Positions 1 through 46,972 of a stretch of 46,972 nt of DNA are shown here, one piece after another; within the stretch, counting starts at the first letter, position 1, and each line of letters starts with the position of its first letter. A model generated the notes under the pieces. That model was not told where the DNA came from. It ran no database searches and was given only the letters and a program-made list of their open reading frames with translations. The position numbers and the translations under genes were made by a program. Source of the DNA: an uncultured bacterium (lineage in GTDB: Bacteria > Nitrospirota > Thermodesulfovibrionia > Thermodesulfovibrionales > CALJEL01); the NCBI GenBank assembly GCA_938074335.1, contig CALJEL010000043.1, positions 1-46,972 of the forward strand, written 5' to 3'.

Positions 1-30
1 CATCATGATACGATATGTAGTAGGCTCCAT
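1..30 (-). CDS. 5' end of an unidentified gene, cut by the window edge
   Basis: Only the first ten codons (MEPTTYRIMM) lie in the window, read leftward from an ATG at 28-30. A strong Shine-Dalgarno sequence, GAGGAGG on the minus strand (about 36-42), sits six bases before the ATG, which supports a real start. Too little protein is present to assign a family. The ribosome-binding site and start codon lie inside one arm of an inverted repeat (23-87), so translation may be controlled by RNA folding. Confidence 0.45.
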   Translation of the reverse strand, partial: MEPTTYRIMM

Positions 31-87
31 TTTAACCTCCTCTTTTCAGTTTTACGAGATTATACTCCTTTGGAGGTTTATGGAGCC
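23..87 (-). promoter_or_regulatory. Inverted repeat that would sequester SD and start codon
   Basis: On the minus-strand transcript, GGCTCCATAAACCTCC (87-72) can pair with GGAGGTTAAAATGGAGCC (40-23). The two arms are nearly perfect complements, apart from a two-base bulge. The downstream arm contains the GGAGG ribosome-binding site and the ATG of the gene that leaves the window at the left edge. The upstream arm also carries CCTCCAAAGGAG, a competing small hairpin. This looks like a translational switch or thermometer-type leader. The function is inferred from pairing only. Confidence 0.4.
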
Positions 88-100
88 TTTTTAGCTTACA

Positions 101-244
101 TTAATCCTCTTTCTCTAAAACCTCCCTTATGAACTCTTTGAACCTCTTTCTGTAGGCAGTGCCCATACATTTAAGTCTTACCTTAAAGGGGTCAATTTTT
201 ACCTGCCCATTTACGGGGCCCCCCTTAATTTTTTTCTTGAATAT
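101..244 (-). pseudogene. Start-less open frame, possible gene remnant
   Basis: Reading leftward, codons stay open from 244 to a TAA at 101-103 and encode a charged peptide ending FKEFIREVLEKED. A TAA at 245-247 closes the frame upstream. The only ATG is internal at 166, leaving 21 residues. The amino-acid pattern looks protein-like rather than random, with regular Lys/Arg/Glu and hydrophobic spacing. I do not recognise it. It may be the 3' remnant of a gene that once preceded the start-only gene at 1-30. Confidence 0.25.
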
Positions 245-287
245 TTAAGCATATTTTGGGATAATGTATATTGGCAAGGAGATAGAT

Positions 288-1316
288 ATGGGACTTACTT
301 ACAGGGATTCAGGTGTGGATATTGAAGAGGCTGACAGGTTTGTCAGACTCATTACACCTATGGCAAAGTCAACCTTCAGGCCAGAGGTACTTTCTGATAT
401 TGGTTCCTTTAATGCCCTTTTTAAACTTGACCTCAAAAGATATAGACAGCCTGTACTTGTCAGCGGTACAGATGGAGTTGGCACAAAGCTGAAAATTGCC
501 TTCATGCTTAATAAACATGATACAGTTGGAATAGACCTTGTCGCCATGTGTGTTAATGACATCCTTACCTGTGGAGCTGAGCCTTTATTTTTTCTGGACT
601 ATATTGCAACTGGGAAGCTATCTTCAGATAAGGCTGTTGATATTATAAAGGGTATAGCAGAAGGATGCCGTGAGGCTGGTTGCTCACTTATAGGTGGTGA
701 GACTGCTGAGATGCCAGGGTTTTATCAGGAAGGAGAATATGACCTTTGTGGTTTTGCAGTTGGAGTTGTTGAGCAGGATGAGATTATTACAGGTAGAGAT
801 ATTAAAAAAGGAGATCTTATTATTGGCATATCCTCAAATGGATTACACAGCAATGGTTATTCCCTCGTAAGACATATCATTACCAGGAGAGAATTGAGTC
901 TATCTCAATATCTTAATGAGATAGGTATGAGCCTCGGAGAGGAATTACTCAGACCAACAAGAATATATGTAAGGGCCTTCAGGGCATTGAAAGAATCAGC
1001 GATAACAGTAAAAGGTATGGCACATATAACAGGTGGTGGCATTACAGGAAACCTGCCCCGTATCTTTCCTGATGATGTATTTGCAGTAATATATAAGGAT
1101 TCCTGGCCTGTGCCTTTTATCTTCAGGTTTCTTCAGAGACTTGGTGAAGTCCCTGAGGATGAGATGTTCAGGACTTTTAATATGGGAATAGGTTATATTA
1201 TTATTGTGCCTGAAGGGCAGGCAGAGGGAGCTATTGGTATCCTCCGGAAGGCGGGTTATACCGCCTATCAGATCGGTATTATTGAGAAGGGTAACAAGGG
1301 GGTAAGTTATGTATAA
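288..1316 (+). CDS. purM: Phosphoribosylformylglycinamidine cyclo-ligase (AIR synthetase)
   Basis: Catalyses the ATP-dependent closure of FGAM to aminoimidazole ribonucleotide in de novo purine synthesis, in the cytoplasm. The 342-residue length fits the family. Seen: SGTDGVGTK at residues 59-67, VNDILTCGAEP at 89-99, then LIGGETAEMPG and the C-terminal half with HITGGG. I chose the ATG at 288 because AAGGAG (276-281) lies seven bases upstream. An ATG at 264 would add eight non-conserved residues and lacks a good ribosome-binding site. The stop overlaps the next gene by eight bases, so the M23 peptidase gene is probably translationally coupled. Confidence 0.97.
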   Translation: MGLTYRDSGVDIEEADRFVRLITPMAKSTFRPEVLSDIGSFNALFKLDLKRYRQPVLVSGTDGVGTKLKIAFMLNKHDTVGIDLVAMCVNDILTCGAEPLFFLDYIATGKLSSDKAVDIIKGIAEGCREAGCSLIGGETAEMPGFYQEGEYDLCGFAVGVVEQDEIITGRDIKKGDLIIGISSNGLHSNGYSLVRHIITRRELSLSQYLNEIGMSLGEELLRPTRIYVRAFRALKESAITVKGMAHITGGGITGNLPRIFPDDVFAVIYKDSWPVPFIFRFLQRLGEVPEDEMFRTFNMGIGYIIIVPEGQAEGAIGILRKAGYTAYQIGIIEKGNKGVSYV

Positions 1317-2145
1317 GTTAAGGATCTTTCTCAAAAAGGTCTTTACTCCTGTTACTGTTATGCTTGTTCCTCATGCAAGAACAAAACCTGTTGCAATAAA
1401 GGTTCCATTTTCAGTAATAGCAATGGCAGTATTTCTCTGGTGTGCTGGAACTATATATGTTATTTCAATTGCAGTAAAGACCTATGAATATTATGACATG
1501 AAAAATAGGCTATCCTATTTTATGAATCAATTCATTGAGCTCAAGTCCACCATATCATCTCTTCAAAAGGCAGAGGCTGAATTCAGAAAGCTCTTTTCAC
1601 TGAAATCAAAAAAGGATGTCCTTGAGGCTGTGGAGATAACTGACACGGGCTCAGTGGATATGGAGGCATTAAGGAAACAGATTGAGGAGACGGTGGAGAC
1701 TGTAACAGAGATCAAAAAATATCTTTCCGAGCAAAGAGACATCTATCGTTCCACACCGCTTGGATGGCCCGTAAGGGGTGTAATAACCTCCGGTTATGGT
1801 GAAAGGACACATCCCAGATATGGAGAGATAGCCTTTCATTCAGGGATAGACATCTCTGTACCCGTTGGCACTGAAGTGAGGTCAACTGCAGATGGTATAG
1901 TTGTCTTTTCAGGCTGGACAGCAGGAAGTGGCTATACAGTTATCATAGAGCACGGTCATGGCTTCACCACCGCCTATGCCCATAATAAGGAGAATCTTGT
2001 AAAGGTGGGTCAGAGGGTAAAGAGAGGAGATGTAATTGCCCTTTCAGGCAATACAGGGATTACCACAGGGCCTCATGTCCATTATGAGGTGTGGAAAAAC
2101 GGGGCTCATGTGAATCCAATATCTTATCTAAAGGAGAGCTATTGA
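1309..2145 (+). CDS. Membrane-anchored M23 (LytM) metallopeptidase
   Basis: A predicted cell-wall endopeptidase or amidase activator. Residues about 33-56 form one membrane segment and 65-145 a helical, coiled-coil-prone linker. The C-terminal LytM domain (about 150-275) has the zinc ligands H177xxxD181 and H258 of HVHYE, plus H225 in AYAH, so the catalytic set is complete. The domain would sit outside the cytoplasmic membrane. The gene overlaps purM by eight bases and the bactofilin gene start by one base (TGATG). M23 peptidases are often encoded beside bactofilins, for example csd1/ccmA in Helicobacter, where they shape peptidoglycan. I infer the same role here. Confidence 0.93.
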   Translation: MYKLRIFLKKVFTPVTVMLVPHARTKPVAIKVPFSVIAMAVFLWCAGTIYVISIAVKTYEYYDMKNRLSYFMNQFIELKSTISSLQKAEAEFRKLFSLKSKKDVLEAVEITDTGSVDMEALRKQIEETVETVTEIKKYLSEQRDIYRSTPLGWPVRGVITSGYGERTHPRYGEIAFHSGIDISVPVGTEVRSTADGIVVFSGWTAGSGYTVIIEHGHGFTTAYAHNKENLVKVGQRVKRGDVIALSGNTGITTGPHVHYEVWKNGAHVNPISYLKESY

Positions 2146-2513
2146 TGTTTACAAAGAAGCAGCAGGGTGTGGAGACTATTATCGGGCCAGATACCCTTTT
2201 TAAGGGTGAACTGAACTCAAAGGGTACTGTAAGGATTGATGGAGCCTTTGAAGGGACTTTGAATGCTGACTGGATAATCATAGGAGAGGCAGGAAGGGTT
2301 AAAGGAGAGATCAATTCTCGTGGAATAGTTATTGGAGGAAGGGTTGAGGGTAACATAAACTCCACAGAGACAATAGAGATAAAGCATAAGGCACAGGTAA
2401 CAGGTGAGATATGCACCCAGAAACTCTCCATCTCAGAGGGAGCGATCTTTGACGGACATTCCTGTATGCAACAGCAGAAGAAAGAAGCTGAAAAACAGAG
2501 GTCAGAAGGATGA
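2145..2513 (+). CDS. Bactofilin (polymer-forming cytoskeletal protein)
   Basis: A 122-residue protein built from the short beta-helical repeats typical of bactofilins (DUF583/pfam04519): successive turns such as LFKGELNSKGTVRIDG, FEGTLNADWIIIGEAG, VKGEINSRGIVIGG and VEGNINSTETIEI. The tails are short: a polar N-terminus and a Lys/Glu-rich C-terminus. Bactofilins form nucleotide-independent filaments on the inner membrane that position cell-wall enzymes. The ATG at 2145 overlaps the stop of the upstream M23 gene and follows AAGGAGAG, so it was preferred over an in-frame upstream ATG at 2091 that lies inside the peptidase gene. The pairing suggests a shape or division module. Confidence 0.93.
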   Translation: MFTKKQQGVETIIGPDTLFKGELNSKGTVRIDGAFEGTLNADWIIIGEAGRVKGEINSRGIVIGGRVEGNINSTETIEIKHKAQVTGEICTQKLSISEGAIFDGHSCMQQQKKEAEKQRSEG

Positions 2514-2554
2514 AGTTTAAATGTGCCTTTGCCACTGATCTCCTCTGATACCCC

Positions 2555-4531
2555 ATGCGAGAAAGGATATACAGGACAAATCTTTCTCTTTCTGATGCAG
2601 AGGAACTCTGGTTTAAGGCCCTGAGGGAGAAGGTTTTCCCACATCTCTGTCCCCTTCCAGAAGAAAAGATAGATACCGCCATCTCAAAAGGAAGGATTAC
2701 CTCAAGACCTGTGTGGGCAAGGATAAGTTCTCCATTCTTTCATTCCTCAGCAGTTGATGGTTATTGCCTGAGATTTGCTGATTCTGTTACTGCCTCTGAA
2801 AGAAATCCAGTCTATATACAGATTGGTAAGGATTGTTTCAGGGTTGATACAGGTGACCCCATTCCGCCTGATATGAATGCAGTGGTTATGATAGAGGATG
2901 TAAATGTTGTCAATAAAGATGGTAAGGAATTTATAGAAATAAGAGAGGCACTTACACCCTGGCAGAATGTGAGGATCGCTGGAGAGGATATCGTACAGGG
3001 TGAATTAATAATCTCAGAAAACGAAAGAATAACTGCCTTTCATGTGGGTGCAATGCTCGCCTCACAGAACAGGGAGATCTGGGTAAGAAAAAAACCGACT
3101 GTCCTTATCGTCCCAACAGGCACCGAGATAGTGGAGCCTGGTTCAGAACTTAAACCCGGAGATATCATTGAATTTAATTCAAGGTTTCTTGGTGGTCTTA
3201 TAGAAGAGACAGGCGCTGAGGTTAAGCGCTATGATATCGTCCCTGATGATAGGGATATCCTCAGGAAGACAATTCTGAAAAATATTCCAGATGTGGAAGT
3301 TCTTCTCCTTATAGGTGGTTCCTCCCTTGGAAGAGAAGACTTTGTTGAAGATGTGGTTGCCGAAATTGGAGAGGTGATACTCCATGGAGTAAATATAAAA
3401 CCAGGTAAACCTGTTTTACTCGGTATTGTTCAGAATAAACCTGTAATCGGCATTCCTGGATATCCTGTCTCTGCCTTTATAGCCTTTGAGCTTTTTGTAA
3501 GGCCTTTGCTTTATAGGCTTCAGTCCATGGAACCACCAGAGAGAGAGGAGATAGAGGCGATCCTTTCAAGAAACATTGCCTCCCCACTTGGCCTTGAAGA
3601 ATTTATAAGGGTCAAGATAGGTTCTGTCTCAGGTAAGTATATAGCCACCCCTCTTGCAAGGGGAGCCGGGTTGATGATGTCCCTTGTCAGGGCAGACGGT
3701 ATCCTTCAGATACCAGCAGGCAGTGAGGGTGTAGAGGCAGGTTCAAGGATAATGGTAAGGCTTTTCAGGGATAAAAAGGAACTTTTAAATACCATTGTAT
3801 TTATAGGCAGTCATGATAATACTATTGACCTTCTTCACAATTTTCTTAAGAGACATTATCCCTCCTTGAGTCTTTCTTCTGCAAATGTTGGTTCAATGGG
3901 TGGGCTCATTGCCCTCAGAAGAAGGGAATGCCATATAGCAGGTACACATCTTCTTGATGAGGAGACAGGTGAATATAATATCCCCTATGTGAAGAGACTT
4001 CTTCAGGGAGAATCCCTGGTCATGGTCAATCTTGTATACAGGCAGCAGGGACTGATTGTTAAAAAAGGTAATCCAAAGGTAATAAAGGGCTTTGAAGACC
4101 TTACAAGGGATGATGTGCTTTTTGTTAACAGGCAGAGGGGTTCAGGCACAAGGCTCCTTCTTGATAAACACCTCAGAGAACTCGGAATTGATCCTTCGCA
4201 GATAAAAGGTTATGAAGTGGAGGATTTTACCCACATGGCTGTTGCATCAAAGGTTGCTACAGGAGTGGCGGATGTAGCACTTGGCATATATTCAGCGGCA
4301 AGGGCACTGGATCTGGACTTTATCCCTGTGGCAGAGGAGAGATACGATCTTGTCATACTTCAGGAGTCCTTAAGCCTTCCAATGGTGGAGGCACTTCTCA
4401 ATATCATAAAAAATAATCAGGAATTTAAAAAGGCGGTTCAATCCCTTGGAGGATATGATACAAGGGATATGGGTAAGGTTATCATGCAAACTCTTCCCTT
4501 GAAAGGTCTTTCAGGGTCGGTAGCTCTGTAA
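2555..4531 (+). CDS. moeA: MoeA molybdopterin molybdenumtransferase fused to a PBP-like domain
   Basis: Residues 1 to about 405 are MoeA, which inserts molybdate (or tungstate) into adenylylated molybdopterin. Seen: SAVDGYCLR near residue 67, VPTGTEIVEPG, IGGSSLGRED, HGVNIKPGKPVLLG and GIPGYPVSAFIAFELF. From about 410 to 658 there is a periplasmic-binding-protein-like domain (pfam12727 type): FIGSHDNTIDLL, GSMGGLIALRRRECHIAG, NRQRGSGTRLLLD and VADVALGIYSAA. The fusion is known in archaea and anaerobic bacteria, where the second domain is thought to bind molybdate or tungstate. The 3' end runs 50 bases into the convergent scpB gene. No other cofactor gene is adjacent. Confidence 0.93.
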   Translation: MRERIYRTNLSLSDAEELWFKALREKVFPHLCPLPEEKIDTAISKGRITSRPVWARISSPFFHSSAVDGYCLRFADSVTASERNPVYIQIGKDCFRVDTGDPIPPDMNAVVMIEDVNVVNKDGKEFIEIREALTPWQNVRIAGEDIVQGELIISENERITAFHVGAMLASQNREIWVRKKPTVLIVPTGTEIVEPGSELKPGDIIEFNSRFLGGLIEETGAEVKRYDIVPDDRDILRKTILKNIPDVEVLLLIGGSSLGREDFVEDVVAEIGEVILHGVNIKPGKPVLLGIVQNKPVIGIPGYPVSAFIAFELFVRPLLYRLQSMEPPEREEIEAILSRNIASPLGLEEFIRVKIGSVSGKYIATPLARGAGLMMSLVRADGILQIPAGSEGVEAGSRIMVRLFRDKKELLNTIVFIGSHDNTIDLLHNFLKRHYPSLSLSSANVGSMGGLIALRRRECHIAGTHLLDEETGEYNIPYVKRLLQGESLVMVNLVYRQQGLIVKKGNPKVIKGFEDLTRDDVLFVNRQRGSGTRLLLDKHLRELGIDPSQIKGYEVEDFTHMAVASKVATGVADVALGIYSAARALDLDFIPVAEERYDLVILQESLSLPMVEALLNIIKNNQEFKKAVQSLGGYDTRDMGKVIMQTLPLKGLSGSVAL

Positions 4532-5012
4532 GGTCCTTGAGGCCAAAATATTCAAGGAATTCCTTTGTTGTTCCGTATAGAAAGGGTCTTCCTGGTGCCT
4601 CTTTCTTACCTACTATCCTGATAAGTCTTTTTTCAAGGAGTGTCTTTATTGCGCCATCGGAATTTACTCCTCTTATCTCATCTATCTCTGCCTTTATAAT
4701 GGGCTGTTTATAGGCTATTATGGCAAGGGTCTCAAGGGCAGCCATTGATAACCTTGTCTGGCTAACTGTCCTTTTGACCTTTTTAACCCATTCAGCATAT
4801 TGAGGGTTTGTAATCATCTGATAGCCACCTGCTATCTCTTTTATTATTACGCCCCCATTTCTTACATCATACTCCATGATTAATTCATCAAGGAGGGCTT
4901 TTATCTCCTCTTCAGGATATCCTGTTATCTCCTTCATGGAGGAGATGCTGAGGGGTTCTCCTGAGGCGAAGATCAGTAATTCAAGTATGTCTTTTTTCTC
5001 TTTGTTATCCAT
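4482..5012 (-). CDS. scpB: Segregation and condensation protein B
   Basis: ScpB joins ScpA and SMC in the bacterial condensin complex. The 176-residue length and two winged-helix domains fit the family; ETLAIIAYKQPIIKAEIDEI, RGVNSDGAIKTLLEKRLIRI and GRPFLYGTTKEFLEYFGL are the usual signature stretches. It stands alone: no scpA lies upstream, and repeat A begins about 50 bases before its start. There is no clear Shine-Dalgarno before the ATG. An AT-rich TATATT about 9-15 bases upstream hints at a very short leader. The 3' end overlaps moeA by 50 bases, so the two genes converge. Confidence 0.93.
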   Translation of the reverse strand: MDNKEKKDILELLIFASGEPLSISSMKEITGYPEEEIKALLDELIMEYDVRNGGVIIKEIAGGYQMITNPQYAEWVKKVKRTVSQTRLSMAALETLAIIAYKQPIIKAEIDEIRGVNSDGAIKTLLEKRLIRIVGKKEAPGRPFLYGTTKEFLEYFGLKDLTELPTLKDLSREEFA

Positions 5013-5063
5013 GAAAAATAATATAACATACAGCGGCAGCGAAGTAACAGTCTCAAGTTCAAT

Positions 5064-5342
5064 CCCTATTTTGCCGATACCCTACTGGCAGGCTGCCTCA
5101 AAGTAGTGCTACAGTGCGACAGCACACCTGACGGTGAAGTGAGTTAGGGATTAGTGAATTAGTGAATTAGTGAATTAGTGAATTAGAAAATACTAACTCA
5201 CTAACTCACTAACTCACTTGCATACTAACTCACTACTTTAACTCACTTGCATACTAACTCACTACTTTAGCTCTGTCGCACTACTAAGGTGTCGCTATAA
5301 AGGCCTTTTGGCATACTGCATTACTCTCTCAGCAGTTTAGGG
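5064..5342. repeat. Dispersed hairpin repeat, copy A
   Basis: Fills the gap between scpB and gltX. The left end is CCCTATTTTGCCGATACC, and the right end (read inverted) is CCCTAAACTGCTGAGAGAG. The 5' arm contains repeated TTAGTGAA units (5139-5186) and the 3' arm contains ACTAACTC/CTAACTCAC units (5189-5266). The two arms are complementary and would form one long hairpin. The left 55 bases recur inverted at 32640-32693. A 57-base stretch (5111-5167) recurs identically at 46103-46159. The right 65 bases match copy C. No open frame runs through it. Confidence 0.75.
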
Positions 5343-5394
5343 GTTATCCTTATCACTTGCCCGTTAAGTTAGCAATCTGCTATATTCAATAACT

Positions 5395-6804
5395 ATGAGT
5401 TCAAAGGTAAGGGTAAGATTTGCTCCAAGTCCTACAGGTCATCTTCATATTGGTGGTGCACGGACAGCACTCTTTAACTGGCTCTTTGCCAGACACAATA
5501 AGGGTGTTTTTATCCTGAGGATCGAGGATACAGACAGAAGCCGTTCAACAGAGGAATATATTGAGGCTATTATTGAGGGAATGAAGTGGCTCGGGCTTGA
5601 CTGGGACGAGGGACCATACAGGCAGACAGACAGGCTTGAGATTTATAAGAGTTATGTCAATAAACTTTTAAAGGAGAACAAGGCCTATTATTGCTATTGC
5701 TCACCTGAGGAGCTTGAGGAAAGAAGGCGGCTTGCCCTTGCACAGGGAAAGCCCCCAAAGTATGATGGCCGCTGCAGAGAACTTAAAGAACCGGTTCCCG
5801 GAAGGATCCCTGCTGTCAGGTTCAAGATGCCGCAGGCCGGTACTACAGTAGTGGATGATCTTATAAGGGGAAGGGTTAGCTTTGATAATGAGCAGCTTGA
5901 TGATTTTATAATAATGCGTTCAGATGGCACTCCCACATATAATTTCTGCGTGGTGGTGGATGATGTTGATATGCGGATAACCCATGTAATAAGGGGTGAT
6001 GACCATCTTAATAACACACCAAAGCAGATACAGATATACAGGGCCTTGAATTATGAGATACCTCAGTTTGCTCATCTGCCCATGATACTCGGGGCAGATA
6101 AAACAAGGCTCAGCAAGCGTCATGGTGCAACCTCTGTTATGGCCTATAAGGAGATGGGTTATCTTCCCGAGGCCTTACTGAATTATCTTGTCAGGCTTGG
6201 CTGGTCTTATAAGGATCAGGAGATATTCTCAAAGGAAGAGTTGATTGAGAAGTTTAGCCTTGAAAATATCGGTAAGTCTGCTGCTGTCTTTAATCCTGAA
6301 AAACTTCTCTGGCTTAACAGCCATTACATAAATGCCTCTACACCTGAAAGACTCTATGAGCTTGTAAGGCCCTTTCTTATAAAGGAAGGTATTATAAAAG
6401 AAGATACAGAGATAGATATACAGTGGATATCAAAGGCAATTGCCACACTAAAGGAAAGGTCAAGGACACTTGTAGAGCTTGCAAATTCCCTCAGATATTA
6501 CATCATTGATGATATAGAGATTGATGAGGAGGCAAAAGAGAAGTTTATAAATGAAAAAACAATTGGTTATCTAAGACGGGTGAGGGAGCTTCTTTCTGGC
6601 ATGGATGGTTTTGAAAGTAAAACCCTTGAAGAGGCATTCAAAAAACTTATCAGTGAATTAGGAGTAAAGCTTTCAGAGGTTGCCCAGCCGTTGAGGGTAG
6701 CAATCACAGGAAAAACAGTGAGCCCTCCAATATTTGATGTGCTTTCAGTAATCGGTAAGGAAAGGACACTCAGGCGTCTTGACAGGGTCATAAAGACTTT
6801 ATAG
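5395..6804 (+). CDS. gltX: Glutamyl-tRNA synthetase
   Basis: A class I aminoacyl-tRNA synthetase that charges tRNA-Glu (or both tRNA-Glu and tRNA-Gln in organisms using the amidotransferase route). The 469-residue length is normal. The HIGH motif is HLHIG at residues 16-20 and the KMSKS-type motif is RLSKRHG at 238-244. A zinc-site pattern, C100-x-C102 with Y123 and C127, matches the E. coli Cys-x-Cys...Tyr-x3-Cys arrangement. The C-terminal helical anticodon-binding region follows. gpsA starts two bases after the stop, so the genes are probably co-transcribed. Confidence 0.97.
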
Positions 6805-6806
6805 CC

Positions 6807-7802
6807 ATGGGTTATATATCTGTCATAGGTGCGGGTAACTGGGGTACTACTATAGCATGCCATATTGCAAAAAAAGACTATGATATCTCTCTCTGGGTCT
6901 ATGAGCCTGAACTTGCAGAGATTATAAAGAATACAAGAAGGAATCAGTGGTATCTGCCAGATGTCCCCATTCCCGAACATGTGAGGATTACCACAGACCT
7001 TCAGGATGCAATTAATAAAGCAAGGTTTGTTATAAACGCTGTCCCCACCCAGTTTATAAGGAATGTATTTTCACAGCCCCTTAAATTTGGTTCCGATACA
7101 GTGATAATAAATCTCTCAAAGGGCATAGAAAGGGAAACCCTTCTAACACCTTCTGAGATATTAAAGGAACTCACAGGTCTTGAGGTTGTTGTGCTTTCAG
7201 GACCGAGTTTTGCAAAGGAGGTCTCAAAGGGGCTGCCCACTGCAGTAACACTTGCCACAGGAAACAGACATCAGGGTCTTCTTATCCAGGATATACTGAG
7301 TTCAGATAGATTCAGGGTATATCTTCATGATGACCTCTTAGGTGTTGAGATAGGAGGTGCGCTCAAAAATGTTATAGCCATTGCCTCCGGGATATCGGAT
7401 GGTCTTGGTCTTGGAGCTAATGCCAGGGCATCCTTAATAACAAGAGGTCTTGCCGAGATAACAAGACTCGGGGTTGCCATGGGTGCAAATCCCAGGACAT
7501 TCTCGGGTCTGAGCGGGGTAGGAGATCTGATCCTTACATGCACAAGCAATCTCTCAAGGAATTATACCCTTGGATACAGGCTCGGCAGGGGTGAAAAGCT
7601 GAGGGATATACTTAGCGGGATGCGTGAGGTTGCAGAAGGAGTCCCCACAGCTGAGTCTGCCTGTAAACTTGCTGAGAGATATTCTGTGGAGATGCCAATA
7701 ACTGAAAAAGTTTATGAGATTCTCTACAAAGAGAAATCTCCTCAGATTGCCCTGAGGGAGCTCATGACGAGACCACTCAGGGAGGAATTTCCTGAGGCAT
7801 GA
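6807..7802 (+). CDS. gpsA: NAD(P)H-dependent glycerol-3-phosphate dehydrogenase
   Basis: Reduces dihydroxyacetone phosphate to sn-glycerol 3-phosphate for phospholipid synthesis. The 331-residue protein starts with the Rossmann motif GAGNWGT (residues 8-14). It then shows INAVPTQFIR, LSKGIE, LSGPSFAKEV, and EIGGALKNVIAIASGI with the catalytic lysine, followed by the helical C-terminal domain (GLSGVGDLILTCTSNLSRN). It follows gltX directly and overlaps larB by four bases (ATGA), so it is mid-operon. Confidence 0.97.
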   Translation: MGYISVIGAGNWGTTIACHIAKKDYDISLWVYEPELAEIIKNTRRNQWYLPDVPIPEHVRITTDLQDAINKARFVINAVPTQFIRNVFSQPLKFGSDTVIINLSKGIERETLLTPSEILKELTGLEVVVLSGPSFAKEVSKGLPTAVTLATGNRHQGLLIQDILSSDRFRVYLHDDLLGVEIGGALKNVIAIASGISDGLGLGANARASLITRGLAEITRLGVAMGANPRTFSGLSGVGDLILTCTSNLSRNYTLGYRLGRGEKLRDILSGMREVAEGVPTAESACKLAERYSVEMPITEKVYEILYKEKSPQIALRELMTRPLREEFPEA

Positions 7803-8539
7803 ACAGGACTGAATTACTTAAGATACTCAAGGATGTCAGCTTATTAAAAATCACTCCAGAAGAGGCTTACAGGAGACTACAGCATCTTCCCTATGAAGAC
7901 CTCAAGATTGCAAGGATAGATCATCATAGAGAACTCCTTTCAGGTATTCCAGAGGTAATCTTTGCTAAGGGCAAGGCCCCTGATGAGGTTGTTACTATTG
8001 CACGAAATATCTTTAAAAGGCATGGTAGATTTTTGATCACAAAGGCAACAAAGGAGATACACAAAAGGCTCAGGATTAAAGGTGCAAGATTTTATGAAAG
8101 GAGCGGTGCTATTGTTGCTGGTAATCCCTCTGATAAGATTGGAGATGTTCTGATACTCACAGCAGGGACATCTGACATAGGTGTTGCTGAGGAGGCAAAG
8201 GTCACAGCAGAATTCCTTGGAAGTCATGTTGAGACACTTTATGATATAGGTATAGCAGGTCTTCACAGGGTTGTGGAACATCTTGACAGATTTAAAAAGG
8301 CAAGGGCAATTATAGTAATTGCCGGGATGGAAGGTGCACTCCCGAGTGTTGTGGCAGCACTCACTGATAAGCCAGTTATAGGTGTTCCTACCTCATCAGG
8401 ATATGGAATGAGCCTGGGTGGGATAGCAGCACTTCTTGGGATGCTAAATTCCTGTGTGCCTGGTGTGGCTGTGATGAACATTGACAATGGCTTTGGAGCT
8501 GCCTGCCTTGCCCACAGGATAAACATACTTAAGCGGTAA
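7799..8539 (+). CDS. larB: LarB-type nicotinate adenine dinucleotide carboxylase/hydrolase
   Basis: A PurE-related protein of 246 residues. LarB carboxylates nicotinic acid adenine dinucleotide in the first step of nickel-pincer cofactor synthesis for lactate racemase-type enzymes. The N-terminal helical region (1 to about 90) carries RIDHHRELLSGIPEVIFAKGK. The PurE-like part includes ILTAGTSDIGVAEEA, IAGMEGALPSVVA, IGVPTSSGYGMSLGGIAALL and NIDNGFGAACLAHRI. LarC and LarE are not in the window. The first codon overlaps gpsA, so expression is coupled to a lipid gene. The nickel-cofactor role rests on family knowledge. Confidence 0.9.
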   Translation: MNRTELLKILKDVSLLKITPEEAYRRLQHLPYEDLKIARIDHHRELLSGIPEVIFAKGKAPDEVVTIARNIFKRHGRFLITKATKEIHKRLRIKGARFYERSGAIVAGNPSDKIGDVLILTAGTSDIGVAEEAKVTAEFLGSHVETLYDIGIAGLHRVVEHLDRFKKARAIIVIAGMEGALPSVVAALTDKPVIGVPTSSGYGMSLGGIAALLGMLNSCVPGVAVMNIDNGFGAACLAHRINILKR

Positions 8540-8595
8540 ATATCATGATGTAATGACTTTTTAATTTATAAGAGCGGTGCCGCTGAAAGGTTTGC

Positions 8596-8625
8596 TTGAC
8601 AAAAATTCTTTATAACCAATAAAAT
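8596..8625 (+). promoter_or_regulatory. Sigma-70-type promoter for trxA
   Basis: TTGACA (8596-8601) and TAAAAT (8620-8625), spaced by 18 bases, stand about 40 bases before the thioredoxin start. GGAGG (8656-8660) is the ribosome-binding site. The gap after larB has no other recognisable feature except a small GC hairpin (AGCGG TG CCGCT) near 8574-8585. Confidence 0.65.
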
Positions 8626-8664
8626 AATTTACTTCTTAAAAACTAATCAATTCGGAGGTTCTTT

Positions 8665-8997
8665 ATGGCAGAAGGTATCGTAGAAGCAACCACAGAAACA
8701 TGGGATAAGGAAGTTTTAAATGCCCCGGGGCTTGTGATGGTGGATTTCTGGGCAGTATGGTGTGGTCCCTGCAGGATGATTGCACCTACTGTTGAAGAAC
8801 TGGCAAAGGAATATGCTGGAAAGGTGAAGGTAGTAAAACTCAATACAGATGAGAATCCTGATGTTGCCAGCAGATATAAGATAATGGGTATCCCTACAAT
8901 TATGTTTTTTAAAAATGGCCAGAAGGTTGACCAGATTGTAGGAGCAGTTCCCAAGTCTCATTTAAAATCCAAGATAGATACACTTCTTTCTGCATAG
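8665..8997 (+). CDS. trxA: Thioredoxin
   Basis: A 110-residue cytoplasmic disulfide reductase. WCGPC at residues 32-36 is the redox-active site and GIPTIM carries the cis-proline that faces it. The rest of the fold is conventional (VDFWAVWCGPC, KLNTDENPDVASRYKIMG). It has its own consensus promoter and a GGAGG ribosome-binding site. A second, exported thioredoxin-like protein follows 35 bases downstream, so cytoplasmic and envelope thiol chemistry may be co-expressed. Confidence 0.96.
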   Translation: MAEGIVEATTETWDKEVLNAPGLVMVDFWAVWCGPCRMIAPTVEELAKEYAGKVKVVKLNTDENPDVASRYKIMGIPTIMFFKNGQKVDQIVGAVPKSHLKSKIDTLLSA

Positions 8998-9032
8998 ATT
9001 AAAAGTAAGCGTGACAGATTCCGGTGATATTA

Positions 9033-9527
9033 ATGAGAGTGAATCTTGTGGTGTTATTTTTTTCCTTTTTACTTTTTTCCTGTTCTAAGGAGACCGCTAT
9101 TCAGGAGGGTAAGGTTGTTCCGGAGCTCTCCTTTAAATATATTAATGGAGAGGTTATCAGACTTCATGAATTAAGGGGAAAGGTAGTACTTATTGAATTC
9201 TGGGCAACCTGGTGTGAGGCCTGCAGGGAAGCTGTTCCTGACCTTGTAGAGATTTATAAAAATAACAGGGATAAGGGTCTGGTGATGATTGCTGTATCTG
9301 TGGATGAAGGTGGAGATTATGTGAGAAGGGTCAGGGATTTTGTTAATGAATATAATATCACCTATCCTGTTGCTGTTGATGGAATGTCTTTAAGTAAAAA
9401 ATTTGGAGTTTATACCATTCCTTCAATTTTTATAATTAATAAAGAAGGTATCCTTGTCAGGAAATATCCTGGATATTTCCCTGATTTTGCCCGCAAGATA
9501 GATAAAGAAATTAAGGGATTGTTATAA
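9033..9527 (+). CDS. TlpA/ResA-like thioredoxin-fold lipoprotein
   Basis: An envelope thiol-disulfide oxidoreductase. The N-terminus is a short lipoprotein signal (MRVNLVVLFFSFLLFSC) with the lipidated cysteine at residue 17. The redox motif is WCEAC (cysteines 61 and 64), with cis-proline in YTIPSIFII. Family members reduce apocytochrome c or other exported proteins. I chose ATG 9033, preceded by GGTGAT, over an in-frame GTG at 9024 that would add only three residues. The gene sits between trxA and ffh, with a seven-base gap to ffh. Confidence 0.88.
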   Translation: MRVNLVVLFFSFLLFSCSKETAIQEGKVVPELSFKYINGEVIRLHELRGKVVLIEFWATWCEACREAVPDLVEIYKNNRDKGLVMIAVSVDEGGDYVRRVRDFVNEYNITYPVAVDGMSLSKKFGVYTIPSIFIINKEGILVRKYPGYFPDFARKIDKEIKGLL

Positions 9528-9534
9528 TAATAAA

Positions 9535-10854
9535 ATGTTTGATGCATTAACAGAAAAACTTGACTCCATATTTAAGAAACTTCGTGGCCGTGGCATACTC
9601 AAGGAGGAGGATGTTGATCAGGCCCTGAGAGAGGTAAGGCTTGCCCTTCTTGAGGCTGATGTTAATTATAAGGTTGTCAGGGATTTTATTAACTCGATAA
9701 AACAGAGGGCTGTAGGAAGTGGTATCCTTGAGAGCCTGACGCCCGGACAGCAGGTCATAAAGATTGTCCATGAAGAGCTCATTAATCTCATGGGTTCTTC
9801 AGATTCAACTATAAAACTTTCACCCAATCCGCCTACAATTCTTATGATGGTAGGATTACAGGGTTCTGGAAAGACCACTACATCAGCCAAGCTTGCAAAT
9901 TATTATAAATCTCAGGGCAGGAGACCTATGCTCGTTGCAGCAGATATTAAAAGACCTGCTGCCATTGAGCAGCTTATAACCCTTGGTGCTCAGCTTCAGA
10001 TACCTGTATTCTATTTAAAGGATATAAGTGACCCTGTTAAAGTCTGTGAAGAGGCCATCAGGAAGGCAAGGATAGATGCCCGTGATATATTGATACTGGA
10101 TACAGCAGGCAGACTTCACATTGATGAAGAATTAATGGAGGAACTGAGAGAGATTAAGGAGAAGACCTCTCCCCACGAGATACTCCTTGTTGTTGATGCC
10201 ATGACAGGTCAGGAGGCTGTAAATGTTGCCTCTACCTTTAATGAAAAGATATCCATTACAGGAATTATTCTTACCAAGATGGACGGTGATGCCAGGGGTG
10301 GAGCAGCCCTTTCTATGAGAGCAGTTACAGGAAGACCGATAAAATTTATAGGTACAGGTGAAAGGCTTGAGGCATTAGAGCCTTTCCATGCGGACAGGAT
10401 TGCCTCAAGAATTCTTGGAATGGGAGATGTCCTCAGCCTTATAGAAAAGGTTCAGAGGATCTATGATATTAAGGAGGCAGAAAGACTTCAGAAAAAGGTC
10501 AGGGAAGACGATTTTGACCTTGATGATTTGAGACTTCAGATAAGAAAGCTTAAGGGGATGGGTTCCCTTGAAAGTTTATTAGGCATGATACCTGGTTTTA
10601 GTAAGATGAAAGGTATTAATATAGATACAAAGGAGCTTGTGAAGGTTGAGGCAATCATCAATTCCATGACACCCGATGAAAGGCGGAACCCTTCTATCCT
10701 TAATGGAAGCAGACGCAGGCGTATAGCCCTTGGAAGTGGTACAACAGTAGCTGATGTAAACAGGCTCATCAAGCAGTATAATGAGATGAAGAAGTTAATG
10801 AAGACCTTTAAAGGTAAAAAGGGATTCAGACTTCCAAATATATTGCAGATATGA
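9535..10854 (+). CDS. ffh: Signal recognition particle protein Ffh
   Basis: The GTPase subunit of SRP, which targets nascent membrane proteins to FtsY and the translocon. The N domain covers residues 1 to about 85. The G domain has GLQGSGKTTT (107-116), DTAGR and TKMDGDARGGAALS. A methionine-containing M domain follows from about 325 (GSLESLLGMIPGFSKMKG), with RRRRIALGSGTTV as the RNA-binding signature. The 439-residue length is typical. It is followed at once by rpsP, the widespread ffh-rpsP gene order. Confidence 0.97.
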   Translation: MFDALTEKLDSIFKKLRGRGILKEEDVDQALREVRLALLEADVNYKVVRDFINSIKQRAVGSGILESLTPGQQVIKIVHEELINLMGSSDSTIKLSPNPPTILMMVGLQGSGKTTTSAKLANYYKSQGRRPMLVAADIKRPAAIEQLITLGAQLQIPVFYLKDISDPVKVCEEAIRKARIDARDILILDTAGRLHIDEELMEELREIKEKTSPHEILLVVDAMTGQEAVNVASTFNEKISITGIILTKMDGDARGGAALSMRAVTGRPIKFIGTGERLEALEPFHADRIASRILGMGDVLSLIEKVQRIYDIKEAERLQKKVREDDFDLDDLRLQIRKLKGMGSLESLLGMIPGFSKMKGINIDTKELVKVEAIINSMTPDERRNPSILNGSRRRRIALGSGTTVADVNRLIKQYNEMKKLMKTFKGKKGFRLPNILQI

Positions 10855-10886
10855 TTTATAATATTTAAACAGAAAGGAGGTGTGCT

Positions 10887-11120
10887 GTGGTAAGGATCAG
10901 ATTGATGAGGATCGGTGCCCACAAAAGGCCCTATTACAGGATTGTTGTGGCTGATTCAAGGACAAGAAGGGATGGACCCTATATTGAGCTTCTGGGAACA
11001 TATGATCCTCTGAAAGATTCAGAGGTCAGGATTGATAAAGATAAGGCCAAGGCATGGATTCAAAAAGGTGCACAGCCAACAGAATCCGTTAAAAAACTTT
11101 TAACAAGAGCGGGCCTGTAG
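10887..11120 (+). CDS. rpsP: 30S ribosomal protein S16
   Basis: A 77-residue protein beginning MVRIRLMRIGAHKRPYYRI, the standard S16 N-terminus, with LGTYDPLKD and the C-terminal WIQKGAQPTESVKKLL. Translation starts at GTG, twelve bases after a strong AAAGGAGGTG. It lies in the conserved ffh-rpsP-khpA-trmD-rplS group. Confidence 0.97.
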   Translation: MVRIRLMRIGAHKRPYYRIVVADSRTRRDGPYIELLGTYDPLKDSEVRIDKDKAKAWIQKGAQPTESVKKLLTRAGL

Positions 11121-11151
11121 TGCCCCAAATTCCTTGAGGAGGTGAACCATC

Positions 11152-11385
11152 ATGCTGAAAGGATTAGTTGAAAGTATGGCAAAGGCTCTGGTTGATAAGC
11201 CAGAGGAGGTAAGTGTCAAGGAGGTGGATGGAGAAAAGACCACCGTATTTGAGCTCAGGGTTGCTCAGAGTGACCTCGGAAAGGTGATAGGGAAACAGGG
11301 TAAGACTGCCCGTGCCATGAGGGCAATATTAAGTGCTGCAGGGACAAAGGTCGGTAAGCGCTGCGTCCTTGAGATACTTGAATAG
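11152..11385 (+). CDS. khpA: KH-domain RNA-binding protein KhpA
   Basis: A small single-KH protein of 77 residues. The KH signature is [15 protein letters not shown], the GxxG loop region. KhpA pairs with KhpB in several bacteria and affects cell elongation and small-RNA binding. It is routinely encoded between rpsP and rimM/trmD, as here. AGGAGGTGA precedes the ATG. The gap downstream, where rimM is normally found, has no gene. Confidence 0.93.
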
Positions 11386-11455
11386 TAAAACCTGTGCGAT
11401 AGATATTAATAATCTTCTCTAATTTATTATTTCATCTTCGCGCAAAGACATTATG

Positions 11456-11481
11456 GGGCAGGCCCTGTACCTGCCCTTTTT
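11456..11481 (+). terminator. Intrinsic terminator or attenuator just before trmD
   Basis: GGGCAGG (11456-11462) pairs with CCTGCCC (11470-11476) across a seven-base loop, followed by TTTTT (11477-11481). The T-run ends three bases before the trmD start, so the hairpin replaces any normal ribosome-binding site. It could end the khpA transcript or act as an attenuator for trmD-rplS-rnhB. Confidence 0.55.
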
Positions 11482-11484
11482 ATC

Positions 11485-12222
11485 ATGAAGATGGTTATTG
11501 ATGTTATAACCCTTTTCCCTGAGATAATAAAGACCTATCTTTCCTATGGAGTTTTAAAGAAGGCTATCGAGGATGGTCTCATTGAAGTGCGAATTCATAA
11601 TCTCAGGGATTTCACGACAGACAGGCACAGGACAGTGGATGATTATCCCTATGGAGGTGGTTCGGGTATGGTGATGAAACCTGAGCCCCTGTTTAATGCA
11701 ATTGAGCACATAAGGTCCGATGGCATGGAAAGATTGATAATTCTCCTTACACCTCAGGGAAAGAAATTCAATCAGCAGATGGCAAGGGCACTTTCAGGGG
11801 AAGAGAAGGGGTTGGTATTAATATGTGGTAGATATGAGGCAATTGATGAGCGTGTGAGGACGATAGTGGATGAGGAGATTTCCATAGGAGATTATATCCT
11901 GACTGGAGGAGAGTTGCCTGCTTTAGTTATAATAGATGCAGTATCAAGATTGTTGCCAGGTGTTCTTGGCAACTATGGTTCAACCATAGAAGAGTCCTTT
12001 GAGTGGGGCATACTTGACTATCCTCACTATACAAGGCCACCAGAATTCAGGGGTATGAGGGTACCGGATATCTTACTGAGCGGTGATCATGAGGCAATAA
12101 GGAGATGGAGAAGGAAGGAGGCCCTGAGAAGGACCCTTGATAGGAGACCTGATTTACTTGAAAAGGCGGTCCTCAGTGAAGAGGATTTGATTTTGATAAA
12201 AGAGATAAAGGAGGAGTCATGA
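11485..12222 (+). CDS. trmD: tRNA (guanine37-N1)-methyltransferase
   Basis: Methylates G37 next to the anticodon with S-adenosylmethionine, which prevents frameshifting. The 245 residues include the knotted SPOUT domain: [39 protein letters not shown] and [21 protein letters not shown]. The C-terminal domain carries [10 protein letters not shown]. The start could be ATG 11485 or ATG 11491. The second is better placed relative to the preceding terminator-like hairpin, but the choice cannot be settled here. The stop overlaps the rplS start by four bases. Confidence 0.96.
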
Positions 12223-12608
12223 ACGAGTTAATAAAGGCAGTTGAGGAGACCTATAAAAAGAAAGAGATACCGGATTTCAAGGTAGGAGATACAGTGAGGG
12301 TTCATGTAAAGGTCAAGGAAGGTGACAGGGAAAGGCTTCAACCCTTTGAAGGGGTTGTGATAGCCCGTAGAGGTGGAGGCCTGAGGGAGACCTTCATGGT
12401 AAGAAAAATCTCCTTTGGTGTGGGAGTTGAGAGAATCTTTCCTCTTCATTCACCTGTTGTTGAATCCATTGAGCTTATAAAGAGGGGAGATGTTAGAAGG
12501 GCAAAACTCTTTTATCTGAGAAAGAAGAAAGGAAAAGAGGCTAAGATAAAGGAAAAGGAGATAAGGGGTACTGAAGTAACAGCAGGTGAGAGTGTCAATA
12601 ACGGTTAA
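12219..12608 (+). CDS. rplS: 50S ribosomal protein L19
   Basis: A 129-residue L19, with [58 protein letters not shown] and [18 protein letters not shown]. The C-terminal tail (about 112-129) is longer and more polar than the E. coli protein. ATG overlaps the trmD stop (ATGA), with GGAGG a few bases before it. Confidence 0.97.
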
Positions 12609-12626
12609 AAGCTCAGAGCCTTCAGC

Positions 12627-13268
12627 ATGCCACTCTTTAAGCATGATGACAACTACAGAAAAAAGGGTTACAGGGTTATTGCAGGTATTGATGAGGCAGG
12701 AAGAGGTTCACTGGCTGGTCCTGTTGTAGCAGGTGCTGTTATATTGAAGGAAGGGGTTATTATAGAAGGTCTTGATGATTCAAAGAAGCTAACCCATCAA
12801 AAAAGGGCAGAACTCTTCTGGCAGGTGATGCTTGAGGCAGAGGATGTAAGTTTTGGGATCGTGGATGTTGAGGATATAGAAAGACTTAATATCCTTCAGG
12901 CTACAAAGATGGCAATGATCAGGGCAATAAATGGATTAAAAAAAAGACCTGACCTTATCCTGATAGATGCCCTGAAACTGTCCATACCATTAAAGCATAT
13001 CTCCATAATAAAAGGTGATCAGAAGAGTGCATCTATAGCAGCAGCCTCAATAATTGCAAAGGTTCTGAGGGACTGGATCATGGAGTATTATGACTTTCTT
13101 TATCCAGAGTATGGTTTTAAATACCACAGGGGATACGGTACAGCACGGCATAAAGAATGTCTCAGGGTTTATGGCCCCTGTCCCATTCATAGAAAGACCT
13201 TTAAACCTGTAAACCAATTGGATTTTGATTTTTACCAGCAGGTTAAGTTTGCTATAGAACGGCAGTAG
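12627..13268 (+). CDS. rnhB: Ribonuclease HII
   Basis: Cuts RNA in RNA-DNA hybrids and removes misincorporated ribonucleotides. The 213-residue protein has the family start GIDEAGRGSLAGPVVAGAV (catalytic D22 and E23), then DDSKKLTHQKR, LIDALKLSIP, and the GDQKSASIAAASIIAKVLRD block with the remaining acidic residues. YPEYGFKYHRGYGTARH is a C-terminal signature. It follows rplS by 18 bases, as in many genomes. Confidence 0.96.
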   Translation: MPLFKHDDNYRKKGYRVIAGIDEAGRGSLAGPVVAGAVILKEGVIIEGLDDSKKLTHQKRAELFWQVMLEAEDVSFGIVDVEDIERLNILQATKMAMIRAINGLKKRPDLILIDALKLSIPLKHISIIKGDQKSASIAAASIIAKVLRDWIMEYYDFLYPEYGFKYHRGYGTARHKECLRVYGPCPIHRKTFKPVNQLDFDFYQQVKFAIERQ

Positions 13269-13351
13269 TTTTACTGACTGGCATGAGATTATCCTTTTTG
13301 CGGGAAATTGAATTTTATTTAGTAGAAGGAGAGGTCTGAATTAAAAGAGTC

Positions 13352-14020
13352 ATGAAGTCAAGGACACCTACAGAGAATGAACGGATTGATGAGGCCCTTG
13401 AACTCATCTGGTTATTGAGGGAGGAGGGGAGGGCATTTCTGTCTAATTTTAAAGTAAGCTCTGATGATGAATATCCTGAAGAGATAATTAGATTGCTCAT
13501 TGAGGATGGGCTGGTAAATATAAAAGGTGAAGAAATTGATTTTACAGAAAGGGGTTATGAAAGGGCAAGGGGTCTTATAAGAAGATACAGGCTTGCTGAG
13601 AGGCTTTTTTCAGATGTCTTTGAATTGCGAGAGGACCTTATTAAGGATGATGCCTGCAGGGTTGAACATATATTGAGCAATGAGTTAACTGACAGCGTCT
13701 GCACATTTCTCGGTCACCCACCCACATGTCCTCATGGAAAGCCAATCCCGAGGGGTGAGTGTTGTAAAAAATATCGTGTTGATGTGGAGCCACTGATAAC
13801 AAGGCTTTCCAGTATTGAACCTGGCACAGATGTGAAGATCGTCTTCATAGTACCTTCTCAGAAAAGCAGTGTGGTAAAACTGTCATCCATGGGAATAATA
13901 CCAGGTGTGAGGATAAGGCTCCTTCAGAAAAAACCGACCATTATACTACAGGTTGAAGAGACTGTTATAGCGATTGATCCTGAGATTGCTGATGAGATAC
14001 TTGTAAGGAAGGTTGCCTGA
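13352..14020 (+). CDS. DtxR/MntR-family metalloregulator with FeoA-like domain
   Basis: A 222-residue metal-dependent transcription regulator. Residues 1 to about 75 fit a winged-helix DNA-binding domain. The dimerisation/metal domain has C102-x2-E105-H106 in DACRVEHILSNELTD, the DtxR/IdeR ligand triad at the same numbering. The CPHGKPIP block is the usual family motif. From about 145 an SH3-like FeoA domain follows (SSMGIIPGVRIRLL). It probably senses Fe(II) or Mn(II). No iron-uptake gene lies nearby. Its last 56 bases overlap the 3' end of the opposing histidine-kinase gene. Confidence 0.87.
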   Translation: MKSRTPTENERIDEALELIWLLREEGRAFLSNFKVSSDDEYPEEIIRLLIEDGLVNIKGEEIDFTERGYERARGLIRRYRLAERLFSDVFELREDLIKDDACRVEHILSNELTDSVCTFLGHPPTCPHGKPIPRGECCKKYRVDVEPLITRLSSIEPGTDVKIVFIVPSQKSSVVKLSSMGIIPGVRIRLLQKKPTIILQVEETVIAIDPEIADEILVRKVA

Positions 14021-15935
14021 CCGGTAAAATTATTCTAAATCTTGTTCCCTTATTTACTTCACTATGGACCTCTATCTTTCCCTTATGACCCTCTATGATC
14101 CTGTAGCTTATTGAGAGGCCAAGTCCTGTCCCTTTTTCCTTCTTTGTGGTGAAGAATGGTTCAAAGATCCTTGGTAATATATCAGGAGGGATTCCGTGAC
14201 CTGTGTCTTCCACATCTATGTAGATATTATTATTGTCCACTATCCCGGTACGAAGTATGAGGGTACCGCCTTTTTCCATAGCATGTATTGAGTTATTGAT
14301 AAGATTTAAAAATACCTGTTTCAGCTGATTGTGGTCAGCCTGTATAATAGGAACCTGTCCGTATTCTTCTATTACATCTATATTGCTATGTTTAAGTTGA
14401 AGAGAGGCAAGTTTAAGAACCTCACTCAACAGAAGGTTTATGTTCACCTCTGCAATATTAATTGCCCTTTTCCTTGCAAATTCAAGAAGCTGATTTACAA
14501 TTTCCTTTGCCCTGAGGGATTCCTGTTCTATTATCTTCAAGTCCTTTTTAATGGTTTCAATATCTGCTTCTTCCTGCGAAAGTTCAGAAAATCCTATGAT
14601 GCTTGTAAGGGGATTGTTCAGTTCATGGGCAATATTTGAGGCCATCTCTCCGAGGGCAGCAAGTTTTGCAGCCTGTATGAGCTGCTCCTGTGTCTGCTGG
14701 AGCTCCCGCATTCTGTTTTTGAGGTCTTCCATAAGTTTTACATTCATAAAGGAGACAGAGATCAGATTTGAAAGTATGGCTGCTATACTTAAATCTGTAT
14801 CATCAAAAAATCCATTTTTTTTGTTCATCACCATCATAAGGCCTGATAGCTTTTCCTGTTCCTTTATCCAGATTAAAAGTGATGGTTCATTCATATTGTC
14901 AAAAAAGCTGGTCCTGATAGAAGGAGCAGATCCCGGGGTGAATATAGCTGGTTCTTTCCTGTAATACAGGTAAAGGGCCTCTATCTCTTTTTCGGGTATC
15001 ACTATTCCTTTACCTGCGATATCAATGAACCTTTCATTATCTCTGATAAATATCCTGCAGTCAGCTGCATCAAAGAGTTCCTTTACAACACCGATAAACT
15101 CATTATAGGGCATACCTTCCTCTGAAAGGGAATACAGGGGCATGGTTGCCCTGTAAAGGTTTGAGAGTCTCTTTGTGAATCCTAAAAGTTCATCATGGTT
15201 TTTCTTAAGGGTGATACTCATGTCATTAAAGGCCTCTGAAAGGTCTCTGAATTCATCCCTGTAAGAATAGGAGGCCGTTACACCGAGTTTTCCTGCTTTA
15301 AGTTCCTTCGTGGCATTTATGAGTATACCCAGGGATTTTGTTATCTGTTTTGTAAAGATTATGGCTACAGTAAGTGCAGCAAAAAAGGCAGAAGAGAGGG
15401 TTAAAAATAATATAATCTTGGAATTATTTATATCCTTCAATGCCTTTACTGTTTTTGCATAGAGTCTCTGGTCTGCAGTAAAGGCCATCTCCTGGACCAT
15501 GCTTAAAAGGGTATTGCCGAGGGTTATAGCAACGAGCCTCAATCTCTCTATCCTCTCTCTATTGGCTGTGGTGGTAATCAGGGCGCTCAGGGCATCCTTA
15601 TACTGTTCCACCATATCACTTACACGATTTAACTTTTCTGTCAGGTCTTTACTGTGATGGCAGGACTTACAGCTCTGGACTGACCTGTCAAGGTCAGAGA
15701 CATGTTCAACTATTACATCAACCTCACTTCCAAAGGCTGTTCCTATAGTATATAAGTGTGTCTGGACTGTCTGGGTATTTATAACAAGGTTCTGTCTTAT
15801 GATCTCAACCCTGTGTAGACTGATAACAGTCTCAAGATCTGTTGTGGTTTTGTAGATATAGTAGATTGTAATTCCAACTCCTGTGCTGAAGAGCAGGAAT
15901 AAAAGTGCGAGGGATATAATAAGTCTCTTTTTCAT
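13965..15935 (-). CDS. Sensor histidine kinase with CxxCH motif, HAMP and GAF-like domains
   Basis: A 656-residue membrane sensor. TM1 is about residues 5-27 and a periplasmic region spans 28-170 with C89KSC92H93, a single c-type heme motif. TM2 is about 172-194 and HAMP about 195-250. A GAF-like region covers 270-400. HisKA has GEMASNIAHELNNP (phospho-acceptor H437) and HATPase has VEDTGHGIP and GTGLGLSIS. No response regulator is adjacent. It is the last gene of a minus-strand operon behind two solute-binding proteins (four-base overlap), which suggests that ligand-loaded binding proteins feed it. The heme could make it a redox or gas sensor. Confidence 0.9.
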   Translation of the reverse strand: MKKRLIISLALLFLLFSTGVGITIYYIYKTTTDLETVISLHRVEIIRQNLVINTQTVQTHLYTIGTAFGSEVDVIVEHVSDLDRSVQSCKSCHHSKDLTEKLNRVSDMVEQYKDALSALITTTANRERIERLRLVAITLGNTLLSMVQEMAFTADQRLYAKTVKALKDINNSKIILFLTLSSAFFAALTVAIIFTKQITKSLGILINATKELKAGKLGVTASYSYRDEFRDLSEAFNDMSITLKKNHDELLGFTKRLSNLYRATMPLYSLSEEGMPYNEFIGVVKELFDAADCRIFIRDNERFIDIAGKGIVIPEKEIEALYLYYRKEPAIFTPGSAPSIRTSFFDNMNEPSLLIWIKEQEKLSGLMMVMNKKNGFFDDTDLSIAAILSNLISVSFMNVKLMEDLKNRMRELQQTQEQLIQAAKLAALGEMASNIAHELNNPLTSIIGFSELSQEEADIETIKKDLKIIEQESLRAKEIVNQLLEFARKRAINIAEVNINLLLSEVLKLASLQLKHSNIDVIEEYGQVPIIQADHNQLKQVFLNLINNSIHAMEKGGTLILRTGIVDNNNIYIDVEDTGHGIPPDILPRIFEPFFTTKKEKGTGLGLSISYRIIEGHKGKIEVHSEVNKGTRFRIILPVRQPSLQVSHQQSQDQSL

Positions 15936-16807
15936 CTGTATTTATAAGTCTTTATTTCTATATCAGCTTTTTTTAAAAGATTATAAACAATTGAGAAATC
16001 CTCTTTTGATGCGGCTACGAACCTCAAGGCGCCCAATCTTTCAAGAACCTTTCTACCTTCAGGATCTTTATCCATGTTTAATAAAATATCCTTGATCCTT
16101 TCCTTCAGGCTCCTGTCAAGCTTTTTTGACAGACAGAGAGTAACATCAGGAAGTGCAGTAGATCTTGCTATAATCAAGATCTCCTGTTCCATTACAGGAT
16201 CCTTTTTAAATCTTTCCTTTATGATTTTATTCTTAGCAACACCTATATCTGCCTTTCCATCAAGGACACTGAGAAGTGCTGAGTCGTGACTCCCTGTAAA
16301 GTAGTATTCTCTGAAATAGCCGAGTGGATTTTTAATTCCATGCTCTTTAAAATAGGCAAGGGCAAAGATGTAGCCAGTAGCAGTTGCCCTGTCCACAAAG
16401 GCAATGGTTTTACCTTTCATATCCTTTATATCCTTTATATTACTGTCTCTTCTGACAAAGATATAACCCTCAGCACTAGATGTCCCATCAGGATTCAGGG
16501 GTCTTACAACTGGCTCAACACCAAGTTTTTCAATAGCAAGGACAGAAGTAAAGGCTCCAAAAAAGGCTCCATCAAGATTTCTTGTTATAAATCTATCTAT
16601 TATGTCGCCATATCTGCTCAGGATAGTGAATCTTGTCTTCATCCCCAGCCTGGATGTAAGATATTCACTAAGTGGTTTGTATCTATCCATCTGTCTGAAG
16701 ATATTCTCCTCAGGAATAAGACCTATAAGGATTTCTTTCTCTGCAGCAAATGAGGCTGTGCTGAAGCAGAGAATTAAGACCGATATTATTAAAAGTAAAA
16801 ATCTCAT
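15932..16807 (-). CDS. PhnD-like periplasmic substrate-binding protein
   Basis: A 291-residue protein with a cleavable signal peptide (RFLLLIISVLILCFSTASFA) and the phosphate/phosphonate-type binding fold (pfam12974): GLIPEENIFRQMDRYKPL, YLTSRLGMKTRF, DGAFFGAFTSVLAIEKLG, KGKTIAFVDRATATGYIFA and GKADIGVAKNKI. In many bacteria such proteins are sensory partners of histidine kinases rather than transport components. No permease or ATPase is nearby, and the next gene is the kinase, so a sensory role is likely. The start shares a base with the end of the upstream binding-protein gene. Confidence 0.88.
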   Translation of the reverse strand: MRFLLLIISVLILCFSTASFAAEKEILIGLIPEENIFRQMDRYKPLSEYLTSRLGMKTRFTILSRYGDIIDRFITRNLDGAFFGAFTSVLAIEKLGVEPVVRPLNPDGTSSAEGYIFVRRDSNIKDIKDMKGKTIAFVDRATATGYIFALAYFKEHGIKNPLGYFREYYFTGSHDSALLSVLDGKADIGVAKNKIIKERFKKDPVMEQEILIIARSTALPDVTLCLSKKLDRSLKERIKDILLNMDKDPEGRKVLERLGALRFVAASKEDFSIVYNLLKKADIEIKTYKYR

Positions 16808-17730
16808 CAGTGTATTACCTCTGTTGCCTCTGTGAGTAGATCAGCGGGAATCCGGAGGCCCATCCTCTGTGCCTCACCGAGATTAAAGATTAATTCCATA
16901 TCTGCACCGGAATCTCTGGCAATCTCATGAGGTTTTTTGCCTTTCAGAACGGCCTGTATAATAGCAGCTGCCTTTTCTGCCTGTTTTTTCGGTGATGGAT
17001 AAAGGCTGATAACAGGTTTTGCATCTCTCCTGGGAAGAAGGGATGCAACAGGTATCCTGTATTCACGGAAGTTTGAAAGGGCAATATTTGCTATGCTGCT
17101 CGTTGTAAAGATAAGGGCATCTACATTGATGTTCTCAAGTACCTGTCTTATGTCAGAGGGTCTCTTTATAATAAGCTTTATGACTGTCATCTTATAAAAG
17201 GGACAGCATCTCATAATCTCATCGAGCTGGTAGAGAGAATCACTTTCAAGGGGATTGTATACAACACCAAGGGTCTTTATCTCCTTCATGCTGTTCAGGT
17301 ATCGTGTGATACTTGAAATAGGGGTTTTGAATTCAACACCGGTGCTATTCTTTGTCCTGTATCTTTCAAGGGCGGGAGTGTACCCTGCCACATATATAAC
17401 AGGCTGGTCAGGTCTTTCCTTTAAAGTAGCGATTGTTGCCTCGGTTCCATAGCAGAAGATTATATCCACATTATGGGCTATGAGTTTCCTTGCAGCATTG
17501 CTCAGGGCAATGGGATCAGGAAAGGGTTTCTGGATTAGAAAATCAATCTGACGTGCTACAATAGTTGCTTCCATCTTTTTAAGAAAATGAGTATGAATTT
17601 CTTCATAATAGGTAACATTGGATGGAAGTATTACACCTATTGTCCTTTTTTCAATGGCATGTGATTCTTTGATAAAAGAAACAAAAGAGATAAGGAGCAG
17701 GATCAATAGCCTGAACTTAAATTGTCTCAT
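16807..17730 (-). CDS. ABC_sub_bind-type (pfam04392-like) periplasmic binding protein
   Basis: A 307-residue exported protein with signal peptide FKFRLLILLLISFVSF. The type-I binding fold shows IGVILPSNVTYYEEIHTHFL, IDFLIQKPFPDP, DIIFCYGTEATIATLK, VIYVAGYTP, LGVVYNPLESDSLYQ and DALIFTTSSIANIALSNF. Such proteins bind amino acids or other small molecules, and the ligand here is unknown. It is the first gene of the three-gene minus operon, with the second binding protein and the kinase following. No transporter genes are linked. Confidence 0.85.
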   Translation of the reverse strand: MRQFKFRLLILLLISFVSFIKESHAIEKRTIGVILPSNVTYYEEIHTHFLKKMEATIVARQIDFLIQKPFPDPIALSNAARKLIAHNVDIIFCYGTEATIATLKERPDQPVIYVAGYTPALERYRTKNSTGVEFKTPISSITRYLNSMKEIKTLGVVYNPLESDSLYQLDEIMRCCPFYKMTVIKLIIKRPSDIRQVLENINVDALIFTTSSIANIALSNFREYRIPVASLLPRRDAKPVISLYPSPKKQAEKAAAIIQAVLKGKKPHEIARDSGADMELIFNLGEAQRMGLRIPADLLTEATEVIH

Positions 17731-17776
17731 AATTTGTTTAAAATCCCCTATAACCGGGCATGCCCTTCATGCTTTT

Positions 17777-17785
17777 TGTTATAAT
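17777..17785 (+). promoter_or_regulatory. Extended -10 promoter for the ychF-like operon
   Basis: TGTTATAAT (17777-17785) is an extended -10 element about 42 bases before the ychF-like start, in the divergent gap between the minus-strand binding-protein operon and this gene. No good -35 box is visible. The palindrome GGGCATGCCC (17756-17765) lies just upstream and may bind a regulator. Confidence 0.4.
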
Positions 17786-17827
17786 ACCACAATTAATAAA
17801 AATTTTTAAGCCACAGATGAATATTCA

Positions 17828-18928
17828 ATGAGATTATCCATTACAGGACTCGCAAATACGGGTAAGACAACGATATTCAATGCCCTTACAGGGCTGGATC
17901 TTCCCACTTCTCTTTATATTACAAGGGAGATGGAACCCCAGATTGCCACTGTAAGGGTCCCTGATAAAAGGATTGAGAGCCTTGCCCATATCTTCAAACC
18001 AAAGAAAGTCACACCCACAACAGTAGAGTATATTGATTACCTGGGACTTACAAAAGGTGATGTGCAGCAGAATAAAAAAGTCTTTGATTTTATAAAAGAG
18101 GCTGATGCCATAGTCCATGTGGTAAGGAGCTTTGAAGATGAGGCTGTTATACATCCCCTTGGTGGCATTGAGCCTTTGAGAGACCTTGAGACAGTGGAGT
18201 TTGAATTTATATTTGGTGATCTTGAGCTTGTTACCAAAAGACTTCAGCGAATTGAGGAATCAAGGAAAAAAGGGAAAAAACCCAAAGATGAAGAGATAAA
18301 GGTGCTCCTGAGGTGCAAGGAGGCCCTTGAGTCAGAAAGACCCTTGAGATTTGTTCAATTTAATGAGGAGGAGCAGGCTATATTGAGACCCATGCAGTTT
18401 CTTTCTGACAAACCAGAGGTAATAGTATTTAACACCGATGAATACATGAGTGCTGAGGACAGGCAATATTTGATTAAAAAGGCAGAGGAGTATTTCAAGA
18501 AATTCAGTCCTCACTATGAAGATAAGGTGAAGATAATAAGCCTTTCAGGAAAGTTAGAGATGGAGTTATCCCGAATGACACCTGAAGAGCAGAAAGAGTT
18601 TCTTTCAGGGCTCGGGATTGATGAGCCTGCACTGAATAAACTTATAAAGGTCTCTTATGGTCTTTTAAGATTTATATCTTTCTTTACAGTGGGTGAAGAT
18701 GAGGTCAGGGCATGGACTATCAAAGAGGGAACAAATGCCCAGAAGGCAGCAGGGAAGATTCATTCCGATATGGAGCGGGGCTTTATAAGAGCAGAGGTGG
18801 TGGGTTATGAGGAATTTATAAAGGAGGGCAGTCTATCCTCCTTGAGACAGAAAGGCCTTTTGAGGCTTGAGGGAAAGGATTATATTGTTAAGGATGGAGA
18901 TATAATAAATTTCCGCTTCAATGTATAG
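17828..18928 (+). CDS. ychF: YchF-like OBG-family GTPase/ATPase
   Basis: A 366-residue P-loop protein of the YchF/Ola1 group, which binds ribosomes and prefers ATP. The P-loop is GLANTGKTT (7-15), where common YchF proteins have GLPNVGKST. The G4-like site is FNTDEY, keeping the N-x-x-E pattern linked to ATP preference. The C-terminal TGS region is FFTVGEDEVRAWTIKEGT with ERGFIRAEVV. It also has an internal coiled-coil arm. Two P-loop substitutions and a diverged middle suggest a paralogue, so a canonical ychF may be elsewhere in the genome. It overlaps the ABC ATPase gene by eight bases. Confidence 0.85.
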   Translation: MRLSITGLANTGKTTIFNALTGLDLPTSLYITREMEPQIATVRVPDKRIESLAHIFKPKKVTPTTVEYIDYLGLTKGDVQQNKKVFDFIKEADAIVHVVRSFEDEAVIHPLGGIEPLRDLETVEFEFIFGDLELVTKRLQRIEESRKKGKKPKDEEIKVLLRCKEALESERPLRFVQFNEEEQAILRPMQFLSDKPEVIVFNTDEYMSAEDRQYLIKKAEEYFKKFSPHYEDKVKIISLSGKLEMELSRMTPEEQKEFLSGLGIDEPALNKLIKVSYGLLRFISFFTVGEDEVRAWTIKEGTNAQKAAGKIHSDMERGFIRAEVVGYEEFIKEGSLSSLRQKGLLRLEGKDYIVKDGDIINFRFNV

Positions 18929-19913
18929 AATGGCATCAATAATAAAGACAGAATCCCTTGTAAAGGATTTTGATGGTCTCAGGGCTGTTGATAATCTTAA
19001 TCTTGAGGTTGAAGAAAGGACTATTTTTGGATTTCTCGGTCCCAATGGTGCAGGCAAGACCACAACTATTAATATACTATGCACACTTCTCAGGCCAACC
19101 TCTGGAAGGGCCTTTATAAATGGCTATGATTGTGTAAAGGATGCCCATCGTGTAAGAAGCTCAATAGGCATTGTCTTTCAGGATACAACACTTGATAAGG
19201 ATCTCACTGCCTATGAGAATCTCCTTTTCCATGCCTACCTCTATGGACTCAAGAGGGAGGAGTCAAAAAAAAGGATAGAGGAACTCCTTCAATTTATGGA
19301 TCTTTATGATAGAAAGGATGAACCTGTAAAGAGGTTCTCTGGTGGCATGAAGAGGCGCCTTGAGGTGGCAAGGGGTCTCATGCATTATCCAAAGGTCCTT
19401 TTTCTTGATGAACCAACACTTGGATTGGACCCCCAGTCGAGGGCAGGACTCTGGGAGCATATTGTAAGGCTTCCAGAGAGCCACAATGTTACGGTATTCA
19501 TGACAACCCATTATATGGATGAGGCAGAGGTCTGTAACAGGATGGCTATTATTGACCACGGAAGGATAATTGCTGAAGGTACGCCTGAGGAGCTCAAAAG
19601 AATGGTCGGTGGTGATGTGGTTTATCTCAGGGCAAAGGATAATAAGATGGCAAAGGAGATATTAAAGGAAAGGATAATTGCAGATATTGAAGAGAGGAAT
19701 GGTGAGATCTTTGTTCATGGAGTGAAGGGTGATGTCTGCATACCTGAGATCATAAGGATACTTGGTGAGCAGGTCTTATCAGTGAGGCTACAGAGGCCAA
19801 CCCTTAATGATGTCTTTCTGAAACTCACAGGAAGACAGATAAGAGAGGGTTCTCCTGAGGATGAATTCAAGGAATCCATAAGGTCATACAGGAGGCGTTT
19901 TGATAGAACTTAA
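18921..19913 (+). CDS. ABC-2-type exporter ATP-binding protein (DrrA-like)
   Basis: A 330-residue ATPase: Walker A GPNGAGKTT, Q-loop VFQDTTLDKDLT, signature FSGGMKRRLEVARGLM, Walker B VLFLDEPTLGLDP and H-loop MTTHYMDE. A C-terminal extension (about 225-330) is typical of the daunorubicin-resistance (DrrA) group. The start may be ATG 18921 or ATG 18930; neither has a strong ribosome-binding site, and overlap with the ychF-like stop suggests translational coupling. The permease follows with a 14-base overlap. The exported substrate is unknown. Confidence 0.93.
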   Translation: MYRMASIIKTESLVKDFDGLRAVDNLNLEVEERTIFGFLGPNGAGKTTTINILCTLLRPTSGRAFINGYDCVKDAHRVRSSIGIVFQDTTLDKDLTAYENLLFHAYLYGLKREESKKRIEELLQFMDLYDRKDEPVKRFSGGMKRRLEVARGLMHYPKVLFLDEPTLGLDPQSRAGLWEHIVRLPESHNVTVFMTTHYMDEAEVCNRMAIIDHGRIIAEGTPEELKRMVGGDVVYLRAKDNKMAKEILKERIIADIEERNGEIFVHGVKGDVCIPEIIRILGEQVLSVRLQRPTLNDVFLKLTGRQIREGSPEDEFKESIRSYRRRFDRT

Positions 19914-20658
19914 GGTTGTCTATGTAATAGTAATGAGGGAACTTATAAAGTTCTTCAGAGAAAAGAGCAAGCTTGTCTCCACAATGGCAAGACCCCTCAT
20001 ATGGCTATTCTTTGTTGGAATGGGTATGTCGCGACTTGTTCCCCAGGATATTACAGGCACAGATTATATGAGATTTCTTTTCCCTGGAATTATAGGGATG
20101 ACCATACTTTTCAGTGCTATATTTTCTTCTATATCCATAATATGGGATAAGGAGTTCGGGTTTTTAAAGGAGATACTGGTTGCCCCTGTATCAAGATTCT
20201 CCATAGTTCTTGGAAAGGCCTTAAGTGGAACACTACTGTCCTCACTACAGGCAATGCTTATCATGATAGTATCACCTCTGATAGGTATCTATCCCGAAAT
20301 GGGGCAGATAGCAGGATCTGTTCTGGTAATAATAGTTCTTTCCTTCTGCATTTCAGCCCTCGGGATCATTATTGCTTCCTTTTATGAGAGCCTTGAGAGT
20401 TTCAGTATGATAATGAATTTTATTGTAATGCCTATGTTCTTTCTTTCAGGTGCCATGTATCCCTTAAAGAAACTTCCTCTTGTTCTTAAATATGCTGCAA
20501 CCCTTAATCCCCTCACATATGGTATTGATGGACTTAGACATATACTCATCCCTCACGGGATGCTGGATTTCCCCTTTTATCTGGATATATTTGTCCTCCT
20601 TAGCACCTCCGCGGTTTTTTTATTCCTGTCCACCTATGTATTTGAAAGAGGTAAATAG
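19900..20658 (+). CDS. ABC-2-type transporter permease (DrrB-like)
   Basis: A 252-residue membrane protein with six hydrophobic segments and the ABC-2 layout: an N-terminal MRELIKFFREKSKLVS cytoplasmic helix, FLFPGIIGMTILFSAIFSS and VMPMFFLSGAMYPL. The start codon is TTG at 19900, four bases after GGAGG, inside the end of the ATPase gene. It forms the transmembrane partner of the upstream ATPase. The DUF3786 gene begins on the base after the stop, so it is in the same operon. Confidence 0.9.
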   Translation: MIELKVVYVIVMRELIKFFREKSKLVSTMARPLIWLFFVGMGMSRLVPQDITGTDYMRFLFPGIIGMTILFSAIFSSISIIWDKEFGFLKEILVAPVSRFSIVLGKALSGTLLSSLQAMLIMIVSPLIGIYPEMGQIAGSVLVIIVLSFCISALGIIIASFYESLESFSMIMNFIVMPMFFLSGAMYPLKKLPLVLKYAATLNPLTYGIDGLRHILIPHGMLDFPFYLDIFVLLSTSAVFLFLSTYVFERGK

Positions 20659-21429
20659 TTGAAGGAAATAGATATCTATAAACTCCTCCCTGGGAAAAAC
20701 TGTAAGGAATGCTCTGCAGGCACCTGTATGGCCTTTGCTATAAAGGTAAAAAAAATGCCTCATGTGCTTGATGAATGTCCTTATATTGAAGACCAGAAAA
20801 GAGAACATCTAAAGGCCAATCTCGCCGCCTCTGACTGGAGGGATAGCCTCATAGAATCTCTCAGGAAGGAGGTCTCTCAGATTGAGTTTAATGATATAGC
20901 TCATCACCTCGGTGCTATTATGCATGATGATGGATTGATTATAAGGTGTATCGGAAGGGAGTTTCTTATTAAAAGGGATGGGGCTATCCTGACTGATACA
21001 GATAATAAATGGATCAAGATACTACTTTTACATTATATAAGAACCAGGGGTAAAGGGGATTTTACAGGTAAATGGATAGCCTTTTCAGACATGAGGGGTG
21101 GTCTTGTAAAGGCATCTACATTCCAGAGGGATTGTGAGAATCCTTTGAAAGAATGTCTTGAAAGTAATTTTAAACAGGCCATGAAGATTCTTGAGAGGTT
21201 AGGCGGTAAAAGGTTGGAGGGCTACCCCTCTGATATTGCGCTTACAATTGACCTTTTGCCAAAGGTGAGGATCCTCATCCTTTATTCTAAAGGTGATGAG
21301 GAGTTCCCTTCAGTATTAAAGATACTTTTTGATGCCATAACACCAGAGTTTCTTGATGTTGAGTCAATTATATTTCTCTTAGAAGGGCTTGTGCATACTG
21401 TTAACCATCTTGTTGCTAATTATTATTGA
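20659..21429 (+). CDS. DUF3786-type protein with N-terminal Fe-S (Fe4S) motif
   Basis: A 256-residue cytoplasmic protein. The N-terminus has C15x2C18x4C23x16C40, the [4Fe-4S] pattern of the corrinoid iron-sulfur protein and RnfB-type Fe4S domain. The rest resembles DUF3786, common in anaerobic Desulfobacterota and Nitrospirota, with no established function. Translation starts at TTG directly after the permease stop, with GAGG upstream. Association with an ABC exporter and a YchF-like GTPase offers no clear function. A role in corrinoid or one-carbon metabolism is a family-level guess. Confidence 0.78.
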   Translation: MKEIDIYKLLPGKNCKECSAGTCMAFAIKVKKMPHVLDECPYIEDQKREHLKANLAASDWRDSLIESLRKEVSQIEFNDIAHHLGAIMHDDGLIIRCIGREFLIKRDGAILTDTDNKWIKILLLHYIRTRGKGDFTGKWIAFSDMRGGLVKASTFQRDCENPLKECLESNFKQAMKILERLGGKRLEGYPSDIALTIDLLPKVRILILYSKGDEEFPSVLKILFDAITPEFLDVESIIFLLEGLVHTVNHLVANYY

Positions 21430-21544
21430 TGTTAAATATATGGTGATATAAAATAGTGAGTAAACCGTGCGAGTCACAGGCCTGTCAGAAAGGCTAAGTT
21501 AAGGAAAAATGGGCACCATAACTGCACTTTTTTGATTTCTTAAG

Positions 21545-22216
21545 ATGAAGCTGATCGAAGATAGATCCTTAAGGAATAAACTTCATGTCTATCAGGATAG
21601 GACAGATGCAGGCAGGGTCCTTGCTCTAAGGCTTCAGGATTATAAAGATTCTGATGCTGTTGTCCTTGCTATTCCTTCAGGAGGTGTACCTGTTAGTGCA
21701 GAGATAGCAAGGACATTGAATCTCAACCTTGATCTTCTTATAGTCAGAAAGATACAGATACCCTATAATCCAGAGGCAGGATTTGGTGCTGTAGGACCTG
21801 ATGGAGAGCCGCTCTTCAATGAGTCTCTCTTAAGCAGCCTTATGCTGACTGAAAATGAAATTCTGGAGCAGGTGACAAAGGCCAGAGAAAGCGTAAAGAA
21901 AAGGAATGAGCTATTCAGAAAGAATAAGCCCTTTCCCTTATTAAAAGACAGGATAGTAATAATCGTTGATGATGGACTTGCCTCGGGATACACAATGCTT
22001 GCTGGTATAAATTATGTTAAAAAAGGTATGCCCGAAAGCATAATTGTAGCTGTCCCAACCGCCTCTGAGAGGGCAATAAGATTCATTCTTCCACAGATTG
22101 ATGAGCTTATCTGTCCAAATGTAAGGGAGGGTCCTGTCTTTGCTGTTGCTGATGCCTATATAAACTGGTATGACCTTTCAGAAAAAGAGGTGCTTAAGAT
22201 ATTGGAAGAAAAGTGA
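21545..22216 (+). CDS. Phosphoribosyltransferase-family protein
   Basis: A 223-residue type-I PRTase fold protein. The PRPP loop is VIIVDDGLASGYT (about 138-150). The N-terminal part has AIPSGGVPVSAEIARTLNLNLDLLIVRKIQIP and GFGAVGPDGEPLFNE, as in the stand-alone phosphoribosyltransferases found in many bacteria, some fused to hydrolases. The exact substrate is unknown. A 115-base gap separates it from the DUF3786 gene; I found no recognisable riboswitch or promoter there. Confidence 0.85.
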   Translation: MKLIEDRSLRNKLHVYQDRTDAGRVLALRLQDYKDSDAVVLAIPSGGVPVSAEIARTLNLNLDLLIVRKIQIPYNPEAGFGAVGPDGEPLFNESLLSSLMLTENEILEQVTKARESVKKRNELFRKNKPFPLLKDRIVIIVDDGLASGYTMLAGINYVKKGMPESIIVAVPTASERAIRFILPQIDELICPNVREGPVFAVADAYINWYDLSEKEVLKILEEK

Positions 22217-22399
22217 TGGTGGGAAAACAGAATGATTTTAAGTTTATAAAGAGAGATATATCAGTCCTGAAGATATAATCCGTTGATAAAAGGATGTAGT
22301 ATGCTGAAATATCTTTATCGTAGAGCAGTAGTTTAAGATTTTGTCTTTGTTGTTCTGATGATCTGTTGCACCGCACTTGTTTTTGCATTATAATGTTGA

Positions 22400-22528
22400 G
22401 GCATTGAAAATATATTTCCAGATTTTCTTATAAAGAGTTGGTCTTATAGAGTCTTTTTTGCCATTGCAAGGCAGGAAGTGCTGAAAAATCTGTTTGGTTC
22501 TGAAAGATACGGAAAGCAGCTTTATTGA
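22400..22528 (+). pseudogene. Start-less protein-like frame, likely gene remnant
   Basis: The 326-base gap between the phosphoribosyltransferase and rlmI genes has no complete gene. One frame stays open for 42 codons (22400-22528) and reads like real protein (WSYRVFFAIARQEVLKNLFG, then SERYGKQLY), but it has a TGA just before it and no usable start. It may be the 3' relic of a decayed gene. The rest of the gap shows nothing recognisable. Confidence 0.3.
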
Positions 22529-22542
22529 TAGACAATCTCAAA

Positions 22543-23700
22543 TTATAAAACCTCTAAGATAGCACATTTAAGATATTCAGTCTCAGGGACCTGAAGCAAG
22601 ACAGGGTGGTCCTTTGCCTGAGACCTGAATTCAATGATCTTTATTGTCCTTCCAGCACCTCTGGAAGCCTGCCTTAAGATATCCAGGAAGAGTTCCCTTG
22701 ATATGTGGTGGGAACAGGAAGATGTAGCAAGGATTCCTCCTCTTTTCAGGATACTCATGCATACGCTGTTAATGAATCTATAGCCCTTTATTGCTTCCTC
22801 TATCTTAGACCTTGATTTAACAAAGGCAGGTGGGTCAAGGATTATAAAGTCGTATTCTCTTTGATTTATCCTGGTGAGGTAGTCAAAGACATCTGTCTTT
22901 AGAAAACTGCATCTTTTGGATAAATTATTCAGTTCTGCATTTTCTTTAGCCATCATCAATGCCTTTTCAGAATCATCAATGAAAAGGACCTCTGCACCAT
23001 TTTTTGCAAGTTGTAATCCCCAGGCACCACTATAACAGAATAGGTCAAGACCCTTTCCTCCCCTTATGAGACCTGATAAGAATAACCTGTTTTCCCTCTG
23101 GTCAAGAAAGAAGCCTGTTTTTTGACCATGGACAGGGTCAACCTTTAAATATAAATTGCCTTCCCTGATTACAGGAAGAGGTTCCACCGTACCTTTAACA
23201 AATTCTGTCTTTAGTTCCAATCCTTCAAGGGTCCTCAGTGGATTATCATTTTTAATAAAAATAGTGGCTGGTCTTATTAATGTTTCAAGGATATCAATTA
23301 TATCAGGAAGGAATCTATCCATCCCTGCTGTAAGGGTCTGGATAACAAGCCAGTCTGCATATTTATCCACTATTAAACCGGAGAGGAGGTCAGATTCACT
23401 ATAAATCAACCTGCAGGAATCCATCTCAGGAAGAAATCTTTTCCTGTAAGAAATGGCATCCTTAATGCGTGTTTCAAAAAAACTGCGATTTATCCTTTCT
23501 TTTCTTCTTGTGAGGAGTCTTATGGTAATAAAGGAATGAGGGTTGATATAGCCTATTGCGAGAAACTGATCTTTTTTGTCTCTTACTTCTACTATGGTAC
23601 CTGGCTCATATTTCTTCAATGAACCTGCTATTTCGTTTTGAAAGACCCAGAGGTGACCGTTAAGAATACGGGAGGTTTTTTTAAGATAAAGGACCTCCAT
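22543..23700 (-). CDS. rlmI: RlmI-like class I rRNA methyltransferase
   Basis: A 385-residue SAM-dependent methyltransferase of the RlmI (m5C1962 of 23S rRNA) group. The N-terminal PUA domain has GHLWVFQNEI and IGYINPHSFITIRLLTR. The middle EEHD-like region includes DPVHGQKTGFFLDQRENR. The methyltransferase core has LDLFCYSGAWGLQLAKNGA, and FIILDPPAFVKSR with the PPxF motif, then ATSSCSHHI with the catalytic cysteine region. It follows argJ with no gap and is the last gene of the rplM-rpsI-argC-argJ-rlmI run. Exact target-site specificity is inferred. Confidence 0.9.
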   Translation of the reverse strand: MEVLYLKKTSRILNGHLWVFQNEIAGSLKKYEPGTIVEVRDKKDQFLAIGYINPHSFITIRLLTRRKERINRSFFETRIKDAISYRKRFLPEMDSCRLIYSESDLLSGLIVDKYADWLVIQTLTAGMDRFLPDIIDILETLIRPATIFIKNDNPLRTLEGLELKTEFVKGTVEPLPVIREGNLYLKVDPVHGQKTGFFLDQRENRLFLSGLIRGGKGLDLFCYSGAWGLQLAKNGAEVLFIDDSEKALMMAKENAELNNLSKRCSFLKTDVFDYLTRINQREYDFIILDPPAFVKSRSKIEEAIKGYRFINSVCMSILKRGGILATSSCSHHISRELFLDILRQASRGAGRTIKIIEFRSQAKDHPVLLQVPETEYLKCAILEVL

Positions 23701-24888
23701 TTATGTCCTGTATTCGGCGTTTATCCTTACATAATCTTCTGAAATGTCACAGGTTAAAACCGAGAATTCTTCTTTTCCTGAGGCAAGGTCTATAATGAGA
23801 TTCAATTCTTTAGAGCTCTTCAGGAGTTCATTTGCAGTGGAGTCATTTCCAGCACTCATCCCCTTCTTTACTATCTGCAGATGGTTAAAATATATATCTA
23901 CCTTTTCCTCTATCACCCTTGCACCTGACGCACCAATCGCAGACATTATCCTGCCCCAGTTTGCATCATTACCGTAAAGGGCTGTCTTTACAAGAAGAGA
24001 GTTTGCCACAGCCCTGGCTGCCAGCTCGGCATCCTTTTTATTTTGAGCACCTCTAACAATGACCTTTATCACCTTTGTAGCACCCTCTCCATCCCTGACA
24101 ATCATCTTCGCAAGTTCCTCTGTGACATAATTAAGAGCCTTTTTAAAATCCCTGTAAGATTTTGATTTTAAGGAAATGGTGTCATTACCAGCAAGCGAGT
24201 TTGCCATTATCATCACCATATCATTTGTTGATGTCTCACCATCTATAGTTATTCTGTTGAATGACAGATCCACTGCCTCTTTCAGGGCCTTTGAAAGGGC
24301 GCTTTTATCTATGGAAAGGTCTGTAATTATAAAGCACAGCATGGTAGCCATAGAAGGATTTATCATCCCTGCTCCTTTGGCAACTGCAGAAATAGTACCA
24401 ACTTCATCCCCTACCTTAAGCTCAGTTGATATATATTTGGGAAATGTATCTGTGGTCATGATAGCCCTTGCCACATCCTCAAGTGTGGCTTTTCCAATGC
24501 CTGATATAAGATCTGGAAGAGTTGACTTTATCCTTTCCATAGGAAGGGGTGTTCCTATAACACCTGTTGAGGCAGGATAGATTAGCCTTTCATCAATACC
24601 AAGACCCTTTGACAGGAGTTTTATGATTTCAACGACATCATCAATGCCCTTTTTCCCTGTACAGGCATTAGCATTTCCACTATTGACAATGATAACCCTT
24701 GCCTTCTGAGAGGTAATTCTTTTCATGGATAGCTTAACAGGCGCTGCCTTAATAAGATTTTTTGTAAAGACTGCTGAGGCATTGGCATCTACATCAGAAT
24801 AGATAAGGGCAAGATCCTTTCTGCCAGGCCTTTTTATTGCTGCCTCTACAGCTGAAAATTTAAAACCTCTTGGTATCTTTAGACTCAT
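23701..24888 (-). CDS. argJ: Glutamate N-acetyltransferase / amino-acid acetyltransferase
   Basis: ArgJ recycles the acetyl group in arginine synthesis, transferring it from N-acetylornithine to glutamate. The 395-residue precursor is autocleaved at a threonine: KGAGMINPSMATMLCFIITD contains the A-T-M-L cleavage site. Other motifs are NSGNANACTG, YPASTGVIGTPLP, DGETSTNDM and GNDANWGRIMSAIG. Start overlaps the argC stop by four bases, and the stop abuts rlmI. Confidence 0.96.
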   Translation of the reverse strand: MSLKIPRGFKFSAVEAAIKRPGRKDLALIYSDVDANASAVFTKNLIKAAPVKLSMKRITSQKARVIIVNSGNANACTGKKGIDDVVEIIKLLSKGLGIDERLIYPASTGVIGTPLPMERIKSTLPDLISGIGKATLEDVARAIMTTDTFPKYISTELKVGDEVGTISAVAKGAGMINPSMATMLCFIITDLSIDKSALSKALKEAVDLSFNRITIDGETSTNDMVMIMANSLAGNDTISLKSKSYRDFKKALNYVTEELAKMIVRDGEGATKVIKVIVRGAQNKKDAELAARAVANSLLVKTALYGNDANWGRIMSAIGASGARVIEEKVDIYFNHLQIVKKGMSAGNDSTANELLKSSKELNLIIDLASGKEEFSVLTCDISEDYVRINAEYRT

Positions 24889-25919
24889 GGGAAAAGAGAG
24901 ACTCCTTTAAGTGCCTTTGTTTCTTCAATTCCAAGCATAATATTCATATTCTGGACTGCCTGTCCTGCCGCACCCTTTACAAGATTATCTATTGCAGATA
25001 CCACTATGAAAGTTTTTGTCCTTTTATTTATCAAAGGTTTAATGTCACAAAAGTTTGTCCCTCTTACAAATTTTGTATCTGGTGGAAGATCAGAAATCCT
25101 GACAAAAGGTTCATCCCTGTAGGTATCTCTGTATAGAGTTACAAGCTCCTCTTCAGAGATATCCTTTTTAAGCCTTGCGTAGGCTGTTGTAAGGATACCT
25201 CTGTTAAGAGGGATTAGGTGGGGTGTAAAGTTCACCTTTATTGAATGTCCAGAAATTTCACTCAGTATCTGTTCTATCTCAGGAGTGTGCCTGTGGTTTG
25301 TTATGCTGTAAGGCCTGAAGGATTCATTTATCTCACAAAAGGTGTAAGTAAGCTCTGCCTTTCTTCCTGCACCCGATACACCTGATTTTGAGTCAATCAC
25401 AATTGAATCCTCATCAATCAGTCCTTCCTTCAATGCTGGATAAAGTGCCAGGATCGCACCTGTTGGATAACAGCCTGGATTTGCTACAAGACTGGCTTTT
25501 TTAATCTTTTCCCTGTATAGTTCTGGTAATCCATAAACTGCCTGAGAAAGGGAGTCCATGAACAGGTGAGGGGTCTTATACCATTCCTCATAGACCATTG
25601 GATCTTTAAGCCTGTAGTCTGCTGAAAGGTCTATTACCATCTTACGATTCTTTACGAGATAATCTGCTACTTCCTGGGAGGTTCCATGGGGAAGGGCGAG
25701 AAAGAAGACCTCAGCCTTATCCTTGATTTTTTCTTTTTCAAGTGATTCAAGGACAAGATTAGAAATATCTTTTAAATGAGGAAAAAGTTCGCCAATCTTT
25801 TTCCCTGCTGACTTTTCAGATGTAATAACCTTTATCTCCACATCTGGATGCGCCAGCAGGAGTCTTAAAAGCTCAATGCCTGTATAGCCACTTCCTCCGC
25901 ATATAGCGATTGAGAACAT
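24885..25919 (-). CDS. argC: N-acetyl-gamma-glutamyl-phosphate reductase
   Basis: An NADPH-dependent enzyme of arginine synthesis. The 344 residues show the Rossmann start ICGGSGYTGIELLRLL, the active-site cysteine in ANPGCYPTGA, and the family features GVSGAGRKAEL, NHRHTPEIEQ and GAAGQAVQNMNIMLG. It overlaps argJ and follows rpsI by 31 bases. Arginine genes behind ribosomal-protein genes suggest growth-rate-linked expression. The rest of the arginine genes are not in the window. Confidence 0.96.
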   Translation of the reverse strand: MFSIAICGGSGYTGIELLRLLLAHPDVEIKVITSEKSAGKKIGELFPHLKDISNLVLESLEKEKIKDKAEVFFLALPHGTSQEVADYLVKNRKMVIDLSADYRLKDPMVYEEWYKTPHLFMDSLSQAVYGLPELYREKIKKASLVANPGCYPTGAILALYPALKEGLIDEDSIVIDSKSGVSGAGRKAELTYTFCEINESFRPYSITNHRHTPEIEQILSEISGHSIKVNFTPHLIPLNRGILTTAYARLKKDISEEELVTLYRDTYRDEPFVRISDLPPDTKFVRGTNFCDIKPLINKRTKTFIVVSAIDNLVKGAAGQAVQNMNIMLGIEETKALKGVSLFP

Positions 25920-25950
25920 ATAGTTAGTTCTAAATTGATATGGGGATAGC

Positions 25951-26340
25951 TTATCTCTTTGAGAACTGGAATCTCTTTCTTGCCTTTTTCTGACCGTATT
26001 TCTTTCTTTCCACTTCTCTTGGGTCTCTTGTGAGCAGTCCTTCCTTCTTGAGTCTCGCTCTCAGGTCAGCATCCATTTTAACAAGCGCCCTTGCAATGCC
26101 GTGTCTCAGCGCACCTGCCTGTCCTGTAAGTCCACCACCCTCTACAAGGGCATAGATGTCATATTTACTTACAGTACCTGTTATCTCAAGGGGCTGTCTT
26201 ATAACCATACGGAGGGTTTCTCTCGGAAAATAGGAATCTGCGGGTTTTTGATTTACAAGGATATTACCTGTTCCGGGTTTAAGCCAGACCCTTGCAATAG
26301 ACCTCTTTCTTCTTCCAGTAGCATTATATGTGATTTCCAT
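25951..26340 (-). CDS. rpsI: 30S ribosomal protein S9
   Basis: 129 residues with [53 protein letters not shown] and the C-terminal [18 protein letters not shown], whose end reaches the P-site tRNA. It follows rplM by 15 bases in the universal rplM-rpsI order. Confidence 0.98.
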
Positions 26341-26355
26341 AAATCCTCCGTGTGA

Positions 26356-26787
26356 TTATTTTATCTCAAGTTTATCGGGCTTCTGAGCTGAGTGGGGATG
26401 CTCCGGTCCCCTGTAGACCTTGAGTTTCTTTATCATATCCCTGCCAAGCCTGTTTTTGGGAAGCATACCCCATACAGCCTCTTTGATCAATCTCTCAGGA
26501 GCCTTTTCAAGGATCTCCCTTGGGGTAGCTGCCTTAAGACCTCCTCTGTAGCCAGAGTGCCAGTAATAAACCTTATCAGTAAGTTTTTTGCCGGTGAGCC
26601 TCACTTTTTCAGCATTAATAACTATTATGAAATCTCCTGTATCCACATTCGGAGTAAATACAGGTTTATGTTTCCCCCTCAGATAGGCTGCAATACGGGA
26701 GGCCAGTCTTCCAAGAACTGCACCCTCAGCATCTACAACATACCATTTTCTTTCAATTTCAGATTTCTTAGCGAAGGTAGTCTTCAT
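26356..26787 (-). CDS. rplM: 50S ribosomal protein L13
   Basis: 143 residues from the ATG at 26787 ([20 protein letters not shown]). A farther upstream ATG at 26832 would add a hydrophobic stretch not seen in L13 and would lie in the promoter. AAGGAGC before 26787 confirms the start. Motifs: [37 protein letters not shown] and [19 protein letters not shown]. First gene of the operon. Confidence 0.97.
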
Positions 26788-26827
26788 AATAAAGCTCCTT
26801 AAAATTTTTAAATTTATGAGAGATATT

Positions 26828-26857
26828 ATCATACTCCAAAAGGATAATCTAAGTCAA
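26828..26857 (-). promoter_or_regulatory. Sigma-70-type promoter for the rplM operon
   Basis: On the minus strand, TTGACT (26857-26852) and TATGAT (26833-26828) are separated by 18 bases, about 40 bases before the L13 start. Repeat B ends only 15 bases upstream of the -35 box. Confidence 0.6.
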
Positions 26858-26871
26858 GAATTTTTGGATTG

Positions 26872-27222
26872 CCCTCAATTTGCCGATAGAAATGCATTTT
26901 CATCGGGGTTCACGGGGTGAAGCTTGTCTTCACCCCGTGCTCTAATGGCGGGGTATGCCTCAAAGCCTTCTTAGAGCAGCAGAGCAGTAGTGCCAGTAGC
27001 ACAGACATTCTTGTCTGTGGCTTACGCAGCAGTTTTTATTGATAGAACAGCAGTGCAGTAAAGCAGTAGTTTTTATTGAGGAATTTCTTTTTTATTATTT
27101 AACTGCTGCTCTGCTGCTCTATTAAGGTGTCGCAGACGGGGTCCCCAGAAAATCGTCAGATTTTCTGGGGTGCTGATATTGCCTTTTCGGCATCCCCCGC
27201 CATTCATATCGGCAGTTTAGGG
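26872..27222. repeat. Dispersed hairpin repeat, copy B
   Basis: The 351-base element has ends CCCTCAATTTGCCGATAG and, inverted, CCCTAAACTGCCGATATG. Inner palindrome arms pair: AATGGCGGGGTATGCC (26944-26959) with GGCATCCCCCGCCATT (27189-27204). It also holds perfect 12-base hairpins at 26911-26939 and 27143-27170, an eight-base hairpin CACAGACA/TGTCTGTG near 27000-27020, and AGCAG/CTGCT simple-repeat arms. Bases 27079-27183 recur inverted in copy D at more than 90% identity by eye. No gene runs through it. Confidence 0.75.
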
Positions 27223-27319
27223 TCTTGCTTGAAGGGTAGATTTTTTTGTTAGAGATATGTAAGAATAATGAACCCTTTGACTGGTGTAACCAGAAAATAA
27301 ATTTCAGGAGGTCCGGGTT

Positions 27320-27505
27320 ATGTATCTTGTAAAGGTAGATACTGGTAAATGTGAGGGCTGTGAGGAGTGTGTCAATGTCTGCCCTCAGGGTGTTTTCAAG
27401 ATGGTCGATGGGAAGTCTGATCCCTATCAGACAAGTGAGTGTGTATTCTGTGAGAGCTGTATCGGTGTCTGTCCCACAGGTGCTATTACAATAACAGAGA
27501 TGTAA
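27320..27505 (+). CDS. 2[4Fe-4S] ferredoxin-like protein
   Basis: A 61-residue electron-transfer protein with two [4Fe-4S] motifs: C11x2C14x2C17x3C21P and C41x2C44x2C47x3C51P. CAGGAGG lies nine bases before the ATG. It stands alone with a terminator after it. Repeat B lies directly upstream. The protein fits the low-potential clostridial-type ferredoxins used in anaerobic metabolism; the partner enzyme is unknown. Confidence 0.93.
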   Translation: MYLVKVDTGKCEGCEECVNVCPQGVFKMVDGKSDPYQTSECVFCESCIGVCPTGAITITEM

Positions 27506-27512
27506 CGTTTAT

Positions 27513-27547
27513 GGCCAGGGCTTATTAAGCCCTGGCCAGTTTATTTT
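27513..27547 (+). terminator. Rho-independent terminator after the ferredoxin
   Basis: GGCCAGGGCTT (27513-27523) pairs perfectly with AAGCCCTGGCC (27527-27537), followed by AGTTTATTTT. The T-run is interrupted, but the 11-base stem is strong and lies just after the stop codon. Confidence 0.75.
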
Positions 27548-27591
27548 ATAATGGACTGCATTCCCCGCTGGGGCAGTGAGATGATTAATTG

Positions 27592-27636
27592 TTGACAATT
27601 TTTTTTGTTTTGCTTATAATGTAAGTAATTACTTAC
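27592..27636 (+). promoter_or_regulatory. Consensus promoter with palindromic operator for the tetR-efflux operon
   Basis: TTGACA (27592-27597), 17-base spacer, TATAAT (27615-27620): a perfect sigma-70 consensus. The 16-base perfect palindrome GTAAGTAATTACTTAC (27621-27636) follows directly and would cover the transcription start, ideal for repression by the TetR protein encoded next. Only 17 bases separate -10 from ATG, and there is no Shine-Dalgarno. Confidence 0.8.
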
Positions 27637-27637
27637 T

Positions 27638-28228
27638 ATGGAATCAACAAGGGAAAGGATACTTCAGGCATCATTAAAACTCTTTTCAGAAAAGGGGTAT
27701 CTCGGAGCCACCACGAGGGCGATTGCCAGGGAAGCGGATGTTGCTGAATTAACTCTCTTCAGATATTTCAGTACCAAGGAGAAGCTTTTTGAGGAGGTCA
27801 TTAATACCTATTCATTTCTTCCTACACTCAAGGAACTTCTCATTGAGATTGCGGAGAAGCCATACAGGGATGCCCTTATCATCATAGCAACAGGATTTCT
27901 TGACCTTCTTAATAAGAGAAAAGACCTTATCAGGATAATGCATTCAGAGATGCAAAGGTATCCTGAGAAGATCAAGAAGATACATGATTCCCTTATTAAT
28001 GAGACGCTGAGGCTTCTTTCAGGCTATTTTGAAGAAATGCAGAAAAAGGGAATATTGAGAAGATTTCCTTCTGAGTATGCTGCAAGGGCATTTCTCGGGA
28101 TGTTCTTTTCCTATTTTTATGCAAGGGATATAAAGATGCTTACAACATATAAAGAAGATGATACAAAAAAGATTGTAGAGACCTATGTAGATATCTTCAT
28201 TAATGGTACATTGAAACAGGAGGGATAG
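27638..28228 (+). CDS. TetR/AcrR-family transcriptional repressor
   Basis: A 196-residue regulator. The N-terminal helix-turn-helix (about residues 1-50) reads RERILQASLKLFSEKGYLGA, then TTRAIAREADVAELTLFRYF, the classic TetR pattern. The rest is the variable ligand-binding helical domain, similar to the CgmR/TetR_C group. It is the first gene of the efflux operon, and the palindrome at 27621-27636 is its likely autoregulatory operator. The message is probably near-leaderless (about 11 bases). Its ligand is probably a pump substrate. Confidence 0.92.
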   Translation: MESTRERILQASLKLFSEKGYLGATTRAIAREADVAELTLFRYFSTKEKLFEEVINTYSFLPTLKELLIEIAEKPYRDALIIIATGFLDLLNKRKDLIRIMHSEMQRYPEKIKKIHDSLINETLRLLSGYFEEMQKKGILRRFPSEYAARAFLGMFFSYFYARDIKMLTTYKEDDTKKIVETYVDIFINGTLKQEG

Positions 28229-28230
28229 AG

Positions 28231-29649
28231 ATGGTTTTTTCTTTGACCCTTGCATTATTTCAGAAGTCTGTTGGGATAAAGACTTTATCGCTCTGTAGAA
28301 CCTTACAGTTTGCTATCTTCCTTAGCCTGTTTACAGTAATGCTATTTTCTTTTATTATCTTAGATAAAGACATTTATGCAGAAGAACCACCTCTTCTTTC
28401 CCTGAAGGATGGTCTTAGGATGGCGACTGAAGAGTCAAGACTTTTAAGGATAGCCAGTCTCGGTGAAGATATGTCAAAGATGGAGCAGATGATTGCATGG
28501 TCAAGATTTCTTCCATCCATTAATGCCTATGCCAGGCAGACCTTTCTGGCAAATCAACCAGGGGCAAGATTTGGATATACTGAGGTGTATACCTCTCAAA
28601 AAGAATTCCTTTCTTATGGTGTAACCCTTTACCAGAGCCTTTACAGGGGTGGTGCTGATATTTCTTTATACAGGGCCTCAGAGAAGGATCTGGAGATCAG
28701 GAGGGATGATATAAAAAGACTGAGAAACTTAGTGGCAGTTGAGTTTATAAATGCCTATCTTGACCTCCTTGAGATTGATAGACTGATAAATGTATCAGAA
28801 AGAGAGGTGGAGAGCCTTGAGGCACATCTTAAAGAGGCAATGTCCATGTATGAAGAAGGTGTGATCACCAGAAATGAGAGGCTTGAGGTAGAGGTAAGAC
28901 TCTCTGATGCAAGGCAGAGGCTTTTGAGCCTGAAGAATCAGAGGTCCTTTTATGTATCAAAAATAAACAGTATGCTTCTTATGCCCCTTGACAGGGACTT
29001 CAGGATTGAAGAGATAAGATTTGATGAAGAAGAGGAGCCTGAAATCATCGGTCTTCAAGAGGCCTGGCAGGAGGCGATAAATAGGAGGCCAGAGCTCCGG
29101 ATAATTGAAAAAGAGATAGAGAAGGTAAGGCTTCAGCAGAGGGCAAAGAGTGCAGAATACTATCCAGAGTTTTTTGTCCAGGCAGGATATGATTATACAG
29201 AAAATAGGTACCAGCTACATGAGGAAAACTGGTCATTGATCCTCGGGGTAAATATAAATCTCTTTAAAGGTGGTGCAACGACCTCAGAGATTGAAAAACT
29301 GAGATACAGGGAGAGGCAGTTAATTGAAGAGAAGGAAAGGCTTATGGATGAAATAAGGCTTGAGGTAAAGAAGTTTTATACCGGCCTTAAAAATTCTATG
29401 GATAGATTATCCGTAACAGGCCAGGCGGTCTTACAGGCTGAGGAGAACCTCAGGATCAATAGACTCAGATTTGAGGAGGGGGTTGGGAAGTCCAGCGATG
29501 TCCTTGATGCCATAGCGCTTTATACCCTTGCAGAGACTAATTATGAGAGTGCAAGGTATGAATTCTTAAAAGCCAGGGCTGGTCTTGAATATGCCATGGG
29601 TAAAGACCTTGTGTCAATATATGGAGGTGAAGATGGAAGCGGTGAATAA
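28231..29649 (+). CDS. TolC-family outer-membrane efflux channel
   Basis: A 472-residue outer-membrane factor with a signal-like hydrophobic stretch (residues about 25-48) and two OEP repeats of long helices and strands (LSLKDGLRMATEESRLL; RRPELRIIEKEIEKVRLQQR). GNE-type turn residues and the RLRFEEGVGKSSDVLDAI region are typical of TolC helices. It follows tetR by two bases with GGAGGGATAG upstream. It should form the outer part of the tripartite pump with the next two genes. Confidence 0.9.
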   Translation: MVFSLTLALFQKSVGIKTLSLCRTLQFAIFLSLFTVMLFSFIILDKDIYAEEPPLLSLKDGLRMATEESRLLRIASLGEDMSKMEQMIAWSRFLPSINAYARQTFLANQPGARFGYTEVYTSQKEFLSYGVTLYQSLYRGGADISLYRASEKDLEIRRDDIKRLRNLVAVEFINAYLDLLEIDRLINVSEREVESLEAHLKEAMSMYEEGVITRNERLEVEVRLSDARQRLLSLKNQRSFYVSKINSMLLMPLDRDFRIEEIRFDEEEEPEIIGLQEAWQEAINRRPELRIIEKEIEKVRLQQRAKSAEYYPEFFVQAGYDYTENRYQLHEENWSLILGVNINLFKGGATTSEIEKLRYRERQLIEEKERLMDEIRLEVKKFYTGLKNSMDRLSVTGQAVLQAEENLRINRLRFEEGVGKSSDVLDAIALYTLAETNYESARYEFLKARAGLEYAMGKDLVSIYGGEDGSGE

Positions 29650-30715
29650 TAAAAGAAAAAAGATTGCTGCTATTGTGTTTTCATCAATTACCATAACAGG
29701 TGCCTTTGTCCTCTTCTTTTATCTCAGATATAAGTCCACACATATCACTACAGATAATGCTTATGTGGAGGGCTTTATCCATGTAGTATCCTCTAAGGTA
29801 TCTGGAACTGTTAAAGCTATTTATGTTCAGGATAACCAGTATGTAAAGAAAGGAGATCTTCTCCTTGAGATCGACCCTGCTGATTATGAAGTAAAGTTAA
29901 AAGAGGCAGAGGCAGCCCTTGATGCTGAAAGAAAAAGATTAGTTGAAATAGGCTCAAGGATTGAGGCAGCAGATAAACAACTTGAGCAGGCAATAGCAGG
30001 CCTTGAGGCTGCAAGGGCAAATCTTGAACTTCAGAAGGCAAATCTCTTACAGGCAGAGCTTGACTATAAGAGGGCTGATGCCCTTCTGAGGAAAGAGGCA
30101 ATATCCAGGGCACAGTATGATAAGGCAAAGACAGCCTATGAGATTGCCAGGGCACAGCTAAGGGCAGCAGAAGAACAGGTGAGACAGGCGCAGAGTGCCA
30201 TTGAGACTCAGAGGGCCCTTGTCAAACAGGCAGAGGCATTGAAGCCCCTTCAGTTTTCAAATATTAAACAGAAAGAGGCACTTCTTGAGGCTGCAAGGCT
30301 TAAATATAACTATACAAAGATATACGCACCTTCTGATGGTTATATAACAAAAAAGTCAGTGGAGGTAGGAAATCTGATTCGGGAGGGTCAGCCTCTTATG
30401 GCAGTGGTTCCACTTCAAGATGTCTGGATAGTGGCTAATTACAAGGAGACACAGCTTGAGAAGGTCAGGCCGGGTCAGAAGGTAAAGATAAAGGTTGATA
30501 CCTATCCTCGAAAGGTTTTCTGGGGAAGGGTGGACAGCATCATGGCTGGTACAGGAGCAGTATTCAGCCTTTTCCCACCTGAAAATGCAACAGGCAATTA
30601 TGTAAAGGTAGTTCAGAGGATTCCTGTAAAGATAGTGCTTGAGAAAGAAACTGACAGGGAACACTATCTAAGGGTTGGCATGTCAGCAGTGGTAACAGTA
30701 ATTATCACTGATTGA
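29633..30715 (+). CDS. emrA: EmrA/HlyD-family membrane-fusion protein
   Basis: A 360-residue periplasmic adaptor. One N-terminal membrane anchor (IVFSSITITGAFVLFFYL), then a split lipoyl domain (VKAIYVQDNQYVKKGDLLLEI and TKIYAPSDGYITKKSVEVG), a long alpha-hairpin rich in Ala/Glu/Gln (residues about 100-210), and a beta-barrel (MAVVPLQDVWIVANYKETQL). I chose ATG 29633, six bases after GGAGGTGAAG, overlapping the TolC gene by 17 bases. An upstream in-frame ATG at 29585 lies inside that gene. It links the MFS pump to the TolC-like channel. Confidence 0.93.
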   Translation: MEAVNNKRKKIAAIVFSSITITGAFVLFFYLRYKSTHITTDNAYVEGFIHVVSSKVSGTVKAIYVQDNQYVKKGDLLLEIDPADYEVKLKEAEAALDAERKRLVEIGSRIEAADKQLEQAIAGLEAARANLELQKANLLQAELDYKRADALLRKEAISRAQYDKAKTAYEIARAQLRAAEEQVRQAQSAIETQRALVKQAEALKPLQFSNIKQKEALLEAARLKYNYTKIYAPSDGYITKKSVEVGNLIREGQPLMAVVPLQDVWIVANYKETQLEKVRPGQKVKIKVDTYPRKVFWGRVDSIMAGTGAVFSLFPPENATGNYVKVVQRIPVKIVLEKETDREHYLRVGMSAVVTVIITD

Positions 30716-30725
30716 TAAAGTTTCC

Positions 30726-32246
30726 ATGAATAAGTGGCTTATTACATTAACAGTGATGCTTCCTACCCTGATTGAGATCATTGATACATCAGTGGTGAAT
30801 GTATCACTTGATCATATAAGGGGAAGTCTTTCTGCCGGTATAGAAGAATCCACCTGGACCATCACATCCTACCTTGTATCAAATGCCATAATCATACCCA
30901 TGACAGGATGGCTGAGCAGGAGATTTGGCAGGAAGCGCTATCTTATCTTTTCAATCTTTCTTTTCACCGCCAGTTCCTTTCTCTGTGGTTCTGCCTGGAG
31001 CCTCGGGAGCCTTGTATTCTTCCGTGTCCTTCAGGGAATAGGTGGGGGAGCACTTCAACCACTCAGTCAATCCATACTCCTTGAGACCTTCCCACCTCAT
31101 CAGCATGGAACAGCAATGGCAGCCTTTGGAATAGGGATAATGTTTGGTCCCATTGTGGGTCCACTGCTTGGAGGATGGATAACTGATAACTGGTCATGGA
31201 GATGGATATTTTATATAAATATTCCCGTAGGGATAATATCCATTCTTATGACAGTATTTTTTATAAAAGACCCTCCATATATGAAGGGAATGAAACTCAG
31301 GATTGATTACTGGGGAATAATGTTTCTTGCCCTGGGGCTTGGATGCCTTCAGGTTGTCCTTGACAAAGGCCAGAGTGAAAACTGGTTTGACTCAAGGTTT
31401 ATTACTATCCTTACTATTATATCCTTTATCTCCCTTGTACTCTTTGTGATAATTGAATTTTTTACAGTCCATCCAGTGGTCAATCTCAGGGTCTTTAAGG
31501 ATCTCTCCTTCAGTACAGGTAATATTGTAATGTTCTTTGCCTTTTTCAATCTCTTTGGAAGCATAGTACTCCTGCCCATATATCTTCAGACCCTTATGGG
31601 ATATACTGCAACAAAGGCAGGTATGGTGCTTGGCCCGGGTGGTCTTGCAACCCTAATTGCACTTCCCATTGCAGGAAGACTCGTTCATAAGATAAACCCT
31701 AAGATAGTCCTTGGAGCCGGGATACTTATTAGTTGTTATTCAACTTATCTCATGTCAAATTTTAATCTTCAGGCTGATTTCTGGAGCATAATCTGGCCAA
31801 GGATTGTCCTTGGTATTGGCATGCCCTTTATATTCATATCCCTCACAATACTTACCATGGCAGGAATAAAAAAAGAAGAGATGGGAAATGCTACAGGCAT
31901 ATATAATCTCCTGAGGAATCTTGGTGGAAGTTTTGGCGTTGCCTTTGTCACAACAATGCTTCAGAGAAGGGCACAGTTTCACCAGTTCAGGCTTGTGGAG
32001 AATCTTACCGTATTTGATCCCCAGCTTCAAATAGCCTCTGAAAATCTCTCCCAGGTTTTTGAATTTAAAGGATATGGGCCCCTTTCTGAATACTCAGGTC
32101 TTACAGTAATCTACAGGGAACTTTTAAGGCAGGCCTCCATGCTCGGATTCAATGATGCCTTTTATCTGTTGAGTATAATGATGATAGGAGTATTTTCCCT
32201 GATCTTTCTTCTTAAAAGACCGGTTGTATCTCCTGGCAGAGGTTAA
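30726..32246 (+). CDS. emrB: EmrB/QacA-family MFS drug exporter (DHA2)
   Basis: A 506-residue, 14-segment proton-coupled exporter. Seen: LPTLIEIIDTSVVNVSL (TM1 with motif D1), GWLSRRFGRKR (motif A), RVLQGIGGGALQPLSQSILL (motif B) and GPIVGPLLGGWITDNWSWRW (motif C). With the upstream adaptor and channel it forms an EmrAB-TolC-type tripartite pump. It is the last gene in the TetR-controlled operon; a decayed DUF3782-like copy begins nine bases after the stop. Confidence 0.95.
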   Translation: MNKWLITLTVMLPTLIEIIDTSVVNVSLDHIRGSLSAGIEESTWTITSYLVSNAIIIPMTGWLSRRFGRKRYLIFSIFLFTASSFLCGSAWSLGSLVFFRVLQGIGGGALQPLSQSILLETFPPHQHGTAMAAFGIGIMFGPIVGPLLGGWITDNWSWRWIFYINIPVGIISILMTVFFIKDPPYMKGMKLRIDYWGIMFLALGLGCLQVVLDKGQSENWFDSRFITILTIISFISLVLFVIIEFFTVHPVVNLRVFKDLSFSTGNIVMFFAFFNLFGSIVLLPIYLQTLMGYTATKAGMVLGPGGLATLIALPIAGRLVHKINPKIVLGAGILISCYSTYLMSNFNLQADFWSIIWPRIVLGIGMPFIFISLTILTMAGIKKEEMGNATGIYNLLRNLGGSFGVAFVTTMLQRRAQFHQFRLVENLTVFDPQLQIASENLSQVFEFKGYGPLSEYSGLTVIYRELLRQASMLGFNDAFYLLSIMMIGVFSLIFLLKRPVVSPGRG

Positions 32247-32255
32247 TATTTTTTA

Positions 32256-32610
32256 GCAGGCCTGATAAAAAGGAGATAGAAAGGTTTGCAGGGCTTTTAA
32301 TAGGGTCAGGAGTCATCTGAATACGCCTGTGTATTCCTGTTTGGATATTACTATTCTCCAGAGGTAAAGAAATATTGAGATAAAGATAATCCCTCATCTG
32401 CCGATAGAAATATATTAATCCGGTAGGCCTCACACCAGTTACCTTGTAGGTGAAGGAATTTTATAGGTGAAGAGGTGAAGGGGTGAGTCTATCGCACTGT
32501 CGCACTACTAAGGTGTCTCTATAAAGGCATTTCGGCATACCGCACCATTCTATCAGCAGTTCAGGGTTAATGAAGAGCTTTGAATTTGAGATGAAGTATA
32601 AATATTTCCT
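32256..32610 (+). pseudogene. Decayed DUF3782-like copy P1, split by repeat C
   Basis: Bases 32256-32390 are a near copy of 33198-33350 of the intact gene downstream (AAAAGGAGATAGAAAGG, GTCAGGAGTCATCTGAAT), with small deletions that break the frame. Bases 32571-32610 match the intact gene's 3' end (GAAGAGCTTTGAATTTGAG). Between them sits repeat C (32391-32566). No protein can be made from it. Confidence 0.85.
32391..32566. mobile_element. MITE-like hairpin repeat, copy C, inserted in a pseudogene
   Basis: The 176-base element has ends CCCTCATCTGCCGATAGAAAT and, inverted, CCCTGAACTGCTGATAGAAT. It interrupts pseudogene P1; joining the flanks through one AAT restores the exact paralogous sequence around GATAAAGAT and GAAGAGC. 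Flanking AAT or TAAT copies are a possible target duplication. The right part (TCGCACTACTAAGGTGTC, then CTATAAAGGC) matches copy A. No open frame is inside, so mobility must be supplied in trans. Confidence 0.75.
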
Positions 32611-32639
32611 GCACCTCGTAGGTGTTGGTTCCGTTAGAG

Positions 32640-32693
32640 GCACTGTAACACTACTTTGAGGCAGCCTGCCAGTAAGGTATCGGCAAAATAGGG
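32640..32693. repeat. Isolated element end (half copy)
   Basis: This 54-base stretch is the inverted counterpart of the left end of copy A (5064-5118), with only about two mismatches, and ends ATCGGCAAAATAGGG. It lies immediately before the -10 box of the intact DUF3782-like gene. Confidence 0.75.
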
Positions 32694-32699
32694 TATAAT
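32694..32699 (+). promoter_or_regulatory. -10 box of the DUF3782-like gene, leaderless context
   Basis: TATAAT directly abuts the AGGG end of the half element and is only five bases from the ATG (32705). Transcription would begin at or within a base or two of the start codon. No -35 consensus is seen in the repeat end. Confidence 0.5.
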
Positions 32700-32704
32700 T
32701 AATC

Positions 32705-33391
32705 ATGCATAGGGCTATAAAGATAAAAGAGAGGATAAAAAGGGTTTTCCCTGAGAAACAGGCAGGTGTGCTTGTTGAGCTCGTAGATATGGTCGATGAG
32801 ACTGTAAAGGTAAGTGATTTTAATGAACTTAAATCAATAGTGGCAGATCTTGCAAAGGCCCAGAAGGAGCTTGCTGAGGCACAGAAGAGGACAGAGCAGA
32901 GGGTAGAGGAGCTTGCCGAGGCTCAGAAGAAGACAGAGGAAGAATTAAGAAAACTGATAAAAGAGCATGAAAAGACAAGGCAGATGGTGGCAGGTCTTTC
33001 TGATACAGTTGGTTATGGTCTGGAGGATAAGATAATGCCCTATATACCTGACTTTGCAAGGAAAGAATTCGGGATAGAGACCGTACTTATAGACAGGAGA
33101 AATATAGTTTATCCAGATGGCAGGTATGATGAGGTGAATGTCTATGTGGAGGGAAGAAAGAATGGAGAGAGGGTTTATCTGATAGGAGAGTGTAAGGCAA
33201 GGCCTGGTAAAAAGGAGATAGAAAGGTTTGCAGGGCTTTTAAAGAGGGTCAGGAGTCATCTGAATGCGCCTGTGTATTCCTTTATTGTTGGATATTACTA
33301 TTCTCCAAAGGTGGAGAAATATCTCAAGGAGAAATATCCAGAGATAAAGATGATGAAGAGCTTTGAATTTGAGATGAAGTATGTAAGATAG
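32705..33391 (+). CDS. DUF3782-like protein: coiled coil plus PD-(D/E)XK nuclease-like domain
   Basis: A 228-residue protein of a family often present in many copies in thermophiles. Residues 1-40 are helical, 40-95 a coiled coil with repeats of roughly 14 residues (AEAQKRTEQRVEEL), and 98-228 a restriction-endonuclease-like fold. Possible catalytic residues are E107 (GYGLEDKI), D142 (RYDEVNVYVEG) and E162-x-K164 (IGECKAR), a complete PD-(D/E)XK set. No role is established. Three broken copies lie in the window (32256, 44111 and 46164). A half element end supplies sequence just upstream of its promoter. There is no Shine-Dalgarno before ATG. Confidence 0.85.
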   Translation: MHRAIKIKERIKRVFPEKQAGVLVELVDMVDETVKVSDFNELKSIVADLAKAQKELAEAQKRTEQRVEELAEAQKKTEEELRKLIKEHEKTRQMVAGLSDTVGYGLEDKIMPYIPDFARKEFGIETVLIDRRNIVYPDGRYDEVNVYVEGRKNGERVYLIGECKARPGKKEIERFAGLLKRVRSHLNAPVYSFIVGYYYSPKVEKYLKEKYPEIKMMKSFEFEMKYVR

Positions 33392-33493
33392 AAAAGGAGA
33401 TAATGATCAAAGACTTTCATGATGGCTCTAAAAATAAGCCATAGTTAAACTTCCTTAAGAATAGATTTTAAAATTCCCCTTATATTTTGACTG

Positions 33494-33522
33494 TTGCAAA
33501 TATTTATGTCAAGTGTTAAAAT
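33494..33522 (+). promoter_or_regulatory. Promoter for endoQ giving a leaderless message
   Basis: TTGCAA (33494-33499), 17-base spacer, TAAAAT (33517-33522), then only five bases to ATG 33528. No ribosome-binding site is present, so the transcript should start at the initiation codon. Confidence 0.5.
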
Positions 33523-33527
33523 CCACT

Positions 33528-34802
33528 ATGCCTTTTATTGCTGACCTTCACATCCATTCAAGATACTCAAGGGCTACAAGTCCTGATATGTCACCTGAAG
33601 GACTCTGGAGATGGGCTCAGCTAAAGGGTATTCAGGTAATAGGGACTGGAGATTTTACCCACCCTGGATGGCTTTCTGAATTGAAAGAAAAACTTGAACC
33701 TCAGGATAATGGTCTTTTAATCTTAAAAGAAGAATTTAAAAATCCCTCTATTCCAGAACCCTGCATGGCCGAGGTGTATTTTATGCTCACAGGTGAGGTG
33801 AGCTGTATATACAGCAAAAACGGCAGGTTGAGGAAGATTCATTGTGTTCTTCTCTGCCCATCCTTCAGGGAAGTTATGGAGATAAATAAAAGACTCTCAA
33901 GGATTGGCTCCCTTTCTGCTGATGGAAGACCTATCCTTGGACTTGATGCAAAGGAACTTTTAAAGGTGATCCTTGATATATCTCATGATATACTCCTTGT
34001 ACCAGCCCATGCCTGGACACCCCATTTTTCTATATTCGGTGCAGAGTCGGGCTTTGATTCTCTTGAGGAGTGTTTTGAAGAGCTTTCATCTTATATTTAC
34101 GCTATTGAGACAGGACTTTCATCTGATCCTCCAATGAACTGGAGGCTATCAGACCTTGACAGAATCACCCTTATCTCAAATTCAGATGCCCATTCTCCAG
34201 CAAAGATAGGCAGGGAGGCAAATATCTTTGAGACAGGACTTTCATATAAAGAGATAATAGATGCAATAAGAACAAGGAAAGGTTTTAAGGGTACAATAGA
34301 ATTTTTTCCTGAAGAGGGCAAATACCATTATGATGGTCACAGAATATGCAGGGTAAGGCTTTCTCCTAAGGAGACGATAAATCATAATTATCTCTGCCCG
34401 GTATGTGGCAAGAGGCTCACTGTAGGTGTAATGCACAGGGTTGAGAGGCTTGCAGATAGACCTGAAGGTTTCAGACCAGAGGGAGCACCATTTTATTCTT
34501 CCATAATCCCCCTTCCAGAGGTAATATCAGAGGTTTTAAAGGTTGGGGTTAATAGTAAGAGGGTGGAGGAAGAATATCTAAGGCTTTTAAGCAAATTTGG
34601 AAATGAATTCAGGATATTGATGGATATACCTCTTGATGAACTTGAAAAGGAGAATCCTCTTTTAAGAGAGGCAATTGAGAGGATGAGGACAGGTCGGGTG
34701 AATATAGCACCTGGTTTTGATGGCGAATACGGTAAGGTCAGGATATTTGAAGAGCCAGAAAGGCATGAATTCAAGGGCCAGGTGAGTCTGTTTCAAGAAT
34801 GA
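33528..34802 (+). CDS. Endonuclease Q-like PHP-family DNA-repair nuclease
   Basis: A 424-residue protein resembling EndoQ, which cuts 5' to deaminated bases (uracil, hypoxanthine, xanthine) and abasic sites. The PHP metal motif is DLHIHSRYS (residues 6-14), with GTGDFTHPGW, PAHAWTPHFSIFG and ISNSDAHSPAKIGREAN supplying the remaining ligands. The zinc-like segment CRVRLSPKE...CPVCGKRLTVG is also as in EndoQ. I chose ATG 33528 because an in-frame GTG at 33513 would sit in the -10 region. The gene overlaps the opposing YkgJ-like gene by 32 bases at its 3' end. Confidence 0.85.
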   Translation: MPFIADLHIHSRYSRATSPDMSPEGLWRWAQLKGIQVIGTGDFTHPGWLSELKEKLEPQDNGLLILKEEFKNPSIPEPCMAEVYFMLTGEVSCIYSKNGRLRKIHCVLLCPSFREVMEINKRLSRIGSLSADGRPILGLDAKELLKVILDISHDILLVPAHAWTPHFSIFGAESGFDSLEECFEELSSYIYAIETGLSSDPPMNWRLSDLDRITLISNSDAHSPAKIGREANIFETGLSYKEIIDAIRTRKGFKGTIEFFPEEGKYHYDGHRICRVRLSPKETINHNYLCPVCGKRLTVGVMHRVERLADRPEGFRPEGAPFYSSIIPLPEVISEVLKVGVNSKRVEEEYLRLLSKFGNEFRILMDIPLDELEKENPLLREAIERMRTGRVNIAPGFDGEYGKVRIFEEPERHEFKGQVSLFQE

Positions 34803-35181
34803 GCCTTCTGCTTAACTCCACTATTTCCTTTATAATTTCAATCAATCTTCTTGCCTTTCTCTGGTCTCCCTCATCCATAGTCTTGAGGAGCCTTTCACAG
34901 AAATACCAGGTACACCTTAATGGTCTCTGCCATCTTGGTTTCATACAGCCCGCCGGTCCAAGGAATTGACAGGGCTCTTCCGGTCCACGATTATCAAGGC
35001 TGTATTCAGGAATGCCAGCAAGTTTCATGTAGATAAGGTCCTTTTCTTCTGGTATGGCATGCCTCTGTTTACAACAGACATGCTCGCAGAGAGCACAGGT
35101 GATCCTGGTGTAGTCCTCAATAAGTGGAGAGGCCTCAATAAGTATCTCCTTTAATTCCTTTGCGATCTCTTCAGGACTCAT
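34771..35181 (-). CDS. YkgJ-type cysteine-cluster protein
   Basis: A 136-residue protein with a cysteine-rich metal-binding pattern: C-ALC-EHVCC near residues 29-37, C68 (EEPCQFLG), C76 (AGCMKP), C87 (LRCTWYFC) and C92. Members of the YkgJ (pfam03692) group are thought to chelate zinc or carry an Fe-S cluster, with no known function. It follows the radical SAM gene with an 11-base overlap, so the two are probably co-translated. Confidence 0.75.
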   Translation of the reverse strand: MSPEEIAKELKEILIEASPLIEDYTRITCALCEHVCCKQRHAIPEEKDLIYMKLAGIPEYSLDNRGPEEPCQFLGPAGCMKPRWQRPLRCTWYFCERLLKTMDEGDQRKARRLIEIIKEIVELSRRLILETDSPGP

Positions 35182-36460
35182 TATACCTTTTTATCTCAAG
35201 TTTCAATTCCTCAAGTCTCTTAATGTCATATCCTGAAAAGAGATAATAAAAAACTGAGTTGTTTGTAAGAAGAAGATCCATATCTTCAGATATCATACCT
35301 GAAGTGACCATTTCATTCCAGAGGGGTGTTCCCGGTATGGGTGAAAATTCTGTAAGATGAATCCTCACTTCAAGGGATTTTAAAAAATTCACGCCTTCAA
35401 TCACATCATCCAGACCCTGACCCGGAAGCCCAAACATGAGATATACTCCAAGCTCCTTCTTGGTGAAGCCAGCCTTTTTTAATGCCTTTATTGACCTTTT
35501 AAATTCATCAATTCTTACCTTTCCACCTGTCCTTTCCTGAAGATCAGGAGATACTGTCTCAAGGCTCACACGGACTGTCCTGAAGCCCGATTCCTTCATA
35601 AGCCTTGCAACTTCATCATCTATAAATCTTGCATGAAGTCCGTTGGGTGTATGGAACCTGATATCAAGACCTTTTTTAATAATCTCCTTCATTACTGGCT
35701 TTATATGTCCATCACTATCTACAAGAAGGGCATCATCATAAAAGGCAAAATCCTTTATGCCGAGATCGTGGAGTGTTATGATTTCTTTTATTATTTCATC
35801 AGGCTCCCTCTGTTTAAATCCTTTATAAAAAAGACTCGAGGCACAATAGGTACATCTGAAGGGACAGCCTGTAGATGTCATGAGTGGTGCAAAGTCCCAT
35901 TTAAGAAGTCCTGTTTCCCAGTAAGGCTGTGGTGCTCTTTTTCTTTTAAGCCTGAATCCAAAGGTGCTTAAGAATGCCTCTAACCTGTTTTCTACAGGGC
36001 CTTGAAAGACTCCATCAGCGCCTGTGTTTTTCAGGGCATGTCCTGGAAGAAGGGTGCTGTAAAGCCCTCCAGTTATTACAGGAACATCTTTAAACAGTCT
36101 TTTTATCTCTTCTACTGTTTCTCTTACTCCTGTATACCAGTAGGTCATAAGTGTGGTTACAAGGACTGCATCAGGTTCAGGGATTTTTTTAAGCCTCTCT
36201 CTCAGTTCTTGAGGAGTTATTCCATAGCGACAGAATCTCCTCGGGATAGTTTTTAAAATAGCAGGTTTCTTTATCTCTTCTCTATGGTATTTCCCTGTTC
36301 CCCATTTCTTTTTCTTTACCGTCTCAAGACAATCAATGAAATGTAGCTCTACATTAAACTGGCTCAGATATTCTGCAACCTTAAGGAGCCCAAGAGGTGC
36401 TGACCAGAGATTAAGACAGGAAAGATCATGAACCCAGGGATTTACAAGAAGTATCCTCAT
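35171..36460 (-). CDS. B12-binding-domain radical SAM protein
   Basis: A 429-residue enzyme. An N-terminal cobalamin-binding-like Rossmann domain begins MRILLVNPWVHDL and includes VLVTTLMTYWYTGVRETVEEI and VPVITGGLYSTLLPGHAL. The radical SAM core has the [4Fe-4S] motif C199x3C203x2C206 (GCPFRCTYCASS), then FAFYDDALLVDSDGHIKPV and LMFGLPGQGLDDV. The start at 36460 was chosen over an ATG at 36538 because homologues begin near MRILLVNP and AGTGAG sits upstream. The substrate is unknown; such proteins modify lipids, cofactors or peptides. It overlaps the YkgJ-like gene. Confidence 0.87.
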   Translation of the reverse strand: MRILLVNPWVHDLSCLNLWSAPLGLLKVAEYLSQFNVELHFIDCLETVKKKKWGTGKYHREEIKKPAILKTIPRRFCRYGITPQELRERLKKIPEPDAVLVTTLMTYWYTGVRETVEEIKRLFKDVPVITGGLYSTLLPGHALKNTGADGVFQGPVENRLEAFLSTFGFRLKRKRAPQPYWETGLLKWDFAPLMTSTGCPFRCTYCASSLFYKGFKQREPDEIIKEIITLHDLGIKDFAFYDDALLVDSDGHIKPVMKEIIKKGLDIRFHTPNGLHARFIDDEVARLMKESGFRTVRVSLETVSPDLQERTGGKVRIDEFKRSIKALKKAGFTKKELGVYLMFGLPGQGLDDVIEGVNFLKSLEVRIHLTEFSPIPGTPLWNEMVTSGMISEDMDLLLTNNSVFYYLFSGYDIKRLEELKLEIKRYNES

Positions 36461-36575
36461 CTCACTGCCCTTAGAATTAGGTGCCTTTATTAAGCGACGA
36501 AAATTTATTTTATTTTGTAACGAAAGGTTTATCACCATGTCTGGCAGTCTTAATCAATGTGTCGAAATAAACCGA

Positions 36576-36883
36576 AAAGTGCCGATAGAAATTTATATTA
36601 GTCCTTTCATCAAAACTGGCAGGCTATAGTCCGTGCTCTAAAGGCAATATCAGCACCCCAGAAAATCTTACGATTTTCTGGGGACCCCGCCTGCGACACC
36701 TTAATAGAGCAGTAGCGCAGCAGTTAAATAATAATTAAAAAAATTCCTTAATAAAAACTACTGCTCTACTGCTCTGCTGGTCTGCTGATCTATCAATAAA
36801 AACTGCTGGTCTACTGCTCTACTGTTCTGCTGGTCTAAGAAGACTTTGAGGCTGCCTGCCAGTAGGGTATCGGCAAAATAGGG
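36576..36883. repeat. Dispersed hairpin repeat, copy D
   Basis: The element lies between the radical SAM gene start and carB. Left end TGCCGATAGAAAT (36580-36592), right end TATCGGCAAAATAGGG, like copy A's left end inverted. It contains CCCCAGAAAATC/GATTTTCTGGGG (36656-36683) with a four-base loop. Bases 36643-36747 are the inverted match of B 27079-27183. Tandem CTGCT/CTACT/CTGGTCT units fill 36760-36838. The rest of 36461-36949 has no gene. Confidence 0.75.
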
Positions 36884-36949
36884 AACAAAGGCTTTTCGGC
36901 ATAACCAGCTATTCCTTCAGGCAGATCACAGTTCCTTCAGTTTGAAGCC

Positions 36950-39900
36950 CTATGACTTCTTATAATAATCCTGTAATGCCTTTATGGTGAAGGTCTTTTC
37001 CTTTAATCTTTCTATGGCACTTACAACAGCCCGTGCACCGGATATGGTGGTTGTGTACGGGACCATGTACTGCAGGGCACTATTACGAATATAAAAGGAG
37101 TCTTTCTTTGATTTTGCATCACCAACTGTGTTAACAATAAAATGTATGTCATTATTTTTTATCAGGTCCACCACATTTGGCCTTCCTTCATGAATCTTAT
37201 ATACCATCTCTACATCCAGGCTTCTTGATCTTAGATATTCAGCCGTTCCTTTAGTGGCGATCACCGAGAGCCCGAGGTTGAGAAGTCTCCTTACAAGTTC
37301 AACGGTATGAGGTTTGTCCTTGTCCCTGACGCTGAAGAAGATCTTTCCATTAACAGGTATCCTGTTATTTGATGCAGCCTCTGCCTTCCAGTAGGCGAGT
37401 CCAAAGTGTGTATCAATTCCCATCACCTCTCCTGTGGACTTCATCTCAGGACCCAGTATGGTATCAACACCAGGGAATCTATCAAAGGGAAAGACCGCCT
37501 CCTTTACAGCCACATAGTTTATTTCAGGTTCTCTTGTTATACCCAGTTCCTTTAATTTTTTACCCACCATGAGTTTTGCAGCTATCTTTGCAAGGGGAAG
37601 CCCTGTTGCCTTGCTTACAAAGGGCACGGTCCTTGAAGCCCTGGGATTTACCTCAAGGATATAAATCTCTTTTTCCTTCACTGCAAATTGTATGTTTATC
37701 AGACCAATAACATTCAATTCCCTTGCCAGGAGTCTTGTCTGTCTCTTTATCTCCTCTATTATATCTTTTTCTAATGAATAGGGTGGCAGGGAGCAGGCAG
37801 AATCTCCTGAATGAATGCCCGCCTCCTCAATATGCTCCATAACTCCACCAATTATCACATCAAGGCCATCAGAAAGGGCATCCACATCCACCTCAATAGC
37901 ATCTTCAAGATATTTATCAATAAGCACAGGATGTTCAGGCGAAGCCTTTACTGCCCTCTGCATGTAATCCACAAGGGCATTGGAGTCATAGACTATCTCC
38001 ATTGCCCTTCCACCAAGCACATAGGAAGGCCTTACAAGCACAGGATAGCCTATCTCAGAGGCAATGCTCAGGGCCTCTTCAGCAGACATGGCAGTTCCGC
38101 TTAAAGGTTGTTTAAGGTTGAGTTTCTCAAGAAGCTCTTTAAACTTCTTTCTATCTTCTGCCCTGTCTATGGATTCCGGAGAGGTCCCGAGTATCTTCAC
38201 GCCTTCTTTTTGAAGTGGAACAGCCAGTTTAAGGGGTGTCTGACCGCCGAACTGGACAATCACGCCTTCAGGTTTTTCCCTGTTAATTATATTGAGCACA
38301 TCCTCTATGGTAAGGGGTTCAAAATATAACCTGTCTGAGGTATCATAATCGGTACTTACAGTCTCGGGGTTACAGTTAACCATTATGGTTTCATAATCAA
38401 GTTCCTTGAGGGCAAAGACAGCGTGAACACAGCAATAATCAAATTCTATTCCCTGCCCAATCCTGTTGGGCCCAGAGCCAAGGATTATAACCTTTTTCCT
38501 TGAAGAGGGTTGGCTCTCTGATTCCTTTATTGATACAATTCCTTCTTCTGTAATCCTGAAAAAGGGTCTTTCATAGGTTGAATAAAGATAGGGTGTATAG
38601 GCCTCAAATTCTCCAGCACAGGTATCAACAAGCTTGTAAGAGGGCCTTATATTCTTTCTGTTCCTCATCTCTCTTATCTCTGTTTCTGTTTTCCCTGTGA
38701 GTATGGAGATCTGTCTGTCAGAGAATCCATATTCCTTTGCCCTGAAAAGTAATTCATCATCAAGCTCAGAATTTCTTATACTCTTTTCAAATTCTACTAT
38801 ATCTTTAATCTGATAAATAAACCATGGGTCTATCTTTGTAAGTTCATGGATCTTTTCAATTGAAAATCCCCTCCTCAATGCCTCCCCTACATAAAGGACC
38901 CTGTCTGCATTAGGCGTCCTTAGTCTTGATACAATCTGTTCTTCTGTAACACCCTCCAGAGGATCAAGGCCTGAAAGCCCTGTCTCAAGGCTTCTAAGAG
39001 CCTTCTGAAGGGACTCCTTGAAGGTCCTTCCAATCGCCATAACCTCACCAACAGACTTCATCTGTGTTGTGAGTGTAGGGTCAGCCTCGGGAAACTTCTC
39101 AAAGGTAAATCTTGGGACCTTTGTTACCACATAGTCTATGGTTGGTTCAAAGGATGCAGGGGTGGTCTTTGTTATATCATTTTTAAGTTCATCAAGGGTA
39201 TAGCCCACTGCAAGCTTTGCTGCAATCTTTGCTATGGGAAATCCTGTTGCCTTACTTGCAAGGGCAGAGCTCCTTGATACCCTCGGGTTCATCTCTATGA
39301 CAACGAGCCTTCCATTTTCTGGATTTATTGCAAACTGTATATTTGAACCACCTGTGTCGACTCCTATTGCCCTTATTACCTTAATGGCGGCATCCCTCAT
39401 CCTCTGATATTCTTTATCAGTGAGTGTCTGGGCAGGTGCCACAGTGATGGAGTCTCCTGTGTGGATTCCCATGGGGTCAAGGTTCTCTATGGAACATATG
39501 ATTATTACATTGTCAGCCCTGTCACGGACTACCTCAAGCTCATATTCCTTCCATCCAATAACAGATTCCTCAACAAGGACCTGATGAACAGGACTGAGCT
39601 TTAAACCCCTTTCAAGAAGCTCCCTGTATTCTTCCCTGTTATAGGCAACACCACCACCAGTTCCTCCCAGCGTAAAGGCAGGCCTGAGGATAACAGGAAA
39701 GCCGATCCATTCTATTACCTCAAGGCCCTGTGAGAGGTTTGTGACAGCAGCGCTCTTTGGGACCTCAAGGCCAATTGAGCTCATCACCTCTTTAAAGAGC
39801 TCTCTATCCTCTGCCTTTTTTATTGCCTCAGGTGTTGCTCCTATGAGTTCAACCCTGTATTTCTCAAGAATCCCCTTTTTCCATAATTCCATTGAGAGAT

Positions 39901-40189
39901 TCAGGCCTGTCTGGCCTCCCATGGTGGGAAGAAGGGCATCAGGTCTTTCAATCTCTATAATCCTCTCAACCACCTCCGGGATCAGGGGTTCTATGTATGT
40001 CCTTTCTGCCATCTCAGGATCTGTCATGATCGTGGCAGGATTTGAATTGACAAGGATTACGCTATAACCCTCTTCCCTTAGAGCCTTGCAGGCCTGAGTG
40101 CCTGAATAATCAAATTCACAGGCCTGACCTATTATGATAGGCCCTGAGCCAATGAGCATTATCTTTTTAATGTCAGTTCTCTTGGGCAT
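36950..40189 (-). CDS. carB: Carbamoyl-phosphate synthase large subunit
   Basis: A 1079-residue protein with two ATP-grasp halves: the first ([31 protein letters not shown]-like [11 protein letters not shown] and [18 protein letters not shown]) and the second ([34 protein letters not shown] and [18 protein letters not shown]). A C-terminal allosteric MGS-like domain begins near residue 930. It makes carbamoyl phosphate from bicarbonate, ATP and ammonia. The operon is carA, flavin reductase, membrane protein, carB, so carB is separated from carA by two unrelated genes. Confidence 0.97.
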
Positions 40190-40194
40190 TAAAT

Positions 40195-40836
40195 TTATAT
40201 CTCAGAAATAAAAAGATCTTTATTAATCTGGATCCCTATAAGGGAGAGCCATTTTTTTATCTCTCCCTGGAGATGTTTGACCCTTTCAGGCATCCTGTCC
40301 GCATAAATAACCCTGTTAGTTCCATCCTCAAGTTCAAGTAGAAGGAGATAAAGCTCCTGAGACTCTGCAAAATCAGGTATGACTGTACCGTGCTGAAGGC
40401 TTATCTTTTTTACGATCTCAGCACCTTCAGGATTTTCTATATTGAAGATCCTTTTTATGACCGAGATAGATTTTACTTGATTTATATTAAAAATTTCCAC
40501 CCTCTTTATGATGAAGGATGGATATCTTATCCTTATACCATCTTTAAAAAAGGTAACCTCAAGTGGTCTCTCTTTAAATATGCTCATCCTTAAAAATAGA
40601 AACAGCAGCCCGAAGAGCATAATAAACCCGGCATATTCAAAGATGCCTGGCCTGAATTCTATTGCAAAAAGGACGAATAGAAGTCCTGCCATAAAAGAAG
40701 CCACTATGAGGGATGTGGCCTCCCTGCTCATGAGTGCATTGTGAAGGATACTTCCCTTTTCAGCCTTATAAAAAAAAGTCTTGAGTGTTAAATGCCCCGG
40801 TGTGATAATTAATTTATATGTTCCATCAAGGGTCAT
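40195..40836 (-). CDS. Membrane protein with PH-like domain, unknown function
   Basis: A 213-residue hypothetical protein. The N-terminal part (1-40) is soluble, then two membrane segments (about 45-65 and 68-88), then a C-terminal beta-rich region (90-213) with [19 protein letters not shown] and [20 protein letters not shown], similar in style to the bacterial PH-like domains of the YdbT/YdbS group. It overlaps the flavin reductase by four bases and precedes carB by five, so it is translated with the carbamoyl-phosphate genes. I do not recognise a specific function. Confidence 0.6.
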
Positions 40837-41357
40837 CTGAAATAGACAATCCTGCTTCCACCAAGGTGGAGGGGTATCCCTGCCCTTTCAGACCAGAGGC
40901 CTCTGTTAAGATATTCTTCCCTGGCAAGGGCAGTCAGGACATCTCCAAAAAAGGCATAACACTCTCCTGCCTCCACAATCTTTTTAACCCTGCATTCAAT
41001 ATAACCGGCACATCCCTCTATCAGCGGAGGTTTTATCTTCCTTGAAGGCAGTATCTTCAATCCTGCCATTTTAAATTTATCTGTATCCCTTCCTGAACTC
41101 CTTCCACATATCCAGAGGGCCTTCAGGAGCTCCTTGGTCGGGATGTTTATGCCGAATTCCTTTGTTTCTTTTATAAGTCTTGCAGTATGAGCCTCCTTTG
41201 ATACACAGACAATCACAATAGGAGGCTCCTCACTTACCGGGGTTGCCCATGCACAGGTCATGACATTTGGTTTACCATCTTTGCTTATGCTTGTAAGAAA
41301 GAATGCCATCTTGGGATGCATAAGATGGTATATGTCTGACTTTATCTCCTTAAGCAT
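40833..41357 (-). CDS. Flavin reductase-like domain protein
   Basis: A 174-residue FMN-binding split-barrel protein of the flavin reductase-like (pfam01613) group. Motifs: HPKMAFFLTSISKDGKPNVM, CAWATPVSEEPPIVIVCVS, HTARLIKETKEFGINIPT, and the lid region RSSGRDTDKFKMAGLKIL. Family members reduce flavins, ferric chelates or act in anaerobic electron transfer. It overlaps carA by one base and the PH-like gene by four, an unusual place for a flavoprotein. Confidence 0.85.
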   Translation of the reverse strand: MLKEIKSDIYHLMHPKMAFFLTSISKDGKPNVMTCAWATPVSEEPPIVIVCVSKEAHTARLIKETKEFGINIPTKELLKALWICGRSSGRDTDKFKMAGLKILPSRKIKPPLIEGCAGYIECRVKKIVEAGECYAFFGDVLTALAREEYLNRGLWSERAGIPLHLGGSRIVYFR

Positions 41358-42478
41358 TATTGACTCCTTTCTATCATCTCCCTGAATCTCCTGAACAGAT
41401 GTGTGGAATCATTTGGTCCAGGTCCTGCCTCTGGATGGTGCTGAACAGAAAATATGGGATACTCCACATGCTCCATCCCCTCTTCAGAACCATCAAAGAG
41501 ATTCTGGTGCGTGAGTCTCACCTGTCCCTTAAGGCTGTTTATATCAACACAATAATTATGATTCTGAGCAGTTATCTCAACCCTTCCTGTCTTCAGGTCC
41601 TTTACAGGATGATTTCCTCCATGATGACCGAATCTTAATTTATAGGTCCTTCCACCCATCGCCAGACCCAGTATCTGATGACCCAGGCATATGCCGAAGA
41701 TTGGTTTTTTACCAATTAATTTTTTTGCATTCTCTATCCCGTATGTAACTGTCTGGGGATCACCAGGACCATTACTGAGAAGTATTCCGTCCGGGTTCAT
41801 CTCAAGGACCTCTTCAGCAGGGGTCATGGCATTGACCACCGTTAGCTCAAAACCAGCCTCATAAAGATTCCTTAAGATATTGAACTTTACTCCAAAGTCA
41901 TAGACCACAACCTTCAATCTTTGTTCCACCTGCTCTGCAGACGGGCAGGGCCATTTCCAGCAACCTTCATTCCATTTATATTTCTGGGTGGATGTTACCC
42001 TTCTTACAAAGTCAATGGCTGATATCCCTGGATGACTCCTAACCTTTTTAAGCAGGCTCTGGGGATCAAGGTCTGTGGATGATATTATCCCCATCTGACA
42101 TCCCTTTGTTCTCAGATATCTTGTAAGTGCCCTGGTATCAATCCCTGAGATCCCGGGAATATCATATTTTTTGAGAAATTCATCAAGGTGTTCCTTAGCC
42201 CTCCAGTTACTGAATATCCCTGAAAGTTCTTTTACCACAAAACCTTCTACCTTTGGACCATCGCCAGATTCCATATCTTCAGGATTTATACCATAATTTC
42301 CTATCTCAGGATAGGTCATCACCACTATCTGGCCTTTGTATGATGGATCCGTAAGTATTTCCTGATAACCTGTGATGGAGGTATTGAAGACCACCTCGCC
42401 GATCCTTTCTGCGGGGGCACCAAAGGCCTCTCCAGTGAAGAATAATCCATCTGAAAGCATAAGAATAGCCTTATCCAT
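41357..42478 (-). CDS. carA: Carbamoyl-phosphate synthase small subunit
   Basis: A 373-residue glutamine amidotransferase subunit that supplies ammonia to CarB. The N-terminal half has FTGEAFGAPAERIGEVVFNT, GYQEILTDPSYKGQIV, and YPEIGNYG. The glutaminase half has LSNGPGDP, GICLGHQILG with the nucleophilic cysteine, QNHNYCVD, and SVQHHPEAGPGP. AAGGAGG precedes the ATG, and an extended -10 lies upstream, so carA leads the operon. Confidence 0.97.
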   Translation of the reverse strand: MDKAILMLSDGLFFTGEAFGAPAERIGEVVFNTSITGYQEILTDPSYKGQIVVMTYPEIGNYGINPEDMESGDGPKVEGFVVKELSGIFSNWRAKEHLDEFLKKYDIPGISGIDTRALTRYLRTKGCQMGIISSTDLDPQSLLKKVRSHPGISAIDFVRRVTSTQKYKWNEGCWKWPCPSAEQVEQRLKVVVYDFGVKFNILRNLYEAGFELTVVNAMTPAEEVLEMNPDGILLSNGPGDPQTVTYGIENAKKLIGKKPIFGICLGHQILGLAMGGRTYKLRFGHHGGNHPVKDLKTGRVEITAQNHNYCVDINSLKGQVRLTHQNLFDGSEEGMEHVEYPIFSVQHHPEAGPGPNDSTHLFRRFREMIERSQ

Positions 42479-42495
42479 CGTGCCTCCTTTTTAAC

Positions 42496-42504
42496 ATTAT
42501 AACA
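42496..42504 (-). promoter_or_regulatory. Extended -10 promoter for the car operon
   Basis: On the minus strand TGTTATAAT (42504-42496) is a perfect extended -10 element, about 18 bases before the carA ATG. AAGGAGGCACG follows as the ribosome-binding site. No clear -35 box is visible. Confidence 0.5.
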
Positions 42505-42536
42505 TAAGGCTTTAAACCTCAGTGCTGATATAAAAA

Positions 42537-44006
42537 TTAAAACAGTCCTTTTACACTAATGCCTGTAAGATAAATGTCCTTATCGAATCCGCTGTGAGAG
42601 AACTGATTAATAAGTGGGTTGGTATCATGATCCACATGTCTTTCGAATCTAAAGAATGGCTGGATATTTATATTCTTTAAAGAACCTCTTTCTGAAAGGA
42701 TATGCAAAGAGGTCTCTCCGTAATATACCTTCATCTGTCTATAATCCTTTTTTGGTCCATAATACCCTATCGTGTATTGAAGAATTAAATTATCTTTTAT
42801 AAAGTAAAGATGTCTGAAGAATAAACTCATTACATCCCTGCCATAGGGATAACCAAGGGATAGATTATGATAGGTATAACCGTCTATGGGATAAAAATGA
42901 TGAACATAAAAATTTGGATGAAAGTCTGCATACTCAAACCTCAGGATGTGATCTTCTGTAGATAGAAGGGCACCAACCATTTTACTGCTGCTCAGAAAAT
43001 CAAAACCAAGCGGTAGCCATCCATCAAAGAACTCAAATGTACCTCTGTCTTCTCTTTGCCACCAGGCCTTTATGTCAGTGCCTGCCTTTGAATAATAAAC
43101 CTTAAAGGTTCTCACCTGAGGGAATATCTTTTTTACTGGTAGATAAAGGCTGAAATCAAGCTGACCATAACCATCATTATCATATTTACTGCCTGGTACA
43201 TTTTCCTCTGAACCAAGGATTAACTTCGGGTATTCTGTTAAACTATAAGCAGGTCTTCCCTCTCCACCGTAAAAGATAGTCCTTGTTCCACTTATCTCAA
43301 AGATATCAACAGGCTTGTAGCAGGCCTTTATTGCAAAGACCTCAGGGTTATCTCTATCGTACCTGTCTTCTTTAAACCATCCTTTAAGGACAAGAAAATC
43401 CCACTTTCCAATGAAATTAAGGGGTTCTTCTGTCTGCAGTCTTATCATCCAGAATGGTTCAGGGTTATTTGAAAGGAGCTGACCATAATATCCAGGGCCG
43501 ATGTTTACAAGATCTTTACCTCCTGAAATAGAAAAACTTCCATACCTCCATTTTATATAACTTCTATGAAGGCCTCCCTTGATCTCTTCAGAATATATTC
43601 TGAGCCATGGTTCATAGTAAAAAAGCAGATTTTCTCCATAGGGTATAGAACCGTCCATGAAAACAAAGGTATTCCAGCCCCTGTTAAATTGAAGGCCAGC
43701 CCGACCTTCTAAAAAGGTATTTTCATTAGAATAATAGGAGCTGATAGAGACTGAACTTAATAGGGGTTTCCTGTAGCTGTAACCCAGCAAGCCAAGTCTC
43801 CTCAAGCTCAAGGCGTCTGAGACCCTTAAAGCCCTTTCATAACTCATGGGTTTTATACTGGGTGTCTCCTGATAAGAGAACTCTGATGACTCTACAATAT
43901 CATAAAAAAGGGTATCCTCAACATTGATATTTAAAATGGAACTACCATGGCTAGAACTGATAAATAAGACCTCCAGGATTAAAAAGAATAAGAATCTCCT
44001 TACCAT
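42537..44006 (-). CDS. Wzi-like capsule-assembly outer-membrane beta-barrel
   Basis: A 489-residue exported protein. A signal peptide (RRFLFFLILEVLFISSSHG) leads into about eighteen amphipathic strands rich in aromatic residues. ISGGKDLVNIGPGYYGQLL, WMIRLQTEEP and HNLSLGYPYGRDVMSLFFRH recall the capsule-assembly protein Wzi. The last residue is phenylalanine (KGLF), the usual outer-membrane assembly signal. I chose ATG 44006 over GTG 44012 because AAAGGTG lies at the right distance. Probably binds or organises surface polysaccharide. Confidence 0.7.
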   Translation of the reverse strand: MVRRFLFFLILEVLFISSSHGSSILNINVEDTLFYDIVESSEFSYQETPSIKPMSYERALRVSDALSLRRLGLLGYSYRKPLLSSVSISSYYSNENTFLEGRAGLQFNRGWNTFVFMDGSIPYGENLLFYYEPWLRIYSEEIKGGLHRSYIKWRYGSFSISGGKDLVNIGPGYYGQLLSNNPEPFWMIRLQTEEPLNFIGKWDFLVLKGWFKEDRYDRDNPEVFAIKACYKPVDIFEISGTRTIFYGGEGRPAYSLTEYPKLILGSEENVPGSKYDNDGYGQLDFSLYLPVKKIFPQVRTFKVYYSKAGTDIKAWWQREDRGTFEFFDGWLPLGFDFLSSSKMVGALLSTEDHILRFEYADFHPNFYVHHFYPIDGYTYHNLSLGYPYGRDVMSLFFRHLYFIKDNLILQYTIGYYGPKKDYRQMKVYYGETSLHILSERGSLKNINIQPFFRFERHVDHDTNPLINQFSHSGFDKDIYLTGISVKGLF

Positions 44007-44110
44007 AAACACCTTTCTATGATGTATTTATTTTTTGTAAGGTAATTTACCATAAAAAGATACTAAAATCAATTTGCTGAATCTGTATTCTCAAAAGAGT
44101 ACAACGACAG

Positions 44111-44220
44111 GGTAGAGGGAGACCTTACTTATAGACAGGAGATATATTTATCCAGATGGCAGGTATGATGAGGTGAATGTCTATGTGGAGGGAAGAAGAG
44201 ACGGAGAGAGGGTCTATCAT
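44111..44220 (+). pseudogene. DUF3782-like gene fragment P2
   Basis: A 110-base internal fragment corresponding to 33074-33181 of the intact gene (CTTATAGACAGGAG, TATCCAGATGGCAGGTATGA, then GTGAATGTCTATGTGGAGGG). It covers only the D142 region of the nuclease domain, lacks both ends, and is broken by short deletions. It lies between the Wzi-like gene and the nucleotidyltransferase pair. Confidence 0.85.
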
Positions 44221-44221
44221 C

Positions 44222-44428
44222 TTACACATCTTTTATATCCCATACAATTACATTTTTTCTGTTTCCCCAGTTTAAAGCGAGTTTCTGCAATTCAACAAGG
44301 ATCCTTATTTTTTCTTCAAAGGGAAGACTGGCCTGTTCTTTATGCGTTTTTTCTTGTTCTTCAAATAACTCTTTTAAGGTAATTATTCTATTGTCTTTTG
44401 TCAAGATTTTTATCTTTTCTTCACTCAT
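44222..44428 (-). CDS. Small protein downstream of an AbiEii-like nucleotidyltransferase
   Basis: A 68-residue, mostly helical and charged protein (EEKIKILTKDNRIITLKELF, then FEEKIRILVELQKLALNWGN). I do not recognise it. It overlaps the nucleotidyltransferase gene by eight bases and is the second gene of that two-gene minus-strand unit, the arrangement of a toxin-antitoxin pair. Its partner role is inferred from position and size only. Confidence 0.5.
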   Translation of the reverse strand: MSEEKIKILTKDNRIITLKELFEEQEKTHKEQASLPFEEKIRILVELQKLALNWGNRKNVIVWDIKDV

Positions 44429-44930
44429 TTTTATAAATAGAATTAAATCTCCCGGTTAGGTTATATTTATTTAGCAATAATTTCAACCTTTCCATATTTA
44501 TCTCTGCCTGTTGAAGTAGCAGTTGTATCTTTGCTTTATCTTTTTCTCTGAATGCCTTAAGAAATAAGGCTATTAGATACTCAGGAGAAATAACCCTTGT
44601 TTCTATTCCTTCAAACTCTATTGTAATGGCATTATCTAATGCCTCTCTTGCAAGACCCTCTGCGGGGATAAATTCTACGGGCACTCCTTCAATAATAAGC
44701 CATTGTCCTATCCATTGATTATATCCCCTGTCTTTAAGATATTCGTATATGTCAGAAAGAATTACGAGTTCTTTTTCATTAGGTTCTTTCTGTGGTATAA
44801 CAAATATATCCAAATCGCGGGTAAAAAAAGGTTCAGTCCACCTTAAGGCTGCTATTGCACCGCCAATGGCATAGTCCTTTATTAACCCCTCCCTCTTTAG
44901 CTCATTTATAACCTCTAACGTTTTTCTCAT
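44421..44930 (-). CDS. AbiEii-like nucleotidyltransferase
   Basis: A 169-residue protein of the DNA polymerase beta-like nucleotidyltransferase superfamily. The glycine motif is GGAIAALRW (23-31) and the metal-binding DxD is RDLDIFV (D39, D41). A later acidic part, EGVPVEFIPAEG, supplies the third carboxylate region. AbiEii toxins modify tRNA ends by nucleotide transfer, and related proteins act in abortive infection. The paired small gene could be its antitoxin. The AT-rich context and neighbouring gene fragments suggest an accessory region. Confidence 0.75.
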   Translation of the reverse strand: MRKTLEVINELKREGLIKDYAIGGAIAALRWTEPFFTRDLDIFVIPQKEPNEKELVILSDIYEYLKDRGYNQWIGQWLIIEGVPVEFIPAEGLAREALDNAITIEFEGIETRVISPEYLIALFLKAFREKDKAKIQLLLQQAEINMERLKLLLNKYNLTGRFNSIYKNE

Positions 44931-45059
44931 TAGCCTTTACTCTTTTATTATATACTTATGTATCCCCTTTCAAATTTCTGTTTTACTTTTTAAATTGAGG
45001 CTACCTCTTGAAAAATTTTTACGATTTTGAAATTATTTTTTAGTGTCCAATTTATCAAT

Positions 45060-45473
45060 CTATATCAACTTCTCTATTTTATTTTTTACCAAGGCAAGTA
45101 TTACACTTGCATCTTTGGTTGCTTGTTCTGCATCTTCAATGTTATATGATTCACTTGGGACAGCAGGGAATGCCAGAGCATCTGGATATCTGGTTGGTAT
45201 ATAATATCTATCTAATCTTTCAGCAATTATAAGAACCTGTTCAAAATCCTTATCAAATTCTGAAGCTTTAAGTGCAAGTTTACCGGTTGAATGAATAGTT
45301 ATAAATCTCTCTCCTTTAAAGTAAAGGAAGCCCTTCAAAGCTTTCTGAACACACTGTTCAGAATGAAAACAAGAAAGATGGAAAAAAGTTTTGTCTTTTA
45401 GTATTTTTGCGGCTTCTAAATCTTTTTCTGCTTCTTTTAGCCATCTCTTCGCTTCTTCAAGATTATTCTTCAT
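45060..45473 (-). CDS. HEPN-domain protein (HepT-like)
   Basis: A 137-residue HEPN (pfam05168-type) protein: EEAKRWLKEAEKDLEAAKIL, HLSCFHSEQCVQKALKGFLY, R-x4-H (RFITIHS), and DRYYIPTRYPDALAFP near the C-terminus. In MNT/HEPN systems the HEPN protein is the RNase toxin and the nucleotidyltransferase neutralises it, for example by adenylylating a tyrosine; the RYYIP tyrosines are in the conserved region. It overlaps the MntA-like gene by 11 bases. Confidence 0.8.
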   Translation of the reverse strand: MKNNLEEAKRWLKEAEKDLEAAKILKDKTFFHLSCFHSEQCVQKALKGFLYFKGERFITIHSTGKLALKASEFDKDFEQVLIIAERLDRYYIPTRYPDALAFPAVPSESYNIEDAEQATKDASVILALVKNKIEKLI

Positions 45474-45780
45474 AAATAATTTTTCCTTCCCTAACTACAC
45501 TTTCTATGAATGGATTTCTCATATTTAACATAGTATCAAATTCTTGTGGTGTATATACAAAAATATCAACCTGAATAGGTAAATCGCTAAATGTTTCTAC
45601 TGAAAGTAATCTTTTAACAAACCTCTCATTAGTATCTTTAATAATAACAAGGTCTATATCACTATACCTATCAGCTTCACCACGAGAAGATGAACCAAAA
45701 AGTATTATTTTCTTTACGCCTTGTTTTTTTATACGATTAACAACTTCCTGTAAAAGTTCTTCAATATTTTTATCACTCAT
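45463..45780 (-). CDS. MntA-like minimal nucleotidyltransferase
   Basis: A 105-residue protein of the MNT family. The catalytic signature is G29-S30-x10-D41-x-D43 (ILFGSSSRGEADRYSDIDLV), with a third acidic residue region in LPIQVDIFVYTP. These proteins pair with HEPN toxins, and the downstream gene is HEPN-like with an 11-base overlap. Together they form a probable toxin-antitoxin unit. Confidence 0.82.
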   Translation of the reverse strand: MSDKNIEELLQEVVNRIKKQGVKKIILFGSSSRGEADRYSDIDLVIIKDTNERFVKRLLSVETFSDLPIQVDIFVYTPQEFDTMLNMRNPFIESVVREGKIIYEE

Positions 45781-45894
45781 ATATTCGCTACTTCAATATT
45801 TTACTATTCACTCTTATTACTAAATTTGAACACCCTTTCTATCTCCCTTTATTACCCTTCTTTCTTTTAGGGCTCTTCACGGAATATGGTGCAC

Positions 45895-45975
45895 GTAGGG
45901 GTAGGGCTTGCCCCTGCCCTTGTCATGGTGAGCCTGTCGAACCATTTTGAGAGCAACCGCAAGTGTTGCCCCTAC
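45895..45975. repeat. Palindromic GTAGGGG...CCCCTAC element
   Basis: An 81-base inverted repeat bounded by GTAGGGG (45895-45901) and CCCCTAC (45969-45975), with inner pairing GGGCTTGCCCCTGCCC and a central segment GTGAGCCTGTCGAACC. It is distinct from the CCCT/TGCCGATA elements. The block from 45781 to 46102 otherwise shows no gene. Confidence 0.5.
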
Positions 45976-46102
45976 TATTGAAATTGTTGGCTCTGAAAGG
46001 GTATTATGCCCTCTAAATCCTCACCAAGAAAGGAGGGTAACCCAGACAGATGCAACAATTAAATTATCTCACAAAGCTTTTAGGATTTCAAGAGGCAGAG
46101 CG

Positions 46103-46159
46103 ACAGTGCGACAGCACACCTGACGGTGAAGTGAGTTAGGGATTAGTGAATTAGTGAAT
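46103..46159. repeat. Fragment of the copy-A hairpin repeat
   Basis: A 57-base stretch identical to 5111-5167 in copy A, including the GTGAGTTAGGGATTAGTGAA simple-repeat arm. It stops at 46159 and passes straight into the DUF3782-like fragment P3 (46164 onward), so element and gene remnant are joined end to end. Confidence 0.8.
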
Positions 46160-46163
46160 GGGC

Positions 46164-46392
46164 ATGAGACTGTAAAGGTAAGTGATTTTAATGAACTTAA
46201 ATCAATAGTTGCAGACCCTGTAAAGCCCAGAAGGAGCTTGCCGAGGCACAAAAGAGGACAGAGCAGAGGGTAGGGGGAGCTTGTGGAGGCACAGAAGAGG
46301 ACAGAGGAGTAATTAAGAATGTGGGGGGAAGAAGAGATGGAGAGGGGGTTTATCTGATAGGAGAGTGTAAGGAAAGGCCTGGCAAAATTTAA
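46164..46392 (+). pseudogene. DUF3782-like gene fragment P3
   Basis: A broken copy of the intact gene: 46164-46310 matches 32797-32942 (AGGTAAGTGATTTTAATGAA, the AGAGGACAGAGCAGAGGGTA coiled-coil segment), then an internal deletion jumps to the GGGAAGAAGAGATGGAGAGG and GGAGAGTGTAAG part of the nuclease region, ending near AAGGCCTGGC. Several indels and a TAA break the frame. The stretch from 46393 to 46523 shows nothing recognisable. Confidence 0.85.
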
Positions 46393-46523
46393 AAGGTATC
46401 AAATCCAGATACAATATACCACTTGAAGGGAAAAGTCTGTCTCTTAAAACTCAACCTTCAAACCAAGACTTTTAATAACACCTTGTTATCAGTTTATTGA
46501 TTATTATTCGAAATTATCCAGCA

Positions 46524-46972
46524 TTACAAATTTTTCAATACTTTCTCATATCTTTCAGTGATTTTCCGCCATGTATAATTTTCTATAGCAATCTCTTTCA
46601 TGTCCTTTCCTATATTTTTTAAGATATCATCATCGGTGCTGGATAGAAGGTTTAATAACTCATTCTTGTCCCTAAAATATTTAGCACGGTTCATAGTAGT
46701 AGCCCTATTGTAGTCCACATCATAGGCAAAGATTGGAAGGCCGAGATACATTGCTTCTACAAGAGATGGGTTTGTACCTCCTGCACTATGGCCATGAATA
46801 TATATATAGCAGTTACTTCTTAACTGATTTAATATCTTTTTATCATATATGGCATTAAGCAAAAATATATTGGCATAACTGCTGTATTCTCTCTTTAAGG
46901 CCTGTGCATAAGGATTATTATCCCAGTTTCCAACTATCACGAGATTAAGCTTTTTATATTCTCTGAATGCCT
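46524..46972 (-). CDS. 3' part of a glycosyltransferase, cut by the window edge
   Basis: The frame is open to the right edge (first residues AFREYKKLNLVIVGNW), so this is the C-terminal 148 residues of a longer protein. The pattern is a GT-B nucleotide-sugar-binding domain: LVIVGNWDNNPYAQ, FLLNAIYDKKILNQLRSNCY, HGHSAGGTNPSLVEAMYLGL, FAYDVDYNRAT and NYTWRKITERYEKVL. The E of LVEAM would contact the nucleotide sugar. It resembles glycosyltransferases that assemble surface polysaccharide, in keeping with the Wzi-like gene 2.5 kb away. Confidence 0.85.
   Translation of the reverse strand, partial: AFREYKKLNLVIVGNWDNNPYAQALKREYSSYANIFLLNAIYDKKILNQLRSNCYIYIHGHSAGGTNPSLVEAMYLGLPIFAYDVDYNRATTMNRAKYFRDKNELLNLLSSTDDDILKNIGKDMKEIAIENYTWRKITERYEKVLKNL

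Follow-up and report, generated by a model that had tools for sequence, protein, structure and literature searches.

An operon encoding two periplasmic binding proteins and a histidine kinase with a predicted heme c motif in an uncultured Nitrospirota bacterium

The operon and its products

The window, i.e., the whole stretch of DNA that was analysed, comprises 46,972 nucleotides of contig CALJEL010000043.1 from an uncultured bacterium of the Nitrospirota (assembly GCA_938074335.1), and its minus strand carries the three overlapping reading frames that a preliminary description had placed there. Gene A (16807..17730, minus strand) encodes a 307 aa binding protein of the PF04392 family (ABC_sub_bind; Pfam E 1.8e-18), and gene P (15932..16807, minus strand) a PhnD-like one of 291 aa (PF12974, E 3.9e-59), which bears out the two assignments made beforehand; the stop of A and the start of P share one base (16807), and the stop of P shares four (15932..15935) with the start of the third gene (13965..15935, minus strand), which encodes a histidine kinase of 656 aa with HAMP, HisKA and HATPase_c domains (Pfam). 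Regarding the surroundings, an iron-dependent-repressor/FeoA protein and RNase HII are encoded on one side and a YchF GTPase on the other (Pfam); the flanking genes tested are unrelated to the operon and, as first described, no permease, ATPase or response regulator was found adjoining it in the list of reading frames and the Pfam matches of the neighbours.

As for A, it begins with a hydrophobic signal-like stretch, read by eye, and its nearest solved chains are 3lkv, 3lft and 6hni. P scores over the NCBIfam cut-off of TIGR01098 and under that of the PhnD model TIGR03431, and has PtxB, AioX, ArrX and PhnD as solved relatives (3.9e-18 against the AioX chain, 6.1e-17 against that of ArrX). Compared with the AioX pocket, as given in the accessible part of PMC5908839 and with P numbering counted by hand on the alignment, P is identical or similar at Y66 (Tyr88), T142 (Ser161), T144 (Ser163) and H174 (His192), and differs at G84 (Cys106), A112 (Tyr131) and K192 (Asp210). 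Of 75 P proteins, 68 have Gly at the place of the arsenite-binding Cys106, with no Cys among the residues listed, and 47 have the tyrosine at the Tyr131 place; arsenite sensing was rejected for the P of the window because its pocket has Gly84 where AioX has the cysteine. P may well be an anion-binding protein of the PhnD/PtxB/AioX type, at the odds given below for the explanation as a whole.

The kinase is laid out, according to Pfam and a structure model, as TM1, a periplasmic four-helix sensor, TM2, HAMP, a GAF-like region (its GAF match is under the Pfam cut-off), HisKA and HATPase_c. The heme-type CxxCH announced for its periplasmic part is there as a single CKSCH, a predicted heme c attachment motif (residues 89-93; 15657..15671, minus strand) that is followed by His94 and lies between the two helices taken as transmembrane.

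The kinase sensor and its CxxCH motif

In an alignment of 118 related sensors, no element is better conserved than the CxxCH: C89 is kept in 116, C92 and H93 in 117 each, and the following H94 in 109. A second set, of loci with named records (taken from the best 80 of 227), overlaps the first (e.g., L159/L040, L161/L048), so that the two are not independent; here 63 of 64 sensors have CxxCH, and the remaining one has CANACH, a CX3CH spacing that occurs in some c-type hemes. The genome to which the window belongs has four matches to PF01578, the cytochrome c assembly family, and thus combines these genes with a conserved CxxCH in a periplasmic segment. The near-invariance of the motif, together with the CX3CH form of one relative, points to covalently bound heme, and the kinase sensor likely carries one c-type heme. 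It is highly implausible that the CxxCH is instead a thiol-disulfide or metal-ion site without heme: the candidate axial ligands on the distal side, H41 (102 of 118) and M150 (100 of 118), are not invariant, which would fit such a site, but His93 is as strongly conserved as the cysteines, the CANACH relative and the assembly genes agree with heme, and the motif sits in a stretch flanked by two predicted membrane helices.

The model of kinase residues 1-260 (mean pLDDT 86.8) has helices at 2-62, 72-90, 96-121 and 126-213, from which the sensor is predicted to be a four-helix bundle of the NarQ/TorS type; its CxxCH turn would lie on the membrane side, level with H41, E44 and R47 and near M150, a placement taken from helix boundaries rather than from coordinates. 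Foldseek found NarQ as the best match (5jef, E 9.6e-4), followed by Adeh_2942, and VIA-align found LytSN in complex with XylFII (5xsj, Z 16.6), with TorS-TorT (3o1i) at Z 12.6, all scores of a kind that helical bundles reach easily. Pfam recognised only HAMP families in the sensor alignment, bar three weak matches of single members. The same sensor is also borne by GGDEF-EAL enzymes.

Gene order in relatives and a putative electron conduit

P lies directly upstream of the sensor in 75 of 119 related loci, and A and P together, with A two positions upstream, in 25. These counts follow from some choices: L158 (sensor ORF absent) was dropped, L149 (a 92-aa fragment) is outside the alignment of 118, L140, whose start is wrongly set, and L155, no true relative, were kept in both the 118 and the 119, L047 (G099), with its kinase at a contig end, was counted as lacking A-P, and L196 (stop codons) was left out of A4. 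In the 25 loci with A, P and kinase, the A-P gap is -4 or -1 in 23 and the P-kinase gap is -4 in 20; overlap and kept order indicate that genes for periplasmic binding proteins form one operon with that of a membrane histidine kinase. Judged by this recurrence, the operon is one case of a conserved family, and chance is ruled out because motif and gene order recur in many genomes; no description of a family with this gene set was found in the literature searched (titles and abstract openings, with few subscription journals). The proposal that both binding proteins feed the kinase stands in part: the mostly overlapping order is kept in 25 further loci. Over the 119 loci, P is, by gene order, the core partner of the sensor (75) and A an addition (25), and the preliminary interpretation as a whole is partly supported.

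The partner of PF04392 proteins in transport is a PF06541 permease. The genome has no match to PF06541 and none over the cut-off for PhnE (two weaker matches), the partners that would have tied the binding proteins to a transporter encoded elsewhere, and a transport role was rejected since neither search found a partner permease over cut-off. The same searches weigh against the improbable reading in which the gene order is a historical relic, the heme is the only sensing device of the kinase and the binding proteins work for transporters encoded elsewhere. In its favour are the 44 of 119 sensors without P directly upstream (five of them without any upstream gene in the stretch examined) and, in the accessible part of PMC11113362, two P. 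aeruginosa kinases that showed no interaction with the products of neighbouring binding-protein genes, an indication that such adjoining genes are not always linked. Against it, P stays beside the sensor even where the output is GGDEF-EAL (L202, L183, L236), and the pair recurs in records whose titles name Deltaproteobacteria, Geobacter, Spirochaetes and Myxococcales.

Some relatives of A adjoin an MtrAB-like electron conduit. Its 9-heme protein is a multiheme MtrA homologue that matches chain A of the Mtr complex (6r2q) at E 3.1e-39. For the adjoining barrel, modelled at pLDDT 60, the best match is chain B of the same entry ('Structure of the Mtr complex') at E 8.2e-12, with the next at 2.1e-6; by sequence, a profile built from seven barrels found 3efm alone (E 0.04) and none of the Mtr chains, and PF11854 is over its cut-off in L061 and under it in L043. 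The 9-heme search gave 63 matches, and the context counts cover the loci of 49 of them. An A-family gene stands behind the conduit in 39 of these 49, seven of which were preselected, and is followed by an MCP-like gene in 26, by P and the heme sensor in seven (all preselected), by P alone in one and by other genes in five. In the tree, the label cytA_MCP covers every A behind a conduit without a following P (24 MCP-like and 5 other in a similarity check), and the A of the window falls outside this conduit-chemoreceptor clade. The window genome itself encodes, away from the A-P-kinase operon, a hexaheme protein, the 9-heme protein, the barrel, a second A (A') and a Cache-HAMP protein, truncated where the contig stops and probably a chemoreceptor.

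Of the 26 genomes in which an A-P-kinase operon is visible, 25 have the 9-heme protein, against 33 of 269 others, a co-occurrence confounded by shared ancestry and counted in 295 genomes drawn from a larger group, that of the window included; G215 has the operon without the conduit, and the 33 have the conduit without a visible operon. Since relatives of these genes neighbour genes for electron export, the operon may sense what these bacteria can breathe. None of the terms Nitrospir, histidine kinase, sensor and chemotaxis occurs in the accessible part of PMC8805035.

These contexts bear on whether A belongs to the sensor at all. That P is the sole co-receptor, with one soluble ligand plus heme, and that A is a bystander serving a chemoreceptor or orphan scavenging, is possible but rather unlikely. 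P accompanies the sensor without an adjoining A in 50 loci, L058 and L066 have P and the kinase and lack A, and the pairing of A with MCP-like proteins (26 of the 49 conduit loci) points the same way. The overlap of the A and P frames in nearly all loci that have both argues against it, as do the sensor residues specific to the group with A, which lean to the predicted membrane-distal tip (8 of 24 fall there, and the tip covers 35 of the 200 positions; p 0.035, with phylogeny uncorrected and tip limits chosen by the analyst); F68 is found in 25 of 25 sensors with A and 6% of the others, R131 in 25 of 25 and 14%.

As for the partner regulator, the gene immediately downstream is of the NtrC type in 2 of the 25 loci with A, P and kinase, in 16 of the 50 with P and kinase, and in 12 of the 44 others. 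The window genome has 19 near-full-length NtrC-type matches of 36-45% identity, none outstanding (best C71, E 9.3e-122). Sigma-54-like sites (score at least 8, expectation from mononucleotide shuffles) were found upstream of 6 of 49 9-heme genes (2.9 expected), 1 of 19 A genes (1.3) and 6 of 48 P genes (4.0), and this lack of clear enrichment gives no clear support to an NtrC-type target at the conduit, A or P.

Proposed function and comparison with known systems

The operon is best explained, with a probability of roughly 0.55, as a two-binding-protein heme sensor akin to AioXSR and TorTSR, tuned to respiratory electron acceptors or donors and with its regulator encoded elsewhere. It would be a periplasmic multi-input sensor built on a four-helix kinase with a single covalent c-type heme in its bundle. 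P would serve this kinase as the core co-receptor and A, whose family is elsewhere encoded beside an MtrAB-like conduit and a chemoreceptor, as a second one. With their ligands bound, P and A would dock on the bundle, the heme would report redox state or a gas, and the combined state would set kinase activity through HAMP; the phosphoryl group would pass to a response regulator, probably of the NtrC (sigma-54) type found beside some relatives, and the likely purpose would be to adjust extracellular or periplasmic respiration, at the level of expression, to the available acceptor or donor. The genes, the motif, its conservation, gene order and conduit co-occurrence are read from sequence, the bundle fold and heme-site position are predicted, and we infer that heme is bound, as well as the ligands, their docking role, redox or gas sensing, the regulator and the target genes. 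A more specific form seems doubtful, namely a gate on extracellular respiration in which a soluble substrate or electron shuttle is signalled by A and P, the redox state of the heme is set by a conduit-fed periplasmic cytochrome pool, and the kinase fires only with ligand present and electron flow across the outer membrane possible; if true, the conduit itself would be part of the sensing chain.

To our knowledge, the choice of electron acceptor or donor in Nitrospirota and related subsurface bacteria is poorly known. The family offers a concrete, testable sensor. Its putative heme-bearing four-helix input domain is part of kinases and of cyclic-di-GMP enzymes, one or two binding-protein genes accompany it, and gene order links it to an electron conduit of the outer membrane; the ligands of A and P could reveal the purpose of that conduit.

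Among known systems, NarQ and NarX share the four-helix sensor, TM and HAMP layout, with a sequence match confined to the TM-HAMP part (166-255); their bundle itself binds nitrate, and we know of no heme or binding protein in them. TorT-TorS and XylFII-LytS likewise have a helical-bundle sensor (predicted here) and a binding-protein partner (likely here); their binding proteins are of other families, one each, and no heme is known to us in either. The window operon would present two different binding-protein folds serving one receptor. DcrA of Desulfovibrio is a chemotaxis transducer for which we know of no binding protein. According to the accessible part of PMC8396549, DcrA was the first sensor reported to hold a c-type heme in the periplasm, for redox and oxygen. 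In AioXSR, ArrXSR and ArxXSR, too, a histidine kinase gene is accompanied by that of a PhnD-like periplasmic binding protein, which serves sensing, not transport; AioR is of the AtoC family (PMC5908839, accessible part). Relative to AioXSR, the window operon has the three pocket substitutions described above, a heme motif in the kinase sensor, a second, unrelated binding protein and no adjacent response regulator. The MtrCAB and PioAB conduits resemble the 9-heme protein beside related A genes (6r2q chain A) and, going by the model of pLDDT 60, the barrel next to it (chain B); these Mtr-like genes are neighbours of relatives, outside the window operon. Finally, the c-type heme sensors of the sCache_heme type (DUF3365/Tll0287, PF11845), GSU0582 and GSU0935 included, have Cache folds, and the term 'substrate-binding' is absent from the accessible part of the paper on them (PMC12889525); membership was rejected here because PF11845 matched none of 61 sensor family members at E 0.01 and the sensor model is all-helical. 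The family would be an example of c-type heme sensing by a fold other than Cache.

The operon and its heme-motif sensor

The preliminary description's operon, in which two different binding proteins accompany one CxxCH-bearing histidine kinase, was borne out: A, a PF04392-family binding protein (16807–17730), P, a PhnD-like (PF12974) binding protein (15932–16807), and a 656-residue histidine kinase (13965–15935) with a single CKSCH motif (residues 89–93) in its periplasmic input part, the sensor, are all on the minus strand and overlap by 1 base (A/P) and 4 bases (P/kinase). The neighbours tested were ordinary: an iron-dependent-repressor/FeoA protein, RNase HII and YchF. The first (13352–14020) fuses a repressor C-terminal domain to FeoA, is convergent with the kinase gene and overlaps its 3' end by 56 bases. 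Elsewhere, the window carries a MoeA–PBP_like (PF12727) domain fusion (2555–4531), and its genome (G000; 2.22 Mb, 116 contigs) has a PhnD-like domain within a 951-residue open frame (contig C24, 16951–17658) and two tandem PhnD-like domains in one 573-residue frame (contig C13, 26617–28143).

As for the sensor family, kinase residues 1–249 matched 195 of the 295 genomes searched in the phylum, taken to be Nitrospirota, with many matches confined to the HAMP part; the 120 regions with the strongest long matches were fetched, and 119 contained a sensor ORF. Among 118 aligned sensors, C89 was kept in 116, C92 and H93 in 117 each, H94 in 109, H41 in 102 and M150 in 100; the last two are candidate second heme ligands, neither being invariant. 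Two loci, L107 and L214, probably from one genome, have the CX3CH variant CANACH in an otherwise typical sensor.

The structure model (residues 1–260, 61 sequences; mean pLDDT 86.8, pTM 0.56) is all-helical (helices 2–62, 72–90, 96–121, 126–213 and 228–259); both the bundle fold and the heme position are predictions. Helix lengths counted back from the membrane, not coordinates, put CxxCH in the second turn, which lies on the membrane side; H41-E44-R47 (helix 1) are at the same height and M150 (helix 4) is close by. NarQ and Adeh_2942 led the Foldseek matches; VIA-align ranked LytSN bound to XylFII first and TorS-TorT lower, and by the tool's own note Z values below about 13 may mean little for helical bundles. 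Sequence-profile matches to solved chains fell mostly within the TM-HAMP part, and Pfam matches were to HAMP families only, besides three weak single-member ones.

Partners and outputs of the sensor

P was directly upstream of the sensor in 75 of the 119 loci, and A followed by P in 25; 44 sensors had no adjacent P, five of them without any upstream gene in the stretch examined. The A–P gap was −4 or −1 in 23 of the 25 A-P-kinase loci, and the P–kinase gap −4 in 20. Outputs, assigned by their resemblance to Pfam-checked examples, were kinase in 85 loci (5 with a receiver), GGDEF-EAL in 31 and short in 3; for 64 named sensors, the figures were 38, 21 and 5, respectively. From these counts, the sensor is a module, P its usual partner and A an addition. 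An NtrC-type regulator was directly downstream in 2/25 A-P-kinase, 16/50 P-kinase and 12/44 remaining loci.

When named genomes were searched with the P alignment, the best 80 of 227 loci divided into 23 with all three genes (A, P and sensor), 41 with only P next to the sensor (sensor-P order in a few), 2 A-P loci in which no sensor was visible, and 14 where P stood in other settings. Within these 80, titles were mostly Nitrospirota or Nitrospirae; the 23 A-P-sensor loci were Nitrospirota kin by record title (one Nitrospira japonica, one Thermodesulfovibrio), and P-sensor loci occurred additionally in records titled Deltaproteobacteria, Geobacter, Desulfuromonadales, Spirochaetes, Proteobacteria and Myxococcales. 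Both binding-protein families meet again in L209 (5962–12861; titled Proteobacteria), where P and an 829-residue heme sensor are followed, in this order and on one strand, by a PF04392 protein and then a dCache kinase.

Association of A with a probable electron conduit

Seven of the 25 A-P-kinase loci have, ahead of A on the same strand, genes for a 9-heme protein and a barrel that may form an MtrA/MtrB-like outer-membrane conduit (Pfam was run on L043 and L061). The 9-heme protein matched 6r2q chain A (E 3.1e-39), which bears another molecule name in that entry; the low-confidence barrel model (pLDDT 60) best matched chain B of this entry, titled Structure of the Mtr complex, and the barrel sequence profile found no Mtr chain among solved chains. 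At E 1e-40 or better, the 9-heme protein occurred in 58 of the 295 genomes (63 matches): in 25/26 with a visible A-P-kinase operon versus 33/269 others (Fisher 3e-19, ignoring shared ancestry).

Around this protein, 49 loci were examined, 7 of them chosen beforehand for their A-P-kinase, and A followed in 39; after A, 26 loci had an MCP-like protein (with a PhnD-like domain as well in 2), the 7 chosen loci P and heme sensor, 1 locus P alone and 5 something else. Six of the 10 loci without A stop, in our reading, at a contig edge. Pfam gave sCache_3_2, HAMP and MCPsignal for example MCP-like proteins. In the A tree, conduit A proteins other than those of A-P-kinase operons group as one branch (32 rows, 100/100); the A proteins of A-P-kinase operons, conduit-linked or not, fall outside it. 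A is therefore read as a family of sensing proteins linked to the conduit, the window's A being the form used with P and kinase.

Directly after A, L329 (2–2641) and L330 encode a chemoreceptor (sCache, HAMP and MCPsignal in L329) with a C-terminal PhnD-like domain, which, given the usual topology, would lie in the cytoplasm. In L322 (74–8191), from the window's genus, a PBP_like_2 binding protein, an MCP and another PhnD-like protein, a second one, lie upstream of the conduit; inspection by eye shows a cysteine of this PhnD-like protein close to the AioX-like place. Here the conduit is surrounded by a cluster of binding proteins and chemoreceptors.

The window's operon stands apart from the likely conduit of its own genome, found on the 6.5-kb contig C108 (1–6474): a hexaheme protein with an MtrC/MtrF-domain match, a 9-heme MtrA-like protein (68% identity to the query), an MtrB-like barrel, a PF04392 protein and a Cache-HAMP start cut by the contig end. 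Together they probably make up a conduit for extracellular electron transfer and a sensor belonging to it.

Proposed signalling and comparison with known systems

The genes, motif, conservation, order and co-occurrence rest on direct sequence evidence. In the proposed mechanism, P and A would inform the bundle about ligands, redox or gas information would come from the heme, HAMP would relay the combined signal onward, and an NtrC-type regulator encoded elsewhere would then act. A-group-specific sensor residues lean to the predicted distal tip (8/24, p 0.035, uncorrected), a hint that A may dock there. Counted against the mechanism are two P. aeruginosa kinases reported in PMC11113362 not to interact with neighbouring binding proteins; an upstream scan that gave no clear enrichment of sigma-54 sites; the operon's separation from the conduit; the 44/119 sensors without adjacent P; and the lack of full invariance of H41 and M150.

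Regarding the ligand, P was aligned by phmmer to AioX, whose pocket residues are listed in PMC5908839, with numbering counted by hand. Tyr88, Ser161, Ser163 and His192 of AioX have similar counterparts in P (Tyr66, Thr142, Thr144 and His174), whereas Cys106, Tyr131 and Asp210 are replaced by Gly84, Ala112 and Lys192. Among 75 P sequences, Tyr66 is invariant, and Thr142 (70), His174 (69), Gly84 (68) and Lys192 (65) are widely kept; at place 112, 47 sequences carry Tyr and 6 carry Ala. These residues suit an anion other than arsenite.

Finally, kinases coupled to binding proteins are known, as are helical-bundle sensors and sensors with a c-type heme; in searches of an open-licence library, no report was found that combines the three, that pairs one such kinase with binding proteins of two different families, or that links such a kinase to Mtr-like conduits.

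Follow-up and report, generated by a model that had tools for sequence, protein, structure and literature searches.

A 175-bp MITE-like repeat with IS1380-type ends inserted in a pseudogene, and its family of relatives

Results

The window, by which we mean the whole stretch of 46,972 nucleotides analysed here, is contig C43 of a draft genome of 2.22 Mb (G000). Between a transporter gene (30726-32246) and an intact 228-aa gene on the forward strand (32705-33391), for which we found no Pfam match, lies P1, a degenerate forward-strand copy of the 3' part of the latter. P1, which spans 32258-32390 and 32566-32599, corresponds to the C-terminal region of its neighbour, the ungapped aligned pieces being 91-100% identical: its left part (32258-32390) matches 33200-33354, and its right part (32572-32599, family D11) is identical to 33355-33382. 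Besides an inserted repeat, element C, it carries a small deletion that shifts the frame and another of 18 bp, and no open reading frame runs across it, in agreement with its description as a pseudogene in an earlier sequence-only reading of this DNA. Approximately 70% of the 228-aa gene is missing from P1 which, together with the two other deletions, means that the insertion of element C need not be the cause of the pseudogene. The remnant of another repeat lies beside P1 at 32600-32693. The 228-aa gene is present in several copies and many fragments in its own genome, three of them in the window (32705-33391, 44119-44223 and 46145-46387). Our search of this genome for further P1-like sites returned none, the neighbouring gene being the only close intact paralogue.

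Element C occupies positions 32391-32565 of the forward strand and is MITE-like: at 175 bp it is too short to hold a transposase. Its left terminal inverted repeat, CCCTCATCTGCCGATAGAA (32391-32409, forward strand), pairs with the right one, CCTGAACTGCTGATAGAA (32548-32565, read on the minus strand), with one gap. The element starts with CCCT and ends with CAGG, so it has the CC...GG termini characteristic of IS1380. The homology to the paralogue breaks off at these inverted repeats on both sides. The junction sequences of P1 quoted in the earlier reading are present in the window; the string GATAAAGATGATGAAGAGC of the paralogue lies at 33343-33361, two bases away from the position first assigned to it (33345-33363). 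Excising the element nearly rebuilds the paralogue, as had been proposed, but when one 6-bp copy is left behind the result is GATAAAGATAATGAAGAGC, which differs from the paralogous sequence at one base.

At the edges of element C we delimited a left copy of a target duplication, GATAAT (32385-32390, forward strand), and a right copy, GTTAAT (32566-32571, forward strand), identical at five of six positions; the left copy was assigned from the family statistics given below and from the paralogue, which has an uninterrupted GATGAT at 33349-33354. This is best read as a 6-bp duplication in which one base was later substituted; a further base differs from the paralogue. By itself a match of five in six has a probability of ~1-4% by chance, and it requires the right end to be one base shorter than that of the commonest subtype of relatives (hereafter the main subtype). 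The case for the duplication is made by the family evidence and by inverted repeats that coincide with the edges of homology. A duplication of 3-4 bp, AAT or TAAT, had been suggested; this is too short, since the family duplicates 6 bp (range 5-8), and corresponds to the still-identical part of the 6-bp duplication.

We then looked at the repeat in its own genome, which was read in stretches around matches. Element C has ~10 copies that can be aligned, many partial ones and a total of 45 matches, three of which are element C itself and the paralogue; identity among the eight C-type copies that we compared is 85-94% across aligned columns. They make up a multi-copy, non-autonomous family, with inverted CCCTNANNTGCCGATAG-type ends, which is part of a larger superfamily with a terminal motif around TGCCGATAG (226 matches, compared with 43 for a reversed-pattern control). 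The ends of the main subtype, CCCTAAACTGCCGATAGNAATGG and TTTCTATCRGCAAATTGAGG, gave 57 and 71 matches, with 0 and 1 in the controls, and those of the non-C subtypes are also of the CC...GG form. Main-subtype relatives that we examined span 66-545 bp, the 66-bp copy (L033) consisting of the ends and almost nothing else; one relative of 350 bp with a strong foldback lies in the window at 26873-27222 on the minus strand. End types are mixed within single elements (L013, L077, L080 and L108), and the window holds a mixed-end relative (5064-5342, forward strand) with a CCCTATTTTGCCGATAC end on one side and an element-C-type end on the other. The copies point to distinct bursts, those of element C being ~91% identical and those of a 210-bp main-subtype class 95-98%. 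Many copies lie no more than a few hundred bases from the end of a contig in the draft genome (e.g., C29, C47, C55, C67 and C84); the assembly therefore probably breaks at the repeat, and copy numbers are underestimated.

The interiors are replaceable while the ends are kept. The main subtype can fold as one long hairpin with palindromes nested in palindromes (z = -12 for 26873-27222). The fold of element C was no better than that of shuffled sequence (z = -0.97), and no Rfam match was found in the window. In main-subtype elements (26873-27222; L061-L080 and L118) we observed constant ends around interiors of nested palindromic modules and degenerate 8-base repeats (e.g., GAGCAGTA and GTGAAGAG), inserted or swapped like building blocks, and the long copies form extreme hairpins. 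Tandem 8-base repeats (e.g., GTGAATTA and ACTAACTC) were seen in repeat interiors and in intergenic DNA in inverted arrangement, at 5105-5167, 46097-46159, L013 and other loci.

To characterize the footprint of the family we used 32 well-delimited main-subtype elements of the same genome. An exact 6-bp duplication flanks 11 of them, and 15 match at five or more of six positions, a level that 2,000 flank shuffles reached in a mean of 0.7 elements and a maximum of 4. Mean boundary identity was highest at length 6, the mode was 6 bp, and when exact repeats of 5-8 bp with a one-base slip are counted about two thirds of these elements are duplicated. Elements with such ends in other metagenome-assembled genomes (MAGs) behaved similarly, with a duplication of at least 5 bp in 15 of 26 (shuffled mean 0.8, maximum 4). 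Among the eight fuller C-type copies, a clean duplication besides that of element C was found only in L008, where, with the right end placed as for element C, the repeat is bordered by two copies of TTGTAA.

Sister species G001 provided empty sites. Its corresponding copy of the 228-aa gene (L279) reads through the site without an insert. When the flanks of L035, a relative of element C, are joined, they align with an unbroken segment of G001 at 79% identity across the junction, so that the sister lacks this insertion; a loss from G001 may be an alternative. At a second site, L084, the joined flanks had no match in G001. Many copies together with empty sites, here in the paralogue and at the orthologous L035 site, are what is expected of a MITE. 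That the repeat moved as a unit, as first proposed, is borne out by the terminal inverted repeats, by family target duplications far above chance and by the orthologous empty site of the relative; the finding is confirmed as real, and it had been correctly seen as an insertion. As for L035 itself (G000:C33, ~6088-6337), it is inserted between two genes that appear, from their sequence, to encode V-type ATPase subunits, and it seems to give the downstream frame a new start and N-terminal residues, the sister having no insert.

An exact-pattern scan of one genome per species across 85,000 species found ends of this kind in a restricted number of genomes, most of them MAGs. In L221, two such ends enclose 1,623 bp with one IS1380-family transposase gene (NF033539, 217 bits with a cut-off of 180 bits; PF13701, 86 bits), and in G053, which belongs to the same order as the genome of the window, they surround another 1,623-bp element (L250) with an IS1380 transposase scoring 242 bits; the two elements are 51% identical. 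The ends of main-subtype MITEs match these insertion sequence ends at up to 17 of 18 bases and another subtype matches at 18 of 18, while element C matches at 14-15 of 18 bases on the left and 12-14 of 18 on the right. The ends are therefore shared with elements that encode an IS1380 transposase.

IS1380 is reported to have CC...GG ends and a 4-bp target duplication (PMC10045372), whereas the mode here is 6 bp. L221 and L250, which have exactly these ends, show no duplications, the left flank of L221 being missing because the element begins at a contig end. Two other IS1380 elements with related CCC...GGG ends are flanked by 6-bp duplications, TTTAAA in L254 and CTTTAC in L291. The longer footprint is therefore a departure from the reported length that is common to these two autonomous elements and the MITEs, and element C is accordingly placed as a repeat probably mobilised by an IS1380-like subgroup, not by a typical IS1380. 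In L291 (G061:C19) the IS1380 element is followed by a further copy of its end, and CTTTAC occurs three times, an arrangement suggestive of an element and a MITE in tandem. For several of the more distant IS1380 copies, the ends could not be delimited.

In the genome of the window itself we found no intact IS1380 transposase, and a search for DDE_Tnp_1 (PF01609) returned nothing. It does hold an IS1380 relic (L270) of 236 bp with 84% DNA identity to the G053 element; the decayed piece in the sister is larger and is 74% identical over 112 aa. In this genome the enzyme has probably been lost while the family persisted, and it is possible that an intact copy is hidden in an assembly gap. A candidate autonomous copy, the 3.4-kb span from a left to a right end at L081, was rejected: it contains only ordinary-looking genes. 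In G001, a contig ends in a decayed IS1380 transposase (L266, C78:5664-6011) just downstream of the transporter-gene orthologue, a position syntenic with P1 and element C.

Discussion

Read directly from the DNA, the repeat family, the inverted repeats, the family-wide duplication, the empty paralogue, one orthologous empty site and IS1380 elements with matching ends identify element C, most likely, as a MITE mobilised by an IS1380-type transposase. We put at roughly 85% the probability that it has IS1380-type ends and was inserted, with a 6-bp duplication, by a transposase supplied in trans into an already degenerate P1. Such an enzyme would have bound both ~18-bp ends of element C and joined them with a 6-bp stagger to a GATRAT target in the non-coding P1; gap filling would then have produced the duplication now seen as GATAAT/GTTAAT. 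We infer both the agent, an IS1380 transposase since lost from this genome, and the cutting chemistry and timing of the insertion.

The alternative that deserves most attention keeps element C as a MITE of the same family and assigns its movement to another transposase family with 6-bp duplications and similar ends. The lack of an intact IS1380 transposase in its own genome and the reported 4-bp duplication of IS1380 (PMC10045372) speak for it; however, IS1380 is the only transposase found within these ends, in two genomes, IS1380 elements with related ends do give 6-bp duplications, and the search for DDE_Tnp_1 in the same genome was negative, so we regard this alternative as unlikely, at about one chance in ten of being right.

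Much less probable is an origin without any insertion, in which flanking repeats recombined, or P1 gradually diverged, to form the repeat where it now stands. The other deletions of P1 and the repeat remnant at 32600-32693 would suit such a history, but it is hard to reconcile with the same sequence and ends at many unrelated places with target duplications, with homology to the paralogue that extends, on either side, no further than the inverted repeat, and with the orthologous empty site of L035. Slightly less credible still is the view that a hairpin with a function, for instance as a terminator or small RNA, spread without transposition: the very stable hairpins of the main subtype are what would recommend it, whereas element C folds like shuffled sequence, the window has no Rfam match, and interiors are replaced while ends are kept, down to a 66-bp copy that is almost ends alone.

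Taking element C as an IS1380-type MITE, we compared it with known systems. IS1380 (NF033539/PF13701; ISEcp1, ISPme1) has similar CC...GG ends, and complete elements with the same ends as the MITEs encode IS1380 transposases; element C differs in having no transposase and in a footprint of 6 bp, against the 4 bp reported for the family (PMC10045372). The Tn3-derived TIMEs are likewise short and transposase-free, with terminal inverted repeats, target duplications and many copies; their duplications are of 5-6 bp and their inverted repeats are of the 38-bp Tn3 type (PMC4133298). Element C differs from them in its ends and in its transposase family. BOX repeats of pneumococcus combine fixed end modules with variable internal modules. 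Their modular build is alike, but clear target duplications and an identifiable insertion sequence family with the same ends were found here.

According to one report (PMC9330008), ISPme1 and ISEcp1 use downstream sequences that resemble their own end. On that account, mixed-end elements like L013, L080 and L108 would result if an IS1380 transposase paired its true end with a similar-looking sequence; the modules described there carry neighbouring genes, whereas those studied here have short interiors only. The mixed end types of L013, L077, L080 and L108 could thus be what loose end recognition leaves behind, by analogy with these systems.

The open literature that we searched names the IS1380 family and MITEs together in only two papers, and we found no description of IS1380-derived MITEs there; a search of it for MITEs together with Thermodesulfovibrio gave nothing. 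The family of element C is a new MITE family of a familiar kind with an unusual partner relationship; also unusual are the 6-bp footprint and the mosaic of nested palindromes that makes up the interiors of main-subtype elements. High copy number with distinct bursts, evidence from empty sites and, in related genomes, candidate partner transposases come together in this family. Its mixed-end elements are a natural test of how loosely IS1380 transposases choose their ends, a property described for ISEcp1 and ISPme1 capturing neighbouring genes. More tentatively, and with the odds somewhat against it, an IS1380 lineage with 6-bp duplications might have seeded a mosaic MITE superfamily across a bacterial order, and possibly further, with freely paired end types and exchangeable interiors of nested palindromes; loose end recognition would keep making short elements that here outlive the transposase gene.

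Elsewhere in the window, a HEPN-domain protein beside a nucleotidyltransferase (PF05168 and PF01909; 45063-45780, minus strand) likely forms a HEPN/MNT toxin-antitoxin pair, and a DUF2204 nucleotidyltransferase lies near it at 44424-44930.
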